A DNA stretch of 64,000 nt, from NCBI GenBank assembly GCA_024742415.1, contig JANSYN010000011.1, forward strand, positions 62,001 through 126,000. Direction: 5' to 3'. Below are positions 1 through 64,000 of this stretch, piece after piece. Source of the stretch: Gammaproteobacteria bacterium. GTDB taxonomy: Bacteria > Pseudomonadota > Gammaproteobacteria > Pseudomonadales > Halieaceae. The notes below the pieces were generated by a model. That model searched no databases. It saw only the letters and a program-made list of their open reading frames with translations, and was not told the origin of the DNA. Positions within the stretch are counted from its first letter, which is position 1, and each line of letters begins with the position of its first letter. The position numbers were made by a program, and so were the translations under genes.

Positions 1-168
1 GTGTGTAACGACCAGAAAATCCGGGACACACTGAACATTGACTATCGCCCTCTGCAGGACACCGTGCGGGATACAACGCATTGGCTTGCGGCCACCGGGC
101 ATGTCAGCGCGCGCTGGGTTAGCGCGATGTCTGCAACGTCATGAGCACCCACTACAGCGCAGTCTCCC

Positions 169-726
169 TCAGGATGCACCGCGCTTGTCCTGCAGGGCAG
201 ACAGCATGGCCTGGGCCTCATCGCACCAGGCCAGGAACTGCTCGCCCTGGCTGATACCCGCACGTAGCGCCAGGTACACGCCCTTGTGCCGGACGCCCAG
301 TGCCGCGGTATCGGCATAGTGGCGCATGCGGATCTTTTCATAGAGGTATAGCATGCGCATGGTCTGCTGGCGCCGCTCGGCCACTTCAGCGGCCAAATGT
401 TGCGAGTTTTCCTCGCTTAAGTTATACAACTTGATCAACAACTCGTCTTTGGCCGGCTGCATCTTGCTGCTTTCAAATACCCAGCTGGCCAGCGCGTCGC
501 GACCAGACCTGGTCAGCCCGTAAACGATCTTGTTGGGCTTGCCGCTCTGGCTGACTTCACGCTTATTCAGCCATTGCTTGTCGGCCAGCTTGTGCAACTC
601 CTGGTAAATCTGCTGATGAGAGGCACGCCAGAAAAACCCCAGGGAGGCTTCAAAGTCCTTCGCCAGTTCATAGCCGGAGAGATCGTTGTCGATCAGGGCG
701 GTCATGATTGCATGTGCCAGTGCCAT
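169..726 (-). CDS. PadR family transcriptional regulator
   Basis: A 185-residue DNA-binding regulator. The N-terminal half is a winged helix of PadR type (the segment GYELAKDFEASLGFFW followed by SHQQIYQELHKL), and the C-terminal half is a helical PadR_C-like dimerisation region rich in Arg, Glu and Leu. I chose the ATG at 726 because it is preceded by a near-perfect Shine-Dalgarno, AAGGAGGTGA; an in-frame extension to 927 would add low-complexity Ala/Arg/Gly sequence unlike any PadR protein. It lies downstream of and co-oriented with the symporter pair, so it may control that pair or itself. PadR proteins usually repress and respond to small aromatic or hydrophobic ligands, but no ligand can be inferred here. 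A 15-bp tandem duplication lies just upstream. Confidence 0.88.
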   Translation of the reverse strand: MALAHAIMTALIDNDLSGYELAKDFEASLGFFWRASHQQIYQELHKLADKQWLNKREVSQSGKPNKIVYGLTRSGRDALASWVFESSKMQPAKDELLIKLYNLSEENSQHLAAEVAERRQQTMRMLYLYEKIRMRHYADTAALGVRHKGVYLALRAGISQGEQFLAWCDEAQAMLSALQDKRGAS

Positions 727-772
727 ACCCTCACCTCCTTCTGCCGGTTGGACAACAGCGCGCTGCGCACTA

Positions 773-802
773 CCGCGGGCTGCAATGCCGCGGGCTGCAA
801 TG
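773..802. repeat. 15-bp tandem duplication upstream of padR-like gene
   Basis: The unit ccgcgggctgcaatg occurs twice in direct succession (773-787 and 788-802), followed by a degenerate start of a third copy. It sits roughly 45-75 nt upstream of the regulator's ATG, where promoter or operator sequence would be expected. Confidence 0.8.
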
Positions 803-929
803 CCGCTCGCCGTTACGCCGTGTTGCTTCAGCATACCGCCAGCAGGCCGCATGACGCAAAGCGCGCCAACAAACCCAGCCGGCCGCTCCCTGACTTGACG
901 GGCTGCCGCTCGCGAGCGCAGCGACACCT

Positions 930-2633
930 TCAGGGCAGGCGAATATTATGCACCAGTTCCCGCACCGAAGCCGGCGGCGCCGCAGTGATGCGCGATACCG
1001 ACAGCGCAACGGCAAAGTTCACCACTGCCCCCACAGCGCCAAAGGCGTTGGGTTCAATCCCCAAGAACCAGTTCGCAGGCAATTCACCGAGAAATGCCGT
1101 GTCGGGCACAAACATAATGCCCTTGTGCTGAAAGACATAAAACAGGGTGACGCCAATTCCGCATAACATGCCGGCAACCGCGCCCTCGCGCGTTACACGG
1201 GCCGAAAAAATACCCAGCAGGAGCGCCGGAAAAATCGACGAAGCCGCCAGGCCAAAGGCCAGGGCCACGGTACCCGCCGCAAACCCCGGTGGATTCAACC
1301 CCAGGAACCCGGCACCGAGAATTGCCAGCGCCATGGCCATACGGCTGGCCAGCAGTTCCTGTCGCTCGGTGATGGTTGGCATTAACATGCCCTTGAGCAG
1401 GTCATGGGAGATCGCCGAGGCAATCGCCAGTAACAGCCCCGCAGCCGTTGACAGGGCGGCGGCCAGACCGCCTGCCGCAATCAGCGCGATCACCCAGTTG
1501 GGCAGGCCTGCAATCTCCGGATTGGCCAGCACGATGATGTCCTGGTCCACGGTGGACAGCTCATTGGTCGCGGCATCAGCAGCATACTGGATACGCCCAT
1601 CACCGTTTTTGTCCTCAAAGGCCAGCAGGCCGGTTTTTTCCCAGTTGCGAAACCACTGCGGCCGCTCATCAATGGCCAGATACTCGCCGGGCCGTGGTTC
1701 CATAGTGGTCATCAGGTTCAGACGTGCCATGCCTGCCACAGCCGGGGCCGTGGTATACAGAATTGCAATGAACACCAGGGCCCAGCCCGCCGAAGAGCGG
1801 GCATCCTTGACGTTGGGTACGGTAAAAAAACGAATGATGACGTGCGGCAGACCGGCCGTGCCAATCATCAGCGACAGCGTAAATGCCACCATGTTGAGCC
1901 CGGAGAGGCGCACATCCGTTGTGTACTCCCTGAACCCGAGATCAGTCACTATCTCATCGAGGCGATCCAGAAGGTACGTATCGCTGCCGGCCAGCGTACT
2001 GCCAAGGCCCAGCTGCGGCAGCGGGTTGCCGGTCAACTGCAAACTGATAAAGATCGCCGGTATGGTATAGGCCGTAATCAGCACACAGTATTGCGCGATC
2101 TGCGTATAGGTAATGCCCTTCATACCGCCAAGTACCGCGTAGAAAAACACGATCACCATGCCCACATAGAGGCCGATATCGTAGTCCACTTCCAGAAAGC
2201 GCGAGAACGCGACACCAACGCCCTTCATCTGGCCGATCACGTAGGTGACAGAGCAGATAATCAGGCACAGCACAGCAACGGCGCGCGCCGTCTTCGAGTA
2301 GTAGCGATCACCAATAAACTCCGGTACCGTGAACTTGCCGTACTTGCGCAGGTACGGTGCGATCAGCAGCGCCAGAATGACGTAGCCGCCGGTCCACCCC
2401 ATGAGAAAGACACTACCGCCGTAGCCCATAAAAGCGATGAGTCCGGCCATGGAAATAAACGACGCGGCAGACATCCAGTCCGCCGCCGTGGCCATACCGT
2501 TTTGTACCGGATGTATGCCCTTGTCGGCTACGTAGAACTCGCTGGTGGTGCCCGCGCGTGCCCAGAATGCGATTCCAAGGTACAGGGCGAAAGTGAGGCC
2601 CACCACGATGTAGGTCAGTGTTTGCAGTTCCAT
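930..2633 (-). CDS. Sodium:solute symporter large subunit (VC_2705-like SSS family)
   Basis: A 567-residue polytopic inner-membrane protein of the solute:sodium symporter family, closest by eye to the ActP-like/VC_2705 subfamily. It has about 13 hydrophobic segments. The SSS motifs visible include the first-helix region with ADWMSAASFI (residues 51-60), FTVPEFIGDRYYSK (101-114) and GLPHVIIRFFTV (261-272). It is annotated in the family as cation:acetate or related monocarboxylate uptake, but the substrate cannot be read from sequence. The partner DUF4212 small subunit lies immediately upstream, 53 nt away, the usual arrangement for this subfamily. Oddity: a hydrophilic insertion at 310-370 contains an EF-hand-like loop, D341-N343-D345-G346-I348, lacking the usual acidic residue at loop position 12. 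Confidence 0.92.
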   Translation of the reverse strand: MELQTLTYIVVGLTFALYLGIAFWARAGTTSEFYVADKGIHPVQNGMATAADWMSAASFISMAGLIAFMGYGGSVFLMGWTGGYVILALLIAPYLRKYGKFTVPEFIGDRYYSKTARAVAVLCLIICSVTYVIGQMKGVGVAFSRFLEVDYDIGLYVGMVIVFFYAVLGGMKGITYTQIAQYCVLITAYTIPAIFISLQLTGNPLPQLGLGSTLAGSDTYLLDRLDEIVTDLGFREYTTDVRLSGLNMVAFTLSLMIGTAGLPHVIIRFFTVPNVKDARSSAGWALVFIAILYTTAPAVAGMARLNLMTTMEPRPGEYLAIDERPQWFRNWEKTGLLAFEDKNGDGRIQYAADAATNELSTVDQDIIVLANPEIAGLPNWVIALIAAGGLAAALSTAAGLLLAIASAISHDLLKGMLMPTITERQELLASRMAMALAILGAGFLGLNPPGFAAGTVALAFGLAASSIFPALLLGIFSARVTREGAVAGMLCGIGVTLFYVFQHKGIMFVPDTAFLGELPANWFLGIEPNAFGAVGAVVNFAVALSVSRITAAPPASVRELVHNIRLP

Positions 2634-2686
2634 GGCTAACTGTCCACCGGCCTAGTCAGGACTATGCGCAACGTAACAGCAGCGCA

Positions 2687-2971
2687 TCAGGAAGGTTGAT
2701 CTGAGTCGTTGTCGGACTGGCCAAAGTCGCGGTCCAGCGCTGCCATGCGGCGAGCGTAATAAAAGACCAGCACCACAAACACGTAAATAGCGCCCTGCTG
2801 GGCGAACCAGAAGCCGAGTTTATAGCCGCCGATGCGAAACTGGTTGAGAAAGTCCACGAACAGGATGCCGCAGCCAAAGCTCACGACAAACCACACCGCG
2901 AGCAATTTGAGCATCAACAGGACGTTATGTCGCCAGTAGGCGGAATCTTTCGCGGCATTGGGATCTTGCAT
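2687..2971 (-). CDS. DUF4212 symporter small subunit
   Basis: A 94-residue protein with two transmembrane helices (about residues 15-40 and 50-72), motif YWRHNVLLMLKLLAVWF, and an acidic C-terminal tail. This is the DUF4212 family, known as the small subunit found directly upstream of VC_2705-type sodium:solute symporters; it is thought to form a complex with the large subunit. It is the first gene of the pair, transcribed leftwards. An AGGAA element about 11 nt before the ATG serves as ribosome binding site. Confidence 0.9.
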   Translation of the reverse strand: MQDPNAAKDSAYWRHNVLLMLKLLAVWFVVSFGCGILFVDFLNQFRIGGYKLGFWFAQQGAIYVFVVLVFYYARRMAALDRDFGQSDNDSDQPS

Positions 2972-3337
2972 CGTTGTGACTTTCCTGAACGCGTTTTATT
3001 GTTTTCAACGGGCCTTGGGCTCATGCCCGTCGCGGCCATCGTTCGCTGCGTGCACCACGCACGAAACCCGCCCGTGTGACTGCCACTATAATCAGTATCG
3101 TCGCGCAATGGCAGTCATCGCTCGCGCAAACTCACCGGTGAGGTAAAGCCAAGGGACAATCCAGTGAAATCTGGCCCTTTCAGCCATAGGCATCCTGCGA
3201 CAGTTCAGTAATCTGGTAAAAATCACCGTTCACGGCTAAGGCCGGCCCATTCACGGATCAGCCAAGGCATAATAACCTGAAAGTACACACATCGACCGCA
3301 TCGATGCACGCCATAACAATACCAATGGAGCAACACT
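2972..3337. other. Divergent intergenic region between symporter and TonB receptor
   Basis: This 366-nt stretch separates the leftward symporter operon from a rightward TonB receptor and must hold both promoters. An inverted repeat GACTGCCA (3078-3085) / TGGCAGTC (3109-3116) encloses a TATAAT (3087-3092), a plausible operator around a -10 box, but no convincing -35 is seen at the right spacing on either strand. GGAG lies 8 nt upstream of the receptor ATG. No gene is supported. Confidence 0.4.
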
Positions 3338-5677
3338 ATGAACCATTCCCTGAAGCACCCCCAGACTATCGGCAAGACCGCCATCGCTCGCAAGACCGCA
3401 TTGGCGGCAGCGCTTGGCATTTTCGCAGCCCCGACAATGGCGCAAATGGTGCTTGAAGAAGTGATCGTCACCGCGCAAAAACGTGCCGAGAGCGTGCAGG
3501 ATGTCAACGCCACGGTGAACGTCGTCAGCGGTGAGAATATCGAGCGCTTCAATACCTTTGATTTCAGCGAGATCGAGTCGCAAACTGCCGGCCTGACGCT
3601 ATCAAGCCCCAACGCTCGCAATAACACCATATCACTGCGCGGCGTTAGCGTTGACCCGGAGGCAGGCAATGCTGCAGCGGTTGATGTCTACTGGAACGAT
3701 GCCATTGTGCGGGCAGATGTCGCCTTCACCCAACTGTACGACCTGGCCAGGATCGAAATCCTGCGCGGGCCACAGGGTACATTGCAGGGGCGCACCTCGC
3801 CGGCGGGTGCGATCAACATTATCACCCAGGGTGCGAGCCTGGACGAGCCCAGTGGTTACGTCAGCGTCTCGGCCAGCGACAACGCGGGCATTAACACCCA
3901 GGCTGCGTACGGCGCGCCACTGATCGAAGACACGCTGGCTGTGCGCGTCGCTGCAGTGTACGACACCAATGCAGGGCCCGACGTCGAGAACATCACCACT
4001 GGCCTTGACGATCAGGAGCTGGAGGCGAAATCCGCGCGTTTCAGCGCGCTGTGGGACATCATGGAGTCACTCAGCGCGCAACTTATCTATCAGTACCTGG
4101 ATCAATCCAAGGACGACCCCAAGGGCCTGACCGGGGTAGACGCACTCAACCAGCGACCAAGCCTGCAGCCATCTGACAGAACGGCGCTGGCGCCCAGTAA
4201 CGATACCGCTGATCTCGAATTTGATGTTGCCAACCTGATTGTAGACTGGGAGTTCATGGAGCACAGTGTCACCGGCATCATCGGCTACCAGGATTCGTTG
4301 AAAGAGGCGAAAACAGAAAACGACCGCGCCAATTCCATGGCCCTGCTGGAAACACCCATCCCTACCCCCACCTTCCAGACGTCCGCAACAGATACCGAGA
4401 GCATCTCCTACGAGTTGCGTATCGCATCGCCGGACAACGATTTCTGGGACTACATGATTGGGCTCTACTACCAGGACCAGAACACCAGCACCGAATTCGC
4501 GGCAAACTCGGTACGGCTCGAAAACCAGCTGGGTTTTCGTACCGTAGGGAACCTGCCCGTCAACCGTAACAACTACGCGATCTTCACCTTCAACAGCTTC
4601 ACGCTGACAGATGACCTGGAACTCGAATTCGGTTTGCGCTGGACCAACTACGACAGCTTCGTCCGCGCCGATGTTTTCTTTGACCAGCTCAACTACCTGC
4701 CGCCAAGCCTTGAGCCTATTGCCGATGTTGTAGAAGCCGGCTTCGCCGCGAACTTTCCTATTATCGCTGTAGATAATGCGGACTCACAGGAAGATGCTGT
4801 TACCGGCTCCCTGACACTGCGCTGGGACTGGACCGACGAGATCGCGACTTACGTGTCCTACAACCGCGGTTATCGACCCGGCGGCATCTCGATCATCCCG
4901 TCGCCAAACGTCGAATTCCTGCCCAATGGCCAGGACGACATCATGTATTCTGAAGAAGAAAGTGACGCCTTCGAGATAGGCTTCAAGAGCCGTCTGCTGG
5001 ACGGCCAGGCCACCCTGAACGGCGCGCTGTACTATCAGTCGTTTGACGGCTACCAGGGCTTCGTGCGCGGGGTTCAGGTGCTCAGCGATGACGGCGCTGC
5101 TGAAGATCTTCCCGGGGGCATTGTGTACAACGGCGACGCCAACATCTGGGGTGTTGAGCTGGAAGGCCAGATACTGCTGACGGAAACCTGGAGCGCCGGC
5201 AGCGCACTGTCCTATACCAAAGGCGAGTGGGACGGGGCCACACAACCCTGTAATGACCGCGCGCCAGGTGAAGTGATTGGAGAGTGTGATATCGATGGCC
5301 AGGCGCTGGGCGGAGAGCCGGAATGGTCCTTCTCAGTCAACTCCGAATACTACATCCCACTGGATTCGACCGAGGTGTATTTCCGCGGTCTGTTCAAGTA
5401 CACCGACGACCGACTCAACATCGACGCATCCGCTGGCCTGGGTATCGTGGCAGCGGATTTCGAGGCGTATCAAACGCTGGATCTGTTCGCCGGCTGGCGC
5501 AGCGCTGACTACACCTGGGACGTTTCTGTCTGGGGCAAGAACGTGTTCGATGAAGACGAGGTGATTTTCCAGCAGGGGCCTGATTCCCTGGACGTTGCCA
5601 TCAGCGATGGTTCCTATACACAGACCAACGTCCTGCGCGAACGCACGATCGGCATAACCGGCCGCTACAACTTCTAG
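3338..5677 (+). CDS. TonB-dependent outer-membrane receptor
   Basis: A 779-residue outer-membrane active transporter. A cleavable signal peptide (cut near APTMA|QM, residue 35) is followed by a TonB box-like segment LEEVIVTAQKR. Next come the plug domain with RIEILRGPQGTLQGR and AGAINIITQ, and a long beta-barrel ending in the terminal aromatic of GRYNF. GGAG lies 8 nt before the ATG. The family imports siderophores, haem, cobalamin, oligosaccharides or other large ligands with energy from TonB-ExbBD; the LRGPQGT-type plug does not identify the ligand. The gene is monocistronic: it starts behind a divergent symporter operon and ends at a bidirectional terminator. The downstream 17-bp repeats are unusual. 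Confidence 0.9.
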   Translation: MNHSLKHPQTIGKTAIARKTALAAALGIFAAPTMAQMVLEEVIVTAQKRAESVQDVNATVNVVSGENIERFNTFDFSEIESQTAGLTLSSPNARNNTISLRGVSVDPEAGNAAAVDVYWNDAIVRADVAFTQLYDLARIEILRGPQGTLQGRTSPAGAINIITQGASLDEPSGYVSVSASDNAGINTQAAYGAPLIEDTLAVRVAAVYDTNAGPDVENITTGLDDQELEAKSARFSALWDIMESLSAQLIYQYLDQSKDDPKGLTGVDALNQRPSLQPSDRTALAPSNDTADLEFDVANLIVDWEFMEHSVTGIIGYQDSLKEAKTENDRANSMALLETPIPTPTFQTSATDTESISYELRIASPDNDFWDYMIGLYYQDQNTSTEFAANSVRLENQLGFRTVGNLPVNRNNYAIFTFNSFTLTDDLELEFGLRWTNYDSFVRADVFFDQLNYLPPSLEPIADVVEAGFAANFPIIAVDNADSQEDAVTGSLTLRWDWTDEIATYVSYNRGYRPGGISIIPSPNVEFLPNGQDDIMYSEEESDAFEIGFKSRLLDGQATLNGALYYQSFDGYQGFVRGVQVLSDDGAAEDLPGGIVYNGDANIWGVELEGQILLTETWSAGSALSYTKGEWDGATQPCNDRAPGEVIGECDIDGQALGGEPEWSFSVNSEYYIPLDSTEVYFRGLFKYTDDRLNIDASAGLGIVAADFEAYQTLDLFAGWRSADYTWDVSVWGKNVFDEDEVIFQQGPDSLDVAISDGSYTQTNVLRERTIGITGRYNF

Positions 5678-5688
5678 CCCGGGCTATG

Positions 5689-5756
5689 TATTGAACCATT
5701 GAAAGTATTGAACCATTGAAAGTATTGAACCATTGAAAGTACTGAACCATTGAAAA
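5689..5756. repeat. Four tandem copies of a 17-bp repeat
   Basis: The unit tattgaaccattgaaag is repeated exactly three times (5689-5705, 5706-5722, 5723-5739), with a fourth variant copy, tactgaaccattgaaaa, at 5740-5756. The array begins 12 nt after the receptor stop codon and runs directly into the terminator stem. There are no spacers, so it is not a CRISPR array. It would be transcribed in the 3' untranslated region of the receptor mRNA and, if read-through occurs, antisense after the oxidoreductase gene. Confidence 0.97.
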
Positions 5757-5783
5757 AGGCGGCCATAGGCCGCCTTTTTTTAT
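5752..5783. terminator. Bidirectional rho-independent terminator
   Basis: A perfect stem AAGGCGGCC / GGCCGCCTT with loop ATA is followed by a T7 run on the plus strand and a T run on the minus strand. It ends both the plus-strand TonB receptor and the minus-strand oxidoreductase. Confidence 0.92.
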
Positions 5784-5807
5784 CGTGGGCCAGGCGTTGA
5801 ACACGCG

Positions 5808-6665
5808 TTACAAATCGGGGATCAGCCTGGCAAACTCTTCGATCATCGGCATGACGATCTCGGGCTTGTCCCAGTTTTCCATTCCCACACCGATATTACA
5901 GCGGTGGATGCCCATGTCACGGTAGGACTTGAGCAAGTCACCTGTAACCGGCGCCATAACCACCAGCGTGATTTCAACATCATCAGGGTTGCGGCCAAAG
6001 TCACGCACCTGCTGGTAGAAGTCCGTCACGCCCTGCTGTACATCCGGCATGGCGACATCCACAGGCATCCAGCCATCTGCCCACTGTGCAGCGTGTCTTA
6101 TGCCCAATGGCCCCATTGCGCCGAAGGTGACTGGCGGCCCGCCCAAACGTTGCGTTTTTGGCTCGAACCAAACCGGGTCAAAATCAATCAGTTCGCCGTG
6201 GAACTCAGGTTCCGCGTCCGTCAACAACACGCGCTGTGCCAGCACGGTTTCCTTCAACGCCAGATAGCGGCGCTGCCAGGGCAGGTTGGTCGCATTTTCG
6301 AACTCTTCCTGATTCCAGCCGACGCCACAGCCAATGATCACTCTACCCTGAGACAGCAGGTCGAGTGTGGCAATGGTTTTCGCCTGGGAAAAAAGTTCAC
6401 GCTCCATCAGCAGTGCGATGCCGGTGCCCAGTTTCAGATCGGTGGTTACCGCGGCGGCAGCCATCAGGGAGACGTAAGGATCCATCATCTTTTTATAGGG
6501 CTCGGGGAGGTCTCCGCCGGGTGGATAGGGTGTTTTGCGGGACACGGGAATATGGCTGTGCTCGCCATACCACAAAGACTCAAAGCCCGCCTCTTCCAGT
6601 GTTTTTGCCAACTGGAGCGGAGACGGATCATCTACCGTATTCATGGAACTGAAGCCGAGATGCAT
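5808..6665 (-). CDS. LLM-class (luciferase-like) flavin-dependent oxidoreductase
   Basis: A 285-residue TIM-barrel oxidoreductase of the bacterial luciferase-like superfamily. It resembles the families annotated as probable F420-dependent oxidoreductases. Characteristic stretches are LEEAGFESLWYGEHSHIP (residues 24-41), the strand LKLGTGIALL, and SQGRVIIGCGVGWNQEEF, a typical LLM cofactor-binding loop. The cofactor may be FMN or F420 and the substrate is unknown. The length is normal for a single-domain member. It appears monocistronic, ending at a shared terminator with the TonB receptor; about 230 nt of non-coding DNA separates it from the DAHP synthase gene upstream. Confidence 0.85.
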   Translation of the reverse strand: MHLGFSSMNTVDDPSPLQLAKTLEEAGFESLWYGEHSHIPVSRKTPYPPGGDLPEPYKKMMDPYVSLMAAAAVTTDLKLGTGIALLMERELFSQAKTIATLDLLSQGRVIIGCGVGWNQEEFENATNLPWQRRYLALKETVLAQRVLLTDAEPEFHGELIDFDPVWFEPKTQRLGGPPVTFGAMGPLGIRHAAQWADGWMPVDVAMPDVQQGVTDFYQQVRDFGRNPDDVEITLVVMAPVTGDLLKSYRDMGIHRCNIGVGMENWDKPEIVMPMIEEFARLIPDL

Positions 6666-6898
6666 GGCGATTGCCTCGTCACAAAGTAGGATTGTTCACG
6701 TTTGGCCAGGAACCGTGGCAGATGCGACGCTGCCTACTGACGCATTCCCACAGGGGCCTGATACCTGCCAAAACACTATCGTTATTAGCCCACACACACC
6801 AGCGCCGGACTCGACATGGCCTCAGGGGGTTTAGATTGATAGGCCAGCCAGCGCGCGCCAATGGCGGGTCGATTGCACCTGCCATTGGCTGGGGTCAG

Positions 6899-7969
6899 TC
6901 ACGACGCCTGCGCTTGCCCGGACCGTCGCGCACGCACCGCGGCGGCCAGTTCCCGCAGTAAGGTCGCTGTCGCGGACCAGTCGATGCACGGGTCAGTAAT
7001 GCTTTGACCATAGGTGAGTGGCTGGCCAGGAACCACATCCTGGCGGCCTTCAACAAGGTGGCTTTCCAGCATAACGCCGAAAATATCCTGGCTTCCACGC
7101 GCCACCTGGCTGGCGATGTCCCTGGCTACGTCAATCTGGCGCGCGGGAATCTTGCGGCTGTTGGCATGGCTGGCGTCAATCATGATGCGCGGATCCAACT
7201 GTGCGGCGCGCAGTAATGCGGCAGCATCCTCAACAGAAAACATATCGTAGTTACCGCGCTGGCCGCCACGCAGGATGAGGTGACAATCTTCATTACCCGC
7301 CGTTTGAAAAATGGCTGAACGCCCCTGCTTGGTCACTGAAAGAAAATGGTGTGGTTGCGATGCCGATTGTATCGCGTCCACGGCGACCTGCACGGCGCCG
7401 TTGGTCGCGTTCTTGAAGCCTACCGGGCATGACAAACCGGATGACAGCTCGCGATGCGTCTGGCTCTCGGTTGTGCGCGCTCCTATCGCGCCCCAGGCGA
7501 CGAGGTCGGCGATGTACTGGGGGCTGATCAAGTCCAGATACTCTGTACCACTGGGCATGCCCATCTGTGCCAGGTCAAGCAAAAGGCTCCGCGCGAGGTG
7601 TAACCCCCTGTTAATGTCGAAGGTGTTGTTCAGGTCAGGGTCATTGATCAAACCCTTCCAGCCCACCGTTGTGCGCGGCTTCTCGAAATAGACGCGCATA
7701 ATCACCAGCAGGTCGGCAGCCAACTCATCCGCCAGTGGTTTGAGCAAGCCTGCGTATTCGCGCGCCGATTGCGGATCATGGATGGAGCAAGGCCCCACGA
7801 CTACCACCAGCCGGTCATCCTCACGTTTCAGCACGCGATGAATCCCCGAGCGCGCCGCAAGTATAGTGGCAGAGGCGGCATCGGTAATCGGGACATCCGC
7901 CACCAGTTCCTGCGGGGCAATCAGTTCATTGGTCGCCGCAATGCGTAGATCATCTGTTTGTACAGTCAT
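6899..7969 (-). CDS. 3-deoxy-7-phosphoheptulonate synthase (DAHP synthase, class I)
   Basis: Condenses phosphoenolpyruvate and erythrose 4-phosphate to DAHP, the first step of the shikimate pathway, in the cytosol. The 356-residue protein has the family signatures GPCSIHDPQSAREYA, KPRTTVGWKGLINDP, GARTTESQTHRE and DASHANS, and matches the AroF/AroG/AroH type I-alpha length. I chose the ATG at 7969, four codons inside the longest frame, because it has a GGAAG ribosome binding site and because the resulting start MTVQTDDLRI matches the known AroG-type N terminus (MNYQNDDLRI in E. coli). Which aromatic amino acid inhibits it cannot be decided by eye. No attenuator or TyrR box was recognised. Confidence 0.95.
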   Translation of the reverse strand: MTVQTDDLRIAATNELIAPQELVADVPITDAASATILAARSGIHRVLKREDDRLVVVVGPCSIHDPQSAREYAGLLKPLADELAADLLVIMRVYFEKPRTTVGWKGLINDPDLNNTFDINRGLHLARSLLLDLAQMGMPSGTEYLDLISPQYIADLVAWGAIGARTTESQTHRELSSGLSCPVGFKNATNGAVQVAVDAIQSASQPHHFLSVTKQGRSAIFQTAGNEDCHLILRGGQRGNYDMFSVEDAAALLRAAQLDPRIMIDASHANSRKIPARQIDVARDIASQVARGSQDIFGVMLESHLVEGRQDVVPGQPLTYGQSITDPCIDWSATATLLRELAAAVRARRSGQAQAS

Positions 7970-8085
7970 GGAAACTTCCATTGTTACGTCAATTGGGCGA
8001 CGGCTGACCTAAACCTTGCAGCATTACCGGCCACGGGCGCCCAAAAAAAACGGGGGCGAATATAGCATAGATGGGCGAAGCAGAC

Positions 8086-8589
8086 TTAGCGGTCGTCGGG
8101 GTATTTTTGCCAGTGCTGGTCGAGCAGCCGGCCCACTGTATTGGGCACGACCAGGTGCGCCGCATACCAGGTGTGCAAACAGCGAATACGCTGAAAATCG
8201 GCAATACCGCCGATACCGCGTTCGGCAAACACCTCGGTGAATCCCAGTGATGAAATGGCCGCACGCATAGGCGCGCCGATGTAGCTGTCACGCAGTGCAA
8301 TGTGCGCCGCATGATCCGTGTGCATTGCACGGATCAGCGCCGTGTCATCATCGATACGTTGTTGCAGATCGGCGATCAATCCGCGGGCCTCTGCCCTGTC
8401 GATACGCAGGCACAAGTCCGGATCGATCAGCCAGAACAGTGTGGGAAAAGGCTTGTTGTCGACCAGCGACGCAACGCGGATTACCGCAGGCAAGCCATTG
8501 CTGGATGTCACGGCTACTGCCTCAAGCCCGCGCGGCCTGCGGCCCAGCAAGCGCTGGACCTGCTCGATTGTCGCTTCACTGAGCGCCAT
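8086..8589 (-). CDS. DUF501 family protein
   Basis: A 167-residue soluble protein with the DUF501 pattern: an N-terminal segment LLGRRPRGLEAVAV, a central FPTLFWLIDPDLCLRIDRAEA block, and the C-terminal GIGGIADFQRIRCLHTWYA with a His-rich ending typical of the family. DUF501 proteins are widespread in actinobacteria and proteobacteria and have no established function. The ATG at 8589 was preferred because the region upstream in frame is basic and cysteine-rich and looks non-coding. It is the upstream neighbour of the DAHP synthase gene on the same strand, about 115 nt away, without an obvious promoter between them. Confidence 0.8.
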   Translation of the reverse strand: MALSEATIEQVQRLLGRRPRGLEAVAVTSSNGLPAVIRVASLVDNKPFPTLFWLIDPDLCLRIDRAEARGLIADLQQRIDDDTALIRAMHTDHAAHIALRDSYIGAPMRAAISSLGFTEVFAERGIGGIADFQRIRCLHTWYAAHLVVPNTVGRLLDQHWQKYPDDR

Positions 8590-8664
8590 CCTGGGATTCC
8601 CCGACACAAAAACCGGAATTCTACGCCATTTGACACAGACACGGCATCTCACTACAGTGCGCTG

Positions 8665-8812
8665 CGTACCAGGTGCCCACTACGCGCCGCAGCATTGCGC
8701 GTTGAGTGGGTTAAATGGGAAGTGTGGTAAGAACGTCTCCCGGACGATCCATCCCACCGCTGCCCCCGCAACGGTAAACGACGCTGTCGTGAGCCCGATA
8801 CCTGCCTGGAAC
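8665..8812 (+). promoter_or_regulatory. Cobalamin riboswitch (AdoCbl class), copy 1
   Basis: The conserved cobalamin aptamer landmarks appear in order: AGGTGCC at 8671-8677, AAATGGGAAG in the 8710s, CTGCCCCCGCAACGGT near 8758-8773 and the B12 box GAGCCCGATACCTGCC at 8791-8806. It precedes the BtuB-like receptor and cobO, the expected targets. Downstream, CCTCAAT (8885-8891) can pair with ATTGAGG (8910-8916), which contains the receptor gene's Shine-Dalgarno. That suggests translational control by ribosome-site sequestration when cobalamin is bound. Confidence 0.95.
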
Positions 8813-8815
8813 GTT

Positions 8816-8850
8816 GCAACGATGGAGCGGAGGGCTTCAATCACGGTTGC
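8816..8850 (+). promoter_or_regulatory. Nested hairpin just after B12 box, shared by both riboswitches
   Basis: GCAAC (8816-8820) pairs with GTTGC (8846-8850). Inside, GGAGC (8824-8828) pairs with GCTTC (8834-8838) around the loop GGAGG. The same module with a compensatory A-U for G-U change follows the second riboswitch (14537-14571 on the minus strand). It is probably an accessory or expression-platform element; its function is inferred. Confidence 0.6.
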
Positions 8851-8923
8851 TCAATGCTGCGGCATTGCGTTCCCCTGTCCCCTCCCTCAATCGCCCACTG
8901 AGCTTGGCAATTGAGGAATCACA

Positions 8924-10777
8924 ATGAAAAACCCCCTGAAAATAGGCACTATCGCAGTGCTTGGCAGTACCAGCGCCCTGGCGTTGGGTAACGACCTGGT
9001 GCGCGTACAGGACAGGCTGGAGGAGACCGTCGTCACCTCCTCGCGCGTGCCCATGCCACTGCGGCAGATCGGCACGTCAGTGTCACTTATCACTAAACCC
9101 GAGATCGAGCAGATGGGACTCAATTCCCTGTTCGATGTGCTGCGTACCCAGCCTGGTGTGGCCGTCAACAACCAGGGCGGTGCCGGCGGCATCACCTCCC
9201 TGCGCATCCGCGGGGAGGAAAGCTATCGCACACGCTTCTATCTCGATGGCATCGATATCTCTGACACGTCCTCCCCGCAGGTGAGCCCGCGCGTAGAACA
9301 GATCCTGAGTAACGGCGTGGAACGTGTAGAGATACTGCGTGGACCACAAGGCCTCATGTATGGCGCAGATGCAGGCGGCGTGGTGAACATTACCACCGTC
9401 GCAGCAGGTGACGGACTCAATGGTTCAGTGTCTGCAGAGACTGGTCGCTACGACTCACAACAGTACGCTGCGAATTTGAATGGCGGTAACGACACGGTCG
9501 ACTTCAGCCTCTCTGCGGCAAACTACGCCAGCGATCAGTTCAATGCCCGCACCACCGACACCGACCTCATGGACGATGACGGTTATGAGAATACCACCCT
9601 GCATGGCCGCTTCGGCTGGAACGTCAGCGACGCGTTGCGACTGTCTGCCGTGCTGCGAGATGTTAAAGCAGACACCGACTATGACGGCTGCTTCACCGTC
9701 AGCGATTTCGCACCCAGTAACGCCTGCAATGACGAGTTCGAGCAACGGGCCTGGCGCATCGCTGCAAACTACACTCAGGCGCAGTTTTCACACGAACTTT
9801 TCTACACCAACAATGACATCAGCCGGGACAACTTCACGCAGGATGAACTGGCTTTCACGCTTGCCGGCGAGCTCGAACGTACCGGCTACCTGGGTAGCTT
9901 CAGCAATAGCGAGGCAATGCGACTGGTCTACGGCGTGGACCTACTCACTGAAACGCTGGACGACAGCAACGCCGAGGAGCGTGACCAGATCGGCTACTAC
10001 GCGGAATACCAGGGTGAAGTGACCGACCAGATTTTTCTCACCGCCGGTGTACGCTACGACGACAACGACGACTTCGGCTCCACCACGACCTATCGCTTCA
10101 GTGGTGCCTACCTTATTCCCGTGGACGATGGGGAAGTAAAATTGCGCGCCACCTACGGCACGGGTTTTCGTGCACCGAGCCTGTTTGAGATCGGCAACAA
10201 CGGCTTTGCATTTGTCGCGCCGCCGGAGCTGACCCAGGAGGAAACTGCAGGCTATGATCTTGCGCTAAGCTGGACAGATGGCAGCGCAATCTACGCCGAA
10301 TTGGTGTACTTCAACCAACAGATCGACGACGAGATATTTTTCGACGACACCGACTCCGTCTATCTGCAAAAATCTGGCGAAACACAGTCTGAGGGTATCG
10401 AATTCTACACGCGCTGGGATATCACCAGCAGCATCGCGCTGGACGCCAACTATACCTTTACCGACTCGCAGGACATCGATGGGCAGCCCCGTGCCAGACG
10501 ACCGGAGCATGTTTCCAACATCGGGCTACGCTGGCGCACACTGGGAGAGCGCCTGACCCTGGGCCTGCAGGGCAGGCTGTCGCGCGACTCAGTCGACATC
10601 GACGGCACCGCACTGGACGACTACGAGGTTCTGGACATCAATGCCAGCTTTGCAGTCAGCGAGGGGCTTGAGTTGTTCGGTCGCATCGAAAACGCGACCG
10701 ACGAAGACTACGAAGAGGTTCCCACTTACAATGTCAGCGGAGCAGCGGGCCACGTTGGCCTGAGATACGCGTTCTGA
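8924..10777 (+). CDS. btuB: TonB-dependent vitamin B12 receptor (BtuB-like)
   Basis: Outer-membrane corrinoid importer of 617 residues, almost the length of E. coli BtuB (614). Signal peptide to about residue 22, TonB box-like LEETVVTSSRVP, plug domain with SLRIRGEESYRTRFYLDGIDISD and VEILRGPQGLMYG, then a 22-strand barrel ending in GLRYAF. Assignment as the B12 receptor rests on the length, the plug sequence and, most strongly, on the cobalamin riboswitch in its leader and cobO directly downstream. GAGGAA precedes the ATG by 7 nt and lies in the proposed riboswitch-controlled hairpin. It delivers corrinoid to the periplasm for the BtuF/BtuCD system encoded convergently. Confidence 0.92.
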   Translation: MKNPLKIGTIAVLGSTSALALGNDLVRVQDRLEETVVTSSRVPMPLRQIGTSVSLITKPEIEQMGLNSLFDVLRTQPGVAVNNQGGAGGITSLRIRGEESYRTRFYLDGIDISDTSSPQVSPRVEQILSNGVERVEILRGPQGLMYGADAGGVVNITTVAAGDGLNGSVSAETGRYDSQQYAANLNGGNDTVDFSLSAANYASDQFNARTTDTDLMDDDGYENTTLHGRFGWNVSDALRLSAVLRDVKADTDYDGCFTVSDFAPSNACNDEFEQRAWRIAANYTQAQFSHELFYTNNDISRDNFTQDELAFTLAGELERTGYLGSFSNSEAMRLVYGVDLLTETLDDSNAEERDQIGYYAEYQGEVTDQIFLTAGVRYDDNDDFGSTTTYRFSGAYLIPVDDGEVKLRATYGTGFRAPSLFEIGNNGFAFVAPPELTQEETAGYDLALSWTDGSAIYAELVYFNQQIDDEIFFDDTDSVYLQKSGETQSEGIEFYTRWDITSSIALDANYTFTDSQDIDGQPRARRPEHVSNIGLRWRTLGERLTLGLQGRLSRDSVDIDGTALDDYEVLDINASFAVSEGLELFGRIENATDEDYEEVPTYNVSGAAGHVGLRYAF

Positions 10778-10792
10778 CCCGGAGGATGATCT

Positions 10793-11401
10793 ATGAGTGA
10801 CAGCCGTAAAGACGCCAGGCACAAGGCGGCGATGGAAAAGCAAAAAGAGAACGTTGATGCCGCGATACAGGCAGCCGACATTGAGCGCGGTGTTGCCGTG
10901 CTCCTTACTGGCAACGGCAAGGGTAAATCCAGCTCGGCTTTCGGCATGGTGATGCGCGCGCTGGGTTACGGGCAGAAAGTCGGTGTCGTCCAGTTCATCA
11001 AGGGCGAGCAGCTTTCCGGCGAAGAAATCTACCTGCGCGAGCACTGCCCGCAGGTAGAGTTTCACCAGATGGGCACCGGCTTTACCTGGGACACGCAGGA
11101 TCGCTCGGCAGATATCGCCGCTGCCGTCGCAACGTGGGAAAAAGCCCGGCCCATGCTGCAAGACTCCGCGTTCGACCTGGTCATTCTGGACGAACTCACT
11201 TACATGATCGCCTACGATTACCTCGACGAGGCCGACATTATCGCGACTATAAACGCAAGGCCACAATCACAGAGTGTCGTTGTGACAGGGCGCGGTGGCG
11301 GCGCGGCGCTTCAGGCGATTATGGATACCGTATCGGAAATCAAGGACGTCAAACATGCGTACACTGCCGGCATCAAGGCGCGCAAAGGCGTTGACTTCTA
11401 G
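10793..11401 (+). CDS. cobO: Cob(I)alamin adenosyltransferase (CobO/BtuR type)
   Basis: Transfers the adenosyl group of ATP to the cobalt of corrinoids, giving adenosylcobalamin. The 202-residue protein has an unusual-class P-loop, GNGKGKSS (residues 40-47), followed by AFGMVMRALGYGQKVGVVQFIKG and the LVILDELTYMIAYDYLD segment typical of the family. The N-terminal basic helix is also typical. The ATG is 15 nt after the receptor stop and has an excellent GGAGG site. So the pair is one operon, both genes under the first cobalamin riboswitch. It ends 14 nt from the convergent btuF stop, with no terminator visible between them. Confidence 0.95.
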   Translation: MSDSRKDARHKAAMEKQKENVDAAIQAADIERGVAVLLTGNGKGKSSSAFGMVMRALGYGQKVGVVQFIKGEQLSGEEIYLREHCPQVEFHQMGTGFTWDTQDRSADIAAAVATWEKARPMLQDSAFDLVILDELTYMIAYDYLDEADIIATINARPQSQSVVVTGRGGGAALQAIMDTVSEIKDVKHAYTAGIKARKGVDF

Positions 11402-11415
11402 CCTGTCGGACGCCG

Positions 11416-12456
11416 TCACTTGCTACCAGGGAAGTAGTGCGCACGAGCTTTTGCCAGGTGCTCACACACACGCTGCGCCCCCTGCATGATGCGTGGGGTA
11501 TGGCGTTGCAGAATGTCCGGCGCAACATAGTAAAGCTGCTCGTTCTTCACGGCCCTGAGCGCTGGCCACGCGCGCCAGTCATCGAGCCAGGGCGGTCGCG
11601 AGGCGTCCATACCACTGGCCAGGATTACATCCGGGTCCGCGCGCAATACCGCCTCCATGCTGATCCGCGAGACCAGCGGTATCGCGCCACCAAACACATT
11701 GTAGCCACCGCATAAACGCAGCACATCGGAGATAATATGTTGATCATTCAATGTCATCAGCGGCTCGTTCCAGAGCTGGTAGTACACGCCAAGCTGCTGT
11801 GCTGTACTGAATCGCTCGCGTAGCGACTGCAGTTGCTGCCGGTAATCGTGCGCGGCACGCTGCGCGCGACGCTCACGTCCGGTCAGCGTACCGAGGTTTT
11901 GCAATGACACTGCCACGGCGTCCAGGTCCGTGGTTTCTTCAGCAAAAACGCGAAGTCCGAGGCGCTCGAGTCGCGCGATGGTTTGTGCGCCGTTGCCACT
12001 TAACCAGGCAATTACCAGGTCTGGCTGCAACGCCAGTAGCGCTTCATAGTTGACCGTATCGAAGCTGCCTACGCGCGGTACCTGCGTCGCTGCCGTCGGG
12101 TAGTCACTGTAATTCACCGTACCGACCAGCAGATCCCCGGCGCCGGCGGCGTAGACAAGCTCAGTCAGGTGAGGCGCCAGGCTAACAATCCGTGCGGCCG
12201 GTTGTGGCAGGGTCAGCGTCACGGCGCGGGCGTCCTGCAGTTGTATCTGGGCCAGGCTTGCCGGTGCCAGCGCGATCAGCCACAGGCCCACCAACCCACA
12301 GCCCACGCGGTTGGATGTTGCGCTCAATGCAGCGCTGACAGTCCCGCCGATCGTCGCGCCAATCGTCCAGCGCAGCAAACCGCGCATCGCACGGCGACTC
12401 GCACTGCGGCGCTGCCCATGCGCAGGGCCCGTCATGCCTGCGCAGGGGTACGTCAT
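11416..12456 (-). CDS. btuF: Cobalamin-binding periplasmic protein (BtuF-like)
   Basis: Class III substrate-binding protein that hands corrinoid to the BtuCD permease. The mature part starts with ARIVSLAPHLTELVYAAGAGDLLVG, the hallmark of BtuF/FhuD-type proteins, with LLALQPDLVIAWLSGNG and DPDVILASGMDASRPPW further on. Its start codon overlaps the btuD stop (ATGA). Oddity: the 346-residue product has a long basic N-terminal leader of about 50 residues before the hydrophobic segment GLVGLWLIALAPASLAQ; a second hydrophobic patch (about 30-45) precedes it. Either translation really starts further inside, or the protein keeps an unusual extension. No lipobox is evident at the likely cleavage site. 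Confidence 0.85.
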   Translation of the reverse strand: MTYPCAGMTGPAHGQRRSASRRAMRGLLRWTIGATIGGTVSAALSATSNRVGCGLVGLWLIALAPASLAQIQLQDARAVTLTLPQPAARIVSLAPHLTELVYAAGAGDLLVGTVNYSDYPTAATQVPRVGSFDTVNYEALLALQPDLVIAWLSGNGAQTIARLERLGLRVFAEETTDLDAVAVSLQNLGTLTGRERRAQRAAHDYRQQLQSLRERFSTAQQLGVYYQLWNEPLMTLNDQHIISDVLRLCGGYNVFGGAIPLVSRISMEAVLRADPDVILASGMDASRPPWLDDWRAWPALRAVKNEQLYYVAPDILQRHTPRIMQGAQRVCEHLAKARAHYFPGSK

Positions 12457-13256
12457 GCAACCACCAGTGGCGCGCCGGTTGCGGGATGGGTGGCCAGGAT
12501 AACGTCCACACCAAAAACGCGGCGTATGGTGTCGGGCGTGAGCACACTGGCGGGGTCTCCCGAGGCCTGTATGGTCGCGTCGGCCATCAGTACGATCTGG
12601 TCAGCACAGCGCGCCGCCAGGTTGAGATCGTGCAGCACCATCAGCACACCGACACCTTCCTGGGCCAGGCGCCGCACTATCACATTGGTCATGGCCTGGT
12701 GAGCAAGATCAAAAGAGGCTGTTGGCTCATCGAGTAACAGAAAGCGTTCACCGCGAGATTGCCCGGCATCGCGCTCACCACTGTCTGCATCGTCGCGCCA
12801 GATCTGCGTGAGCACCCTGGCCAACTGTACGCGTTGCTTTTCGCCGCCTGACAGATGCATGTAAGAGCGCCTGGCAAGGTTCAGCAAGTCGACACTATCC
12901 AGTGCGCGGCGCACAACCTCTCTGTCACGTGATGCGCCTGTCCTGTGGGGCGTGCGGCCAAGCATGACGACCTCCTCCACCGTAAAGGGAAAATTGAGGG
13001 TGGAATGCTGCGGCAGCATCGCCAGGGTTGTTGCACGCGCCCTGGAATCCCATTCGGCCAGCGGTTGCTCACCCATATGCACGGTGCCTCGATCCGGCTT
13101 CAGCGCACCGCTCATCACCCGCAGCAAGCTGGTTTTACCCGCACCATTGGGCCCGAGTATCGCTGTTACCTCTCCCGCCGGCACCGACAGTGAGACGTCG
13201 CGCAACAGGGTGACCTCGTCAATATGCAACTGCAGTTGCTGTGCAGCCAGCGCCAC
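12453..13256 (-). CDS. btuD: Cobalamin ABC transporter ATPase (BtuD-like)
   Basis: The 267-residue cytoplasmic ATPase of the corrinoid importer. Walker A is GPNGAGKTS, the ABC signature is LSGGEKQRVQLARV, Walker B is RFLLLDEPTASFD, and the switch histidine is in MVLHDLNLAARCAD. It has FecE/HmuV-type architecture with a GTG start, 2 nt after the btuC stop, and a 4-nt overlap with btuF downstream, so the three are translationally coupled. A haem or siderophore substrate would be possible on sequence alone. The riboswitch in the leader fixes the substrate as cobalamin or a related corrinoid. Confidence 0.92.
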   Translation of the reverse strand: MALAAQQLQLHIDEVTLLRDVSLSVPAGEVTAILGPNGAGKTSLLRVMSGALKPDRGTVHMGEQPLAEWDSRARATTLAMLPQHSTLNFPFTVEEVVMLGRTPHRTGASRDREVVRRALDSVDLLNLARRSYMHLSGGEKQRVQLARVLTQIWRDDADSGERDAGQSRGERFLLLDEPTASFDLAHQAMTNVIVRRLAQEGVGVLMVLHDLNLAARCADQIVLMADATIQASGDPASVLTPDTIRRVFGVDVILATHPATGAPLVVA

Positions 13257-13258
13257 GA

Positions 13259-14296
13259 TCAGGGTCCTCCCATCGTGCGCGAGCGCAGCAACAGGGCAAA
13301 GAAGAAGGGTGCACCCAACAGCGCGGTAAGAATACCGGCGGGTAGCTCTGCTGGCGCTATGACAAAACGCGCAACACCATCGGCAGCAATCAACAGAATC
13401 GCACCAGCGATTGCCGCACCTGGCACCAGATAGCGGTGGTCAGGGCCGATAAGCAGTCGCACGATATGTGGTACCACAAGGCCTACAAACGCAATGGTGC
13501 CAGACACCGCCACGCAAACGCCGATGGCAAACGCAGTCAACAGGATCAGGCGCCGCTTGACTGCCTCCACGTTGATCCCCAGGTGCCAGGCCTCGGATTC
13601 ACCCAGTAGAAAAGCGTTCAGCGCTGCGGCATCGCGCCGCATGATCAACAGTAACAATGCGCAGGCCAGCGCGGCCAACCACACACGTGGCCAATTAGCC
13701 GCGTCCAGACTGCCCATCTGCCACAGGCTGATGCGGCGCAGCATCTCGTCATCGGCAACGTAACTGAACAGGCTGTTCAACGCTCCGGCCAGTGCACTGA
13801 TGGCGATACCGGCCAGCAGCATCGTGGCGACCGACGTGCCACTACTGGAGGTCGCCAGCCGATACACCAGCAACACCGCAAAGAAACCGCCAACAAATGC
13901 GCCCAGTGCCACCAGCGACAAGCCTGCCCACTGCGTGCTTTGCAACAGTGAACCCGCGCCGAGCACGATCACCAGGCTGGCGCCAGCAGAGGCGCCACTG
14001 GACACCCCGATCAAGGACGGGTCCGCAAGCGGATTCCTGAACAGGCCCTGCATCGCCGTGCCGCATACCGCCAGCGCGGCGCCCACCAAACCACCCAATA
14101 TAACGCGCGGCAAACGAATCGAACCGATAATGAGTTCATCCCGGGCGCCCTCGCCGCCCTGCAGCAGACTGCCCAGCGTCGCCAGCAACTGTGCGGGTGA
14201 AATGTGAACCGGGCCGAGCATCAGCCCTAAAAATGCGATCAGCGGCAAGAAAAAACCGAGCGCGAGCAACAGCGTGGTCGGCGCAATCAGGCGCAT
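13259..14296 (-). CDS. btuC: Cobalamin ABC transporter permease (BtuC-like)
   Basis: A 345-residue FecCD-family inner-membrane permease with about ten transmembrane helices. Family motifs include RLPRVILGGLVGAALAVCG, MQGLFRNPLADPSLIGVSSGAS and the cytoplasmic coupling-helix region, plus GLVVPHIVRLLIGPDHR near the C terminus. First gene of the btuCDF operon, with a leader of about 300 nt that carries the second cobalamin riboswitch. The riboswitch leaves corrinoid as the most likely substrate. The ribosome binding site is modest (GAG about 13 nt upstream of the ATG). Confidence 0.92.
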   Translation of the reverse strand: MRLIAPTTLLLALGFFLPLIAFLGLMLGPVHISPAQLLATLGSLLQGGEGARDELIIGSIRLPRVILGGLVGAALAVCGTAMQGLFRNPLADPSLIGVSSGASAGASLVIVLGAGSLLQSTQWAGLSLVALGAFVGGFFAVLLVYRLATSSSGTSVATMLLAGIAISALAGALNSLFSYVADDEMLRRISLWQMGSLDAANWPRVWLAALACALLLLIMRRDAAALNAFLLGESEAWHLGINVEAVKRRLILLTAFAIGVCVAVSGTIAFVGLVVPHIVRLLIGPDHRYLVPGAAIAGAILLIAADGVARFVIAPAELPAGILTALLGAPFFFALLLRSRTMGGP

Positions 14297-14536
14297 ACTG
14301 GTCTTGCTCGGGTTGCGTTAATCGCGGGCTGCAATCGTGGGTGCCTGGTGCGTATCACGCCTGCCATGCTCGGCGTAATCAGGGCGACCGGGGGCCGTTG
14401 ACCACGCGCTCGCGCTGTCATCACCGCTGGTGCGTTCGTTGACTGTCTTGCTGGCATTGAATACCGCACCCCATTAAGGCGAGCTACTGGCGCAGGACGG
14501 TACGGGGAAGTAAAGGAACGCAGCCGAGTGGGCTGG
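14297..14536 (-). other. Long leader between riboswitch and btuC
   Basis: About 240 nt of transcribed, apparently non-coding sequence lies between the riboswitch/hairpin module and the btuC start. No intrinsic terminator with a U tract was found in it, so if control is by transcription termination it is not of the simple type. A short open frame here is not supported by composition or homology. Confidence 0.5.
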
Positions 14537-14571
14537 GCAACCTTACACGAAGCCCTCCGCTTCATCGTTGC
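14537..14571 (-). promoter_or_regulatory. Nested hairpin after second B12 box
   Basis: Read on the minus strand, GCAAC and GGTTGC pair around an inner stem GAAGC / GCTTC with loop GGAGG. The element is the counterpart of the one at 8816-8850, with a base-pair change that keeps the stem. Confidence 0.6.
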
Positions 14572-14584
14572 TGTCATATCACCT

Positions 14585-14750
14585 GAGCAGGCTGGTATCG
14601 GACTATTAGCGCATGGCCACGAGAGACATTGGCCACAGAAAAACACTAACTACCGTTGCGGGGGCAGTGGTGGTATCCCGGGGGATCCACGCTTCCCATT
14701 TAGCCCTGTGGCCACTGCTCTACAAACACTGGACAAGGCACCTGACCGGT
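14585..14750 (-). promoter_or_regulatory. Cobalamin riboswitch (AdoCbl class), copy 2
   Basis: On the minus strand the landmarks read AGGTGCC (14743-14737), AAATGGGAAG, ACTGCCCCCGCAACGGT and the B12 box AGTCCGATACCAGCCTG (about 14605-14589). It heads the btuC-btuD-btuF transcript. An AT-poor region of about 180 nt separates it from the divergent O-acetylhomoserine sulfhydrylase start, which must contain both promoters. Confidence 0.94.
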
Positions 14751-14927
14751 GCCACGACTCTAGACAGTCACCTGGGCAAAGTCAATTCGTGGCAATGGCG
14801 GCGGCCGTGCTTGCCTGACGTGTTGGCTCTGCTAAGCTCACTCCCTGCGATTAAGGGATCAGCGCGGCCATCGCGACATTCACCAACATGCAGAATCATC
14901 CGCAAACACCAGAAAAGGGACACCAGC

Positions 14928-16202
14928 ATGAAACCAGAAACCATCGCCTTACACGTGGGTTACGACGGGGACCCGGCCACTAATGCCGCCACAACACCGA
15001 TCTACCAAACCACGTCCTTCACATTTAACGATTCGCAACACGGCGCTGACCTGTTCAACCTGGCTGTTCCTGGCAACATCTACAGTCGCATCATGAACCC
15101 TACCAACGCCGTGCTGGAGGCACGACTGGCGGCGCTAGAGGGCGGCGTAGGTGCGCTCTGTGTCGGCTCAGGCATGGCCGCCATTCGCTATGCCATTGAA
15201 GCCATTGCCGAGGTCGGCTGTAACATCGTCAGCACCTCACAGCTCTACGGCGGCACCTATAACCTGTTTGCACATACTTTCCCACGCCAGGGCATAGAAA
15301 CACGCTTTGCAGCGGCCGACGACTTCGACAAAGTCGCATCATTGATTGACGGCAACACGCGCGCACTGTTTTGCGAATCGATTGGCAACCCCGCCGGTAA
15401 CGTTGTGGACATCAGGCGCTGGGCTGATATTGCCCATGCTGCCGGCGTGCCGCTGATCGTCGACAACACCGTTGCCACTCCCGTGCTCTGCCGCGTATTT
15501 GATCACGGCGCCGATATTGCCGTGCACTCGTTGACCAAATACATCGGTGGGCATGGCACTACCATAGGCGGGGCCATCATTGATTCAGGAGCGTTCGACT
15601 GGGCCGCCCATGCCGATCGTTTCAGCGTCATGACCACTCCGGACCCTTCCTACCACGGCGTCATCTATACCGAAGCGATGGGTGAAGCTGCCTACATTGG
15701 GCGCTGCCGCGTCGTACCGTTGCGCAACACCGGTGCCGCGCTGTCACCCAACAGCGCATTCCAGATTATGCAGGGTCTGGAAACGCTCAGCCTGCGTATG
15801 GAGCGGCACTGCGAAAACGCACTGCAAACCGCACAGCACCTTGCGCAACATGCCCAGGTCAAGTGGGTCAACTATGCTGGCCTGCAAGACAGCCCCTACA
15901 AAGACAGCTGCGAAAAGTTCTGTGGCGGCAAAGCGGCAGGCATTCTCAGCTTCGGTATCGAGGGCGGCATGGAAGCCGGTATGCGCTTCATTGATGCCCT
16001 GCAAATGATCCTGCGCCTGGTCAATATTGGCGATGCGAAATCACTCGCCTGCCATCCGGCCAGCACAACACACCGACAGCTGAATCCGCAGGAGCTGGCG
16101 TCTGCCGGTGTCAGCGATGAAATGGTCAGGCTCTCAATCGGCATTGAGCACATTGACGACATTCTCGCTGACATTGATCAGGCGCTGGAAGCCGCCCGCT
16201 AG
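14928..16202 (+). CDS. metY: O-acetylhomoserine sulfhydrylase / aminocarboxypropyltransferase
   Basis: PLP enzyme of the Cys/Met metabolism family that converts O-acetylhomoserine and sulfide to homocysteine in methionine biosynthesis. The 424-residue protein begins METIALHVGY-like (MKPETIALHVGYDGDPATNA), continues with TTPIYQTTSFTFND and has the PLP-lysine segment HSLTKYIGGHGTTIGGAIID; SLACHPASTTHRQL marks the C-terminal domain. The start at 14928 gives the usual family length and has an AAAAGGGA site upstream; in-frame sequence further upstream overlaps the riboswitch region and is not protein-like. Monocistronic, divergent from the btuCDF leader and ending at a strong terminator. O-succinylhomoserine use cannot be excluded. 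Confidence 0.93.
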   Translation: MKPETIALHVGYDGDPATNAATTPIYQTTSFTFNDSQHGADLFNLAVPGNIYSRIMNPTNAVLEARLAALEGGVGALCVGSGMAAIRYAIEAIAEVGCNIVSTSQLYGGTYNLFAHTFPRQGIETRFAAADDFDKVASLIDGNTRALFCESIGNPAGNVVDIRRWADIAHAAGVPLIVDNTVATPVLCRVFDHGADIAVHSLTKYIGGHGTTIGGAIIDSGAFDWAAHADRFSVMTTPDPSYHGVIYTEAMGEAAYIGRCRVVPLRNTGAALSPNSAFQIMQGLETLSLRMERHCENALQTAQHLAQHAQVKWVNYAGLQDSPYKDSCEKFCGGKAAGILSFGIEGGMEAGMRFIDALQMILRLVNIGDAKSLACHPASTTHRQLNPQELASAGVSDEMVRLSIGIEHIDDILADIDQALEAAR

Positions 16203-16216
16203 AGCTTTCGCAACGC

Positions 16217-16250
16217 AAAAAAAAAGCCCGTCCAGGAGACGGGCTTTTTT
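16217..16250. terminator. Bidirectional rho-independent terminator
   Basis: Stem AAAGCCCGTC / GACGGGCTTT, loop CAGGA-like, flanked by A and T runs on both sides. It separates the plus-strand metY from the minus-strand TonB receptor. Confidence 0.95.
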
Positions 16251-16275
16251 GTGGGGTTATCAAACCCGCTGGGGC

Positions 16276-18537
16276 CTAGAACTTAAACGTGAACGACGTG
16301 CCTATCGTGCGGGGTCGATTGCGCACTGTCCTGTCGTAGCTCTCGATATTGAAGGCAAGCGCATCACTATAGCTGTAGATCGCTTCTTCGTCCGTCAGGT
16401 TATCCACGTACAGCAACCACTCCCAGTCGTCCTCGCTGCTGAAGCCGACACGCAGGTCGATGATGTCATACTGCGGTTTGGAATTGCCGCTGATTACACC
16501 AAAGCCGGTGACGTCGTCGTCAGCCTGGCCAACGAACTCCAGCGTTTCGTCGACGTAGTTCCAGTTGGCAACCACGAAGAACTCGCCTGTATCCACGGGA
16601 ATCACGTAGTCGAGGTTAATGTTCGCACTGAACTCGGGTACATCCGGCAGGCGATCGCCCGCTGACACGCCCGCTGTAGGTACGTCTTCTTTCAACTCCG
16701 CATCGGTGTAGCTGCCGCTGATGCTCAGCGTCAGGTTCTCTGCGATCAGTGCCAGCAGTTCAACTTCCGCACCTTTGGATTCCGCTTCACCCAGGTTGGT
16801 GGTCAGGTCGACACCGCAATCACCGCTAAGCGTGATTTTTTGCTGAATGTCTTCCCATTCGATCAGGTAAAACGCGGTATTCAGGCGCAGGGAGTCATTG
16901 AGCTGGGCTTTCCAGCCGAACTCGTAGTTCACAACCTCGTCGCTTTCAAAGGCATCGGTTGAGTCTGTGACGCCAAGATTGTTGAGGTCATTGTTACAGG
17001 CAAATGCCACCGATTCAGCCGGGTCTTCACTGCGCGGCACTGTGCGGTTGAAGCCGCCAGGGCGCGTGCTGTTTGAGACTGTGCCATACATCTGGCTTTG
17101 CTCCTGGAACTGCCAGGTGGCAGTCAAACGGCCATGCAGTTCGTCATCACTGACGTTCTGGTTGATGATGTTGGCTGTGCTGCGATCACCACCTGTGAAT
17201 GCCCAGCCCCAGTCTTCCTTGAACTGGGTGATTTCATAGTCAAGGTAGCGCGCGCCGGCCGTCACAGAGAACGTCTGCGTGATGTCGAAAGTCAGCTCAC
17301 CAAAGCCCGCCAGTTCTTCATAGGTACGCTTGTCCTGCGTGTTGGCAAGGCCATTCGGGTTGATGTCTGCCGGGAAGCCGCGCTGCATACGGTAGCCAGC
17401 ATCTGCCTCCGAGTCCTTATAGAACGCACCGACGACCCAGTGGAGGCGCTCGTTGTCATTCGAATTAATGCGAACTTCCAGGGTGGTGTCCTCAAGGGTT
17501 GCATTCTCATCGGCAAATACCGCTTCGGTCACGAGGCCGTTGTCGCCAGAGAAAATGTTGTCGTGCGCATCGGTAATGTCTTCAACATTCTCGAACTCAC
17601 GGTCCAGGTAGGAGAGGCTCGCCAGCACATCGAAGCCGCTGAATGACTGGCCATAGGTCAAGTTACCCAGCAGAAACTCATCATCGTAAGGCTCGGGAGC
17701 ATCAAAGCGACGGATTTGCTGAAACTCACTGTTGGGGCCATCGTAATTGGGCTTACCGTCCATTTCGGTTTTCTGGTAGTAAATCGAAGGCTGGATATAG
17801 GCTGTGTCGAACTCCTGTCGGTAAGTCGCGCGCACAGTGTTGGAGGTTTCGTTATTGACGCCTTTATCAAATGCCTCGCCAGTAGCGCGGTCAATACGAT
17901 CCATGTATCCCTGGTTTTCCGTGGTGGAGCCAACAAGACGCAATGCACCGTTGTCACCGACGGCCAGGTTACCCATGGCGTTTGCACGGAAGTTCACACC
18001 GCCTTCCTTGGTGTCAGAGACGTCGATATTAGCGCTACCTTCGTTCTCACCAACAAGCGGTTTCGCCGTAATCAGACGCACTGTGCCGCCCATGGAGCTT
18101 GAGCCGTACAATGTGCCCTGTGGGCCACGCAGCACCTCGATGCGCTCCAGGTCGTAGAGCTTGGGGTCGATCACGGTTTGCTGGAAAGAGGTAGAAGAGC
18201 CTGAAGAGATGGTCTGAATGGGCATTTCATCCAGGTAAAAGCTGACGGTGGGCGCAAAGCCGGTTGCTGCTGACACGCCGCGAATGTTCAGCTTGGTGCG
18301 GCCCGGTCCGGCAGAGCGCAGCGACAGCGAAGGCACAGTCGTCGCCAGATCTGTAAAGTTCACCGCACCTGCCCGGGTGATGGCATCACCCGAAATCGCG
18401 GTGATTGCCATGGAAACGTCCTGCAGGGTTTCAGAACGTTTGGTCGCGGTGACCACCACTTCCTCGAGTTGCGCATAGGCCGTGATCGGCAGGGCCAGCA
18501 TCGTGGCAACAGCCAATAGTGACTTTTGGAATTTCAT
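16276..18537 (-). CDS. TonB-dependent outer-membrane receptor
   Basis: A 753-residue receptor with a signal peptide (ALPITAYA|QL, cut near residue 22), TonB box-like LEEVVVTATKRSE, plug motif RIEVLRGPQGTLYGSSSMGG, and a C-terminal barrel ending in TSFTFKF with the terminal Phe required for BAM recognition. AAGGAG lies 9 nt upstream of the ATG. The upstream neighbour on the same strand is an HxlR regulator, and a palindromic AAAGTGT-N9-ACACTTT lies between them, so regulated expression is likely. The ligand is unknown; plugs of this class occur in receptors for many organic substrates in marine bacteria. Confidence 0.9.
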   Translation of the reverse strand: MKFQKSLLAVATMLALPITAYAQLEEVVVTATKRSETLQDVSMAITAISGDAITRAGAVNFTDLATTVPSLSLRSAGPGRTKLNIRGVSAATGFAPTVSFYLDEMPIQTISSGSSTSFQQTVIDPKLYDLERIEVLRGPQGTLYGSSSMGGTVRLITAKPLVGENEGSANIDVSDTKEGGVNFRANAMGNLAVGDNGALRLVGSTTENQGYMDRIDRATGEAFDKGVNNETSNTVRATYRQEFDTAYIQPSIYYQKTEMDGKPNYDGPNSEFQQIRRFDAPEPYDDEFLLGNLTYGQSFSGFDVLASLSYLDREFENVEDITDAHDNIFSGDNGLVTEAVFADENATLEDTTLEVRINSNDNERLHWVVGAFYKDSEADAGYRMQRGFPADINPNGLANTQDKRTYEELAGFGELTFDITQTFSVTAGARYLDYEITQFKEDWGWAFTGGDRSTANIINQNVSDDELHGRLTATWQFQEQSQMYGTVSNSTRPGGFNRTVPRSEDPAESVAFACNNDLNNLGVTDSTDAFESDEVVNYEFGWKAQLNDSLRLNTAFYLIEWEDIQQKITLSGDCGVDLTTNLGEAESKGAEVELLALIAENLTLSISGSYTDAELKEDVPTAGVSAGDRLPDVPEFSANINLDYVIPVDTGEFFVVANWNYVDETLEFVGQADDDVTGFGVISGNSKPQYDIIDLRVGFSSEDDWEWLLYVDNLTDEEAIYSYSDALAFNIESYDRTVRNRPRTIGTSFTFKF

Positions 18538-18637
18538 TGGGGTTTCTCCTTGCGGGTTGTAAAGATAATCAAACTTTTTTGGGAATTATTTTTATGAGCG
18601 GAAGTCTAACGCGCCCCTCCGCCAGATGGTCGGACGC

Positions 18638-18660
18638 AAAGTGTTACTAATTCACACTTT
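18638..18660. promoter_or_regulatory. Palindromic operator candidate AAAGTGT-N9-ACACTTT
   Basis: Perfect 7-bp arms, AAAGTGT (18638-18644) and ACACTTT (18654-18660), lie about 100-120 nt upstream of the TonB receptor ATG and just after the HxlR gene. The dimension fits a winged-helix dimer site. A second, GC-rich perfect inverted repeat (18663-18682) abuts it. Confidence 0.5.
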
Positions 18661-18662
18661 TT

Positions 18663-18682
18663 GGGCTGGCGGGCGCCAGCCC
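18663..18682. repeat. GC-rich perfect inverted repeat
   Basis: GGGCTGGCG and CGCCAGCCC are separated by two bases. It lies 12 nt beyond the HxlR stop codon. On the minus strand it is followed by A rather than T residues, so it is not a typical intrinsic terminator for that gene; it could still act as a processing or pausing hairpin. Confidence 0.7.
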
Positions 18683-18693
18683 GTGAGGAGGTT

Positions 18694-19218
18694 TTAGTAG
18701 GGCCGTTTCAGGAGCGCGGGAATGCCTTCAAACCCCTCTCCTTCGCGCTCCATTCGCGCGGCGATCTCCTGAAGAACGGGACCCAGGCGCGGCGTCACTT
18801 CCTGTGGCCGCAGTGGCTCTGCGCATGCGTTGCACGTCAGGGTGGCTTGTGTTCTGTGGCCACACGGCTGGTGCACATACTCCAGCGGGGCCCCTGCACC
18901 CTTGTCCATCCAGTCGTCGCCCCAGCGTGCCAGGCTCATCATCACCGGATACAGCCCCAGGCCCTTGCGGGTCAGTCGATACTCGTGTCGCAGCGGGCGC
19001 TCCTGGTAAGCCACTTTGGTCAACACACCGTTGTCAACCAGCTTGCCTAACCGCTCTGACAGCCTGTGGCGCGTCACTCCGAGGTTCTTCTGGAACTGGT
19101 CAAAGCGCCGCGTACCCAGGAAGGCGTCACGCAGTATCAGCATCGTCCAGCGCTCGCCGACGACCGACAGGGCGCGCGCCACGGAACAGGTTTGTTGATC
19201 GATATCATCCCAGCGCAT
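18694..19218 (-). CDS. HxlR family transcriptional regulator
   Basis: A 174-residue winged-helix regulator. The HxlR core runs from CSVARALSVVGERWTMLILRDAFLG (residues 11-35) through RFDQFQKNLGVTRHRLSERLGKLVDNGVL to the wing YQERPLRHEYRLTRKG. The C-terminal part carries CGH...CNAC (C119, C129, C132), as in one HxlR subgroup, perhaps a zinc or redox site. C11 is the conserved N-terminal cysteine of redox- or aldehyde-sensing members. The ATG at 19218 was preferred because of the GGAG about 9 nt upstream and because the core starts there; a longer frame adds unrelated hydrophobic sequence. It lies between two TonB receptor genes on the same strand and probably regulates one of them. Confidence 0.88.
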   Translation of the reverse strand: MRWDDIDQQTCSVARALSVVGERWTMLILRDAFLGTRRFDQFQKNLGVTRHRLSERLGKLVDNGVLTKVAYQERPLRHEYRLTRKGLGLYPVMMSLARWGDDWMDKGAGAPLEYVHQPCGHRTQATLTCNACAEPLRPQEVTPRLGPVLQEIAARMEREGEGFEGIPALLKRPY

Positions 19219-19364
19219 TGGGGTACTCCAGACACTCAAGTGAAGCGTCGAAAATAGCATATTGTGGAAGCGATGAAACAGGGGTAAACCGTTCACTGAT
19301 GCCACAACGGCAAAGGGGCAGCAATGCCACCCCTTGTTTGTGCACAACCAACCACACACGCTCG

Positions 19365-21989
19365 TTAGAAGTCGTAGGACACCCCCGCGTACCAAAACGC
19401 GCCATTGAAGCCAAACGGCGCAGAGCGGCGTGAATAGGTAAACACTCCCGGGCTGTCGACCAGCAACTCACCGCCGGGCGATGTTTCCAGTGTGCCGCCG
19501 CGGCTGTTGCCAATTTCGTTTTCATCCGGGTACTCATCGAAGATGTTATTGCCACCCAGGGTGAAGCCCAGGCCGCTGTCCAGCGTATAGCTCAACTTCA
19601 GGTCGGTGACATAGACGGCCCCGTAGGTCTGGCGGCCGCCATCTTCCACGGTGTATTCGCCAAAGCGATTGACCGCGAGGTTCACGTTGAAGTTGTCCAG
19701 GGTGAAGTTGCCAGTGAGATTGACCCGGTCCTCGGGCTGCCACTCTTCAATAATGGAGATATCCTGGCTGCTAAAGACTACCTCGGGATCGACACCGGAC
19801 AGCCCGCCGGTAGTGAATATCTCAACCACTTCCGTCTCGGTGTGATTACCTGCCAGGGTGACATCCAGAAAACCGCCGAGCATTTCGATTCCGCCGTAGG
19901 TGACGACCAGGTCAACACCCTCTGTTTCGGTATCGGCGCCATTGAGGAAGAACTGCGCGGCTCCGGCACCGACAGCATCAAGCGCGCCCTGCAGATTACC
20001 GGTGGGGTCATCATCGCCGGTGAGCCGGTTACTGATGACAATGCGATCATCGATCTCGATATGATAGTAATCGAGGGTAACGCTCAGATTGCTGCCCGGC
20101 GTCCAGACCACACCTGCGCTGTAGTTATTGGATTCCTCTTCTTTCAATTCCGGAATGCCAATCGCCTTGGCAAGTGCGCTGTCATTGCGAAAAGTACCGA
20201 TTTGCACGGGGATCTGCGGCCCGTCCGGATCATCGGGATTCTGCACAAACTGTGTGCCAATGTTGTTAAAAAACTGCTGTTGCATGGAAGGCGCCCGGAA
20301 CCCGGTGCTTATTGCGCCGCGCAATCGCACGGTGTCGGTTATAGCCCAGTTGGCAGCGAGTTTGTAATTGGTGCTGTCGCCAAAGTCGCTGTAATCGTCA
20401 TAGCGCAATGCCGCGCTGACCAACAGGTCAGGCGTTAACTGGTATTCACCATCTACGTACAGCGAGAACACGTCACGGTCTTCGTCTACTGCTGAGAGCG
20501 GCGCAATACCCGGGAAACCCTGAATGCCACCACCGGCATCCTGCGGATAAAGCGACATGCCGTTGACCGTATCGAAGTCTTCGTAGGCGTAAGGCTCACC
20601 GGGATCGATCCTGTACTCGTCAATCCTGTACTCGCCGCCGTAGGCAAATGCCAGATCACCGTACTGCTGGTTAAAGTCGACATTGAAGGTTTGCAGGCCC
20701 AACTCAAGATCGTAGGCGCTGGCCGATCTCGGAATCGTATCGCGGATTTCCTGGTCACTCAGCCCCTGGCCAAAATTCAGGAAATTCACAAAAGAGTAAT
20801 TGATCGAGTTGCTGGTTTCGTACGCGATCGAGTTCTCACCAATCGTGTAGGACAAATCCATACCCAGGCCGCTGTCAAAATCCTTCTGGAAACCCAGGTT
20901 GAGCGAGAAGTCGTCAATCTGTGAATTGATCAGCGGCAGAAAACCATCGGGAATGACATTGTCGCCATCATCCAGGGCCGAGGAAGCACCCGAGGAAGGG
21001 TTGCGGTAAAACGCTGCCGATTCATTATCACGCTCTGAGTAGGTCGCAAAACCATAAAGCTCACCACCACCCACGTTATAGCCTGCATTAACCACAGCCG
21101 CTATCTGCTCGGAATCCGCATCGCCAATGCGAAACACGTCGCGATCAAAGCTCAGCTCGCGCGGATCGGCAATTTCGTCAATACCATTGCCGTCGCTATC
21201 GACACACCCGCCGTAAGCACAGGAGCCGGTGACACCCGCACGATCGGTAGCGCCACGATCACGGTAGTTCAGCGTTGCGTTGACAAAACCGTTACTGCCC
21301 AGGGCAAAGCCGCCGTTAAGGTCTAGATTGGTGGTCTCGCCATCGCCCTCGTCGTATTCGCCGTAATTCAGGTAAGCACGACCGCCCTCAGGCGCGTCCT
21401 GCAGCACCAGGTTAATCACACCGGCGATGGCGTCCGAGCCATATTGCGCCGCTGCACCATCGCGCAAGACTTCTATGCGCTTGAGGGCCGCCGCTGGTAT
21501 CGCGTTCATATCCACGCCGGCAGTACCACGGCCCACCGAGGTGTTGATGTGAATGAGCGAGGCCTGGTGACGGCGCTTACCGTTTACCAGCACCAGTGTC
21601 TGGTCCGGGCCCAGGCCGCGCAGCGTCGCCGGGCGCAGGGCATCGGTACCGTCAGAAATACTGGAACTTGAGAAGTTGAACGAGGGCGCAATGCTCTGCA
21701 GCATGCGTCCCACTTCAGTTTGGCCAGTGGCTCCCAGTTGCTCGGAAGACAGCACATCCACCGGAACTGGAAGGTCCTCTGCGGAGCGTCCTGGCGCGCG
21801 CGTGCCCGTGACCACCACTTCTTCGAGCGCGGGCTCCTGGGCCTGGGCCAGGGGTACCTGCGAAGTTGTGGCAATCACCGCCGCCAGGGCGAGGTACACC
21901 GGCGAGCGTTTCAGCTGGGCTGTAATCTGTGGAGCGTCTGTTGTGGCGGGACACACGTGATCTAACGACGTCAAACTGAGCAGTTTCAT
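19365..21989 (-). CDS. TonB-dependent outer-membrane receptor (large, LRDGAAAQYG type)
   Basis: An 874-residue receptor. A long N-terminal leader with a hydrophobic stretch (LALAAVIATTSQVPLAQAQ) precedes the TonB box-like LEEVVVTGTRAPGR. The plug contains LRGLGPDQTLVLVNGKRRH and RIEVLRDGAAAQYGSDAIAG, diagnostic of a large TonB receptor subfamily common in Gammaproteobacteria and Alphaproteobacteria. The barrel ends in YAGVSYDF. I chose the ATG at 21989 because AGGAGG stands 8 nt upstream; a frame extending to 22070 lacks such a site. The ligand is not known. The HxlR gene follows 146 nt downstream. Confidence 0.9.
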   Translation of the reverse strand: MKLLSLTSLDHVCPATTDAPQITAQLKRSPVYLALAAVIATTSQVPLAQAQEPALEEVVVTGTRAPGRSAEDLPVPVDVLSSEQLGATGQTEVGRMLQSIAPSFNFSSSSISDGTDALRPATLRGLGPDQTLVLVNGKRRHQASLIHINTSVGRGTAGVDMNAIPAAALKRIEVLRDGAAAQYGSDAIAGVINLVLQDAPEGGRAYLNYGEYDEGDGETTNLDLNGGFALGSNGFVNATLNYRDRGATDRAGVTGSCAYGGCVDSDGNGIDEIADPRELSFDRDVFRIGDADSEQIAAVVNAGYNVGGGELYGFATYSERDNESAAFYRNPSSGASSALDDGDNVIPDGFLPLINSQIDDFSLNLGFQKDFDSGLGMDLSYTIGENSIAYETSNSINYSFVNFLNFGQGLSDQEIRDTIPRSASAYDLELGLQTFNVDFNQQYGDLAFAYGGEYRIDEYRIDPGEPYAYEDFDTVNGMSLYPQDAGGGIQGFPGIAPLSAVDEDRDVFSLYVDGEYQLTPDLLVSAALRYDDYSDFGDSTNYKLAANWAITDTVRLRGAISTGFRAPSMQQQFFNNIGTQFVQNPDDPDGPQIPVQIGTFRNDSALAKAIGIPELKEEESNNYSAGVVWTPGSNLSVTLDYYHIEIDDRIVISNRLTGDDDPTGNLQGALDAVGAGAAQFFLNGADTETEGVDLVVTYGGIEMLGGFLDVTLAGNHTETEVVEIFTTGGLSGVDPEVVFSSQDISIIEEWQPEDRVNLTGNFTLDNFNVNLAVNRFGEYTVEDGGRQTYGAVYVTDLKLSYTLDSGLGFTLGGNNIFDEYPDENEIGNSRGGTLETSPGGELLVDSPGVFTYSRRSAPFGFNGAFWYAGVSYDF

Positions 21990-22192
21990 CGGTGAAGCCT
22001 CCTGAACATTATTGTTATTTATCAGGCTGCTGGCAGATCCCGCTTCTGTTTCAGGGACTGCCTGAACCATCCTTGGACATCAGCACTTTGGGCTAACGTT
22101 TTCCACCCTAGCACGAATGGCAGCAGCGTCCCGTAGCTCAGCGCTAAAATGTAAATATTTAACAAAGTTGCGACTGCGTAAATCACAGATAT

Positions 22193-22222
22193 AAAAAAGG
22201 GCGGATTTCTCCGCCCTTTTTT
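22193..22222 (-). terminator. Rho-independent terminator after isocitrate lyase
   Basis: Stem AAAAAAGGGCGGA / TCCGCCCTTTTTT with a four-base loop and a T run when read leftwards; it lies 34 nt after the isocitrate lyase stop. The A/T symmetry would let it work in both directions. Confidence 0.93.
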
Positions 22223-22255
22223 CGGGGACCGTTGGCCGGCCCTGTGTTACGGCTA

Positions 22256-23851
22256 TCAGCCAAACTGGTTCATGGTGTTATCGCTACCGCCAGCCTTGAG
22301 GGCGGCATCACCGGCAAAATACTCTTTGTGGTCATCACCGATGTCGGAGCCCGCCATATTCTGGTGCTTCACGCAGGCAATGCCCTGGCGGATTTCCTTG
22401 CGCTGAACGCCAGCGACATAACCCAGCATACCCTGCTCACCAAAGTACTCCTTGGCCAGATTGTCGGTAGACAGTGCCGCTGTATGGTACGTCGGCAGCG
22501 TAATCAGGTGATGGAATATGCCTGCTTCTCGCGCTGCGTCTGCCTGGAAGGTTCGGATGCGGTTGTCAGCTTCCGTCGCCAGTTCAGACTCGTCGTAGTC
22601 CGCGCTCATCAAGGCATCACGGTCATAGCCGGACAAATCCTTGCCCTCTTCGAGCCATGCGTCAAAGACCTGCTGGCGGAAGTTCAGCGTCCAGTTGAAG
22701 GACGGGCTGTTGTTGTAGACCAGCTTGGCGTTGGGAATCACTTCACGGATGCGGTTAACCATCGCGCCGATCTGCCCTACGTGCGGCTTCTCGGTCTCGA
22801 TCCACAGCAAGTCTGCACCGTTTTGCAGTGACGTGATGCAATCCAGTACACAACGGTCCTCGCCTGTGCCCTTGCGGAACTGGAACAGGTTGGACGGCAG
22901 GCGTCGGGGGCGCAGCAGTTTGCCGTCACGATTCAATACGACATCGCCATTGTTCATGTCGGCCAGGTCAACCTCTTCACAATCCAGGAAGCTGTTGTAC
23001 TGATCACCGAGGTCGCCAGGGGTATGGGTGACAGCAATCTGCTTGGTCAGCCCTGCACCCAGTGAGTCGGTGCGCGCCACGATGACGCCATCTTCAACGC
23101 CCAGTTCCAGAAACGCATAACGCACGGCGCGTATCTTGGCCAGGAAGTCCTCGTGGGGCACTGTGACTTTACCGTCCTGGTGACCACACTGCTTTTCATC
23201 AGACACCTGGTTCTCGATCTGGATAGCGCAGGCGCCCGCTTCGATCATGCGCTTGGCCAACAGGTACGTGGCTTCGGCATTGCCAAACCCGGCATCGATG
23301 TCAGCGATAATTGGCACGATATGGGTCTGGAAATTGTCGATCTCATTCTGTACGGCTTTCTCTGCCACCTGGTCGCCTGCCGCGCGCGCCTCGTCCAACT
23401 CGCGAAACAGTCCGCCCAGCTCACGGGCATCCGCCTGGCGCAGGAAGGTGTAGAGTTCTTCAATCAGCCCCGATACGGCGGTTTTCTCGTGCATGGATTG
23501 ATCGGGCAGCGGGCCAAACTCGCTGCGCAACGCAGCAATCATCCAGCCAGAGAGATACAGGTAACGCTTGTCTGTGTTGCCGAAATGCTTCTTGATTGCG
23601 ATCAGCTTTTGTTGGCCAATAAAACCGTGCCAGCAGCCCAGAGACTGCGTGTACTGGCTGCTATCGGCATCGTAGTCGGCCATGTCCTTGCGCATGATGG
23701 CAGCCGTATAGCGGGCAATATCAAGGCCGGTTTGAAAACGGTTCTGCAGACGCATACGCGCTGCGGACTCGGGGCTGATTGCGTCCCAGGGGGCGCCATT
23801 GGCGTCGCGTAGCTTGGCGATCTCGGCGATCTCATTGTGATAATCAGACAT
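22256..23851 (-). CDS. aceA: Isocitrate lyase (long, Pseudomonas-type)
   Basis: Cleaves isocitrate to succinate and glyoxylate, the first step of the glyoxylate bypass needed for growth on acetate, fatty acids and other acetyl-CoA sources. The 531-residue protein has the length of the P. aeruginosa-type enzyme. The catalytic loop is KQCGHQDGK (cysteine within KQCGH replacing the KKCGH of the E. coli form), with metal/substrate residues in DIDAGFGN and IARTDSLGA and the C-terminal YNNSPSFNW signature. The start at 23851 (MSDYHNEI) fits the family; the frame further upstream is unlikely coding. Malate synthase is not in the window. Neighbouring acyl-CoA genes agree with a role in acetyl-CoA assimilation. 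Confidence 0.96.
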   Translation of the reverse strand: MSDYHNEIAEIAKLRDANGAPWDAISPESAARMRLQNRFQTGLDIARYTAAIMRKDMADYDADSSQYTQSLGCWHGFIGQQKLIAIKKHFGNTDKRYLYLSGWMIAALRSEFGPLPDQSMHEKTAVSGLIEELYTFLRQADARELGGLFRELDEARAAGDQVAEKAVQNEIDNFQTHIVPIIADIDAGFGNAEATYLLAKRMIEAGACAIQIENQVSDEKQCGHQDGKVTVPHEDFLAKIRAVRYAFLELGVEDGVIVARTDSLGAGLTKQIAVTHTPGDLGDQYNSFLDCEEVDLADMNNGDVVLNRDGKLLRPRRLPSNLFQFRKGTGEDRCVLDCITSLQNGADLLWIETEKPHVGQIGAMVNRIREVIPNAKLVYNNSPSFNWTLNFRQQVFDAWLEEGKDLSGYDRDALMSADYDESELATEADNRIRTFQADAAREAGIFHHLITLPTYHTAALSTDNLAKEYFGEQGMLGYVAGVQRKEIRQGIACVKHQNMAGSDIGDDHKEYFAGDAALKAGGSDNTMNQFG

Positions 23852-24239
23852 GGTGTTAACCCTCACATTCGGTTGCTTGGTTGGCAACTGACCGGTGTGG
23901 CATGCAGATTGCCAGCGTCCAATCAATTTGCGCGTAGTGTAGTAACGCGCACCCCATAAATGAAATTAATAGGAAGTATGTTTGATATTCAAATGCTGAA
24001 TTTACCGGCAGATCCTCCCCTGCATTGGCTGGCGCGGGACAGCAGAACGCGCAGGGCTTACGTGCTACGGCGACGCGCCATCATCAGATCGAGACCGCAG
24101 GTCGCAAGTCCCTTGATTGGTATTGTGTGCAAGATAGCGCTCGCGGCCGCGCCTGCGCTGGCACCGCGCACCGCCTGACGGGGGGCAAGAGCGCCGTCGC
24201 AAGCCGCCGGTCGCTGCCGCACGGCGAGCCGGGCGAGAA
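23852..24239. other. Intergenic region upstream of isocitrate lyase
   Basis: A 388-nt gap with no supported gene. The left 150 nt is AT-rich and should hold the aceA promoter; ATTCA-N5-TGAAT (23987-24001) is a small palindrome that could be an operator. The right part, adjoining the CoA ligase stop, is GC-rich with no terminator recognised. A 72-codon open frame here has no ribosome binding site or family resemblance. Confidence 0.4.
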
Positions 24240-25913
24240 CTAGCCCAGCACGGCGTGTTTTACGTCACGCTTGAGAATCTTGTTCGTTGCATTGCGCGGC
24301 AGCGGCTGCTCACTGACCACAAACCGTGCCGGCACCTTGAACCCGGCCAGCCGCTCGGCAGCAAATGCCGTCAGTTCGGATTCCGCTGCGGCCTGGCCGT
24401 CATGAAAGTGCACCACAGCAACGACCTCCTCGCCCAGGCGCTCATGGGGAGCCCCAATGACCGCCACTTCCTTCACCGCCGGGTGCTCCAGCAACTGGTT
24501 TTCAATCTCGATAGGATAGATGTTTTCACCGCCGCGAATGATCATGTCTTTGGCGCGATCAGCCAGGTAGAGAAAACCGGATTCGTCCAGGTAACCAATA
24601 TCACCCGTTTTCAACCAGCCATCCACAATCTCCTGCGCGTTGGCCTCGGGACGATTCCAGTATTCTCGCACATTGCTGGGGCTGCGCACCCAGATCTCCC
24701 CCGTTGACCCCTGGGGGAGTGCCACGCCACTCTCATCGCAAATGCGAAATTGCACAATAGGGTGAGGAAAACCTGCCGATCCAGCCTTTTCATGAAATGC
24801 CTTGCCGGTCATCGAGGCGCCCTGGGCATTGGTTTCGGTCATCCCCCAACCGGTGCCGGAAAAGTTCTGTGGTAGCCGTTCATTGAGCAGCGCGGTGACA
24901 CGCGGCGGCGTTGCGGCACCACCAATTCCGAGCGAAAACAGACTGCTCGTGTCGGCTTCGGGAAAACGCGGCGATTCCAGCAAATCGATAATCATTGCCG
25001 GCGCCGCGGCCACGGTGGTCACCCGCTCCTGCTCAATGTAGTCCAGTGCCCTGTCTACGTCCCACTTATACATCATGACGATGCGCCGCCCGCCGCGCAG
25101 GTTCATAAAGAACTGGGCGTGGCAGCCACTGACGTGAAACAACGGAACCGCGAGCAGGGCCGTGGGTTCAAAACCGCCGCCGAGCATGGCCCCGATCAGC
25201 TCACCGTTGGTCATGGCCGCAGCAATGGCAGAGCACTCCATGTTGAATATCGCCTGGCAGATGGCACGATGCGTCGAAGCCGCGCCCTTGGGCTTTCCGC
25301 TGGTACCGGAGGTGTACATGATCATCGCCAGGTCGTCTGTAGCGACCGCCGCCGGCTCGGGCGACTGCTGCTCGACCCCTTGCAGCAGGCGCGGCAAACC
25401 GTTGACGTCATCCGGGTCCTGCGGACGGGCGATCACCAGTTTCACATCCGCCAGTCGCGGCGCAATCCCGTCGTAACGCTGTTGGTCGCAAAACACCACG
25501 CTCGCGCCCGAATCGCGCACTATGTACTCAATATCAGCTGGCTGCCCCCAACTGTTGACCGGCACCACCACCGCGCCGATGGCTACCACCCCGATAAATG
25601 CGCAAAGCCACTCCGGGTAATTGCGCATGGCAATGGCTACCCGATCACCCTTCCCCACGCCCTGTTGCTGCAGCGCCGCGCCGATGGCCTGCGCACTGTC
25701 GAGTAACTGGTTAAAACGCCAGCGCTCTCCCTCGTACACAAGAAACTCCCGGTCGCCATGGTCGCGCGCCGCCATCAGCGCCTCATGCAACAATTGGGGG
25801 GCATGAACGTAATGTCGCCCCCGGTCCTCGTCACCGCCGAGTTCATAGGGCGCACCGGGTGCAGTCAGTTGGGAAATAGCCTGGGTGAATTCCTGCATCA
25901 GCGTCTGCGACAT
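24240..25913 (-). CDS. Acyl-CoA synthetase (AMP-forming, class I adenylate-forming)
   Basis: Activates a carboxylic acid to its CoA thioester through an acyl-AMP intermediate in the cytoplasm. The 557-residue protein shows all the hallmarks: the P-loop-like IMYTSGTSGKPKGA, GWGMTETNAQ, the hinge region LKTGDIGYLDESGFLYLADRAKD, MIIRGGENIYPIEIENQL and the C-terminal lysine in RNATNKILKRD. It resembles medium/long-chain or aromatic acid ligases (FadD/MenE-like class), substrate undetermined. It is separated from the hydratase-transferase-dehydrogenase operon by the opposite-strand PEP-CTERM gene, but shares their strand and metabolic theme. Confidence 0.92.
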   Translation of the reverse strand: MSQTLMQEFTQAISQLTAPGAPYELGGDEDRGRHYVHAPQLLHEALMAARDHGDREFLVYEGERWRFNQLLDSAQAIGAALQQQGVGKGDRVAIAMRNYPEWLCAFIGVVAIGAVVVPVNSWGQPADIEYIVRDSGASVVFCDQQRYDGIAPRLADVKLVIARPQDPDDVNGLPRLLQGVEQQSPEPAAVATDDLAMIMYTSGTSGKPKGAASTHRAICQAIFNMECSAIAAAMTNGELIGAMLGGGFEPTALLAVPLFHVSGCHAQFFMNLRGGRRIVMMYKWDVDRALDYIEQERVTTVAAAPAMIIDLLESPRFPEADTSSLFSLGIGGAATPPRVTALLNERLPQNFSGTGWGMTETNAQGASMTGKAFHEKAGSAGFPHPIVQFRICDESGVALPQGSTGEIWVRSPSNVREYWNRPEANAQEIVDGWLKTGDIGYLDESGFLYLADRAKDMIIRGGENIYPIEIENQLLEHPAVKEVAVIGAPHERLGEEVVAVVHFHDGQAAAESELTAFAAERLAGFKVPARFVVSEQPLPRNATNKILKRDVKHAVLG

Positions 25914-26252
25914 GGTGCGGTGACTCCTGTAATCGGGCGAGATGGAAAAAGCGTTAGTTTAGCGAGCTAACCTACAACTGGCATGGTCGTTTAACTTCAA
26001 TATTGATTGATATCTTCGCTCATAAAAAACGCAAAGCGGCGCACGCCCTGGCGATGCCTGACAGCACGGGCATTACGCCTGTGTCACTGGCGGTGCGTTC
26101 ATGGCGCTAAAAGTGTCAGCATTCTTTACAAAATCCCGCGCCCCTCGCCGTAACCCGTTGATTTTTATGGATGGCACGCAGATTGCAGTGTTTTTAGTCA
26201 CGTGCACGGACCAGTCCGTAACAAACCAGCAAGAACAACAAAGGAAACGGGG
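25914..26252. other. Intergenic region with sigma-54 promoter
   Basis: A 339-nt divergent region between the CoA ligase and the PEP-CTERM gene. It contains the sigma-54 promoter described separately and, upstream of it, about 150 nt in which enhancer-binding sites would be expected; I see no clear dyad there. Confidence 0.5.
26172..26187 (+). promoter_or_regulatory. Sigma-54 (RpoN) promoter
   Basis: TGGCACG-CAGA-TTGCA matches the -24/-12 consensus at every fixed position, with GG (26173-26174) and GC (26185-26186) separated by 10 nt as required. The predicted start is near 26198, about 55 nt before the PEP-CTERM gene. A bacterial enhancer-binding protein must activate it. Confidence 0.85.
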
Positions 26253-26984
26253 ATGTCATTACTCAACAGCTTGAAAACACTGGGCCTCACAGCCGGCCTG
26301 TTGCTTGGTGCCAGCGCCCAGGCGATGGTCATTGAAGATTTCGAAATTGGCAACTGTGACGACCAGGGCGCCTATCCTGCCGCGTGGACAGTGGCACAAG
26401 CGGGTGGCGACTTCGTCAATACTGCCGGAGCCCAGGCGGGCAACTGCGGTGTGATCGCTGATTCCGGCTGGTACTACCGGACGGATTTTTCAACGGGCGA
26501 GAACTCCATTCTTTCGGCCTGGTTCAGAACCGGTGAGGGCGACGGTCAACTGGCCAATGACGGCCGTTTCTACCTCGGTTTCGGCGCCGACGCCAGTGGT
26601 GCCAGCTCTTTCGTGGCCGCACCCAACACTGGTGATATACGCTTCCAGAACAATCCCGGTTATGGCTTCGACGAACTGAACTCAGTGGCGCAGGTGTTTG
26701 AAGCACAGAAATGGTACCGCCTGCAGGTTGTCTTCCTGCCAGGTGGCGACATCCTCGGTGGACTGTACGATTCCGACGGAACAACCTTGCTCAACTCGCT
26801 GGTGGCCTCGGGCGTAACCAACTCCGTGGGTGGTATTGCACTGCGCGGCTTTGAAGTGGCCTACGATACGGTTGAATTCCTCGCCGGTACGCCTCCGACG
26901 GACGTTCCCGTTCCTGCCACGCTGGCATTGTTCGGTATTGCCCTGACCGGCATGGGACTGTTTGCCCGAAAGCGCAGGCAGTAA
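26253..26984 (+). CDS. PEP-CTERM sorting-signal protein (secreted, hypothetical)
   Basis: A 243-residue exported protein. It has a signal peptide cut near ASAQA (residue 24) and a globular beta-rich domain with GYYRTD-like segments (VIADSGWYYRTDFSTGENS) and several Trp/Gly motifs that recall concanavalin-like jelly rolls. The C-terminal sorting signal is VPVPATLALF, a hydrophobic helix, then FARKRRQ. The signal has PVP where the classical motif is PEP, a common gammaproteobacterial variant. Such proteins are processed by an exosortase (EpsH/XrtA type) and sent to the extracellular matrix; no exosortase is in this window. The ATG at 26253 has AAGGA upstream; the longer frame starts before the transcription start predicted from the sigma-54 promoter. 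The biological role is unknown. Confidence 0.85.
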   Translation: MSLLNSLKTLGLTAGLLLGASAQAMVIEDFEIGNCDDQGAYPAAWTVAQAGGDFVNTAGAQAGNCGVIADSGWYYRTDFSTGENSILSAWFRTGEGDGQLANDGRFYLGFGADASGASSFVAAPNTGDIRFQNNPGYGFDELNSVAQVFEAQKWYRLQVVFLPGGDILGGLYDSDGTTLLNSLVASGVTNSVGGIALRGFEVAYDTVEFLAGTPPTDVPVPATLALFGIALTGMGLFARKRRQ

Positions 26985-27003
26985 GCTGGTCGCACTGGTG
27001 ACT

Positions 27004-27023
27004 CACCCCTGGCAACAGGGGTG
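27004..27023. other. Hairpin with GCAA tetraloop between convergent genes
   Basis: Perfect 8-bp stem CACCCCTG / CAGGGGTG closed by a GNRA-type loop, GCAA, 2 nt from the hydratase stop and 19 nt after the PEP-CTERM stop. No T run follows on either strand, so it is not a standard intrinsic terminator, but it may limit convergent read-through. Confidence 0.55.
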
Positions 27024-27025
27024 CA

Positions 27026-27889
27026 TCAGAGCACAGAAAATTCCGCAGTAGCGCTCATACTCAAATCCCCCCGGGCATCCTCTGCCCACAACTGCATGAT
27101 CTGCTCCGGACCCTTGTTGGCACACAGCCGCACGGGTGCTCCGTCCGTCAAGGGCTGCACGGCGCGAAACTCAAAAGACTTCAGTGGCGCCTCAACACCC
27201 TCACGCCGTAACAAATCCAGCAATAACGTGGCCGTCAACGGGCCCTGAACCACCAGGCCAGCATAGCCTTCCTGCTCTACTGCATAGCTGCGGTCGTAAT
27301 GGATGCGATGACTGTTCAGGGTTAGCGCCGAGTATCGGAACAACAGCACCGGGTCAGGATAAACCAACCGCGACAACGTGGCTGGCCCACTTTCCGTGTG
27401 TCCGGTCGCGTGCGACGCAGCGGCCTGCTTGACGGGCGCTGCGCGAAACACGAGGTCCTGCTCTTCCTCAAGCAGGCAATCGTGATCGCGCATCACCGCA
27501 TGATGCAGCGTGACAAAAACCAGCTCACCACTGCGACCCACCTTGTGTTCTATCGAGACAATAGTGGATATCCGTCGCAGGATATCGCCGACATACACAG
27601 GCGCGTGGAAACGCAGGCGACTGCCCGCCCACATGCGCCTTGGCGGCTCAATTGGCGGCAGAAAGTCACCGCGCTGTGGGTGCCCGTCAACAGCAATAGA
27701 TGACGCCCGGGCAGGCTCAAGAAAATACAGCCAGTGCCAGCAGGCAGGCAGCGCAGACCCGACCGTTGCCAATGCGCGCGGGTAATCAAGGGCTGCCGAG
27801 AGGCCATTCACCGGTGCCTGGGTGACGCAGTCGTGCACCGTGTGTTGGCGCCCGACCCACGCGGCAAAAGGCGCTGGCGTGGAACTCAT
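27026..27889 (-). CDS. Htd2/MaoC-type acyl-CoA hydratase (FAS1-like dehydratase fold)
   Basis: A 287-residue double-hot-dog enzyme. The N-terminal half resembles the FAS1-like/MaoC_dehydrat_N domain (RMWAGSRLRFHAPVYVGDILRR, residues 85-106) and the C-terminal half holds the hydratase site FRYSALTLNSHRIHYDRSYA (185-203). H197 is the expected catalytic His and N192 stands where classical (R)-hydratases have Asp, as in the Htd2 branch. Related proteins act on mesaconyl/3-methylfumaryl-CoA or itaconyl-CoA, adding or removing water. It is the last gene of the SDR-dehydrogenase-transferase operon, about 100 nt after the transferase. The substrate is inferred only from this context. Confidence 0.82.
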   Translation of the reverse strand: MSSTPAPFAAWVGRQHTVHDCVTQAPVNGLSAALDYPRALATVGSALPACWHWLYFLEPARASSIAVDGHPQRGDFLPPIEPPRRMWAGSRLRFHAPVYVGDILRRISTIVSIEHKVGRSGELVFVTLHHAVMRDHDCLLEEEQDLVFRAAPVKQAAASHATGHTESGPATLSRLVYPDPVLLFRYSALTLNSHRIHYDRSYAVEQEGYAGLVVQGPLTATLLLDLLRREGVEAPLKSFEFRAVQPLTDGAPVRLCANKGPEQIMQLWAEDARGDLSMSATAEFSVL

Positions 27890-27988
27890 AAAGACGCGCT
27901 ACCCGGCGGCGAGGAGCGCATCGTGCACGCGCATCGGCGATCCGGCAGCGGCACCCCGGACACTCTCAGGAACCGGCAACCGCCCCGG

Positions 27989-29161
27989 CTAGTCAGCGTC
28001 ACGGGGGGGCATCTCCTGATCTGGGTCGGCGCCCGGTTCAACGCCAAACTCGGCGCGCAGCACCGCGTCGTGCTCTCCCACGGCCGGCACCGCACCCCAG
28101 CTACGCGGGCCTAGCGTGCTTTGCGCAGGGGCAGCCACTAGTTCTACCAACCCTGACGGGGTCGTGACGTCCTGGCGGCGCAACTGGGCATGGCGCTGCA
28201 GGTCAGCAACGCTGTTGACCGCCCCAAAACCAATCTGCGCAGCGCCCAGCCGCGCCGTCAGCTCATCGCGAGAGCAAGCCAGGAACACCGCGGCAATGCA
28301 TCGGTCCAGCGCCACACGGTTTTCACAACGCCGCACATTGCTGTCGAAGCGTTCGTCGTTGGCAAGCCCAGGCTGCTGCAGCACGCCTTGGCAAAACGAG
28401 TGCCACTCGCGTTCATTCTGTACCGAGATCACCAACTGCTCCCCCGAAGCGCAGCGGTAGGCGCCGTAAGGGGCGATGGAGGGATGATTCAGGCCCACGC
28501 GCTGCGGCGCCCTGGCAGCATACTGTTGATGCAGTAGTGGCACTGTCATCCATTCGGCCAGCGCATCAAACAGGGAGACCGCAATACCCTGCCCTGCGCC
28601 GCTGCGCTGTCTTTCCAGCAGTGCCTCCAGCACGGCGGCATGGGCATACATGCCACAGGCGATATCGCAGATCGACACACCTACCCTGCCGGGTGCTTCG
28701 GGTGCGCCGGTGATCGAAGCGAGCCCTGTTTCACACTGCACCAGCAGGTCGTAGGCTTTCATTGTGCGATAGGGGCCCTGCTCGCCATAGCCGGAAATAT
28801 CCACCGTGATAAGGCGCGGAAAACGCGCGCGTAAATCCGCACTGCGAAAGCCGGCACGGGCGGCGGCGCCAGGGGCAAGGTTCTGGATAAAAACGTCGGC
28901 ATGCGCGAGGATGCGCTGCAGCAACTCAGCATCGCGCGCATCCTTGATATTCAGGCACAGCGATTCCTTGCCACGATTCAGCCATACGAAATAGGCGCTC
29001 TCGCCGTTGGCGACATGGTCGTAGTGGCGCGCAAAGTCGCCCTCGCTGCGTTCGACCTTGATGACGCGCGCGCCTGCGTCGGCAAGACGTGAACTACAGT
29101 AAGGTGCCGCCACAGCCTGCTCCAGGGCCACCACAACAAGGCCTTCCAACGGCAAGCTCAT
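27989..29161 (-). CDS. Class III (CaiB/BaiF) CoA-transferase
   Basis: A 390-residue family III CoA-transferase that moves CoA between acyl groups, forming an aspartyl-CoA anhydride intermediate. The N-terminal PLEGLVVVALEQAVAAPYCSSRLADAGARVIKVE is the Rossmann-like signature and D138 in KAYDLLVQ is the expected catalytic Asp; ALFDALAEW-type and NHPSIAPYGAY motifs follow. The true start is ATG at 29161, overlapping the dehydrogenase stop by one base (TGATG), so the two are translationally coupled. The C-terminal tail is acidic and Pro-rich. Together with the hydratase and dehydrogenase this suggests activation and oxidation of a carboxylic acid. Confidence 0.88.
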   Translation of the reverse strand: MSLPLEGLVVVALEQAVAAPYCSSRLADAGARVIKVERSEGDFARHYDHVANGESAYFVWLNRGKESLCLNIKDARDAELLQRILAHADVFIQNLAPGAAARAGFRSADLRARFPRLITVDISGYGEQGPYRTMKAYDLLVQCETGLASITGAPEAPGRVGVSICDIACGMYAHAAVLEALLERQRSGAGQGIAVSLFDALAEWMTVPLLHQQYAARAPQRVGLNHPSIAPYGAYRCASGEQLVISVQNEREWHSFCQGVLQQPGLANDERFDSNVRRCENRVALDRCIAAVFLACSRDELTARLGAAQIGFGAVNSVADLQRHAQLRRQDVTTPSGLVELVAAPAQSTLGPRSWGAVPAVGEHDAVLRAEFGVEPGADPDQEMPPRDAD

Positions 29162-30348
29162 CAAAACGACCTTGGCATATCGAGTTCACGCGTTGCGATA
29201 TGCGACAGAATGAGATTCGTAGAGATTGGAGCGACCTGGTACAACCGCGTCTCCCTGAACTTGCGCTCTACGTCGTACTCCACCGCAAACCCGTAACCGC
29301 CAAAGGTTTGAATGCAAGTATCGCCCGCCTGCCAGGAGGCCTCCGAGGCCAGCAGTTTGGCCATATTGGCCTCGGACCCAGCAGGCTTGCCCGCGTCGTA
29401 CAGCGCGGCAGCTTCGCGCACCATCAGCGCCGCCGCCTGCGTTGCAATATGCGCCCTGGCAATCGGGAACTGAATCCCCTGGTTCTCGCCTATCGGCCGG
29501 TCAAACACACGACGCTCACTGGCGTAGCTCGACGCCTTTTCTACAAACCAGCGCGCATCGCCAATGCACTCTGCGGCGATAAGAATACGCTCGGCATTCA
29601 TGCCGTCCATGATGCAGCGAAACCCCTGGCCTTCTGCGCCGATCAGGCTGCTTGCGGGAATGCGCAGGTCATCGAAACAGAGTTCGGTGGATGCGTGATT
29701 CATCATGGTATCGATGGGCTTTATGGTCAGGCCATTGCCAAGCGCCTGGCGCATATCGATCAGAAAAACCGACATTCCATCGGTGTGGCGCTTACCGGAT
29801 TCACGCGTGGACGTACGCGCCAGCAGTACCATGAGGTCTGAGTGCTCGGTGCGCGAAATAAACACCTTGCGGCCGTTCACAACGTAGCTGTCGCCATCGC
29901 GGCGCGCCGTTGTGCGGATACGCGAGGTATCGGTGCCGCTGTCAGGCTCAGTGACAGCAAAGGCCTGCAGGCGCAGGTCACCGCGGGCGATCTGCGGCAG
30001 ATATTCGGCAATTTGCGCGTCACTGCCATGCCGCAATAACGTTCCCATCGTATACATCTGGGCATGGCATGCCGCGCCATTGCCACCGCTGCGATGGATT
30101 TCTTCGAGTATGGCGCAGGCAGCGCCCAGTGGCAGGCCACTCCCGCCGAACTCTTCGGGAATAAGCACCGCCAGAAAACCCGCATCGGAAAGGGCCTGGA
30201 CAAACGCCGTGGGGTAGGATTTGTCGCGATCACAATCACGCCAATAGCTGCCGCCAAACTCGGCACACAGGGCGGCAACCGCTGCTCGAATATCGGTAAA
30301 TTCGTGCTCAGGAGGCATCGCGCTGCCCCGCTGCACAGGCACTGCCAT
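29161..30348 (-). CDS. Acyl-CoA dehydrogenase with relocated catalytic glutamate
   Basis: FAD-dependent alpha,beta-dehydrogenase of 395 residues. Domain order is helical N-terminal (1-125), beta barrel (126-235) containing FAVTEPDSGTDTSRI, and helical C-terminal. The usual C-terminal base in the YEGT motif is absent: the aligned text is LYQVAPIS, putting P374 there. Instead E253 in GMNAERILIAA lies where isovaleryl-CoA and long-chain dehydrogenases carry their helix-G glutamate. So the enzyme is likely active, with the base in the other location. FAD-binding TFGGYGFAVEYDVER is intact. Middle gene of the operon; a weak internal Met start at residue 11 is an alternative. Confidence 0.88.
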   Translation of the reverse strand: MAVPVQRGSAMPPEHEFTDIRAAVAALCAEFGGSYWRDCDRDKSYPTAFVQALSDAGFLAVLIPEEFGGSGLPLGAACAILEEIHRSGGNGAACHAQMYTMGTLLRHGSDAQIAEYLPQIARGDLRLQAFAVTEPDSGTDTSRIRTTARRDGDSYVVNGRKVFISRTEHSDLMVLLARTSTRESGKRHTDGMSVFLIDMRQALGNGLTIKPIDTMMNHASTELCFDDLRIPASSLIGAEGQGFRCIMDGMNAERILIAAECIGDARWFVEKASSYASERRVFDRPIGENQGIQFPIARAHIATQAAALMVREAAALYDAGKPAGSEANMAKLLASEASWQAGDTCIQTFGGYGFAVEYDVERKFRETRLYQVAPISTNLILSHIATRELDMPRSF

Positions 30349-30387
30349 GCGTGGCGAAAAGACCCTGTGAATGCTCTGGTGACCGCA

Positions 30388-31149
30388 TCACAGGAACCAG
30401 GAACCGCCGTCCACCATGTGCGTCTGGCCGGTGACCAGGGCACTATGGTCCGAGGCCAGGTACACCACGGTACCAGTCACATCCGAGGGCTCAAGATTGC
30501 GCTTGATCAATTGTCCGGAGGCAATAACGCCCTTGGCTTTTTCAAACTTCTCGCCGAAAAACTCCTCGGTGCCTTCGGTCATTACGGCTGAGGGCGCCAC
30601 CGCATTGACGCGGATGTTGTCACTGCCCAACTCGCGCGCCATGCCGCGCGTCATGCCGATCACGGCCGCTTTAGAGGCGACATAATCCAGCCCGTAGGGC
30701 AGCCCGAATACCGCCGCCAGTGAAGAAACATTGATGATAGATCCACCGCCGGCCTCGCGCATTGCCTGCACCACTGCCCTGCTGGCCAACCAGGTGCCCT
30801 TGACGTTGACATTCATGGCCGCGTCCCACTGTTTTTCGTCAAGGTGTTCAAAACGCGCGCCCTTGAGACCTGCATACAGTGCTGCATTGTTCACCAGAAT
30901 ATCGATCCTGCCGAAAGCTTCCAGCGCCGCGGCGGCCATAGCCACGCAACTGTCGGCATCGGCCACGTCTACCGTCGTGGCCACCGCCCTGCCCCCCTGC
31001 GCGGTAATCGCGGCAACGGTATCAGCGCCATCGTTGAGGTCTGCAACCAGTATCGCTGCGCCTTCCGCGGCGAGCGCCTCGGCATACGCGCGGCCGAGGC
31101 CACGTGCCGCGCCGGTGACGATGGCGACTTTATCCTGCAGTTGGGCCAT
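30388..31149 (-). CDS. Short-chain dehydrogenase/reductase (SDR)
   Basis: A 253-residue classical SDR using NAD(P). The cofactor-binding TGAARGLGRAYAEALA, the NNAALYAG loop, the SSLAAVFG serine and the YVASKAA active-site Tyr/Lys are all present, and the C-terminal PSAVMTEGTEEFF and DGGSWFL fit the family. I chose the ATG at 31149, two codons inside the longest frame, because AAGGA stands 7 nt upstream of it. First gene of the acyl-CoA operon, so it most likely oxidises or reduces a 3-hydroxyacyl or related intermediate there. Confidence 0.9.
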   Translation of the reverse strand: MAQLQDKVAIVTGAARGLGRAYAEALAAEGAAILVADLNDGADTVAAITAQGGRAVATTVDVADADSCVAMAAAALEAFGRIDILVNNAALYAGLKGARFEHLDEKQWDAAMNVNVKGTWLASRAVVQAMREAGGGSIINVSSLAAVFGLPYGLDYVASKAAVIGMTRGMARELGSDNIRVNAVAPSAVMTEGTEEFFGEKFEKAKGVIASGQLIKRNLEPSDVTGTVVYLASDHSALVTGQTHMVDGGSWFL

Positions 31150-31465
31150 GAGCATTTCCTTGCAAATTGAGCGCAGGCAACAGTAGCAAAATTTCGCTTC
31201 GGGTTTTAGTGCCTTGCGAGCCGGTCAAGCAGCCGTTGTGCGCACACCACCTCCCAGGCGCTTACCGGGAAACTTCCGCTGTGCACAGCCTGTCGCCCAT
31301 GCGGCACCCTGGTGCGGTCAAGGTCTTGCGCTGGCGCAGCGCAGGCCATCGGTACAGTGCGAGCCGATCTCTGCGCTGCGGGCAGGCGGCAGCGACGGCG
31401 GGCAGTAGCGACAGCCCCACCCAGGAATGGCGCAGTGCTGCCGCGCCCCCGTGTTTTTGTGCGGC
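31150..31465. other. GC-rich intergenic region
   Basis: A 316-nt gap upstream of the SDR operon and downstream of the beta-helix gene. It should hold the SDR promoter, but no strong -10/-35 pair was recognised. Several overlapping open frames here are consistent with high GC rather than with genes. Confidence 0.4.
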
Positions 31466-32953
31466 CTAGTTCTTCACCTGCAGCACATACCTGGCCACGG
31501 CGAGCCGGGTTTCTTCATCCAGGTAGTTCTGTGGCGGCATCTCGGGGTAGTCGTCGCGCTTCTTGGTGGGATTGGCAATGTACTCAGCCAGACCCTGCGG
31601 ATTATCCATATACAGTGCCTGAATGATCTGTATCGGTGGACCAATCATCCGGCCGGTATACGTGTGGCAGCCAGCGCAAACGCCAAGGTAGGCGATCTTG
31701 CCACGATCCTCACCCTTGATAACACGCGGTGGAACCGGAGGCAGCAGGTAGTTGGCAATCTGCTTGGTATTGGTAAATTCGCAATCGCTGAAAGGCTTCA
31801 GCCCAACGGTCACATAGCGCTCACGGTTCAGGATACAGCTGTCCTTGGAAGGGCCGACGCGGACAATATCGGGATTGCCACGCTTCAGCTCCAGGAACAT
31901 CAGCTTTTTGACGTCGTCGAGGGTGTCGTAGCCGTTGTTCGACATCAGGTTGTCGAGAATCTTAACGCGATCGGCGTTCGGATCTGATTCGGGATCAATC
32001 GTCACGTTCGCCGCATGGCCATGGTCCGTGATGAGAATACCGGCGGTTTTGTTGTCACGGATAATATTGCCCTCGATCACCACGTCGTCGGCGGCCATAA
32101 CGAGAATTCCGGTGCCTGCCGGAATACCCGCTACCGTCGAGCCAGGTGCTGCAAAATTGGGGTGATTATTGGAGATGACAAAGTTGTTGCGGATGATCAC
32201 ATCGTAGGTCGTCTTGATCGGCAGCCCGGGCGTAATGAACGCCAGGATTCCGCCGGTGTTGTTATAGACACGATTGGCTTCAACAATAGCGTGACGGCTG
32301 TTTTCGATCTCGATGCCCGCTACGCTGTCGAACACGTCGTTATAGGCAACGTGGATGTTGTCACTCATGCCCACATAGATCGCCGCGTCTTCTATGCCGG
32401 AAATCACATTGTGCTCCACCACGCCGTTCTGGCCCAATTGCGGAAAGATGCCGTAGACACCGGTATCGATAATCACGTTGTTGCGGATTTCCCAATTGTT
32501 ACCGGCCTGGCTCATGATGCCATTGCCCTTGTAGCGTGTGATCTTGAAATTCTCGACCACGACGTTATTGCCCGAGTACAGAATGGCGTCATTCAGCTTG
32601 CCCTCACCATCCAGTGTGGGTCGCTTGCCATCCTCGATAACGCCAATCAATCGTATGCCGTTCTTATCGATGTACACGGTTTCGTGATACGTGCCCGGCA
32701 TCACCTTGATCGTGGTACCAGGCTCGGCCTTTTTGACGGCGTCCTGAATAGACTGACCCGATTTGACCGTGACCACCACGTCAGACATCGGCGGGCCCGC
32801 AACGAAGCGGTCGGCGCCGTCGAGCGTCAGCACATTGCCCTGGGCACTGAAACCGCCCGTATAGCTGATATCAGCGGTGGCCGACTGCATGCCAAGCAGG
32901 CTGCAGGCTGCAACCAGTGCCGCTATAAAAAAGGGGGATCTGAAACGGGTCAT
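31466..32953 (-). CDS. Parallel beta-helix protein fused to C-terminal cytochrome c
   Basis: A 495-residue exported protein. The leader (residues 1-29) could be cut by signal peptidase I at SATA|D, or as a lipoprotein at VAAC (C17). Residues about 60-340 form a right-handed parallel beta-helix of NosD/pectate-lyase-like repeats; N-rich turns such as ENSRHAIVEANRVYNNTGG recur every 22-24 residues. A cytochrome c domain follows: CAGCH at 426-430 binds haem, and M472 in YPEMPPQNYL is the likely sixth ligand. Beta-helix proteins of this kind occur beside c-type cytochromes in other bacteria. Its start overlaps the upstream gene stop (ATGA), so it is the last gene of the redox operon. Confidence 0.85.
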   Translation of the reverse strand: MTRFRSPFFIAALVAACSLLGMQSATADISYTGGFSAQGNVLTLDGADRFVAGPPMSDVVVTVKSGQSIQDAVKKAEPGTTIKVMPGTYHETVYIDKNGIRLIGVIEDGKRPTLDGEGKLNDAILYSGNNVVVENFKITRYKGNGIMSQAGNNWEIRNNVIIDTGVYGIFPQLGQNGVVEHNVISGIEDAAIYVGMSDNIHVAYNDVFDSVAGIEIENSRHAIVEANRVYNNTGGILAFITPGLPIKTTYDVIIRNNFVISNNHPNFAAPGSTVAGIPAGTGILVMAADDVVIEGNIIRDNKTAGILITDHGHAANVTIDPESDPNADRVKILDNLMSNNGYDTLDDVKKLMFLELKRGNPDIVRVGPSKDSCILNRERYVTVGLKPFSDCEFTNTKQIANYLLPPVPPRVIKGEDRGKIAYLGVCAGCHTYTGRMIGPPIQIIQALYMDNPQGLAEYIANPTKKRDDYPEMPPQNYLDEETRLAVARYVLQVKN

Positions 32954-34416
32954 GAGGAATCTCCTGTTGCCGATGCTGTCGTTGCGATCGATGCCGGCGT
33001 GGGGCCTGATCTTGTGAGTGGTGGTGCTGTTGTTCTTGCTGTTTTTGCTGTTACTGTTACTGACGCTGATGCCGTCTTTGTCTTGATACCTGTCTCTACA
33101 TCTGTCTTCGTCGTCAACATGCCTGACCTGGCGTTTGGTCCGGCTATCGCCCCTGCTTGAGACGCCTGCGGCGCTTGCTGCGCCTTGCCTATCGATTGCC
33201 CGGCCGCCGCCTGTGTTGCAGGGCCCGCTAGTGGGCTCAGGCCGGAGGGCAGCGCATCGGGAACCTGCGGCTTGAGACTTTCATCGGTGAGCGTACCGAG
33301 AAAATCAACCAGCCTGTCCAACTCATAATCGGTCAGCTCCGGTGAGCTGATATGCCAGTGCAGGAACAGGTCCTCACCTGCGGGCACGGCATGGCCACGG
33401 CCGCCGTTGTAAAAAGCGGCAGTGTCGCGCAGGTTACCAAACAACCCGGAGTGCATGTAGGGTGCAGTCAGCTCAATATTGCGCAATGTGGGGACTTTGA
33501 ACCCACCACGCAGCTTCGGGGCATTGAAGGTCTTCTCGGCACCGGGGTCAAAGGGCAGGCCAGGCGGCTCAGGGGCACCGATGACCGCAATCTGCTGATT
33601 GGTAAACAGGGGCGGCGTGTGGCATTCCGCGCAGCGTGCTACGAACGATCGGAAAATATTCAGCCCCTCAATCTCCGGCGCTGACAGCGCAGCGTGATGC
33701 CCATGCGCATAGCGGTCATAGCGGCTATTGAGCGAGATAAGCGATGTCTGGAAAGCGGCAAGCGCTGTGTAGACATCTTCCAGACGGATGCCCTGGGTGC
33801 TGGACTCGGGAAACGCCTGCCTGAACAGTGCGCGATAAGCCGCGTTATCATTCAGGCGCTGCGCCAGTTGCACCGGTGTGTTGCCCATTTCTACCGGCGA
33901 AAAGAGCGGGCCCATCGCCTGCTGTTCCAAACTTTGCGCATGAGCGTCCCAGAAAAAACTGTTGAGAAATGCCACATTCCACAGGGTCGGCGCTGCCCTT
34001 GCTACCTGGGCACCACCGATCCCAACCGAGCGTGGCAGTCCGTCGCTGAAGCCGCGGTCGGGATCGTGACAACTCGCGCAGGAAACCGAGCCATCGCGCG
34101 ACAGCAGCGGGTCAAAAAACAGGTAGCGCCCCAGGTCTATCTGTTGTGGTGTAAAACCATCGCGATGATCGGGCAGCGAGGTCATCGTGCCACCCAGGCC
34201 CTTGTCCTGCACCGAGGTATACATTTCATAGCGTGTACGCAGCTTGCACAGCCCTGAATCGAGCTTTTCAAAGCTGGGCGGGCAGTGCGTACGCAACACA
34301 AAGCGGGGGGGTTCAGCAGCGCCAACGACAGCGATATCAGCGGCGGTGGCGGCAACGCCAATGATCGACAGGCCGACCAGCAAAGCGCGATACAAAAACA
34401 ACCGGTAATTGACCAT
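32950..34416 (-). CDS. MauG/CcpA-like dihaem cytochrome c peroxidase with Ser/Thr/Ala-rich tail
   Basis: A 488-residue periplasmic dihaem enzyme of the bacterial cytochrome c peroxidase/MauG superfamily. Haem sites are CASCH (113-117) and CAECH (262-266), followed by the conserved LRNIELTAPYMHSG (311-324). A hydrophobic N terminus to about residue 26 targets it for export. Members reduce peroxide with electrons from small cytochromes, or oxidatively modify partner proteins (MauG, MbnH). A peculiar tail of about 100 residues (386-488) is Ala/Ser/Thr/Pro-rich and looks disordered. ATG at 34416 overlaps the cytochrome c4 stop (TGATG). Its C terminus overlaps the beta-helix gene by 4 nt. Confidence 0.88.
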   Translation of the reverse strand: MVNYRLFLYRALLVGLSIIGVAATAADIAVVGAAEPPRFVLRTHCPPSFEKLDSGLCKLRTRYEMYTSVQDKGLGGTMTSLPDHRDGFTPQQIDLGRYLFFDPLLSRDGSVSCASCHDPDRGFSDGLPRSVGIGGAQVARAAPTLWNVAFLNSFFWDAHAQSLEQQAMGPLFSPVEMGNTPVQLAQRLNDNAAYRALFRQAFPESSTQGIRLEDVYTALAAFQTSLISLNSRYDRYAHGHHAALSAPEIEGLNIFRSFVARCAECHTPPLFTNQQIAVIGAPEPPGLPFDPGAEKTFNAPKLRGGFKVPTLRNIELTAPYMHSGLFGNLRDTAAFYNGGRGHAVPAGEDLFLHWHISSPELTDYELDRLVDFLGTLTDESLKPQVPDALPSGLSPLAGPATQAAAGQSIGKAQQAPQASQAGAIAGPNARSGMLTTKTDVETGIKTKTASASVTVTAKTARTTAPPLTRSGPTPASIATTASATGDSS

Positions 34417-35048
34417 CACTGCTGTGGCACGCTGCCCTTGCGGTGGATGAAGGCAATGACGTCTAACAGCGTTTTCTCGTCCGGCAGTGCGGAAGACATC
34501 ATCTTCATCTGGCGGCCATAACGATCATCGGGGTGACTACCGCGAATACCTTTCTGGAAATTGGCCATCTGGCGCAGCAAATAGGACTGGTCCAGGGCAC
34601 TCAGGGCCGGTGCGTTGAGAGCGGGATTACCCTGCGCCTGTGCCCCGTGACAGGCGCCACAGGACGCGTGGTAATAATTGCTGCCATTGCGCAGATCTGC
34701 GTCTGCCGCCGCAGTGACGGTTGGTGCCGGCATCGCCGACAAGTACTTCGCCATAGCCGGAATGTTGTCATCGCTGAGTGTCTGCGCCATGGCGGCCATC
34801 TGCATACCGTGCACATCTGCGCTATCAGCGCCGCGCACGCCTTGCTTGAAGTGCCACAGTTGGCGCTCGAGATAGGCGGCATCCTGGCCAGCCAACGCCG
34901 GGGCAGCGGTGACAGGATTGCCCTGCGCCTCGGAACCGTGGCAGTAGGCGCACGGCTTGAACAGCGACGCCATGCTGTCCTGTGCATGCCCCACACAGGA
35001 CAGTGTCAGTGCGATAAAGAAACACACCATGCCAGGAAAAGGCCTCAT
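34416..35048 (-). CDS. Dihaem cytochrome c4-type protein
   Basis: A 210-residue periplasmic electron carrier made of two homologous c-type domains. The haem motifs are CAYCH (33-37) and CGACH (130-134). After each, the pattern GNPxxxAPALxxxDxxYLxRQ recurs, as in cytochrome c4 proteins. The probable Met ligands lie in MQMAAMAQTLSD and GRQMKMMSSALPD. Signal peptide about residues 1-22, GGAG 8 nt before the ATG. First gene of the three-gene operon, so it is the natural electron donor for the dihaem peroxidase encoded next. Confidence 0.92.
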   Translation of the reverse strand: MRPFPGMVCFFIALTLSCVGHAQDSMASLFKPCAYCHGSEAQGNPVTAAPALAGQDAAYLERQLWHFKQGVRGADSADVHGMQMAAMAQTLSDDNIPAMAKYLSAMPAPTVTAAADADLRNGSNYYHASCGACHGAQAQGNPALNAPALSALDQSYLLRQMANFQKGIRGSHPDDRYGRQMKMMSSALPDEKTLLDVIAFIHRKGSVPQQ

Positions 35049-35135
35049 TCTGCAGACTCCTTGCTCACGGGTAACGCGGGCACCACGGCGCGCGCAAATA
35101 CTGTATTAAACCACACAAAGCTAATGGTCACTATC

Positions 35136-35164
35136 TTACAAATGCCTGTAACGCGGGCTATTAT
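35136..35164 (+). promoter_or_regulatory. Probable sigma-70 promoter of TonB receptor
   Basis: TTACAA (35136-35141), 17 nt, TATTAT (35159-35164): four of six and five of six consensus matches with ideal spacing. The start would be near 35171, giving a leader of about 45 nt. Confidence 0.5.
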
Positions 35165-35171
35165 ACTGGCT

Positions 35172-35190
35172 GATAACAATTCTAAATATC
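35172..35190 (+). promoter_or_regulatory. Weak Fur-like box overlapping predicted transcription start
   Basis: GATAACAATTCTAAATATC shares 13 of 19 positions with the canonical Fur box, including both outer GATA/TATC ends. Its place at the predicted start site is right for a repressor, but the match is moderate. Confidence 0.35.
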
Positions 35191-35214
35191 GTCTCGATCC
35201 AAGGACTACCCACA

Positions 35215-37665
35215 ATGAAAGCTACCCCGTATCGCAAAAACCCGGCTGGCGCTGCCCTTCAGTGGGGCGCAACCGCCCTTTGCAGCATTATCAGCCTTGG
35301 TGGCACACAGGTCACTGCCCAGGAATCCACGTCGAACCAGAATCGCTACAGCGTGGCGCTGGAGGAAGTCCTGGTAACCGCGCAAAAACGTGAAGAGAGC
35401 CACATGTCAGTGCCCATCGCTGTGAACACCTTCACCTCGCAGGATATTATCAATACCGGTGCACTGAACATCGAGAATATCGATGATTTCATGCCCGGCG
35501 TTGAATTCGGCAGTACCACTTCAAACCAATCCACGCAGTTGAGTGTATCTATACGCGGCGTAGACAGCCCCAATATAAGCAGTGGTGGCGACCCATCGGT
35601 CGCGACCTTTTACGACGGCTCCTACATGCCGCGCGCAGTGACAACGATTCCATTTACTGATATAGAGCGTATTGAAGTCCTCAAGGGCCCGCAGGGTACG
35701 CTGTTCGGTCGCAATGCGACGGCCGGTGTGGTCAATATTATTCCGGTCAGACCCGAAGACGAATTCAACGGCTTCGTGCGCGCGCGCCTGGGCAACTACG
35801 ACCTGGCGGACTTCGAGGGTATGGTGAACGTGCCCATCAACGACGCGTTCGCCGTGCGCGCCAATCTGTTCCATCACCAGCGAGGCGCCATTTTTAACAA
35901 TATCGGTATCGGCGATGACCTGCGTGAAGAGAACTTCACGGCCGCGCGGCTCGTATTGCAGTACCAGCCTAACGTGGATACACGCATTCAACTGGCGGCG
36001 GACATGGAAGACCGCGACGAAAACACCAACTACTCCATTGGCGTGAGCAAGTATGCGGTCAGCACGGATCCGTTCAACAGTGACGTCGCCAACGATGTGA
36101 TCGACCGCGACGAAAAGCGCGACATGTACGGGATTTCATTGCAAGGCGATCATACTATCAACGAGCAACTGTCGGTCTTTGGTATTGTCAGTTATCGGGA
36201 TTGGGAGACATTCAACAAACAGGACGAGGACGGCACCGCCGAGCCGCGTCGCTACCTTGATACCAACAACATCGAGGATTCAGACATCTGGTACAGCGAG
36301 ATCCGTTTCAATTTCACTGGCCACAAACTCGATGTCATCGTTGGTGGTAACTACTCGCAGGAAGAAGTGTACCAGCGTACCGATATCGGCCTGCTGGCAG
36401 ACTCGTACATGCAGTTTGTCAGCCTCGACCTGCTGCCCGAGGTGGGCTTTCCGTCAGATCCCGACGTGCATGCCTGGGACCCGGATGTGCTGGGCAATGA
36501 AGACGATGACTTCTACCTTGCCGGGTCCGCCCTGGCTGGCGGGTTTTTCGATCCGCCCCTGCCGGGCATCGCCGTATTACCTCCGAGCTTCGCCGGCACC
36601 TATTTCACTGAAACAATGGATAACACCGGCGAGTTCATTAACTGGGGCATCTTCGCCGACGCCACCTACCAGTTGACCGATACCGTCCGCCTGATCGGGG
36701 GCTTGCGCTACAGCTATGACGATAAAGAGTATTCCTGGCAAACCTTTGAGCAAGACCTCGACTGGCCATTCGCACCGGCCCGCGTCGCTTATGATCCGGC
36801 GCAGGCTGGCGCCTCACCGCAGGAATTCTTCAACAAGTTCGAGGACGACGAAAGCTGGAATCAGGTAACCGGCCGTGCCGTTGCCGAGTGGGATTTCATG
36901 GACTCGGCAATGACCTATTTTTCCTACGCCACGGGCTATAAATCCGGCGGTTACGACGGGCAATCGTTCAGCGCCGTTCTGGCAGGACCCTTTGATAATG
37001 AAGAGATCACCAGCTACGAATGGGGCCTCAAAGGCGACTTCTTTGACGACACGGTGCGTATCGAATTCGCCGCGTTCTATCACGAGCTGGATAATCGCCA
37101 GAACACCGAAAGCGTCAAGGACGGACCTGATGACCCCACAGCGCAACCGCGCGTAGTCAGTGCCGACGAAGAAACCAACGGCTGGGAGATTATCGCCCAC
37201 TGGCAAGTGCTGGACACCCTGCGTGTCTCCGGCCTGACCACACGGCGTGAGAGCGAGCGCGTACAACAACCGTTCTTCGATGCCCAGGGCGAGCCGGCCG
37301 GCGGCGTGAAGGAAAATCTCAAGGCGGATCTGGATTACACCCTGCGCCTGGACTGGACGCCAGGCATCCCGGTGGGCTTGCTGCTGGTACACGTCGACTA
37401 CATTTTCAACGAAGCCGAAGATGATAGTGACGCAGTTATTTTTACCACGGGCGAGTGGTATTTCCAGGATAGGGAGCTGCTGAATGCGCGCATCGCATGG
37501 ACCAATAACGAGCAGAACTTTGAGGTCGCACTCTGGGGCCGCAACCTGCTCGATAAGGAATACGCTGACAACCCCGGCGGCTTTGTGGCCGATACGCTTG
37601 GCGCTTACAAAACCAACGTCGAAGACCCGCTTACTTTTGGCGTAGACCTGCGTTACGCGTTCTAG
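35215..37665 (+). CDS. TonB-dependent outer-membrane receptor
   Basis: An 816-residue receptor. The signal peptide is long (cut near TQVTA|QE, residue 35). The TonB box-like LEEVLVTAQKREE, plug with RIEVLKGPQGTLFGRNATAG and terminal DLRYAF follow. The barrel is rich in Asp and Tyr with many long strands. AAGGA lies about 10 nt upstream. It is divergent from the cytochrome operon with 166 nt between, so the two may be co-controlled; a moderate Fur-like box in the gap suggests iron regulation. The ligand is unknown; iron complexes are possible on that basis only. Confidence 0.9.
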   Translation: MKATPYRKNPAGAALQWGATALCSIISLGGTQVTAQESTSNQNRYSVALEEVLVTAQKREESHMSVPIAVNTFTSQDIINTGALNIENIDDFMPGVEFGSTTSNQSTQLSVSIRGVDSPNISSGGDPSVATFYDGSYMPRAVTTIPFTDIERIEVLKGPQGTLFGRNATAGVVNIIPVRPEDEFNGFVRARLGNYDLADFEGMVNVPINDAFAVRANLFHHQRGAIFNNIGIGDDLREENFTAARLVLQYQPNVDTRIQLAADMEDRDENTNYSIGVSKYAVSTDPFNSDVANDVIDRDEKRDMYGISLQGDHTINEQLSVFGIVSYRDWETFNKQDEDGTAEPRRYLDTNNIEDSDIWYSEIRFNFTGHKLDVIVGGNYSQEEVYQRTDIGLLADSYMQFVSLDLLPEVGFPSDPDVHAWDPDVLGNEDDDFYLAGSALAGGFFDPPLPGIAVLPPSFAGTYFTETMDNTGEFINWGIFADATYQLTDTVRLIGGLRYSYDDKEYSWQTFEQDLDWPFAPARVAYDPAQAGASPQEFFNKFEDDESWNQVTGRAVAEWDFMDSAMTYFSYATGYKSGGYDGQSFSAVLAGPFDNEEITSYEWGLKGDFFDDTVRIEFAAFYHELDNRQNTESVKDGPDDPTAQPRVVSADEETNGWEIIAHWQVLDTLRVSGLTTRRESERVQQPFFDAQGEPAGGVKENLKADLDYTLRLDWTPGIPVGLLLVHVDYIFNEAEDDSDAVIFTTGEWYFQDRELLNARIAWTNNEQNFEVALWGRNLLDKEYADNPGGFVADTLGAYKTNVEDPLTFGVDLRYAF

Positions 37666-37691
37666 ACAACGCGTTCGCGCTGTTACATCAC

Positions 37692-37721
37692 AAAGCCTGC
37701 CCTAAAGCGGCAGGCTTTTTT
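37692..37721. terminator. Rho-independent terminator, possibly bidirectional
   Basis: Stem AAAGCCTGCC / GGCAGGCTTT, loop CTAAAGC-like, then a T run on the plus strand, 26 nt after the TonB receptor stop. It also covers the end of the haemoglobin gene on the other strand. Confidence 0.93.
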
Positions 37722-38088
37722 GCATGTTAGCCGCGATCACGCGCGCCGTGCGCTTGGCCTGCTCCGCCTTGGGTCCGGCAAAATTCTCATCAACAGTATC
37801 AACAAACAAACCCAGCCACTGCTCAAAATCCTCGGCAGTCAGCGTGCGCTTGCGGTGCAACTGGCGATGAATATTCATTGTATGTCGCTGGTAATCCTTC
37901 TCTGCGAGCAGCAACTTGCGCCAGTAGCGTTTGATATGTGGAAGGTGCACGTCCAGGTCGATCGCTGCGACATCAAGAAAAATTGGCGCCAGTTGCTCGT
38001 TCCTGAGCAATCTGGCGTAAAAAAGATCGACGAACGCGTCGACGTTTGCGGCGCTATCCATGTCTGGCCTGTTACCGCCCGTGGGCAT
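37702..38088 (-). CDS. Group III truncated haemoglobin
   Basis: A 128-residue 2/2 globin of the P (group III) class. The segments AFVDLFYARLLRNEQLAPIF, HLPHIKRYWRKLLL and TMNIHRQLH match the family; H74 is the likely proximal (F8) His, with LTAEDFEQWLGLF as the G-helix. Group III globins are thought to bind O2, NO or sulfide; their function is unsettled. The start codon shares one base with the der stop (TAATG), so it is probably translationally coupled to the GTPase gene der and lies at the end of the housekeeping transcript. An internal Met10 start is possible. Confidence 0.88.
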   Translation of the reverse strand: MPTGGNRPDMDSAANVDAFVDLFYARLLRNEQLAPIFLDVAAIDLDVHLPHIKRYWRKLLLAEKDYQRHTMNIHRQLHRKRTLTAEDFEQWLGLFVDTVDENFAGPKAEQAKRTARVIAANMQKSLPL

Positions 38089-39500
38089 TACTTCTTCCGG
38101 CTTTTCTTGTTCTTTTTCACGAAGGTCATCAACCGGCGTTTGCGCTGCACTTGCCTGTCGGTGAGTTTATTGCGCTTGTCCGCATAGGGATTTTCGCCGG
38201 TGCGGAATTCTATGCGTATCGGCGTTCCCACCAGCTTGAGCTCTCTGCGAAAGACCTTCTCGAGATAGCGTTGATAGCTGGTGGGCACTTTACCGGTCTG
38301 GTTACCGTGGATGACAATCAGTGGTGGACGTTGCCCACCGGCATGGGCGTAGCGCAGCTTGATTCGCCTGCCATTGATGAGCGGCGGGGGGTGATCGAAC
38401 ACGGCACCTTCGAGAATTTTTGTCAGTTCATTGGTGCTGAGCTTGCGCATGGCAGACTCATGACCGGCGATGACAGATTTGTACAGGTGTCCGACACCGG
38501 TTCCATGCAGTGCTGAAATGTAATGTGTGTCCGCGTAATCAGCAAAGCGCAGGCGTCGATCCAGTTCCACCTTGATCCAGTCACGCTGGTCTGATTCGAT
38601 ACCGTCCCACTTGTTGACGGCCAGCACCAGGCTCCTACCGGCATCAATACAATGACCAATGAGGTGCATGTCCTGGTCCACGATACCCTCGTGGGCATCC
38701 ATTACCAGAATCACAACATGCGCGTCATCCACCGCCTTGAGGGTTTTTACGATAGAGAACTTCTCTACGACCAGACGGATATTTTTGCGACGGCGTACAC
38801 CAGCGGTATCGATAAGCGTGTATTTGCGTCCGTCACGCTCAAAATCAATGTATATGCTGTCTCGCGTCGTTCCCGGCTCATCAAAAACCACCACCCGATC
38901 TTCCCCGAGCAAGCGATTAACCAGCGTCGACTTGCCCACGTTGGGACGGCCCACAATGGCGACACGAATGCTGTCGTAATCCAGGCCCCTGTGCCCGGCT
39001 GCCTCGCCATGCGGAAAATCCGCCAGCACGGCTTCAATCATCTGTCGAACACCGCGCCCCTGGCTCGATGCGATCGCGTGCATTGACTCTACACCCAGCG
39101 AATAAAAATCGCTGATTGCTATGCTTTCGTCCAGGCCATCGACCTTATTGACGATCAGATGAAACGCTTTGTTGCGCTGTCGCAGGTGCTGTGCGAGGGC
39201 CTCATCAGTTGCGTTGATGCCCTCCCTGGCGTCCACCATGAAGAGAATGGCGTCGGCCTCTTCGATGGCGGTCAGCGACTGTTGCGCCATCGGCGTATCA
39301 ATACCCTGCTCGGTACCGGTAATACCACCGGTATCAATCACGACAAAAGAGCGGCCGTCAATTTCAGCGGTGCCATACTTGCGATCGCGCGTCAGCCCGG
39401 CAAAGTCGGCGACCAGTGCATCGCGCGTACGCGTAAGACGGTTAAAAAGAGTAGATTTGCCAACGTTGGGGCGCCCGACCAGGGCGATGACAGGTACCAC
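38088..39500 (-). CDS. der: Ribosome-assembly GTPase Der (EngA)
   Basis: Double-domain GTPase needed for 50S subunit maturation. Of 470 residues, both G domains show the [10 protein letters not shown]-loop (residues 9-18 and about 185-193), DTGG-/DTAG-type G3 and NKVD / NKWD G4 motifs; a KH-like C-terminal domain with [19 protein letters not shown] follows, ending in a Lys-rich tail. It starts with GTG ([11 protein letters not shown], as in E. coli MVPVVALVGRP). It lies 3 nt after the bamB stop in the expected order yfgM-bamB-der. Confidence 0.97.
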
Positions 39501-39503
39501 GAA

Positions 39504-40679
39504 TCACTTCTTCGGCTCGACGTCATAGGCGACAAGTTTGCCGCTATTGCCAAACACATACAGACGGCTGCCATCGCTGATCATATCGGCGCGCGCACCC
39601 TTGGAATCTACTTTCACACGACCAACGATTTCGCCATCGACCTGCGACAACAAATGCACATATCCTTCAAAATCGGCCACCGCAAGGTAACTGCTGACCG
39701 GAGTCGGCCGGGACAGCTCGCGATAGCCCAGATCACCCTGCGCCCAACGCAAGCCGGTTCCGTTGCGCTGGTAGGCGTAGACGGTGCCGTCTTCATCTGC
39801 CACATAGACATTACCAAAAGCGTGTGAAACGCCAGAGAAAGAGGACACATCCTGTTGCCAAACTTTACGGCCGCCAGCCAGGTCAATCGCAACCAGCCGG
39901 CCCTGGTAACTGGCGGCATACAGGTCGTTCCCCGCCATATCCATCGAGCCGTCGACATCAACGATACGCTCTATCTCAGACCGTCCCTGCGAAATCGCAA
40001 CACGCACCTCCCACAGTACCGCGCCGGTGTCGATATCAAACGCCAGGACTTTGCCATTGGCAAAACCGGCATGCGCAACACCGTCACGCAAGATAGGTGT
40101 GCTTGTACCGCGAATGGTCAGTACAGGAACGTTGCTGTCGTAGGTCCACAGCAATTCGCCTGATGCAAAGTCCAGCCCCTGCAACTTGCCATCGTAGGTT
40201 TGTGCAACCACGACATTACCGTCACTCTGCGGTGCTGCCAGAATTTCGCCGCGCAACGCGGTAGACCATTCCACGTCACCCGAGGCGGCGTTGAGCTTTA
40301 ACACCGAGCCTTCGCCGCTGCCAACAAACAGCGCATCTTCATACACGCCCACACCACCGGAGAGTGCCAGGTCAAGATTGGTCTTCCAGCGGCTCTTGCC
40401 CCTGTCGATATCGAGTGCAACCACGCGACCGTCAGCCGAGGCTGCATAAATAATGCCGTCCTGTATTGCCGGGCGGATCTTGTACAGACCCTTGCCCTGA
40501 CCGTTTCCGACTCCGGTCGACCAGGCTTTCTTCAGTACCACGCTGGCGTTTATGTCCATCAGTTCAACAGGCGCGGTCAGGTCTTCGTCGTCATCTTCAA
40601 ACCAGCCAGACACCGTGCTACAGGCACCAAGGCTGACTAAAAGAGCAAGCACAAGCGCGCGTCGCATTAGTATCAACAT
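39504..40679 (-). CDS. bamB: Outer-membrane assembly lipoprotein BamB
   Basis: Lipoprotein subunit of the BAM complex that helps fold outer-membrane beta-barrels, fitting the many receptors here. The 391-residue protein has a lipobox SLGAC, an acidic linker and an eight-bladed propeller built from PQQ-like repeats such as GVYEDALFVGSGEGSVLKLNA and DGVAHAGFANGKVLAFD. GGAG precedes the ATG by about 10 nt. It is between yfgM and der in the standard order. Confidence 0.95.
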   Translation of the reverse strand: MLILMRRALVLALLVSLGACSTVSGWFEDDDEDLTAPVELMDINASVVLKKAWSTGVGNGQGKGLYKIRPAIQDGIIYAASADGRVVALDIDRGKSRWKTNLDLALSGGVGVYEDALFVGSGEGSVLKLNAASGDVEWSTALRGEILAAPQSDGNVVVAQTYDGKLQGLDFASGELLWTYDSNVPVLTIRGTSTPILRDGVAHAGFANGKVLAFDIDTGAVLWEVRVAISQGRSEIERIVDVDGSMDMAGNDLYAASYQGRLVAIDLAGGRKVWQQDVSSFSGVSHAFGNVYVADEDGTVYAYQRNGTGLRWAQGDLGYRELSRPTPVSSYLAVADFEGYVHLLSQVDGEIVGRVKVDSKGARADMISDGSRLYVFGNSGKLVAYDVEPKK

Positions 40680-40683
40680 GGGG

Positions 40684-41412
40684 TTATTCTCCCTGCGCCG
40701 TATTGTCGACGGCTGGTGCGGCGCTAACTTCCCCGACTTCGGGCATCACCCTGACCGACTCGGCACCGGGTGTAACAGGAGACACGCTCTGCAGCTTTGC
40801 CTGCAGTGTGGGCAACTCGGTGCCTGCCAGCGAGGCAAATGCCTGTGCACCGGCATAGGCCAGGCGCGCGCCCTCTGCATCACCGGCCGCAAGCAGAATG
40901 TCACCCCGCGCCAGTGACCGAATGCCCTCGTAGGAATCGCCAATGGCATCCAGTATGGCCAATGCCTGCTCGGAATCTCCGGCCGAGGCCAACACTCGCG
41001 CCAGGCGTATCTGTGCGATCGTGCCTATGTCGCTGTTCTTATCAGCCTTGGCAACTACCCAGCGCAGCTCTTTCTCGGCGCCGGCCAGATCACCGGTCGT
41101 GACGGCAATACGCGCCAGGTGCAACGCAGCAAACTGGGCATACGTCGTGCTGGCATAATCGCTTTTGATATCCTGCGCCAACTGCTGCGCGGCCAGTATG
41201 CTGGCTTCATCGCCCCCCCCCATACTGCGCATGAATGCCTGGTATTTATCCGAGGCAGCCGCTGCTTCGTCAGCCTGAAAAGACTTCCAGCCCTGCCATC
41301 CGAACGCGGCCGCAAGGGCAATAACAATGCCGATGACGGTAGAGCGCCCGTTTTCGTCCCACCAGCGCCTGAGCGCCTCAACCTGTTCTTCTTCGGTACG
41401 ATACTGTTCCAC
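40684..41412 (-). CDS. yfgM: YfgM family tetratricopeptide inner-membrane protein
   Basis: A 242-residue protein with a short cytoplasmic N terminus (EEEQVEALRRWWDENG), one transmembrane helix (about residues 22-40), and a periplasmic TPR-like domain. YfgM is a chaperone-network partner of the SecYEG translocon and PpiD. Start is GTG with AGGG about 8 nt upstream; the MEQYRTEEEQVEALRRWW start fits the family. The C-terminal 30 residues are low complexity. It is 15 nt downstream of hisS and 5 nt upstream of bamB. Confidence 0.9.
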   Translation of the reverse strand: MEQYRTEEEQVEALRRWWDENGRSTVIGIVIALAAAFGWQGWKSFQADEAAAASDKYQAFMRSMGGGDEASILAAQQLAQDIKSDYASTTYAQFAALHLARIAVTTGDLAGAEKELRWVVAKADKNSDIGTIAQIRLARVLASAGDSEQALAILDAIGDSYEGIRSLARGDILLAAGDAEGARLAYAGAQAFASLAGTELPTLQAKLQSVSPVTPGAESVRVMPEVGEVSAAPAVDNTAQGE

Positions 41413-41426
41413 CCAACTGCCCTCTA

Positions 41427-42704
41427 TTAGTCTGTGAGTGCCGCTGAACCGGACACAAAGTGCCCCAACTCAGACAGCGCAATCGTTTGCTGCCGCGCCT
41501 GCCCGCGCAATGCTTTTACTGTCACGGTTGCATTTGACACTTCATCCGTTCCCCAGATGAGCGCAATGCGGGCACCGCTCTTGTCCGCCTTTTTCATTTG
41601 GCTCCTGAAGCTGCCACCGCCGGCATGCACCACAATGGCAAGCTGCGGAAACTGGTCGCGCAATCGCTCCACCGTGACTAATGCCTGCTGCTGCGCCTCA
41701 TCACCCGCCGCTACAACATACACGGAGGGTTCCTCCAACGCACTGCCAGCGCCTTGCTCCTGCAGCAACAGCACCAGGCGCTCCATACCCAGGGCAAAGC
41801 CTACGGCCGGCGTGGGCTTGCCGCCCAACTGCCCCACCAGGCTGTCGTAACGGCCACCCGCACACACAGTGCCCTGCGCACCCAGCCTGTCGGTGACCCA
41901 CTCAAAGACGGTTTTGTTGTAATAATCCAGACCACGCACCAGGGAGCGATTAACCACATAGTCAATACCGACTGCGTCCAATAGCCTGCGTAAGTCGGCG
42001 AAATCTTGCGCCGACTCCGCATCGAGATACTGCTCCAGGCTCGGCGCATCACGCAAAATGCTCTGGGTTTTCTCGTTTTTGCTGTCGAGTATCCGCAGTG
42101 GATTGCTTTCCAGACGCCTTTGGCTGTCTTGGTCAAGCGCATCGCGATACTGCCCCAGGTAAGTCACCAGAGCATCGCGGTAGGCCGCTCGCGCGGCGGG
42201 GCTGCCAATCGAGTTGATCTGCAACTGCAGGCCTTCGTTGATGCCCAGCGCCTTCCACAGACGGTTACTGAGAACGATCATCTCGGCGTCGATATCGGGC
42301 GTTGCAATGCCGAAGACTTCCACCCCGATCTGGTGAAACTGGCGCTGCCGACCCTTCTGGGGACGCTCATGCCGGAACATCGGGCCGCCGTACCACAAGC
42401 GACGCGTCGCGTTAATCAGGCCCTCCTGGATGACAGCGCGCACACAGCCTGCGGTACCCTCGGGTCGCAGGGTGAGGCTATCGCCATTACGATCCTCAAA
42501 GGTATACATTTCTTTCTCGACGATATCGGTGACCTCACCGATAGATCGCTTGAACAGCGCCGTCTTCTCGAGAATGGGCATGCGAATTTCGCTATAGCCA
42601 TAACTGGTGAGGGTGGCTGCGACGGTAGCTTCCACTGCACGCCACACCGGCGTGTCTGCTGGAAGGATATCGCCCATCCCTCGAATCGCTCTGATTTCGC
42701 TCAC
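41427..42704 (-). CDS. hisS: Histidine-tRNA ligase
   Basis: Class II synthetase, 425 residues, charging tRNA-His. Motif 2 region is [16 protein letters not shown] with [20 protein letters not shown]; the histidine-binding [15 protein letters not shown] and the motif 3 [13 protein letters not shown] are present, as is the C-terminal anticodon-binding domain. It starts with GTG ([14 protein letters not shown]) behind a GGAG site. Neighbours ispG and yfgM in the usual order. Confidence 0.97.
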
Positions 42705-42729
42705 TATTTCTCCGCCGGTCGATGCTCGT

Positions 42730-43860
42730 TTAACCTGATGACCTGGTTATCAGGTTGGCGTCCTGCGCAGCGCGCTGTCGCTCGAGCTCGCTGGCCCGAT
42801 CCCTGATCACCTTCTCGAGATGATCAATGAAATCCTCATTACTGACTTTGTGATCCGGCTCACCATCGATATAGATAAGATTGCTGGGTGACGCCCCCGT
42901 TAAGCCAACATCCGCTTCGCGCGCCTCGCCAGGCCCGTTGACAATGCAACCGATGACCGCCACATCCATGGGCGTGCGAATGTCTTCCAGCCGTTGCTCC
43001 AGGGCATTCATGGTGCCCACCACGTCAAAGTTCTGGCGTGAACAACTGGGGCAGGCAATAAAATTAATGCCGTTGGCGCGCAGGTGAAGACTCTTCAAAA
43101 TATCGAACCCCACCTTTACTTCTTCAACAGGGTCTGCCGCCAGTGAGACCCGGATGGTATCGCCGATGCCGTCCATAAGCAGCATGCCCAGGCCGACCGC
43201 AGATTTCACCGTTCCACCGCGCAGCCCACCCGCTTCGGTTATGCCCAGATGCAGCGGCTGCTCGATTTGTTTCGCCAGCAGGCGATACGCCTCAACGGCC
43301 ATGAACACCTCAGACGCCTTGACGCTCACCTTGAAATCCTGGTAGTCGAACTTATCCAGGATATCGACGTGACGCATCGCTGATTCCACCAGCGCTGCAG
43401 CAGTCGGCTCACCGTACTTGCGCTGCAAGTCTTTACCGAGGGAGCCCGCATTGACACCGATGCGCAGTGGAATGCCTTTGTCACGCGCGCTGTCAATAAC
43501 CGCGCGGACCTTCTCGTCGCGACCAATGTTACCGGGGTTAATACGCAGGCAATCTACGCCGTACTCGGCCACCTTCAGGGCGATCTTGTGATCAAAATGT
43601 ATATCTGCCACCAGCGGTACCGCCACCCGGGAACGGATTTCACGAAAGGCCTCGGCCGCATCCATCGTTGGCACAGACACGCGAACGATATCCGCACCGG
43701 CCTCGGCAATCGCAGATATCTGCGCCACGGTTGCGTTTACATCGCACGTGTCGGTATTGGTCATGCTCTGGACGCTGATAGGCGCATCGCCGCCGACAGC
43801 CACATTGCCAACAAAAATCTGCCGGGAGCGTCTGCGCTTTATCGGTGATTGCGTTCTCAT
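42730..43860 (-). CDS. ispG: 4-hydroxy-3-methylbut-2-enyl diphosphate synthase (IspG)
   Basis: [4Fe-4S] enzyme of the MEP isoprenoid pathway that reduces MEcPP to HMBPP. The 376-residue protein has the TIM-barrel N-terminal half ([29 protein letters not shown]) and the cluster domain with CPSCSRQ and [12 protein letters not shown] cysteines plus the conserved glutamate after them. The start ATG overlaps the rodZ stop (ATGA). It depends on the ISC system encoded upstream on the same strand. Confidence 0.97.
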
Positions 43861-44339
43861 AACTCACCTACCGTGGAGAAAAGATCTGCAAGATTATCTG
43901 ACCTATTACTTCCGACTGCCGGGGACCATGCCAACGGTTCACCCGTTGCGCCCTGCCACCACCACAACAGCACCAGCAACAGGAGCAGCACCGTGAGGCC
44001 GACAATCACACCCACGCCCGTGCGTTGCAATTGCAGCGGTCGTGTCTCCACACGCCGTGGCCCAGCCAGATCGGCCGATTGTTCATCAAAAAGCCGTAGC
44101 ACCTCAGCCTCATCGATCTCCAACAGGCGCGCATAGGACCTGACATAACCGCGCGCAAAGGCCGGGCTGCGCAGCGCCTGGTACTCGTCTCTTTCCAGGA
44201 TGCCAACGTAGTCCGGCATAAAATTCAGGCGGTCGGCCGCCTCTCGCTCGCTCATGCCAATGGCCTCGCGCGCCGTCCTCAACACGGTACCCGCAGTGGT
44301 AAATGCATCCAACTGACGAAGTGCTTCGTCACTCACCAT
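43857..44339 (-). CDS. rodZ: Short RodZ-like helix-turn-helix membrane protein
   Basis: RodZ links MreB to the elongation machinery for rod shape. The N-terminal HTH (residues about 17-85: [51 protein letters not shown]) and the single transmembrane helix (about 105-127) are clear. Oddity: the protein is only about 160 residues and stops some 30 residues after the membrane helix, so the usual periplasmic beta domain (DUF4115) is absent. It is not a visible frameshift, because ispG begins at once in the overlapping ATGA. Start chosen at Met 44339 (overlap of 11 nt with pilF); a longer start at 44363 is possible. Confidence 0.85.
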
Positions 44340-45120
44340 TTTGCGTCCGCTGAAAAGCCTCATACTCTGCAGAGGTCGGGAAAAGATTACTCAGTGCCAA
44401 CTCATAGCTGGCCTCGGCATCCTTGTCACCGGTCTGCCGCGCAATTCGAATACCCAGCCACAGACCACGCGCCGACTGCTGACGCACGAGGCTGCGATAG
44501 GTCTCATAATACTTTTGTGCATTGGTGATATCGCCGGCCGCAAAGCGCAAATCTGCCAGCTCAAGCAGGGCGATGCGGTTGGTCCTGTCCATGGACAAGG
44601 CGCGCATAAACGCCTCTTCGGCGCCCTGGTCATTGAACAGCTTCAAGCGGCACAATCCCAGGTTAACAAAGGCCTGCGGCCGCGCCGAATACAGGGTATC
44701 GCGTACAACGCGCTCCAGTTGATCTTCTGCCTGTTTGTATCGTTCCTGGCTATACAGGAAAGCGGCATAGTTATTACGACAACGGGAGCAGTTGCGATCC
44801 AGGCTGACTGACTGGCTGAAGTTCTCTTCGGCCAGCTCAAGTTCACCAGTGCGCTGATACAGCAGCCCAAAGGCCTCGTGGACGTCAGCGCTGTCCGGGT
44901 CGATTTGCTTGGCCAGCTCAAGGTTGCGCTTGGCGCTGTCCCAATTCCCCTCGGCAATGTATTGCCTTGCCAGTGAGACACGCTCCTCACGCGCCCGATC
45001 AGGCGACGCCTGGTCAGTAAAGCCGCCCTCGGTGGTCGTAATGCAGCCTGTTGAGAGCACTGCATACCCAAAGAGCAGAAGCGCGCCACATAGATTCGTG
45101 ATGGACTGTCGACTTGCCAT
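44329..45120 (-). CDS. pilF: Type IV pilus biogenesis/stability lipoprotein PilF (PilW)
   Basis: Outer-membrane pilotin that helps multimerise the PilQ secretin. The 263-residue protein has a lipobox LSTGC (C26), then about six TPR units (ARQYIAEGNWDSAKRNLELAKQ, FGLLYQRTGELELAEENF, NYAAFLYSQERYKQAEDQL and following). Length and TPR number match PilF. The gene sits between rlmN and rodZ in the standard order and implies type IV pili or an equivalent secretin. Confidence 0.93.
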   Translation of the reverse strand: MASRQSITNLCGALLLFGYAVLSTGCITTTEGGFTDQASPDRAREERVSLARQYIAEGNWDSAKRNLELAKQIDPDSADVHEAFGLLYQRTGELELAEENFSQSVSLDRNCSRCRNNYAAFLYSQERYKQAEDQLERVVRDTLYSARPQAFVNLGLCRLKLFNDQGAEEAFMRALSMDRTNRIALLELADLRFAAGDITNAQKYYETYRSLVRQQSARGLWLGIRIARQTGDKDAEASYELALSNLFPTSAEYEAFQRTQNGE

Positions 45121-45125
45121 GATAG

Positions 45126-46283
45126 TTAACCCACTGAAATGATCTGACTATTCGACGCCGCCTTGTGTCGTTCACTGCGCCTCGTACGATCAACAACCTG
45201 GCCGACCAACTGACCGCAGGCTGCATCAATATCGTCCCCGCGAGTGGTCCGCACTGTTACAATATATCCCGCATCGACCAGCACTTGCCAGAATCTGGAA
45301 ACCGCATTTCCCGACGGGCGATGGTAGCCGGACTGATCAAAGGGATTGAAAGGTATAAGATTGATTTTACACGGCACATCGCGCAGCAACAGGGCAAGCT
45401 CGCGCGCCTGGTCGGGGTGATCATTGACACCGGCGATGAGCGTGTACTCTATCGTTACCACACGACTGCGGTCGGTTTGCGCCGCCATGTAGCGTCGACA
45501 GCTTTCCAGCAGCACCGCTATAGGATACTTGCGGTTGATCGGCACCAGCTCATTGCGCAACTCGTCATTGGGGGCATGCAATGAAACGGCCAACGACACT
45601 TCACTGACCTTGGCCAGCTTATCAAGCGCCGGTACCACACCAGAGGTACTGAGCGTGACGCGACGCTTCGAAATACCATAGGCCAGGTCATCCATCATCA
45701 GATCCATCGCCGTCACAACGTTGTCGAAGTTCAGCAAAGGCTCGCCCATACCCATCATTACTACATTGGTAACAACGCGGGTGTTATCCGACTTGAAAGC
45801 ATCGTAGGACTTAATCGCCAGCCACACCTGCCCGATAATTTCCGCCGCGGTGAGATCACGCTGAAAACCCTGCTTACCGGTGGAGCAAAAACTGCAGTCT
45901 AGGCTGCAGCCGACCTGTGACGAAACGCACAGGGTGGCCCTGTCGCCAACCGGAATCAAAACCGCTTCTACCAGCCCGCCGCCGGTGACCTTGATCGCCC
46001 ACTTGCGCGTTCCGTCACTGGAGTCCTGCTGGCGGACAATTTCCGGTGGTCGGACTTCAGCAATGCTCTGGAGCTTCTCGCGCAGCGCCTTGCCGATGTT
46101 AGTCATCGCGGCAAAATCAGTAGTGCCGGTGTGATGAATCCATTTCATGACCTGCTGCGCACGAAATTTTTTCTCTCCCTGCTGCAGGAAAAAATCTTCC
46201 ATCTGCTGTCGGCTCAGACCCAGCAAATTCACCTTTGCGGGCACCTGTGCGGCAGCGTCAACGGTTTGGGGGGCAGGATTCAC
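45126..46283 (-). CDS. rlmN: 23S rRNA/tRNA adenine-C2 methyltransferase RlmN
   Basis: Radical-SAM enzyme that methylates A2503 of 23S rRNA and A37 of some tRNAs. The radical-SAM cysteines are in CSLDCSFC with [11 protein letters not shown]; the N-terminal [16 protein letters not shown] and VMKWIH match E. coli RlmN. Start is GTG at 46283, placed 17 residues before KVNLL exactly as in E. coli, though no clear ribosome site is seen. The C-terminal [21 protein letters not shown]-like region ([20 protein letters not shown]) is intact. Confidence 0.95.
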
Positions 46284-46326
46284 GGCGATGGCAGCGCGGT
46301 TGTGTCGTTGTAATCAACAGTCGCAA

Positions 46327-46752
46327 TCAACGATCGCAGAGTTCGCTTTCAGCAAAAAAATACGCGATTTCCCGCGCCGCAGACTGCGCCGAATCAGAAC
46401 CGTGCACAGCGTTGGCATCGATTGACGTGGCGAAATCAGCTCGAATAGTGCCTGCCTCTGCCTCCTGCGGGTTGGTTGCGCCCATCAACTCACGATTCTT
46501 GCTGATGGCACTCTCGCCCTCGAGGACTTGCACGACGACTGGGCCAGAGGTCATAAATTCGATCAGCGCCGGATAGAATGGACGCTCGGCATGTTCAGCA
46601 TAGAAACCCCCGGCAACGCCGTCACTCAATTGCAACATCCTGGAGGCCACAATGCGCAGGCCGTTCTCTTCGAATCGTGAGTAGATCTTGCCAATTACAT
46701 TTTTTGCGACTGCATCGGGCTTAATGATGGACAGTGTGCGTTCTACGGCCAT
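46327..46752 (-). CDS. ndk: Nucleoside-diphosphate kinase
   Basis: Equilibrates NDP and NTP pools. The 141-residue protein has the typical [15 protein letters not shown] start, phosphorylated H117 in NAVHGSDS, and the ESELC C terminus. GGAG is about 10 nt before the ATG at 46752; a longer frame begins without signal. A TATAAT -10 lies 39-44 nt upstream. The gene follows iscX and precedes rlmN. Confidence 0.97.
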
Positions 46753-46790
46753 TTCAGGTCTCCATGAGGGGCATGTATTTGAAGCGCGCA

Positions 46791-46796
46791 ATTATA
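46791..46796 (-). promoter_or_regulatory. Probable -10 box of ndk
   Basis: TATAAT on the minus strand, 39 nt upstream of the ndk start, preceded by AT-rich sequence. The -35 is weak. It suggests a promoter between the ISC operon and ndk. Confidence 0.45.
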
Positions 46797-47035
46797 CGGA
46801 ACTTGCGCCGTGGTTTCATCTGATATAAACGCTGAAGCTTTATTTTATTGCTATATAAATCAGCCAGTTAGAAAGGGGCAGCCATAATACCAGAGCGCTG
46901 GCTGCAATCCTGTGGCGGGCGCTGCTGCCAAGCCATGCGAGGCCGACGGGTTCGGCGCCAACGCGAGCCCCGGGCGCCCTTGCCACGGTGCCTCTGCCGG
47001 GGCCGGGCAAGCAGTGGCGGGCAGCCAGTTGACGG

Positions 47036-47230
47036 TTAGTCCAGCTCCTCTATCCAGGCCGCCTGGATCGCCTCCAGTACTTTTTCGCCGCAGCGATCCG
47101 GGTCGTCGTCAAACCCCTCCAGGGCGAGCACCCAATTGCGCAGGTCGACAAAGTTGATCGACAGCGGATCCACCTCCGGATGCGCCTCGCTCAGTTCGAT
47201 GGCAATGTCCAATACATCTGTCCAACGCAT
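47036..47230 (-). CDS. iscX: Iron-sulfur assembly protein IscX (YfhJ)
   Basis: A 64-residue acidic protein, the last member of the ISC operon, that binds IscS and may tune iron delivery. The MRWTDVLDIAIELSEAHPEVDPLSINFVDLRNWVLAL pattern is complete and the length matches E. coli (66). ATG at 47230 has GAGGAT upstream; the longer frame would overlap fdx. About 280 nt separate it from the ndk start. Confidence 0.95.
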   Translation of the reverse strand: MRWTDVLDIAIELSEAHPEVDPLSINFVDLRNWVLALEGFDDDPDRCGEKVLEAIQAAWIEELD

Positions 47231-47240
47231 ATCGCTATCC

Positions 47241-47579
47241 TCAGTGCTGCTCTGACACCATGTTAATGGTGTACCGCGGAATCTCAATGACCAGGTCTTC
47301 ATCGGCAACCAGTGCCTGACAGCTCAGGCGCGAGTCGGGTTCCAGGCCCCAGGCCTTATCCAGGTAATCATCCTCGAGTTCATCGGGCTCCTCCATGGAA
47401 TCATAGCCTTCGCGCACAACAACATGGCAGGTTGTACACGCACAGGACATCTCACAGGCGTGCTCGATTTCAATATGATTACGCAACAATGCCCGGCAGA
47501 TGCTCTCTCCGGGTTCTGCCTCAATCACTGCGCCCTCCGGGCACAGCGTCTCGTTCGGCAAGATTACAATTTGAGTCAT
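47241..47579 (-). CDS. fdx: [2Fe-2S] ferredoxin of the ISC system
   Basis: Adrenodoxin-type ferredoxin of 112 residues, an electron donor for cluster assembly. Cluster cysteines C42, C48, C51 and C87 and the extra C46 occupy the same positions as in E. coli Fdx. The ATG overlaps the hscA stop (ATGA). It is followed 10 nt later by iscX. Confidence 0.97.
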
Positions 47580-49456
47580 TCGCCCACCTTCTCCGCTAAC
47601 GTATCGACTGCGACGCCCGCCAGCGCCTCGTGAATGCTTTTATCCATGCGACGCGCGGCAAATGCTTCGCTCAGGCGCCCCAGCGATTCTGTTTGTGCCT
47701 TGATCTCCTGGGCATCGGTGCCCTCCAGCAGCGCCGCCAACGCTGCGGTTGCATCTTCCAGAAGCTGGCGTTCTTCCGCATCCAGCAATGCCGCGCCATC
47801 CTTCGCAAGCGCTGCGCGCAGACCCTCAATCAGTTGCCAGCCAGCGAGTCGTTGCTCGGCCAGATGCCGCGCCTGCTTGTCGCCCTGCGCATGTTGAAAA
47901 GAGGACTGCAACATTGCAGTAATATCGCTATCGCTTAACCCAAACGAAGGTTTCACAGAGACACTGGCCTCCACGCCGGTGGCCTGTTCTTTCGCTGTCA
48001 CACTGAGCAGGCCATCTGCGTCCACCTGGAATGTCACCAGGATCTTTGCGGCACCCGCGGTCATCGGTGGTATGCCACGCAACTCAAAGCGCGCGAGCGA
48101 GCGGCAGTCTGTCACCAACTCACGCTCACCCTGCACAATGTGCACGGCAAGCGCCGTCTGCCCATCCTTGTAGGTGGTAAATTCCTGGGCGCGTGCTACC
48201 GGTATGGTGGTATTGCGCGGGATGATCTTTTCCACCAGCCCGCCCATGGTTTCCAGCCCCAGCGACAGGGGAATAACATCCAGCAGCAGCACATCGCTTT
48301 GCGGCCTGTTGCCAACCAGGATATCCGCTTGAATGGCCGCTCCAATAGCAACAACCTGGTCAGGATCAATATTCAGCAGTGGCTCACGCGCAAAAAATTC
48401 CGACACGACTTCCCTTACCAGCGGCACCCGGGTTGAACCGCCCACCATGACTACGTTGTCCACCTGGTCCAGCTCCGCATCACGCAGGCATCGACGGCAG
48501 GCACGCAGGGTGCGCTTCACCAGAGGCTGAATCAAGGCCTCAAACTGATCGCGCGACAGGGTGACACCGGGCGCATCCGGCCAGATAGATGACAGGTCCA
48601 CTGCAACACTGGACTCGCTGGACAGCGCTTCCTTGGTGCGCCGCGCCAGCGCCTTCAGGGCTCGATGCTGCCCGGGCTCAATGGAGTCCTTGCCGCTGCT
48701 GCGCTGCAGCCAATCCACGATCACGTTGTCAAAGTCGTCGCCGCCAAGGGCTGTGTCACCGCCCGTGGCCAGTACCTCAAACACGCCGGCGCGCAGTCGC
48801 AGAATCGAGATATCAAACGTGCCGCCGCCCAGGTCGTAGACGGCGATAACGCCCTGGTCTGCGGAATCCAGGCCATAGGCTACAGCCGCAGCAGTGGGTT
48901 CATTCAGCAGTCGTAACACGTTGATACCGGCCAGGGTTGCGGCGTCTTTTGTGGCCTGGCGCTGGGCCTCGTCAAAATAGGCGGGAACGGTAATCACCGC
49001 GCCATCAATATCTCCGGCGAGCGTGGACTCGGCGCGCGCACGCAAACTGCGCAGGATTTCTGCCGAGGCCTCTACCGGGCTGACATCGCCGCTTGCCGTG
49101 GTGAAACGCACCAGACCTTGTGCATCTTCAGACAAGCAGTAGTGCGAACGGCGCGCCTCCTCCAGCGCGTCTTCCCTGCCCCTTCCCATAAATCGCTTGA
49201 CCGAAACCAGGGTATCGGCCGGGTGCTGGCTGGCAAGGCGCAGGGCTGGAGCGCCTACCACGGGTCTTTCCGGTTCTGAAAAGTTGACCACCGACGGCAA
49301 CATAACGGCGCCCTCCTCGTCAGCGAGCACCGCAGCTCTGCCCCCCCTGACGCTGGCCACCAGGGAGTTGGTAGTGCCCAGGTCTATTCCCACCGCCCGT
49401 TTTACCTGATGCGGCAGGGGTGACTGTCCCGGTTCAGCAATTTGTAACAAGGCCAT
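47576..49456 (-). CDS. hscA: Hsp70-type chaperone HscA
   Basis: Specialised Hsp70 that, with HscB, releases clusters from IscU. The 626-residue protein shows [26 protein letters not shown] and [10 protein letters not shown] ATPase motifs, then a substrate-binding domain that would recognise the LPPVK motif of IscU. Its N-terminal stretch [15 protein letters not shown] is typical of HscA and not DnaK. 8 nt downstream of hscB. Confidence 0.97.
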
Positions 49457-49464
49457 CGAGTGTT

Positions 49465-50007
49465 TTACCCATCAATCAGTTTAGCTTCCAGACGCTCCGC
49501 TTCGGACAGCAGTTTGTCGAGATACTGCATTTTCACGCAGGCAGAGATCGCATGTTCTGTATCGTTGCCATTATAGGCCTGTTCGAAGGCGCGTTGCTCA
49601 GCCCGTAAATCCTGGTTGATTTCGTCCAGCAGGTGCTCAATCGCTTCGTCTGGTTCCATGAGCTCAGGGATAGCTTCCAGCTTTTCACGCAGTTCCATTT
49701 GCATGATTAAAAATCCGCCATCGATCTGATGTCGCGACATGTCGTTCTGGGACACGCCACCCAGCTCCATCAGGTACAGTGCCCTGCCAAGCGGTTTGCG
49801 CAACGTCTGGTAGGCCTGGTTGACCAGGGCCGAATGCTGTACTGCCAGGCGCTGTTCATAGCTGGAGGCATTGGCATAGCGGTCCGGATGCAGTTCACCC
49901 TGTAAGCGGCGATAGCGCGCTCCGAGCTCATCACGATCAATCGCGAAGCTCACGGGCAAGCCAAAAAGACTGAAATAATCCTGGGTAAGGTCGGGTGAAG
50001 ACGTCAT
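49465..50007 (-). CDS. hscB: J-domain co-chaperone HscB
   Basis: A 180-residue J protein with HPD at 40-42 (ELHPDRY) and a C-terminal three-helix domain that binds Isc[13 protein letters not shown] matches E. coli HscB (DYFTLFGLPARY). I use the ATG at 50007; a GTG at 50022 would make a 15-nt longer gene closer to iscA, and neither has a good ribosome site. It is between iscA and hscA. Confidence 0.95.
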
Positions 50008-50029
50008 GGCGGATGAGGGCACCGCTGCA

Positions 50030-50353
50030 CTAGACGGTGAAACTCTCCCCGCAGCCGCACTCCGCTGCTACGTTCGGGTTGCGAAATTGCAGGCCTTCAT
50101 TGAGACCCTCGCGGACAAAGTCCAACTCGGTGCCGTCCAGATAGACCATACTCTTGGGGTCTACAAACACCTTGACGCCGTAATCCTCGACTACGGTATC
50201 CTCGGGGTTGGGCTCATCCACAAACTCCAGCACATAAGCCATGCCCGAGCACCCGGACGTGGTGACGCCCAGGCGGATGCCCAGACCGTGCCCACGACTT
50301 GCAAGCTGCCCGGCGACGTGCCTGGCAGCTGACTCGGTGATGCTGATGCTCAT
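50030..50353 (-). CDS. iscA: Iron-sulfur cluster assembly protein IscA
   Basis: A-type carrier of 107 residues with the three conserved cysteines at C35, C99 and C101 (the same numbers as E. coli). ATG overlaps the iscU stop (ATGA). Confidence 0.97.
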
Positions 50354-50739
50354 TGAGCATCGCCCCGCTTCGCGCGCAAATCCTTGATGGCGGCCTTGAT
50401 GGCATCTTCGGCCAGCACAGAGCAGTGGATTTTCACCGGCGGCAAAGCCAGTTCTTCAGCAATCTGCGTGTTGCGAATTTGCTCCGCCTCATCAAGATTC
50501 TTGCCTTTAACCCATTCGGTAAGCAATGAACTCGAGGCGATGGCAGAACCGCAGCCATAGGTCTTGAACTTGGCATCTTCAATCACACCGTCATCGTTGA
50601 CCTTGATCTGCAGGCGCATTACATCACCGCAAGCGGGCGCACCTACCATGCCTGTTCCTACGCTGCCGTCATTGGCGTCAAGCTTGCCCACGTTGCGCGG
50701 ATTCTCGTAGTGATCCAGAACTTTTTCGCTGTATGCCAT
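50350..50739 (-). CDS. iscU: Iron-sulfur cluster scaffold IscU
   Basis: Scaffold on which the [2Fe-2S] cluster is built. The 129-residue protein keeps C37, C63, C106 and D39, and the HscA-binding LPPVK at 99-103, all at E. coli positions. Confidence 0.98.
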
Positions 50740-50783
50740 GCTTTGCTACTCCTACCTACGCTTGGAAAATAATCGCTCTAAAC

Positions 50784-51998
50784 TTAATGAGCTGCCCATT
50801 CAATACTGTCGAGATCGACGCCGTCCTGATACATGTCCCACAGCGGCGACAATTCACGCAGTTTGTCGACCGCCGTACGCAACTGCGCGACCGCGTGGTC
50901 TATGTCCTGTTCTGTTGTGAAGCGCCCAAAGCTGAACCGCAGCGAACTATGCGCCAATTCATCGTTAAGCCCGAGGGCTCGCAACACATAGGACGGCTCC
51001 AGGCTCGCAGAGGTACAGGCAGATCCTGAAGACACAGCCAGGTCTTTCAAAGACATGATCAGCGATTCACCCTCGACGAAGGCTATGCTGATGTTAATGG
51101 CCCCCGGTAAACGGTGGTCGAGATCGCCATTGATATGCACTTCTTCGACGTCCTTGATGCCGTCCCAGAAGCGCTGGCGCAGCGCCATCAAGCGCTGGGC
51201 TTCCTCGGCCATACCTTCCCTGGCCACATGAGCAGCCTCACCCATACCCACGATCTGGTGGGTTGGTAGTGTGCCTGAACGCATGCCCCTTTCATGACCG
51301 CCACCGTGCATTTGCGCTTCAAGGCGCACTCGGGGCTTGCGGCGAACATACAGGGCGCCTATGCCCTTGGGGCCGTACATTTTGTGGCCGGACATCGACA
51401 ACAGATCGACCTTCATGCGCTCCATGTCGATTTCCATCTTGCCGGCGCTCTGCGCAGCATCAACATGAAACAGCACGCCGGCACTGCGCGTCACTTCGCC
51501 AATCCCCTCGATGTCATTAACAGTGCCGATCTCGTTGTTGGCATGCATGATGCTGACCAAAATGGTGTCATCGCGCAGCGCCGCGGCTACCGCTTCGGGC
51601 GCCACAATGCCTTTGCTGTCAGGATCCAGATAAGTGACTTCGTAGCCTTCACGCTCCAACTGGCGGCAGGTATCCAGCACCGCCTTGTGCTCAATCTTGG
51701 ACGTGACGATATGCTTGCCCCGTTTGTGGTAGAAGTGCGCTACACCCTTGATTGCCAGGTTGTCCGACTCTGTAGCACCCGAGGTCCAGACGATTTCGCG
51801 CGGGTCGGCGTTGATCAAATCTGCCACCTGACGGCGCGCATTTTCTACCGCTTCCTCTGCCTTCCAGCCATACATGTGTGAACGCGAGGCAGGGTTGCCG
51901 AAATTCCCCTCTACCGACAGACAATGCACCATCTTGTCGACCACGCGCGGGTCGACCGGGGTTGTCGCCAGGTAATCAAAGTAAATCGGCTTTTCCAT
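50784..51998 (-). CDS. iscS: Cysteine desulfurase IscS
   Basis: PLP enzyme providing sulfur for Fe-S clusters and tRNA thiolation. At 404 residues it has exactly the E. coli length. The PLP-lysine segment [10 protein letters not shown] and the sulfur-accepting loop [14 protein letters not shown] (Cys near 328) are present. Between it and iscR are 143 nt with a short-period repeat. It is followed by iscU after 44 nt. Confidence 0.97.
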
Positions 51999-52039
51999 CG
52001 TTTCTCACACTCCACTGTTTATACGGGCCTGTGCCCTTG

Positions 52040-52087
52040 CTGCTGTTCTACTGCTGCTCTTACTACTGTTCTTACCGCTGTTCTTGC
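52040..52087. repeat. Imperfect 12-bp tandem repeat in the iscR-iscS gap
   Basis: Four imperfect units of 12 bp (ctgctgttctac, tgctgctcttac, tactgttcttac, cgctgttcttgc) lie in the untranslated spacer between iscR and iscS, where E. coli carries the RyhB target region. In the mRNA the repeated motif reads GUAAGAACAG-like. Confidence 0.75.
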
Positions 52088-52141
52088 CCAGGTACTTTTC
52101 CGGCTAGCGCCCTTCTCTCTTTCCCTGCGGCGATGCAGGGT

Positions 52142-52624
52142 TCACAACTCTGCCAGGGTTAACGTCTCTGCCGGCGCAGGGTTCTGGCTGCGCGCGTCCT
52201 GGCGCGCGGCGATGTTCTTGACTTCGCGTCGCTCAACCAGGTTCGCCAGGCTGATACCACTGAGAAAGCCGTGAATCTGTTTGCTGAGATCGCACCACAA
52301 ATGGTGCGTCAGGCAGACTTCGCCCTGCTGGCAATCAGCCGTGCCGCCGCACCCGGTGGCATCGACACTCTCATTGACCGCGTCGATGATTTCAGCGACG
52401 AATATTTCATCGCGCGCGCGGCTCAACCGATAGCCACCACCAGGGCCGCGTACGCTCTTTACCAGCTCATTGCGCCGCAACTTGGCGAACAACTGCTCCA
52501 GGTAAGACAGTGAAATATCCTGGCGGCCGGAGATATCTGCCAGACTCACCGGGCGATCCGAGCCATGCAACGCCAGATCCAGCATTGCGGTAACGGCATA
52601 CCTGCCTTTGGTCGTGAGTCGCAT
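52142..52624 (-). CDS. iscR: Iron-sulfur cluster regulator IscR
   Basis: Rrf2-family repressor that senses [2Fe-2S] status and represses its own isc operon when holo. The 160-residue protein has the winged helix ([19 protein letters not shown]..., 1-60) and the cluster ligands C92, C98, C104 and H107, at exactly the E. coli positions. It is the first gene of the operon, behind IscR-binding sequences. Confidence 0.97.
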
Positions 52625-52658
52625 AGGGCCTCCTGCATTGTCAGGGGCCTAGTATGCA

Positions 52659-52683
52659 ATAACCTACTATTTTAGTCAATTAA
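52659..52683 (-). promoter_or_regulatory. Type 1 IscR-binding site
   Basis: On the minus strand the 25-bp site carries GACTAAAATAGT at its centre with TTA and TTAT ends, agreeing with the IscR type 1 consensus (ATAxxTGACTAxxxTAGTCAxxTAT) at about 22 of 25 places by eye. It is 35-59 nt upstream of the iscR start. Confidence 0.75.
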
Positions 52684-52695
52684 AAGACCGAGAGA

Positions 52696-52709
52696 TTTAG
52701 TCAGCTATT
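52696..52709 (-). promoter_or_regulatory. Second IscR half-site
   Basis: AATAGCTGACTAAA on the minus strand reproduces one half of the type 1 motif, ATAxxTGACTA, about 13 nt upstream of the first site. E. coli iscR is likewise preceded by more than one site. Confidence 0.5.
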
Positions 52710-52741
52710 GTGGACAAAAATAGCACTTGCCGATCAACTGC

Positions 52742-53491
52742 TTACGCATCGTCACCACGGGAACGTTGCAAGGATTTACCGGTCTCTGTGAGGATGCCAC
52801 GCAGTATATTGAGCTCCATTTCGTCCAGCCGGACGCGACCATACAGCCGGCGCAGGCGTGCCATTAACTGGCGCGGCGCGGCAGGGTCAAGAAACTCAAG
52901 CGCTACCAGGGTCTCTTCCAGGTGCGCGTAGAACCGCTCCATATTTTCCTGTGTGGCGAAGGGCGTGTCCCACTGCTCGTCGGCCTGTACGGGAAGATCG
53001 CCCTGCGCCCACACCATGCGGATTTCATAGCAGACGATCTGTACCGCCATAGCCAGGTTCAGCGAGCTGTAGTCTGCAGAGGTGGGTATGTTGAGGTGCA
53101 GGTTACACAGTTGTAGTTCTTCATTGGTTAAGCCACGGTCTTCACGGCCAAATACGATAGCAACCTGCTCGTTGGCGCAGCGCTGCGCGACCTCACCGGC
53201 GCACCCCCTGGCATCCAGCAAGGGCCAGGGTATGCGTCGCTCCCTGGCGCTGGTGCCCAGCACAAACTGGCAATCGGCGATGGCCTCGGGCAGTGTCGCG
53301 GTAACCGTCGCCTGCTCAAGGACATCGCCTGCCGAAGCAGCGCGCCAGTTGGCCTCTTCATGTGGAAACTTGTGCGGTGCCACCAGGTAGAGATTGCGCA
53401 AACCCATATTTTTCATTGCGCGCGCCGCCCCCCCGATGTTGCCGGGGTGACTGGTATTGACCAATACGATGCGAATATTGTCGAGATTCAT
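52742..53491 (-). CDS. trmJ: tRNA (cytidine/uridine-2'-O-)-methyltransferase TrmJ
   Basis: SPOUT-class methyltransferase modifying position 32 of tRNAs. The 249-residue protein has VLVNTSHPGNIGGAARAMKN, VFGREDRGLTNEEL and IPTSADYSSLNLAMAVQI, the knot-forming motifs of the family. ATG at 53491 chosen over a TTG 15 nt upstream, which would overlap suhB. It lies in the usual place upstream of iscR. Confidence 0.95.
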   Translation of the reverse strand: MNLDNIRIVLVNTSHPGNIGGAARAMKNMGLRNLYLVAPHKFPHEEANWRAASAGDVLEQATVTATLPEAIADCQFVLGTSARERRIPWPLLDARGCAGEVAQRCANEQVAIVFGREDRGLTNEELQLCNLHLNIPTSADYSSLNLAMAVQIVCYEIRMVWAQGDLPVQADEQWDTPFATQENMERFYAHLEETLVALEFLDPAAPRQLMARLRRLYGRVRLDEMELNILRGILTETGKSLQRSRGDDA

Positions 53492-53502
53492 GTCGCCCCG
53501 TT

Positions 53503-54297
53503 TCAAGACAACAAAGGCTTAACGGCCTGCAGGACCGCCTTGAAACACTTGGGACTGCCGCAAACGATATTGCCCGACGCCATATAGTTTTCGCTGCCGT
53601 CAACGTCAGCCACCAGCCCACCGGCCTCCTTGATCAGCAGCGCTCCTGCGGCGATATCCCATTTGGATAAGCCCAGTTCCCAGAAAGCATCAAGCCGGCC
53701 AGCAGCAACGTAGGCCAGATCCAGGGAAGCAGCCCCAGCGCGACGAATACCCGCGCTGCGCGACGCCAGCACGCGTAAGGATTCCGCGTAGGGGGTCAGT
53801 TGCTCATCACAGTGGTTTTTGAAGGGAATACCGGTACCCAGCAGGGCCCCTTCCAGGCTGGGCTTGTTTCCCACCCGTATACGCCGGCCATTCAACTGGG
53901 CGCCGCGGCCACGCGACGCAACGAACTCCTCGCGTCTGACCGGGTCAAGCACCACGGCATGTTCCAGCTTGCCTTTGTATAAACAGGCAATCGAGATGGC
54001 AAAATGAGGAATCCCGTGGATAAAGTTGGTGGTACCGTCCAGCGGATCCACAACCCAGCAGTAATCGGCCTCTGGCGAGCCAGTCAGGCCGCTTTCTTCG
54101 CCCAGAATGGCGTGATCGGGATAAGCTTTGCGCAACTGGTAGATAATTTCCTGTTCCGCCGCCACATCCACTTCGGTAACAAAGTTATTGACGCCTTTGG
54201 CCTTGACCTCAAAGCGGTCGATATCATCCGAGGCGCGCACAATCTGCTCACCGGCCTTACGGGCGGCGCGCAGGGCAATAGTCGTCATGGGTTCCAT
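53503..54297 (-). CDS. suhB: Inositol-1-monophosphatase SuhB
   Basis: Mg-dependent phosphatase of 264 residues that also acts in ribosomal RNA antitermination in enterobacteria. Metal-binding EESG, VVDPLDGTTNFIHG and WDIAAGALLIKEAGG are present. The first Met (MEPMTTIALRAARKAG) aligns with E. coli MHPMLNIAVRAARKAG. A TATAAT about 35-40 nt upstream (54331-54336, minus) may be its -10. Confidence 0.96.
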   Translation of the reverse strand: MEPMTTIALRAARKAGEQIVRASDDIDRFEVKAKGVNNFVTEVDVAAEQEIIYQLRKAYPDHAILGEESGLTGSPEADYCWVVDPLDGTTNFIHGIPHFAISIACLYKGKLEHAVVLDPVRREEFVASRGRGAQLNGRRIRVGNKPSLEGALLGTGIPFKNHCDEQLTPYAESLRVLASRSAGIRRAGAASLDLAYVAAGRLDAFWELGLSKWDIAAGALLIKEAGGLVADVDGSENYMASGNIVCGSPKCFKAVLQAVKPLLS

Positions 54298-54330
54298 GGC
54301 ATTTTCCGGCTGGGTGTATCAAGGCGCGCG

Positions 54331-54336
54331 ATTATA
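54331..54336 (-). promoter_or_regulatory. Possible -10 box of suhB-trmJ
   Basis: TATAAT on the minus strand, 34 nt upstream of suhB, with no good -35. Confidence 0.35.
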
Positions 54337-54408
54337 ACAGCATGCCTACTGGCGAATAAGGCGTCACGGCGGCGAATCCAGCGCCGATGCTGACGCCCTG
54401 GCGAGTTC

Positions 54409-55323
54409 CTACAAGGACAGGTCTTCCTGTTCGGCACCTTCCTTTACGGGGATCATCAGGTCTTCTTTACTCACCCCCATAATCAGCAGGGTATTGGCCG
54501 CAACATAGATCGAGGAGTAAGTACCAATTGCAACACCGGCAATCAGCGCAATCGCAAATCCGCGAATGATCTCACCACCAAACAGGGCAAGCGCCACCAA
54601 CACCAGCAACGTGGTCAACGACGTCACCAGCGTCCTGCCGAGCGTCTCTGTCAATGAAATGTTGATCACTTCCACCGGCTCGGCTCGCCTGAGTTTACGG
54701 AAGTTCTCACGGATACGGTCTGAGACAACAATGGTATCGTTGAGTGAGTAACCAATGACCGCCAGCAGCGCCGCAAGCACTGTCAGGTCAAACTCCAGGC
54801 CCATCACCGAGAAAAAGCCCAGTGTGATCAGCACGTCGTGCACCAAAGCAACCACAGCACCCACGGCGAACTTGAACTGGAAGCGAAACGCGATGTACAG
54901 CATCACCAGGCCCAGTGCGAGCAACATGGCCAGGCCACCCTGCTCACGGAGTTCGTCGCCCACTTGCGGGCCGACAAACTCGATGCGACGCAATTCAACA
55001 TCGCCCGGGTAGGCGTCCTGCAGTGCTGAGAGCAACGCGGCGCCCTCTTTGTCCGAATACCCCTGCGGCAGGCGAATCAACACGTCCTTGTCGCTACCAA
55101 AGCTGACAACAATCGCGCCCTCATAGCCGCCGCTATTGAGCGTACCCCTGATCGCGTTGAGGTCTGCGGTATCGCTGTAATGCACCTCAACCAGCGTGCC
55201 GCCGGTGAAGTCCAGGCCCCAATTCAGCTGGCGCACGGTCAGGGAGCCTATTGCCACCAGCAACAGTAGTACCGACACTGCCGTGGCCAGTTTTCGTTGC
55301 CCCATGAAATCAATGGTTTTCAT
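54409..55323 (-). CDS. secF: Protein translocase subunit SecF
   Basis: Inner-membrane RND-type subunit that with SecD uses the proton gradient to help complete export. The 304-residue protein has six transmembrane helices, the periplasmic domain near 35-130 with LDFTGGTLVEVHY, and GYSLNDTIVVSDRIREN, the conserved family motif. The acidic C-terminal tail EEGAEQEDLSL-like is short. 3 nt after secD. Confidence 0.96.
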   Translation of the reverse strand: MKTIDFMGQRKLATAVSVLLLLVAIGSLTVRQLNWGLDFTGGTLVEVHYSDTADLNAIRGTLNSGGYEGAIVVSFGSDKDVLIRLPQGYSDKEGAALLSALQDAYPGDVELRRIEFVGPQVGDELREQGGLAMLLALGLVMLYIAFRFQFKFAVGAVVALVHDVLITLGFFSVMGLEFDLTVLAALLAVIGYSLNDTIVVSDRIRENFRKLRRAEPVEVINISLTETLGRTLVTSLTTLLVLVALALFGGEIIRGFAIALIAGVAIGTYSSIYVAANTLLIMGVSKEDLMIPVKEGAEQEDLSL

Positions 55324-55326
55324 GCT

Positions 55327-57222
55327 CTAGCCCTCGCCCGTCACAGCACTGTTGCCGCCGATCGACAGCGTTTTCACGCGGCGGCCGCCGTATATGAGGT
55401 TAATCATTGCGCGCGTACACATGATCGCGGTAAACATCGAGGTGAGAATCCCCACCGACAGTGTGACAGCAAAGCCCTTGACCGGGCCCGTGCCCACGGC
55501 ATAGAGAATCACCGCGACGATCAGCGTCGTGATGTTGGCGTCCAGGATAGTCGCGACGGCCCGTCCGTAACCGGCGTGGATGGCCATTTGCGGCGACAAC
55601 CCGTTGCGAAGTTCCTCCCGAATGCGGGAAAAGATCAGCACATTGGCGTCCACTGCCATACCCACCGTCAGTACAATCCCCGCGATACCGGGCAAGGTTA
55701 ACGTCGCGCCAAGCAGTGACATCACAGAAATCAATAACATCAGGTTGAGGCTAAGGGCCACCACCGCAACAATGCCAAACACGCGGTAATACAGGACCAT
55801 GAACAGGGCAACCAGCGCCAGGCCGATCTGAACGGACTTCACACCCAGACGGATGTTCTCAGCACCCAGCGAAGGCCCCACCGTCCGTTCTTCTACAAAC
55901 GTCACCGGGGCCGCCAGCGCACCGGCGCGCAGCATCAGGGCCAATTCCTTGGCTTCCAGTGGGCTGTCCAGGCCGCTGATCTGGAAATTCGCACCTAGCG
56001 CTTCATTAATGACTGGCGCGGTTAGCAGTTTCTTTTCGTCATACGGGATTTTTACGATGGCCTCTGTACCGTCTTCCTGCACCTCATAGCGGGTACGGTA
56101 CTTGCGCTCGATGAACAGCACGCCCATGCGACGTTTGACATTGCGACTGGTCACGCGAGACATCATCACTCCACCCTCGCTGTCCAGACCGATATTCACC
56201 ACGGGCTGCCCGTTCTGGTCGAAGTTGGACTGCGCGCTACTCACACGCTCACCCGTGATGATCAATTCGCGTTCCAGCCATTCGGTCATGCCTGCGCGAT
56301 CGGGACTGCGGTATTCAAAGCGTTGTTTGTCTGCAGCAGGAGCGTCGCTGCGTGCGACCAGGCGAAACTCCAGGTTGGCAACTTTACCCAGGATACGCTT
56401 GGCCTCGGCGGTGTCCTGAATGCCGGGCAACTCAACCACAATGCGTCTTTGGCCCTGGCGCTGCACCAATGGCTCTGATACGCCAAGCTCGTTGACGCGG
56501 TTACGCAGCGTCGTCAGGTTCTGGCTCACGGAGTAATCGGCGATTTCCTTGATCTTCTGCTCAGACAGCGTGGCCACGATGTTCCAGCTATCGGCTTCGT
56601 CCACGCGGTCGAGCACCAGTTCGGGACTGTTCTGCGCCATCAGCGCCCTGGCCTGCTCGCGCAACTCCTCGCTGTTGAAGCGCGCCTCCAGGCGGCCATT
56701 GCTGTCCTGGCTGACCAGGCCCCTGACCCGCTCTTCGCGCAGTACGCGCTTGGTGTCATTGAGGTAGAACTCCATGCGGCGCTCTACCGCGGCATCTACA
56801 TCCACTTCGAGTTTGAAATGCACGCCACCGCTTAAATCCAGACCCAGCTTCATGGGCTGCGCACCGTAATCACTGAGCCAGGAAGGCGTTGTGGGGGCGA
56901 GGTTGAGAGCCACGATGTAGCCATCGCCGAGGGCACGCGACACCGTTGCCTGCGCAACCAACTGCTGATCGACATCGCGCAAACGGATCAGGGCGTTGCG
57001 GCCATTCTCGTCTATGGTCTCGTCAAAGTGCGCAATGCCTTTGTCCTCCAGTGCGGTCAATGCGCGCTGCAACGTCGAAGCGTCAATCAACTGGGCACTG
57101 TTTTCTCCGGTTACCTGGAGCGCCGGATCCGGGGCATAAAGATTGGCCGCGGCGTAGAACCCTCCCAGGAACAGCACAAAAACGAGCAGGAGGTACTTCC
57201 ACAGCGGGTATTTGTTCAGCAT
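55327..57222 (-). CDS. secD: Protein translocase subunit SecD
   Basis: Partner of SecF, 631 residues, with one N-terminal membrane helix, a large periplasmic domain (P1 head region) and five further helices. DLSGGVHFKLEVD and GLDSEGGVMMSRVTSRN near the P1 domain, LPGIAGIVLTVGMAVDANVLIFSRIREE in the membrane domain are typical. YajC and Tgt, often upstream, are not here; purL lies upstream instead. Confidence 0.96.
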   Translation of the reverse strand: MLNKYPLWKYLLLVFVLFLGGFYAAANLYAPDPALQVTGENSAQLIDASTLQRALTALEDKGIAHFDETIDENGRNALIRLRDVDQQLVAQATVSRALGDGYIVALNLAPTTPSWLSDYGAQPMKLGLDLSGGVHFKLEVDVDAAVERRMEFYLNDTKRVLREERVRGLVSQDSNGRLEARFNSEELREQARALMAQNSPELVLDRVDEADSWNIVATLSEQKIKEIADYSVSQNLTTLRNRVNELGVSEPLVQRQGQRRIVVELPGIQDTAEAKRILGKVANLEFRLVARSDAPAADKQRFEYRSPDRAGMTEWLERELIITGERVSSAQSNFDQNGQPVVNIGLDSEGGVMMSRVTSRNVKRRMGVLFIERKYRTRYEVQEDGTEAIVKIPYDEKKLLTAPVINEALGANFQISGLDSPLEAKELALMLRAGALAAPVTFVEERTVGPSLGAENIRLGVKSVQIGLALVALFMVLYYRVFGIVAVVALSLNLMLLISVMSLLGATLTLPGIAGIVLTVGMAVDANVLIFSRIREELRNGLSPQMAIHAGYGRAVATILDANITTLIVAVILYAVGTGPVKGFAVTLSVGILTSMFTAIMCTRAMINLIYGGRRVKTLSIGGNSAVTGEG

Positions 57223-57346
57223 AAGTTCGCTCTAAATTAGCGCCGGAGGGCAGCCTCCGGTAGAAAAGTGGGCCATTATAGATTAACGGCACGTGGCTAC
57301 AAGTGCGCAGGGGCAGCGCGTGCCTGCGGTTCGGCTACGGCCGTGA

Positions 57347-60300
57347 TCAATCAAGCCAGCAGCGCGCATTGCGGAACAAACGCAACCAGGCCCCGTCTTC
57401 TTCCCAACCCGGTGGCTCCCAGGAATGCTGCACCGTGCGATAAACGCGCTCCGGGTGCGGCATCATTATCGTGGCCCGGCCATCCTCACTGGTGACACCG
57501 GCTATGCCCGCTGGCGAGCCATTGGGGTTGGCCGGGTACCGCTGAGCTACGCTCAGGTCGTTTTCAAGGTAACGCAGCGCCACCAGGCCCGCGGCCTCAC
57601 AGGCCGCCTGTGCCTGCGCGCTTGCAAACTCTGCCCGGCCCTCGCCGTGTGCTACCGCAATTGGCATATGGGAGCCCTGCATCTGGTCAAGTAACACCGA
57701 CTTGCACGGCTCAACGCGCACCAGCGCCAACCGCGCCTCAAACTGCTCCGAGCGATTGCGCACAAAGCGTGGCCAAAGTGATGCGCCGGGAATCAGGTCT
57801 TTCAGGGTTGAAACCATCTGGCAGCCATTACAGACCCCCAAAGTGAACGTATCACTGCGTTCAAAAAATGCGCTGAATGCATCGCGCAATAACGGGTTAA
57901 AAAGAATGCTTTTGGCCCAGCCCTCCCCCGCGCCCAGCACATCTCCATAGGAGAAGCCGCCACAGGCGACCAGGCCGCGAAACTGTTGCAGGTCAATGCG
58001 GCCGGCGGCAACATCACTCATGTGCACATCGATGGGCGTGAATCCGGCTTTATGAAATGCCGCTGCCATTTCTACGTGCCCGTTGACGCCCTGCTCACGC
58101 AGCACTGCAACACGCGGGCGAACACCTTTGGCAATATAGGGTGCGCAAACATCGTCGCTGGCATCGAATGTCAGCTGTGCTGACAGCCCCGGGTCGTCGC
58201 TGTCTATGCGAGCAAACTCTTCCTGCGCACACTGCGGGTTATCGCGCAGCGCTTGTATTTCGAAGCTGGTTCGCGACCACAGGCGCTGCAAACGTCGCCG
58301 GTCATCCTGCCAGGTCTCATCCGCACTGAGCACGACGTTGACAGCCTCGCCGGCCACCGCGCGCCCCACCACATGCATGCATGACCCAAGCCCCAGCGCC
58401 TCGCCGCGCGCCACGAAAGACGCCAGGTGTGCACCGGAGATCTGGACTACCGCACCCGCCTCTTCGTTGAAGAGCTTTTCCAGGGGCGAGCCCGTCAGGC
58501 CAGCGACATCAATCTCAAGGCCACAGCGGCCCGCAAACGCCATTTCCAGCAGGGTGACCAATAGGCCGCCATCCGAGCGGTCGTGATAGGCCAGCAGCGC
58601 TTGCTGTTGCACAAATTCCTGCACCAGAACAAAGAACGCCTGCAGGTCGTTGACATCGTCAATGTCCGGAACACACGCACCGAGTTGGCCGTTGACCTGC
58701 GCCAGCGCCGATCCACCCAGTCGATTCCTGCCACGCCCAAGGTCAATAAGCACCAGCACGGCGTCTTCATCGGGGCGCAACTGCGCAGTGACAGACAGCC
58801 GCACATCGGTCACGGGTGTAAATGCAGAGACCACCAGCGACATGGGCGCGGTCACGGATTTATCCTGCCCTTCCTCACGCCATTGAGTACGCATGGACAT
58901 GGAATCCTTGCCCACCGGAATGGTGATCCCCAACGCCGGGCAGAACTCCATGCCCACAGCCTGTACCGTGTCATACAGGGCCTGGTCCTCGGCGCCGTGG
59001 CCGGCAGCACACATCCAGTTGGCAGACAGCTTCACATCCCGAATGTTGGCAATGGCTGCGGCCGAGATATTGGTAATGGCCTCGGCCACTGCCATACGAC
59101 CCGATGCCGGACCATCAACCAGTGCCAGCGGTGTGCGTTCGCCTATGGCCATCGCCTCACCGGCAAAGCCGGTGTAGGACACCGTAGTCACCGCGCAATC
59201 TGCCACCGGCACCTGCCAGGGGCCAACCATCTGGTCGCGCGCCACCATACCGGTGACGGTACGATCGCCGATTGTGATCAAAAAATGCTTGCCGGCCACA
59301 CCGGGGAGTTGCAAAACCAGCTCTGCCGCGGCACCGACATCGTTGTGCAGGTCAGTGGCAGCATGCACAACGCGCGTTCGCTCGAAAGCGCGTGTCATCT
59401 TGGGGGGCTTGCCAAACAGTACAGACATGGGCAGGTCTACCGGCACGGCCTCGAAGTGGCGATCCCCCAACCTCAGCTGGAGTTCCTGTGTCGCTTCGCC
59501 AACCACCGCGTAGGGACACCGTTCACGCACGCAAATAGCCTCAAAGCGCGCCAGGTGCTCGGGCTCCACTGCCATGACATAACGTTCCTGCGATTCATTA
59601 CACCACAGTTCCAGCGGTGACATGCCGGGCTCATCACTGGGAATATCGCGCAACTCAAAGCGGCCACCGCGGCCGCCATCCTTGACCAGTTCAGGCAAGG
59701 CGTTGGACAGGCCGCCCGCACCCACGTCATGAATAAAGGCAATAGGATTGTCCTGACCCAGTTGCCAGCAGCGATCAATCACCTCCTGGCAACGACGCTC
59801 CATTTCGGGGTTTTGCCGCTGCACGGACGCGAAATCCAGATCTTCGGCGCTGCTGCCGCTGGTCATGGAGGATGCCGCGCCGCCACCCAGCCCGATCAGC
59901 ATTGCCGGACCACCCAGCACAATCAGTTTCGCGCCGGGACGGAAAGTGCCTTTCTCCACGTGCTCTTGCCGGATATTGCCGTAGCCGCCGGCGATCATGA
60001 TGGGCTTGTGATAGCCGCGCACTTCAGGGCCGTTCACACCCTCCACGCGTTGTTCAAAGGTACGAAAATAGCCGCAAATGTTGGGCCTGCCGTACTCGTT
60101 GTTGAACGCGGCCCCACCAATGGGACCTTCGAGCATGATCTCCAGCGCAGAGACAATACGATCCGGCTTACCGTAGTCGACCTCCCAGGGCTGCACGTAC
60201 CCTGGAATTTTCAAATTGGACACAGAGAAGCCCGTCAGCCCCACTTTGGGTTTTGAGCCCCTGCCAACCGCGCCTTCGTCCCTGATCTCGCCGCCTGAGC

Positions 60301-61243
60301 CTGTGCCGGCGCCTGGAAACGGCGCTATCGCCGTGGGGTGATTATGCGTCTCGACTTTCATCAGCAGGTGGATGTGCTCGGCGCTATACACATACTCACC
60401 GGACTCGGGCAGCGGTAAAAAGCGCTCTGCGTAGTGCCCGCGCACCACAGCAGCGTTATCAGAATAGGCTGAAAGCACGTTGTCGCCTGCAGATTCATGG
60501 GTATTGCGGATCATCTGGAACAACGAATGCGTTTGCGCCCGGCCATCGATCTCCCAGGCGGCGTTGAAGATTTTGTGGCGACAGTGCTCGGAGTTGGCCT
60601 GGGCGAACATCATTAATTCGACGTCGGTGGGGTTGCGCTGCAGCGCGGTAAAGCTCTCCAGCAAGTAATCGATTTCATCCTCGGCCAGGGCCAGACCCAG
60701 CGCAGCGTCAGCCTGTACCAATGCCTGCCTGCCATGCGCAAGCACATCCACGACCGACAGCGGCCGCGGCTGGGCGTGTTCAAACAGCGCACTGGCCTGT
60801 TCGGTGCTGTCCAGCACAGACTCCGTCATTCGATCATGTAAAAGATCCAGTAGCTGGCGACGCGCATCGCTGGTCAGCGAATCGGGCACCTGCAGGTACC
60901 AGCCAACCCCGCGTTCAATGCGCTCAACCTCTGGCAAGCCGCAGTTGTGGGCAATGTCTGTTGCCTTGCTGGACCAGGGAGAAATCGTGCCAGCGCGTGG
61001 TACCACCAGAAAAAACTCACAAGCGTTCAGTTGCTCCTGGGCAATGGGTTCGGCATGGGGGCCGTAACGCAGGAGACTTTCGAGAATGCTGAGCTGCGGG
61101 GTCGTCAGCGGCTGGTGCAATGCAGCAAAGTGCAGAAACTCGGCGTGCAGCAGTTGAATATCGTCGTGAATCTCTGACAGCTTCTGCGCCAGTTTGGCCA
61201 CTCGAAATGCGGACAAAGCAGCGCTACCACGCAGGGTCAACAT
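57347..61243 (-). CDS. purL: Phosphoribosylformylglycinamidine synthase (PurL, large form)
   Basis: ATP- and glutamine-dependent enzyme of purine synthesis that makes FGAM from FGAR. The 1298-residue protein has the length of the E. coli form (1295) and the same domain order: PurS-like N terminus, linker, two-part synthetase with [20 protein letters not shown]-like [18 protein letters not shown] and [13 protein letters not shown], then a glutamine amidotransferase with the nucleophile in LGVCNGCQM and PHPER. The start [18 protein letters not shown] aligns with E. coli MMEILRGSPALSAFRINKL; a frame 63 nt longer is less likely. Confidence 0.97.
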
Positions 61244-61385
61244 GCTGTGCTCAACTCCAGGGGGAGGTTTCTGAAGGGGCGGCATTGTACTGTATTTGAC
61301 AGGCATCTGTTAGCCGAAATTGCGGGCGATTGCCACGGTAATTGTCCTGCGGCACATTTGACGCAGGGCAATTACACTTGACCAC

Positions 61386-62813
61386 ATGACCAAGCTGTTA
61401 CGCTTTGCACTGCTCATGACACTGCTGCTCCAGGGCGGCTGTGAGACACGCGACGCCCTGGATGAAATCCTGGACCGTGGCGAACTGGTTGTTGTGACGC
61501 GCAATGGTCCTACCACCTATTACCTTGAGCGCAATGGCGCGGCAGGGTTCGAGCATGCATTGGCCAGCCGACTTGCTGCCGAGTTGGGTGTGACGCTGGT
61601 CATGGAGCCCGGCTTTAGCCTGCAAGAGATCTTTACGGCGCTGCGTCGTGGCGAAGCTGATATCGCGGCAGCCGGTCTGACGCTCACGCAGTCGCGCGCC
61701 CGCGAGTTCCCGCACTCAATCGGATACGACACCCTGACAACCCAGGTGGTCTATAAAACCGGTAACTACCGCCCGCGCAAGGTAGCAGATATCGAGCAGA
61801 TGACCATCGCGGTGCTGGCGAATTCCGGGCCCGCAAACACGCTCAGGGCACTGCGCCGCGACGCACTACCGGAACTGCGCTGGCAGGAAGTGGCTGAGGC
61901 AGATTCCATGGAACTGCTGCAACTGGTCCACGACGAAGAAGTCGAACTGGCCCTGATCAGCTCGGCCGACTTTGCGGTGCAGCAAAGCCTGTTTCCGCGT
62001 TTGCGTGTGGCCATAGAGCTTGAGCGAGAACAGGAGATGGTCTGGTACCTGCCGCCCTCGCGCGACAACAGCCGTTTGATCGAGGTGGTCAATAACTTTA
62101 TTACCGCGCTGGATGCCAGCGGCGAACTGGAGCGCATGCGCGAAACACACTTTGGCCATATTGAGGGCGTCTCCAGAATTGGCTCACACACGTTTACCCG
62201 CATGATGCGCACTGCCCTGCCGCCATACCTGGATCTGATCAAGGATGTCGCCGCAGAGTACCAGATGGAATGGGAACTGCTGGCAGCCATCGCCTACCAG
62301 GAATCACACTGGGATCCACGTGCTGAATCGCCCACCGGCGTGCGCGGCATGATGATGCTTACACTGCCGACCGCACACGAAATGGGCGTGGATAACCGCC
62401 TCAATGCGCGGCAAAGCCTGCGCGGCGGTGCGCGCTACTACAAAAATATGAAGCGACGCCTACCTGATGATATCGAAGAGCCGGATCGAACCTGGTTGGC
62501 ACTGGCCGCCTACAACATTGGCATGGGCCACCTGGAAGATGCCCGGGTAATCACTCAACGGCAGGGCGGCAACCCTGACCTGTGGAGTGACGTCATGGAA
62601 AGGCTGCCACTGCTACAGAAAAGCGCGCACTATGAAAAAACACGTTACGGCTATGCTCGCGGCCAGGAGGCCTACACCTACGTGCAGAACATTCGCCACT
62701 ACTACAGTATTTTGCAGTGGCAGGACCTTTCAGAGAAGCGTGTGCTGCGCCCATTACAGATTGAGGACTACCTGCCAGAAGTCCTGCAGCGCGTCGAACT
62801 GAAAAGTCTATAG
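61386..62813 (+). CDS. mltF: Membrane-bound lytic murein transglycosylase MltF
   Basis: Cleaves peptidoglycan glycan strands. Of 475 residues, an N-terminal lipobox-like LQGGC (C19), a bacterial substrate-binding-type domain (about 30-265, GELVVVTRNGPTTYYL), and a C-terminal lytic transglycosylase domain with E306 in AYQESHWDP, PTGVRGMMMLT and AAYNIGMGHLEDAR are evident. It is divergent from purL with 142 nt between, the arrangement commonly seen in gammaproteobacteria. Confidence 0.96.
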   Translation: MTKLLRFALLMTLLLQGGCETRDALDEILDRGELVVVTRNGPTTYYLERNGAAGFEHALASRLAAELGVTLVMEPGFSLQEIFTALRRGEADIAAAGLTLTQSRAREFPHSIGYDTLTTQVVYKTGNYRPRKVADIEQMTIAVLANSGPANTLRALRRDALPELRWQEVAEADSMELLQLVHDEEVELALISSADFAVQQSLFPRLRVAIELEREQEMVWYLPPSRDNSRLIEVVNNFITALDASGELERMRETHFGHIEGVSRIGSHTFTRMMRTALPPYLDLIKDVAAEYQMEWELLAAIAYQESHWDPRAESPTGVRGMMMLTLPTAHEMGVDNRLNARQSLRGGARYYKNMKRRLPDDIEEPDRTWLALAAYNIGMGHLEDARVITQRQGGNPDLWSDVMERLPLLQKSAHYEKTRYGYARGQEAYTYVQNIRHYYSILQWQDLSEKRVLRPLQIEDYLPEVLQRVELKSL

Positions 62814-62881
62814 GGATGGTTTGGCAACGACGCGCCATCGCCCGCCGCGGTCCTGCCCACCACGCTGCCAGACTTGCCGCG

Positions 62882-63346
62882 CTATTGTTGCCGCCGCGCA
62901 GCAAAAAATGACTGTAACCTGCCGGCGCTCTCCGGACCCAGGACATCACCCGTCCATGCCACCTTGTGGTTGTACCACGGTGATTCCAAAGCGCAGGCAT
63001 TACTGCACACAACACCTGCCCTGGGCTCTCGCGCGGCGAAGACCAGATGCGCTATCCTGGCATGGACCAACGCGCCGGCGCACATGGAGCAGGGCTCCAG
63101 CGTCACATACAAAATGCAGCCCGGAAGCCGATAATTGCCGCTAAAGCGCGCAGCATCGCGCAGCGCGACAATTTCTGCATGCGCCGTGGGATCGTTGTCA
63201 GAGATGACCGAATTCCAGCCCTCACCGACGAGTTGATCATCCCTCACGACAACCGCGCCGATGGGTACCTCTCCCTCGTTTTCGGCGCGATCGGCAAGGG
63301 CCAGTGCCCGGCGCATCCACTGCTCATGATTTTCCAGGACTGACAA
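62882..63346 (-). CDS. tadA: tRNA-specific adenosine deaminase TadA
   Basis: Deaminates adenosine-34 of tRNA-Arg to inosine. The 154-residue protein has zinc/catalytic residues H56-A-E58 and PCSMC (C86, C89). It starts with TTG at 63346: GGAG stands 8 nt upstream, and SVLENHEQWMRRAL aligns with E. coli SEVEFSHEYWMRHAL, so the rare start is well supported. Confidence 0.95.
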   Translation of the reverse strand: MSVLENHEQWMRRALALADRAENEGEVPIGAVVVRDDQLVGEGWNSVISDNDPTAHAEIVALRDAARFSGNYRLPGCILYVTLEPCSMCAGALVHARIAHLVFAAREPRAGVVCSNACALESPWYNHKVAWTGDVLGPESAGRLQSFFAARRQQ

Positions 63347-63424
63347 ACGAGTATCTCCAGTAAGGGTGGCCCGGCGATCTCGCGCACGGCCGTCGCACAG
63401 ACATCGCCCAGCCTGCTGCGGTGT

Positions 63425-64000
63425 TTAGCCCCACCATTCGATGGTGCGGTGTGCCAGTACCGTAAGAATACACAGATGCGCGCACCAGTATGCCGCCAGG
63501 CAAGTAAAAGCCGTTCCCGGCGCCAGCACACTTCCCCGCGCCGCATAGCCCGACTCCAGTGCGGCCAGGCGGCCGGCTGCATCACCACAATCAAAGCCGA
63601 CGCCTGGGCGATTGCTATTGCTTGCGGCGCGAGACGGCAAGGCAGACAACGTGCGGATTGCGTGGGCAACCGGTGCCGTGCCCTGGGCCCAGCGGGCCGC
63701 CGCCAGGTCACAGGCCTGCTCTGCATCCGCCCGGATATCGCTGCGCACCTGATTGCCCAGGCGCGCAGGCCAGAGCAGCGTGAACCAGCGTGCCAGCAGC
63801 AGTCTTGCATTGTCGTAGCGCGCGCAGTGCGCACGCTCATGGGCCAACACGATGTCGAGCTCTACCGGTTGCAACTGCGCTATCAGGCCCTGCGACACCA
63901 CGACCTCGGGCCGCCACAGGCCGGCGCAAAAGGCCATCAGTTCAGGGCTGTCCAACGTACGGAAGCCGCCACCGCTTGGGCGCGTAAAAAGGCGCAGCAC
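63425..64000 (-). CDS. M56-family membrane metallopeptidase (BlaR1/MecR1-like), partial
   Basis: At least 191 residues of a protein whose N terminus lies beyond the window's right edge. The zinc protease motif is in VLAHERAHCARYDNARLLLARW (HERAH), preceded by the SQGLIAQLQPVELD segment typical of M56 peptidases, and followed by a DAEQACDLAA glutamate region. C-terminal hydrophobic stretch (about 160-185). In BlaR1-type systems such peptidases cleave a repressor, usually a BlaI/MecI partner encoded upstream, outside this window. The visible part ends without the sensor domain of BlaR1. Confidence 0.75.
   Translation of the reverse strand: MLRLFTRPSGGGFRTLDSPELMAFCAGLWRPEVVVSQGLIAQLQPVELDIVLAHERAHCARYDNARLLLARWFTLLWPARLGNQVRSDIRADAEQACDLAAARWAQGTAPVAHAIRTLSALPSRAASNSNRPGVGFDCGDAAGRLAALESGYAARGSVLAPGTAFTCLAAYWCAHLCILTVLAHRTIEWWG

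Follow-up and report, generated by a model that had tools for sequence, protein, structure and literature searches.

Partners have been identified for few MauG-type enzymes, and the chemistry described for these enzymes is unusual. In MbnH/MbnP with MbnT, in SACCP/MopE and in CorB/CorA, the gene of a MauG-like di-haem enzyme adjoins that of a single partner protein, often with a TonB-dependent transporter gene close by (PMC3621798, available portion), and this organisation resembles that of the locus described here, which lies in a window (the whole stretch of DNA analysed) of 64,000 nucleotides. The resemblance to MbnH extends to a tyrosine in the same alignment column of structure 6e1c, which is MbnH by its title and reference (PMC12607021, available portion). 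The locus differs from MbnH/MbnP in that its partner protein is a beta-helix joined to a cytochrome, not MbnP, and is without a conserved tryptophan, in that the operon includes a c4 cytochrome, and in the score of the enzyme against the MbnH model TIGR04039 (219.3 bits versus a family cut-off of 362.85). The MbnP model, TIGR04052, found no match in this genome, and none of 14 controls matched it either. With the MauG/pre-methylamine dehydrogenase system of Paracoccus, the enzyme shares the di-haem fold, the tyrosine in the axial-ligand column and Trp156, but it scores 194.3 bits against the MauG model TIGR03791 (cut-off 443.85), has another partner and lacks a tryptophan at the position of Trp199.

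A further point of comparison is the TIGR03805/TIGR03806 pair, in which a beta-helix protein accompanies an SO2930-family di-haem cytochrome; the present beta-helix protein is likewise a TIGR03805 member joined to c-type haems, but with a MauG-type enzyme, a c4 cytochrome and a fused mono-haem domain in place of the SO2930 protein. No SO2930-family partner lies beside the beta-helix gene of the window, whose neighbours encode the c4-like and MauG-type proteins, and the same genome carries the TIGR03805/TIGR03806 pair as a separate, fused gene. By description only, the unit may also be likened to the rubber oxygenase RoxA, a Gram-negative di-haem oxygenase whose product is an oxo-aldehyde, although RoxA is secreted (PMC6797691, available portion). 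The locus differs from NosD systems as well, the beta-helix protein falling far under the NosD cut-off and the single NosZ model applied matching nothing in this genome. We know of no beta-helix partner of RoxA.

Gene arrangement and predicted products

Three genes are arranged in overlapping order on the reverse strand, encoding a di-haem cytochrome c4-like protein (34416-35048; 210 residues, with a signal-peptide-like start and two CxxCH motifs), a MauG/MbnH-type di-haem enzyme (32950-34416; 488 residues) and a beta-helix protein with a C-terminal mono-haem cytochrome (31466-32953; 495 residues). The c4 stop codon TGA (34418-34416) shares one base with the enzyme ATG at 34416, an overlap that lengthens if a GTG start at 34419 is used, and the enzyme stop overlaps the beta-helix ATG by four bases (ATGA, 32950-32953). 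A TonB-dependent receptor gene of the triad-linked clade (35215-37665, forward strand) diverges from this triad and encodes both plug and barrel above cut-off (PF07715, 67.2 bits; PF00593, 95.6 bits). The arrangement and the gene identities proposed by the first-pass annotation are thus borne out by open frames, overlaps, motifs, and Pfam and NCBIfam profiles. Between the divergent genes, in an alignment of the window with five near relatives, the stretch at 35105-35134 is the best conserved of the promoter region. Downstream of the triad, Pfam matches place SDR, acyl-CoA dehydrogenase, CoA-transferase III and MaoC/FAS1-dehydratase-like genes (27026-31155, reverse strand); the SDR cluster recurs downstream in six of the nearest loci of the 80-locus set defined below (L072, L073, L079-L082), and the other genes of this context in fewer. 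In the c4-like protein, PF00034 matches two stretches and no NCBIfam model reached its cut-off; the presence of two cytochrome c domains fits a cytochrome c4-like di-haem protein.

The enzyme matches PF03150 with 180.7 bits. Ranked by E-value over the whole sequence, the solved structures closest to it belong to bacterial cytochrome c peroxidases, and Foldseek matched its model to bacterial peroxidases (the best fold matches), to 6e1c and to MauG; the model is weak (pLDDT 66.5), and the fold alone was drawn from it. Among 116 homologues, the first haem motif (CASCH, residues 113-117; 34066-34080, reverse strand) is CxxCH in all 113 that are readable there (3 are not), and the second (CAECH, residues 262-266; 33619-33633, reverse strand) in all 114 readable (2 are not). 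Tyr336 (33409-33411, reverse strand), which aligns with the axial ligand Tyr294 of MauG, is tyrosine in 114/114 readable homologues (again 2 unreadable), and its alignment column holds tyrosine in MauG chains and 6e1c but methionine in the peroxidase 1zzh, so that the methionine or histidine of classical bacterial cytochrome c peroxidases is absent from it. This tyrosine is conserved in all MauGs and is replaced by methionine or histidine in peroxidases (PMC7567364, available portion). The enzyme is therefore assigned from its sequence to the tyrosine type common to MauG and MbnH, with a predicted ligation of the second haem by Tyr336, and its description as a MauG relative holds. Trp156, in the column of the WD motif of peroxidases, is invariant, and counting from the haem motif puts Ala260 at the position of MauG Trp199. 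The low-complexity C-terminal tail (about residues 396-488; 32953-33231, reverse strand) has pLDDT below 50 over residues 400-488 and consists mostly of gap columns in homologues (25 of 50 rows viewed in an alignment of the window with 49 loci of the 80-locus set), so the conserved enzyme amounts to about 395 residues.

The beta-helix protein matches PF13229/PF05048 and, at 182.5 bits against a cut-off of 141.5, is a member of family TIGR03805; its AlphaFold2 model has pLDDT 82 and pTM 0.80. The right-handed beta-helix domain spans residues 60-394 (31772-32776, reverse strand) and is followed by the fused cytochrome c domain at residues about 415-495 (31469-31711, reverse strand). The PF00034 match of the latter is weak (21.9 bits, 0.6 bit above the cut-off of 21.3) and model pLDDT falls below 50 around its haem motif, but an alignment profile matches cytochromes c555, c552 and c551, and in 116/116 homologues (110 distinct) both the CxGCH motif (31664-31678, reverse strand) and Met472 (31538-31540, reverse strand), the likely distal haem ligand, are retained. 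By its motif, the haem that had been ascribed to this protein is real. In the helix itself, D189, Y167, Y193, E215, E217 and N218, which may line its groove, are present in 116/116 homologues, and by eye most of these polar residues also occur in TIGR03805 relatives that have another di-haem cytochrome. In a fold search, alginate epimerases outranked NosD and many sugar enzymes scored about equally; the epimerases hold their substrates in a groove, and by analogy the groove of the present protein may bind a ligand. Tyr89, 141, 167, 193 and 432, Cys373 and Cys391 are invariant in both beta-helix alignments (55 and 23 proteins), in neither of which is there a conserved tryptophan; residue 154 is F in 91, W in 15 and Y in 10 of 116 homologues. 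Apart from one pair of Cys residues and the residues that bind haem, inspection of the alignments by eye revealed no conserved His/Cys cluster. A ladder of Tyr141, Tyr167 and Tyr193 on one face of the helix was considered and dropped, the strand spacing being about 22-23 residues.

Conservation of the gene set and its receptor

Gene order was followed in the best 80 of 360 loci encoding a relative and in a second set of 34 loci drawn from genomes; the two sets overlap, since six loci of the 80 share an identical beta-helix gene with the second set. With loci short of upstream sequence excluded (5/80 and 1/34 for the enzyme, 8/80 and 2/34 for c4), the order enzyme, then beta-helix gene, holds in 75/75 and 33/33 loci, and a c4 gene lies upstream of the enzyme in 71/72 and 25/32. 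The same order in other genomes, which the first-pass annotation had asked for, was thus found. In the eight loci without c4, no CxxCH frame that might substitute for it occurs within 2.5 kb upstream of the enzyme. Among 244 genomes of the order, 34 have both genes, one has the beta-helix gene alone (in a contig whose end the gene reaches), none has the enzyme alone and 209 have neither (Fisher p 8e-41, the genomes not being independent). These 35/244 genomes fall under 13 family labels; the set is also found in Colwellia-, Alteromonadaceae- and Steroidobacter-type bacteria, and in 1/398 genomes of the phylum outside the class. One genome (G544) has the enzyme and beta-helix pair without c4 or receptor in the surrounding 19 kb. 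The arrangement is far beyond chance. On these sequence comparisons, a near-obligate pair is formed by the enzyme with the beta-helix cytochrome; most loci add a c4-like electron carrier and many a receptor of one clade. The idea of a single system was to fail, by a test set beforehand, if the genes were rarely adjacent or the receptor not conserved beside them; the test was run and the idea survived it.

In a receptor tree, one clade holds 59/60 receptors from triad loci and nine free-standing receptors, and all 30 further receptors placed from this genome fall outside it. The 60 exceed 600 residues and include some genomes twice, and as they were drawn from BLAST clusters, a receptor of quite different type could be missed; the outgroup comprises 30 of the 44 receptors of the genome, 13 others being left out and that at window positions 3338-5677 appearing twice. 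Receptor positions were counted at 78 loci, namely the window and 77 of the 80, because in L084, L096 and L143 the gene caller gave no beta-helix frame. A cluster receptor is within the examined stretch at 48/78 loci, and at 41 of these it lies at most 600 bp from the set (16 divergent, 19 upstream co-directional, 6 downstream co-directional). The other 30/78 loci have no receptor in the stretch, which is shorter than 12 kb in 13 of these 30. The receptor is specific to the set, though not obligatory, and some of its relatives stand elsewhere; on the clade tree, the position counts and the recurrence beside the triad in other genomes, the reading as a chance neighbour was rejected. One free-standing receptor of the clade (genome G106) has genes for a lipid-transfer thiolase and a FAD-binding protein close by, and a family search gave no match for three of the putative MaoC-, DUF35- and cytochrome-like neighbours of free-standing receptors. 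A regulator gene joins the set in 39/81 loci; the one member scanned is AraC-type, with a long hydrophobic front part that is probably membrane-located.

Possible functions of the unit

The reading we favour, at somewhat less than an even chance, is that of a receptor-fed periplasmic oxidation unit. The receptor would import to the periplasm a small organic ligand, which, by analogy with the epimerases, would settle in a groove of the beta-helix that the conserved polar residues are predicted to line. Once peroxide or oxygen had charged it, the di-haem enzyme, with tyrosine as presumed haem ligand, would draw electrons from the bound compound either directly or via the haem fused to the beta-helix, and the c4 cytochrome would link the unit to the respiratory chain by carrying electrons between them. 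The cell would then make use of the oxidised product, which might be an aldehyde or acid. The near-invariable pairing, the recurrent receptor clade, the tyrosine of the enzyme and the conserved polar residues speak for this reading. For this last step we count the downstream acyl-CoA genes, the neighbours of the receptor in G106 and aldehyde dehydrogenases whose genes adjoin the set in Steroidobacteraceae (L090, L097, L099, L119) and in L098, L132 and L136; they form one sub-branch with 37-41% identity across the two groups, and, with 3 of 7 scanned, the best NCBIfam model is a benzaldehyde dehydrogenase, under its cut-off. Against the reading stand the catabolic neighbours, which vary by lineage and of which most loci have no recurrent one in common, the nine free-standing receptors, the loci that show no receptor and those without c4.

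That the enzyme is paired almost obligatorily with one partner protein, as happens in MbnH/MbnP and SACCP/MopE (PMC3621798, available portion), would also suit a maturation role, in which oxidation by the enzyme turns a residue of its beta-helix partner into a protein-derived cofactor or metal site and the mature protein acts as a dehydrogenase or binder, with its own haem and c4 as electron acceptors. MauG acts in this manner on methylamine dehydrogenase, and SACCP has been proposed to do so on MopE. The MauG-type tyrosine and the invariant tyrosines and cysteines of the partner point the same way; however, the known tryptophan chemistries do not apply to the partner because it has no conserved tryptophan, and conversion to kynurenine and TTQ-like modification were rejected, MbnP-like tryptophan oxidation being likewise unsupported. 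Ala260 at the Trp199 position also speaks against maturation, and TIGR03805 relatives at the two loci scanned occur with another kind of di-haem cytochrome, alongside it or within one fused protein, so the beta-helix fold as such does not need a MauG-type enzyme. On balance, maturation seems possible but doubtful. An improbable further option is that the beta-helix protein is a quinoprotein-like dehydrogenase whose tyrosine- or cysteine-derived groove cofactor is built by the MauG-type enzyme, with substrate arriving via the receptor and electrons leaving through the fused haem to c4; to our knowledge, no parallel beta-helix protein is a redox enzyme.

That the closest solved relatives and best fold matches of the enzyme are peroxidases is consistent with peroxide defence by a BthA-type peroxidase, fed by c4, which could be its donor, and by the fused cytochrome, with the beta-helix as a docking scaffold. 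BthA turns peroxide into water although it carries the tyrosine and reaches a bis-Fe(IV) state (PMC6405878, available portion); it thereby joins this tyrosine with peroxidase activity, which also counts against the favoured reading. Nevertheless, such a defence accounts neither for a beta-helix partner so nearly obligate, nor for the residues conserved in it, nor for the receptor clade, and the Tyr336 column sets the enzyme apart from 1zzh and from peroxidases generally; we consider it unlikely. Copper or metal acquisition or delivery, with a NosD-like beta-helix chaperone as the first-pass annotation had envisaged and a receptor importing a metallophore, fares worse against the evidence and is very unlikely: the beta-helix protein scores 61.7 bits against the NosD model TIGR04247 (cut-off 300), alginate epimerases match it better and many sugar enzymes about equally, and the single NosZ model applied, TIGR04246, had no match in this genome (controls matched in 6, none above cut-off). 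Nor was a nos-type ABC gene present among the 18 neighbour clusters scanned, and the AraC-type regulator and the missing His/Cys cluster likewise argue against it.

Implications for MauG-type enzymes and the beta-helix family

The principle of a MauG/MbnH-type enzyme with a partner is already known; a beta-helix cytochrome as that partner appears to be new. No description of a beta-helix partner of a MauG-type enzyme was found in the literature searched, subscription papers being mostly outside the search; the available text of the BthA paper (PMC6405878) is without beta-helix, TonB or neighborhood, and the available portions of PMC8756737 and PMC3403914 have no bearing on the gene set. The locus gives a testable enzyme-partner pair for MauG-type chemistry and places the TIGR03805 beta-helix family in a redox context, and the receptor clade gains a candidate role from its link to the triad. 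Together, the observations suggest that this small gene set, carried by many marine and soil bacteria, is an undescribed route for the uptake and oxidation of a compound in the periplasm.

The enzyme/beta-helix pair and its accompanying cytochrome

In the window, three minus-strand genes and a divergent TonB-dependent receptor gene (35215-37665, plus strand) occupy the positions, and show the overlaps, that the first-pass annotation assigned to them. Pfam recognises a double cytochrome c in the c4-like gene (34416-35048), CCP_MauG in the enzyme gene (32950-34416), a beta-helix in the third gene (31466-32953), with a weak cytochrome match towards the C terminus of its product, and a TonB plug and barrel in the receptor. 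The four-base ATGA overlap between the enzyme and beta-helix genes suggests translational coupling. The earlier proposal that the beta-helix protein carries its own haem is borne out by a CxGCH motif and a likely distal methionine in 116 of 116 homologues (110 distinct), as well as by the family profile, whose fused region matches the solved cytochromes c555, c552 and c551.

Beta-helix matches at 1e-20 were obtained in 79 of 244 genomes scanned within the same order; those in 35 genomes, spread over 13 family labels, are close and nearly full-length (E < 1e-120), the others being distant and mostly covering the beta-helix part. Close relatives of the enzyme (E up to 1e-75) occur in 34 of the 244 genomes, all among these 35; in the sole exception (G045) the beta-helix gene reaches the contig end. 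The co-occurrence corresponds to a Fisher p of 8e-41, calculated with kinship between genomes ignored. The same three-gene order, sought in other genomes, proved to be conserved: where the available sequence extends far enough upstream, an enzyme gene in the same orientation stands ahead of the beta-helix gene in 75/75 named loci (from the best 80 of 360) and 33/33 loci of a second, partly overlapping set, and c4 is present in 71/72 and 25/32, respectively. Seven of 398 genomes drawn from the phylum contain the beta-helix gene, including one outside the class (G544), where both the enzyme and the beta-helix gene occur and nothing matching c4, receptor or regulator was found in 19 kb. On the basis of the co-occurrence, the gene-order counts and G544, the enzyme/beta-helix pair is the core of the set, with c4 as the usual third member.

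Several further genes were observed near related loci. Contig C12 of the window's genome, separate from that of the window, holds a further beta-helix gene (locus L066:8113-10539), which encodes an 808-residue fusion of TIGR03805 (beta-helix family, 373 bits) and TIGR03806 (SO2930-family di-haem cytochrome, 389 bits). In genome G044 these are two adjacent genes, with a BtuB-like TonB receptor (L071:6814-8745; TIGR01779, 424 bits, under cut-off) shortly upstream, so the TIGR03805 family may keep company with receptors elsewhere too. Three loci, L085 (10250-10672, the copy scanned), L086 and L094, have a gene for a small cytochrome c on the downstream side of the set. Just downstream on the opposite strand, three near relatives (L072:9465-10685, L073:9516-10454 and L081:1722-2735) encode a protein that by eye resembles an outer-membrane barrel; the L072 copy has no Pfam match.

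The linked receptor and regulator

The receptor barrel family has 44 matches in the window's genome, five of them within the window (genes at about 3338, 8924, 16276, 19365 and 35215). A relative of the receptor at 1e-60 or better was found in 18 of 30 triad-bearing genomes searched; it lies beside the triad in 14 of the 18 and is the best match of its genome in 12. Among 78 loci (the window and named loci from the best 80 of 360), 48 have a receptor of the BLAST cluster in the stretch fetched, which is 600 bases or less from the set in 41, in three geometries (divergent in 16, and facing the same way as the set in the others, 19 of them upstream and 6 downstream). That the receptor is retained through such rearrangement argues for a functional link with the set. 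Furthermore, 59 of 60 triad-locus receptors group in a single clade with a local support of 1.0, only that of L142 lying outside it, and the clade contains none of 30 further receptors from the window's genome.

The association suggested by the first-pass annotation thus recurs in many genomes but is not exclusive: nine receptors of the triad-linked clade, which count against exclusivity, stand away from any triad (two in G158, and one each in G106, G180, G241, G003, G047, G015 and G113), and in the last four genomes the scan found no close triad beta-helix gene. The lipid-transfer thiolase and FAD-binding protein near the free-standing receptor of G106, a member of the window's own family, weakly suggest a hydrophobic organic ligand. 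A shared neighbourhood of free-standing clade receptors was also observed (L154:8148-15063, similarly L153 and L156, partly L155), its receptors being 56-58% identical to that of the window over the BLAST alignment; the clusters of L154's lipid-transfer thiolase (PRK06059, over cut-off) and FAD-binding protein recur in L153 and L156 and were not seen in L155.

A regulator gene is present in 39 of 81 loci (the best 80 of 360 and the window), directly before c4 in 37, and none was seen at the window. Its product has a long hydrophobic front part, judged by eye, and an AraC-type DNA-binding end (one member scanned). In a comparison of the window with five close relatives, of which three bear the name Halioglobus, the highest conservation in the divergent promoter region falls at 35105-35134, which could be a regulator site or a shared promoter.

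The di-haem enzyme and the possible role of the set

Compared over its full length, the enzyme is most similar among solved chains to bacterial cytochrome c peroxidases and then to 6e1c (MbnH) and MauG; for its C-terminal part, MauG ranks first. Tyr336 aligns with the MauG axial ligand, counted as Tyr294; at this column 6e1c also has Tyr and the peroxidase 1zzh has Met. All 114 readable homologues carry the tyrosine, and Trp156 and HWH at 353-355 are likewise kept. According to PMC7567364, the axial tyrosine is invariant among MauGs, with Met or His in its place in peroxidases; in PMC6405878, BthA combines the tyrosine and a bis-Fe(IV) state but is nonetheless active in peroxide turnover. The earlier description of the enzyme as MauG-like therefore holds for the axial tyrosine column but not for the curated families, since it scores 219 bits against a cut-off of 363 for MbnH and 194 bits against a cut-off of 444 for MauG. 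Judged from sequence, the enzyme is MauG/MbnH-like by ligand and a member of neither family, and protein modification by it is possible.

The nearest precedent, MbnH/MbnP, is often found beside a TonB transporter (PMC3621798); in comparison, the present set has a different partner, added cytochromes and a regulator. No description of this gene combination was found in literature searched by the parts of the set and by SO2930, which included few subscription papers.

A different reading, that the enzyme matures the beta-helix protein, is the main rival to the import and oxidation scheme set out below. In principle it would resemble MauG and the SACCP/MopE case proposed in PMC3621798, but the modified residue cannot be a conserved tryptophan, and we regard this reading as rather unlikely. 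Peroxide defence and copper handling each explain less than either of these, and we consider the former improbable and the latter to have only a slight chance of being correct.

We tentatively favour a scheme in which the receptor would import a ligand, the beta-helix groove would bind it, the tyrosine-ligated di-haem enzyme would oxidise it, and electrons would be exchanged by way of the fused haem and c4. Our confidence falls short of even because the catabolic neighbours of the set are lineage-specific. In two groups of loci they include adjoining aldehyde dehydrogenases that belong to a single sub-branch (37-41% identity between the groups). Together with the acyl-CoA genes of the window, these are consistent with an organic substrate that is finally channelled into central metabolism.
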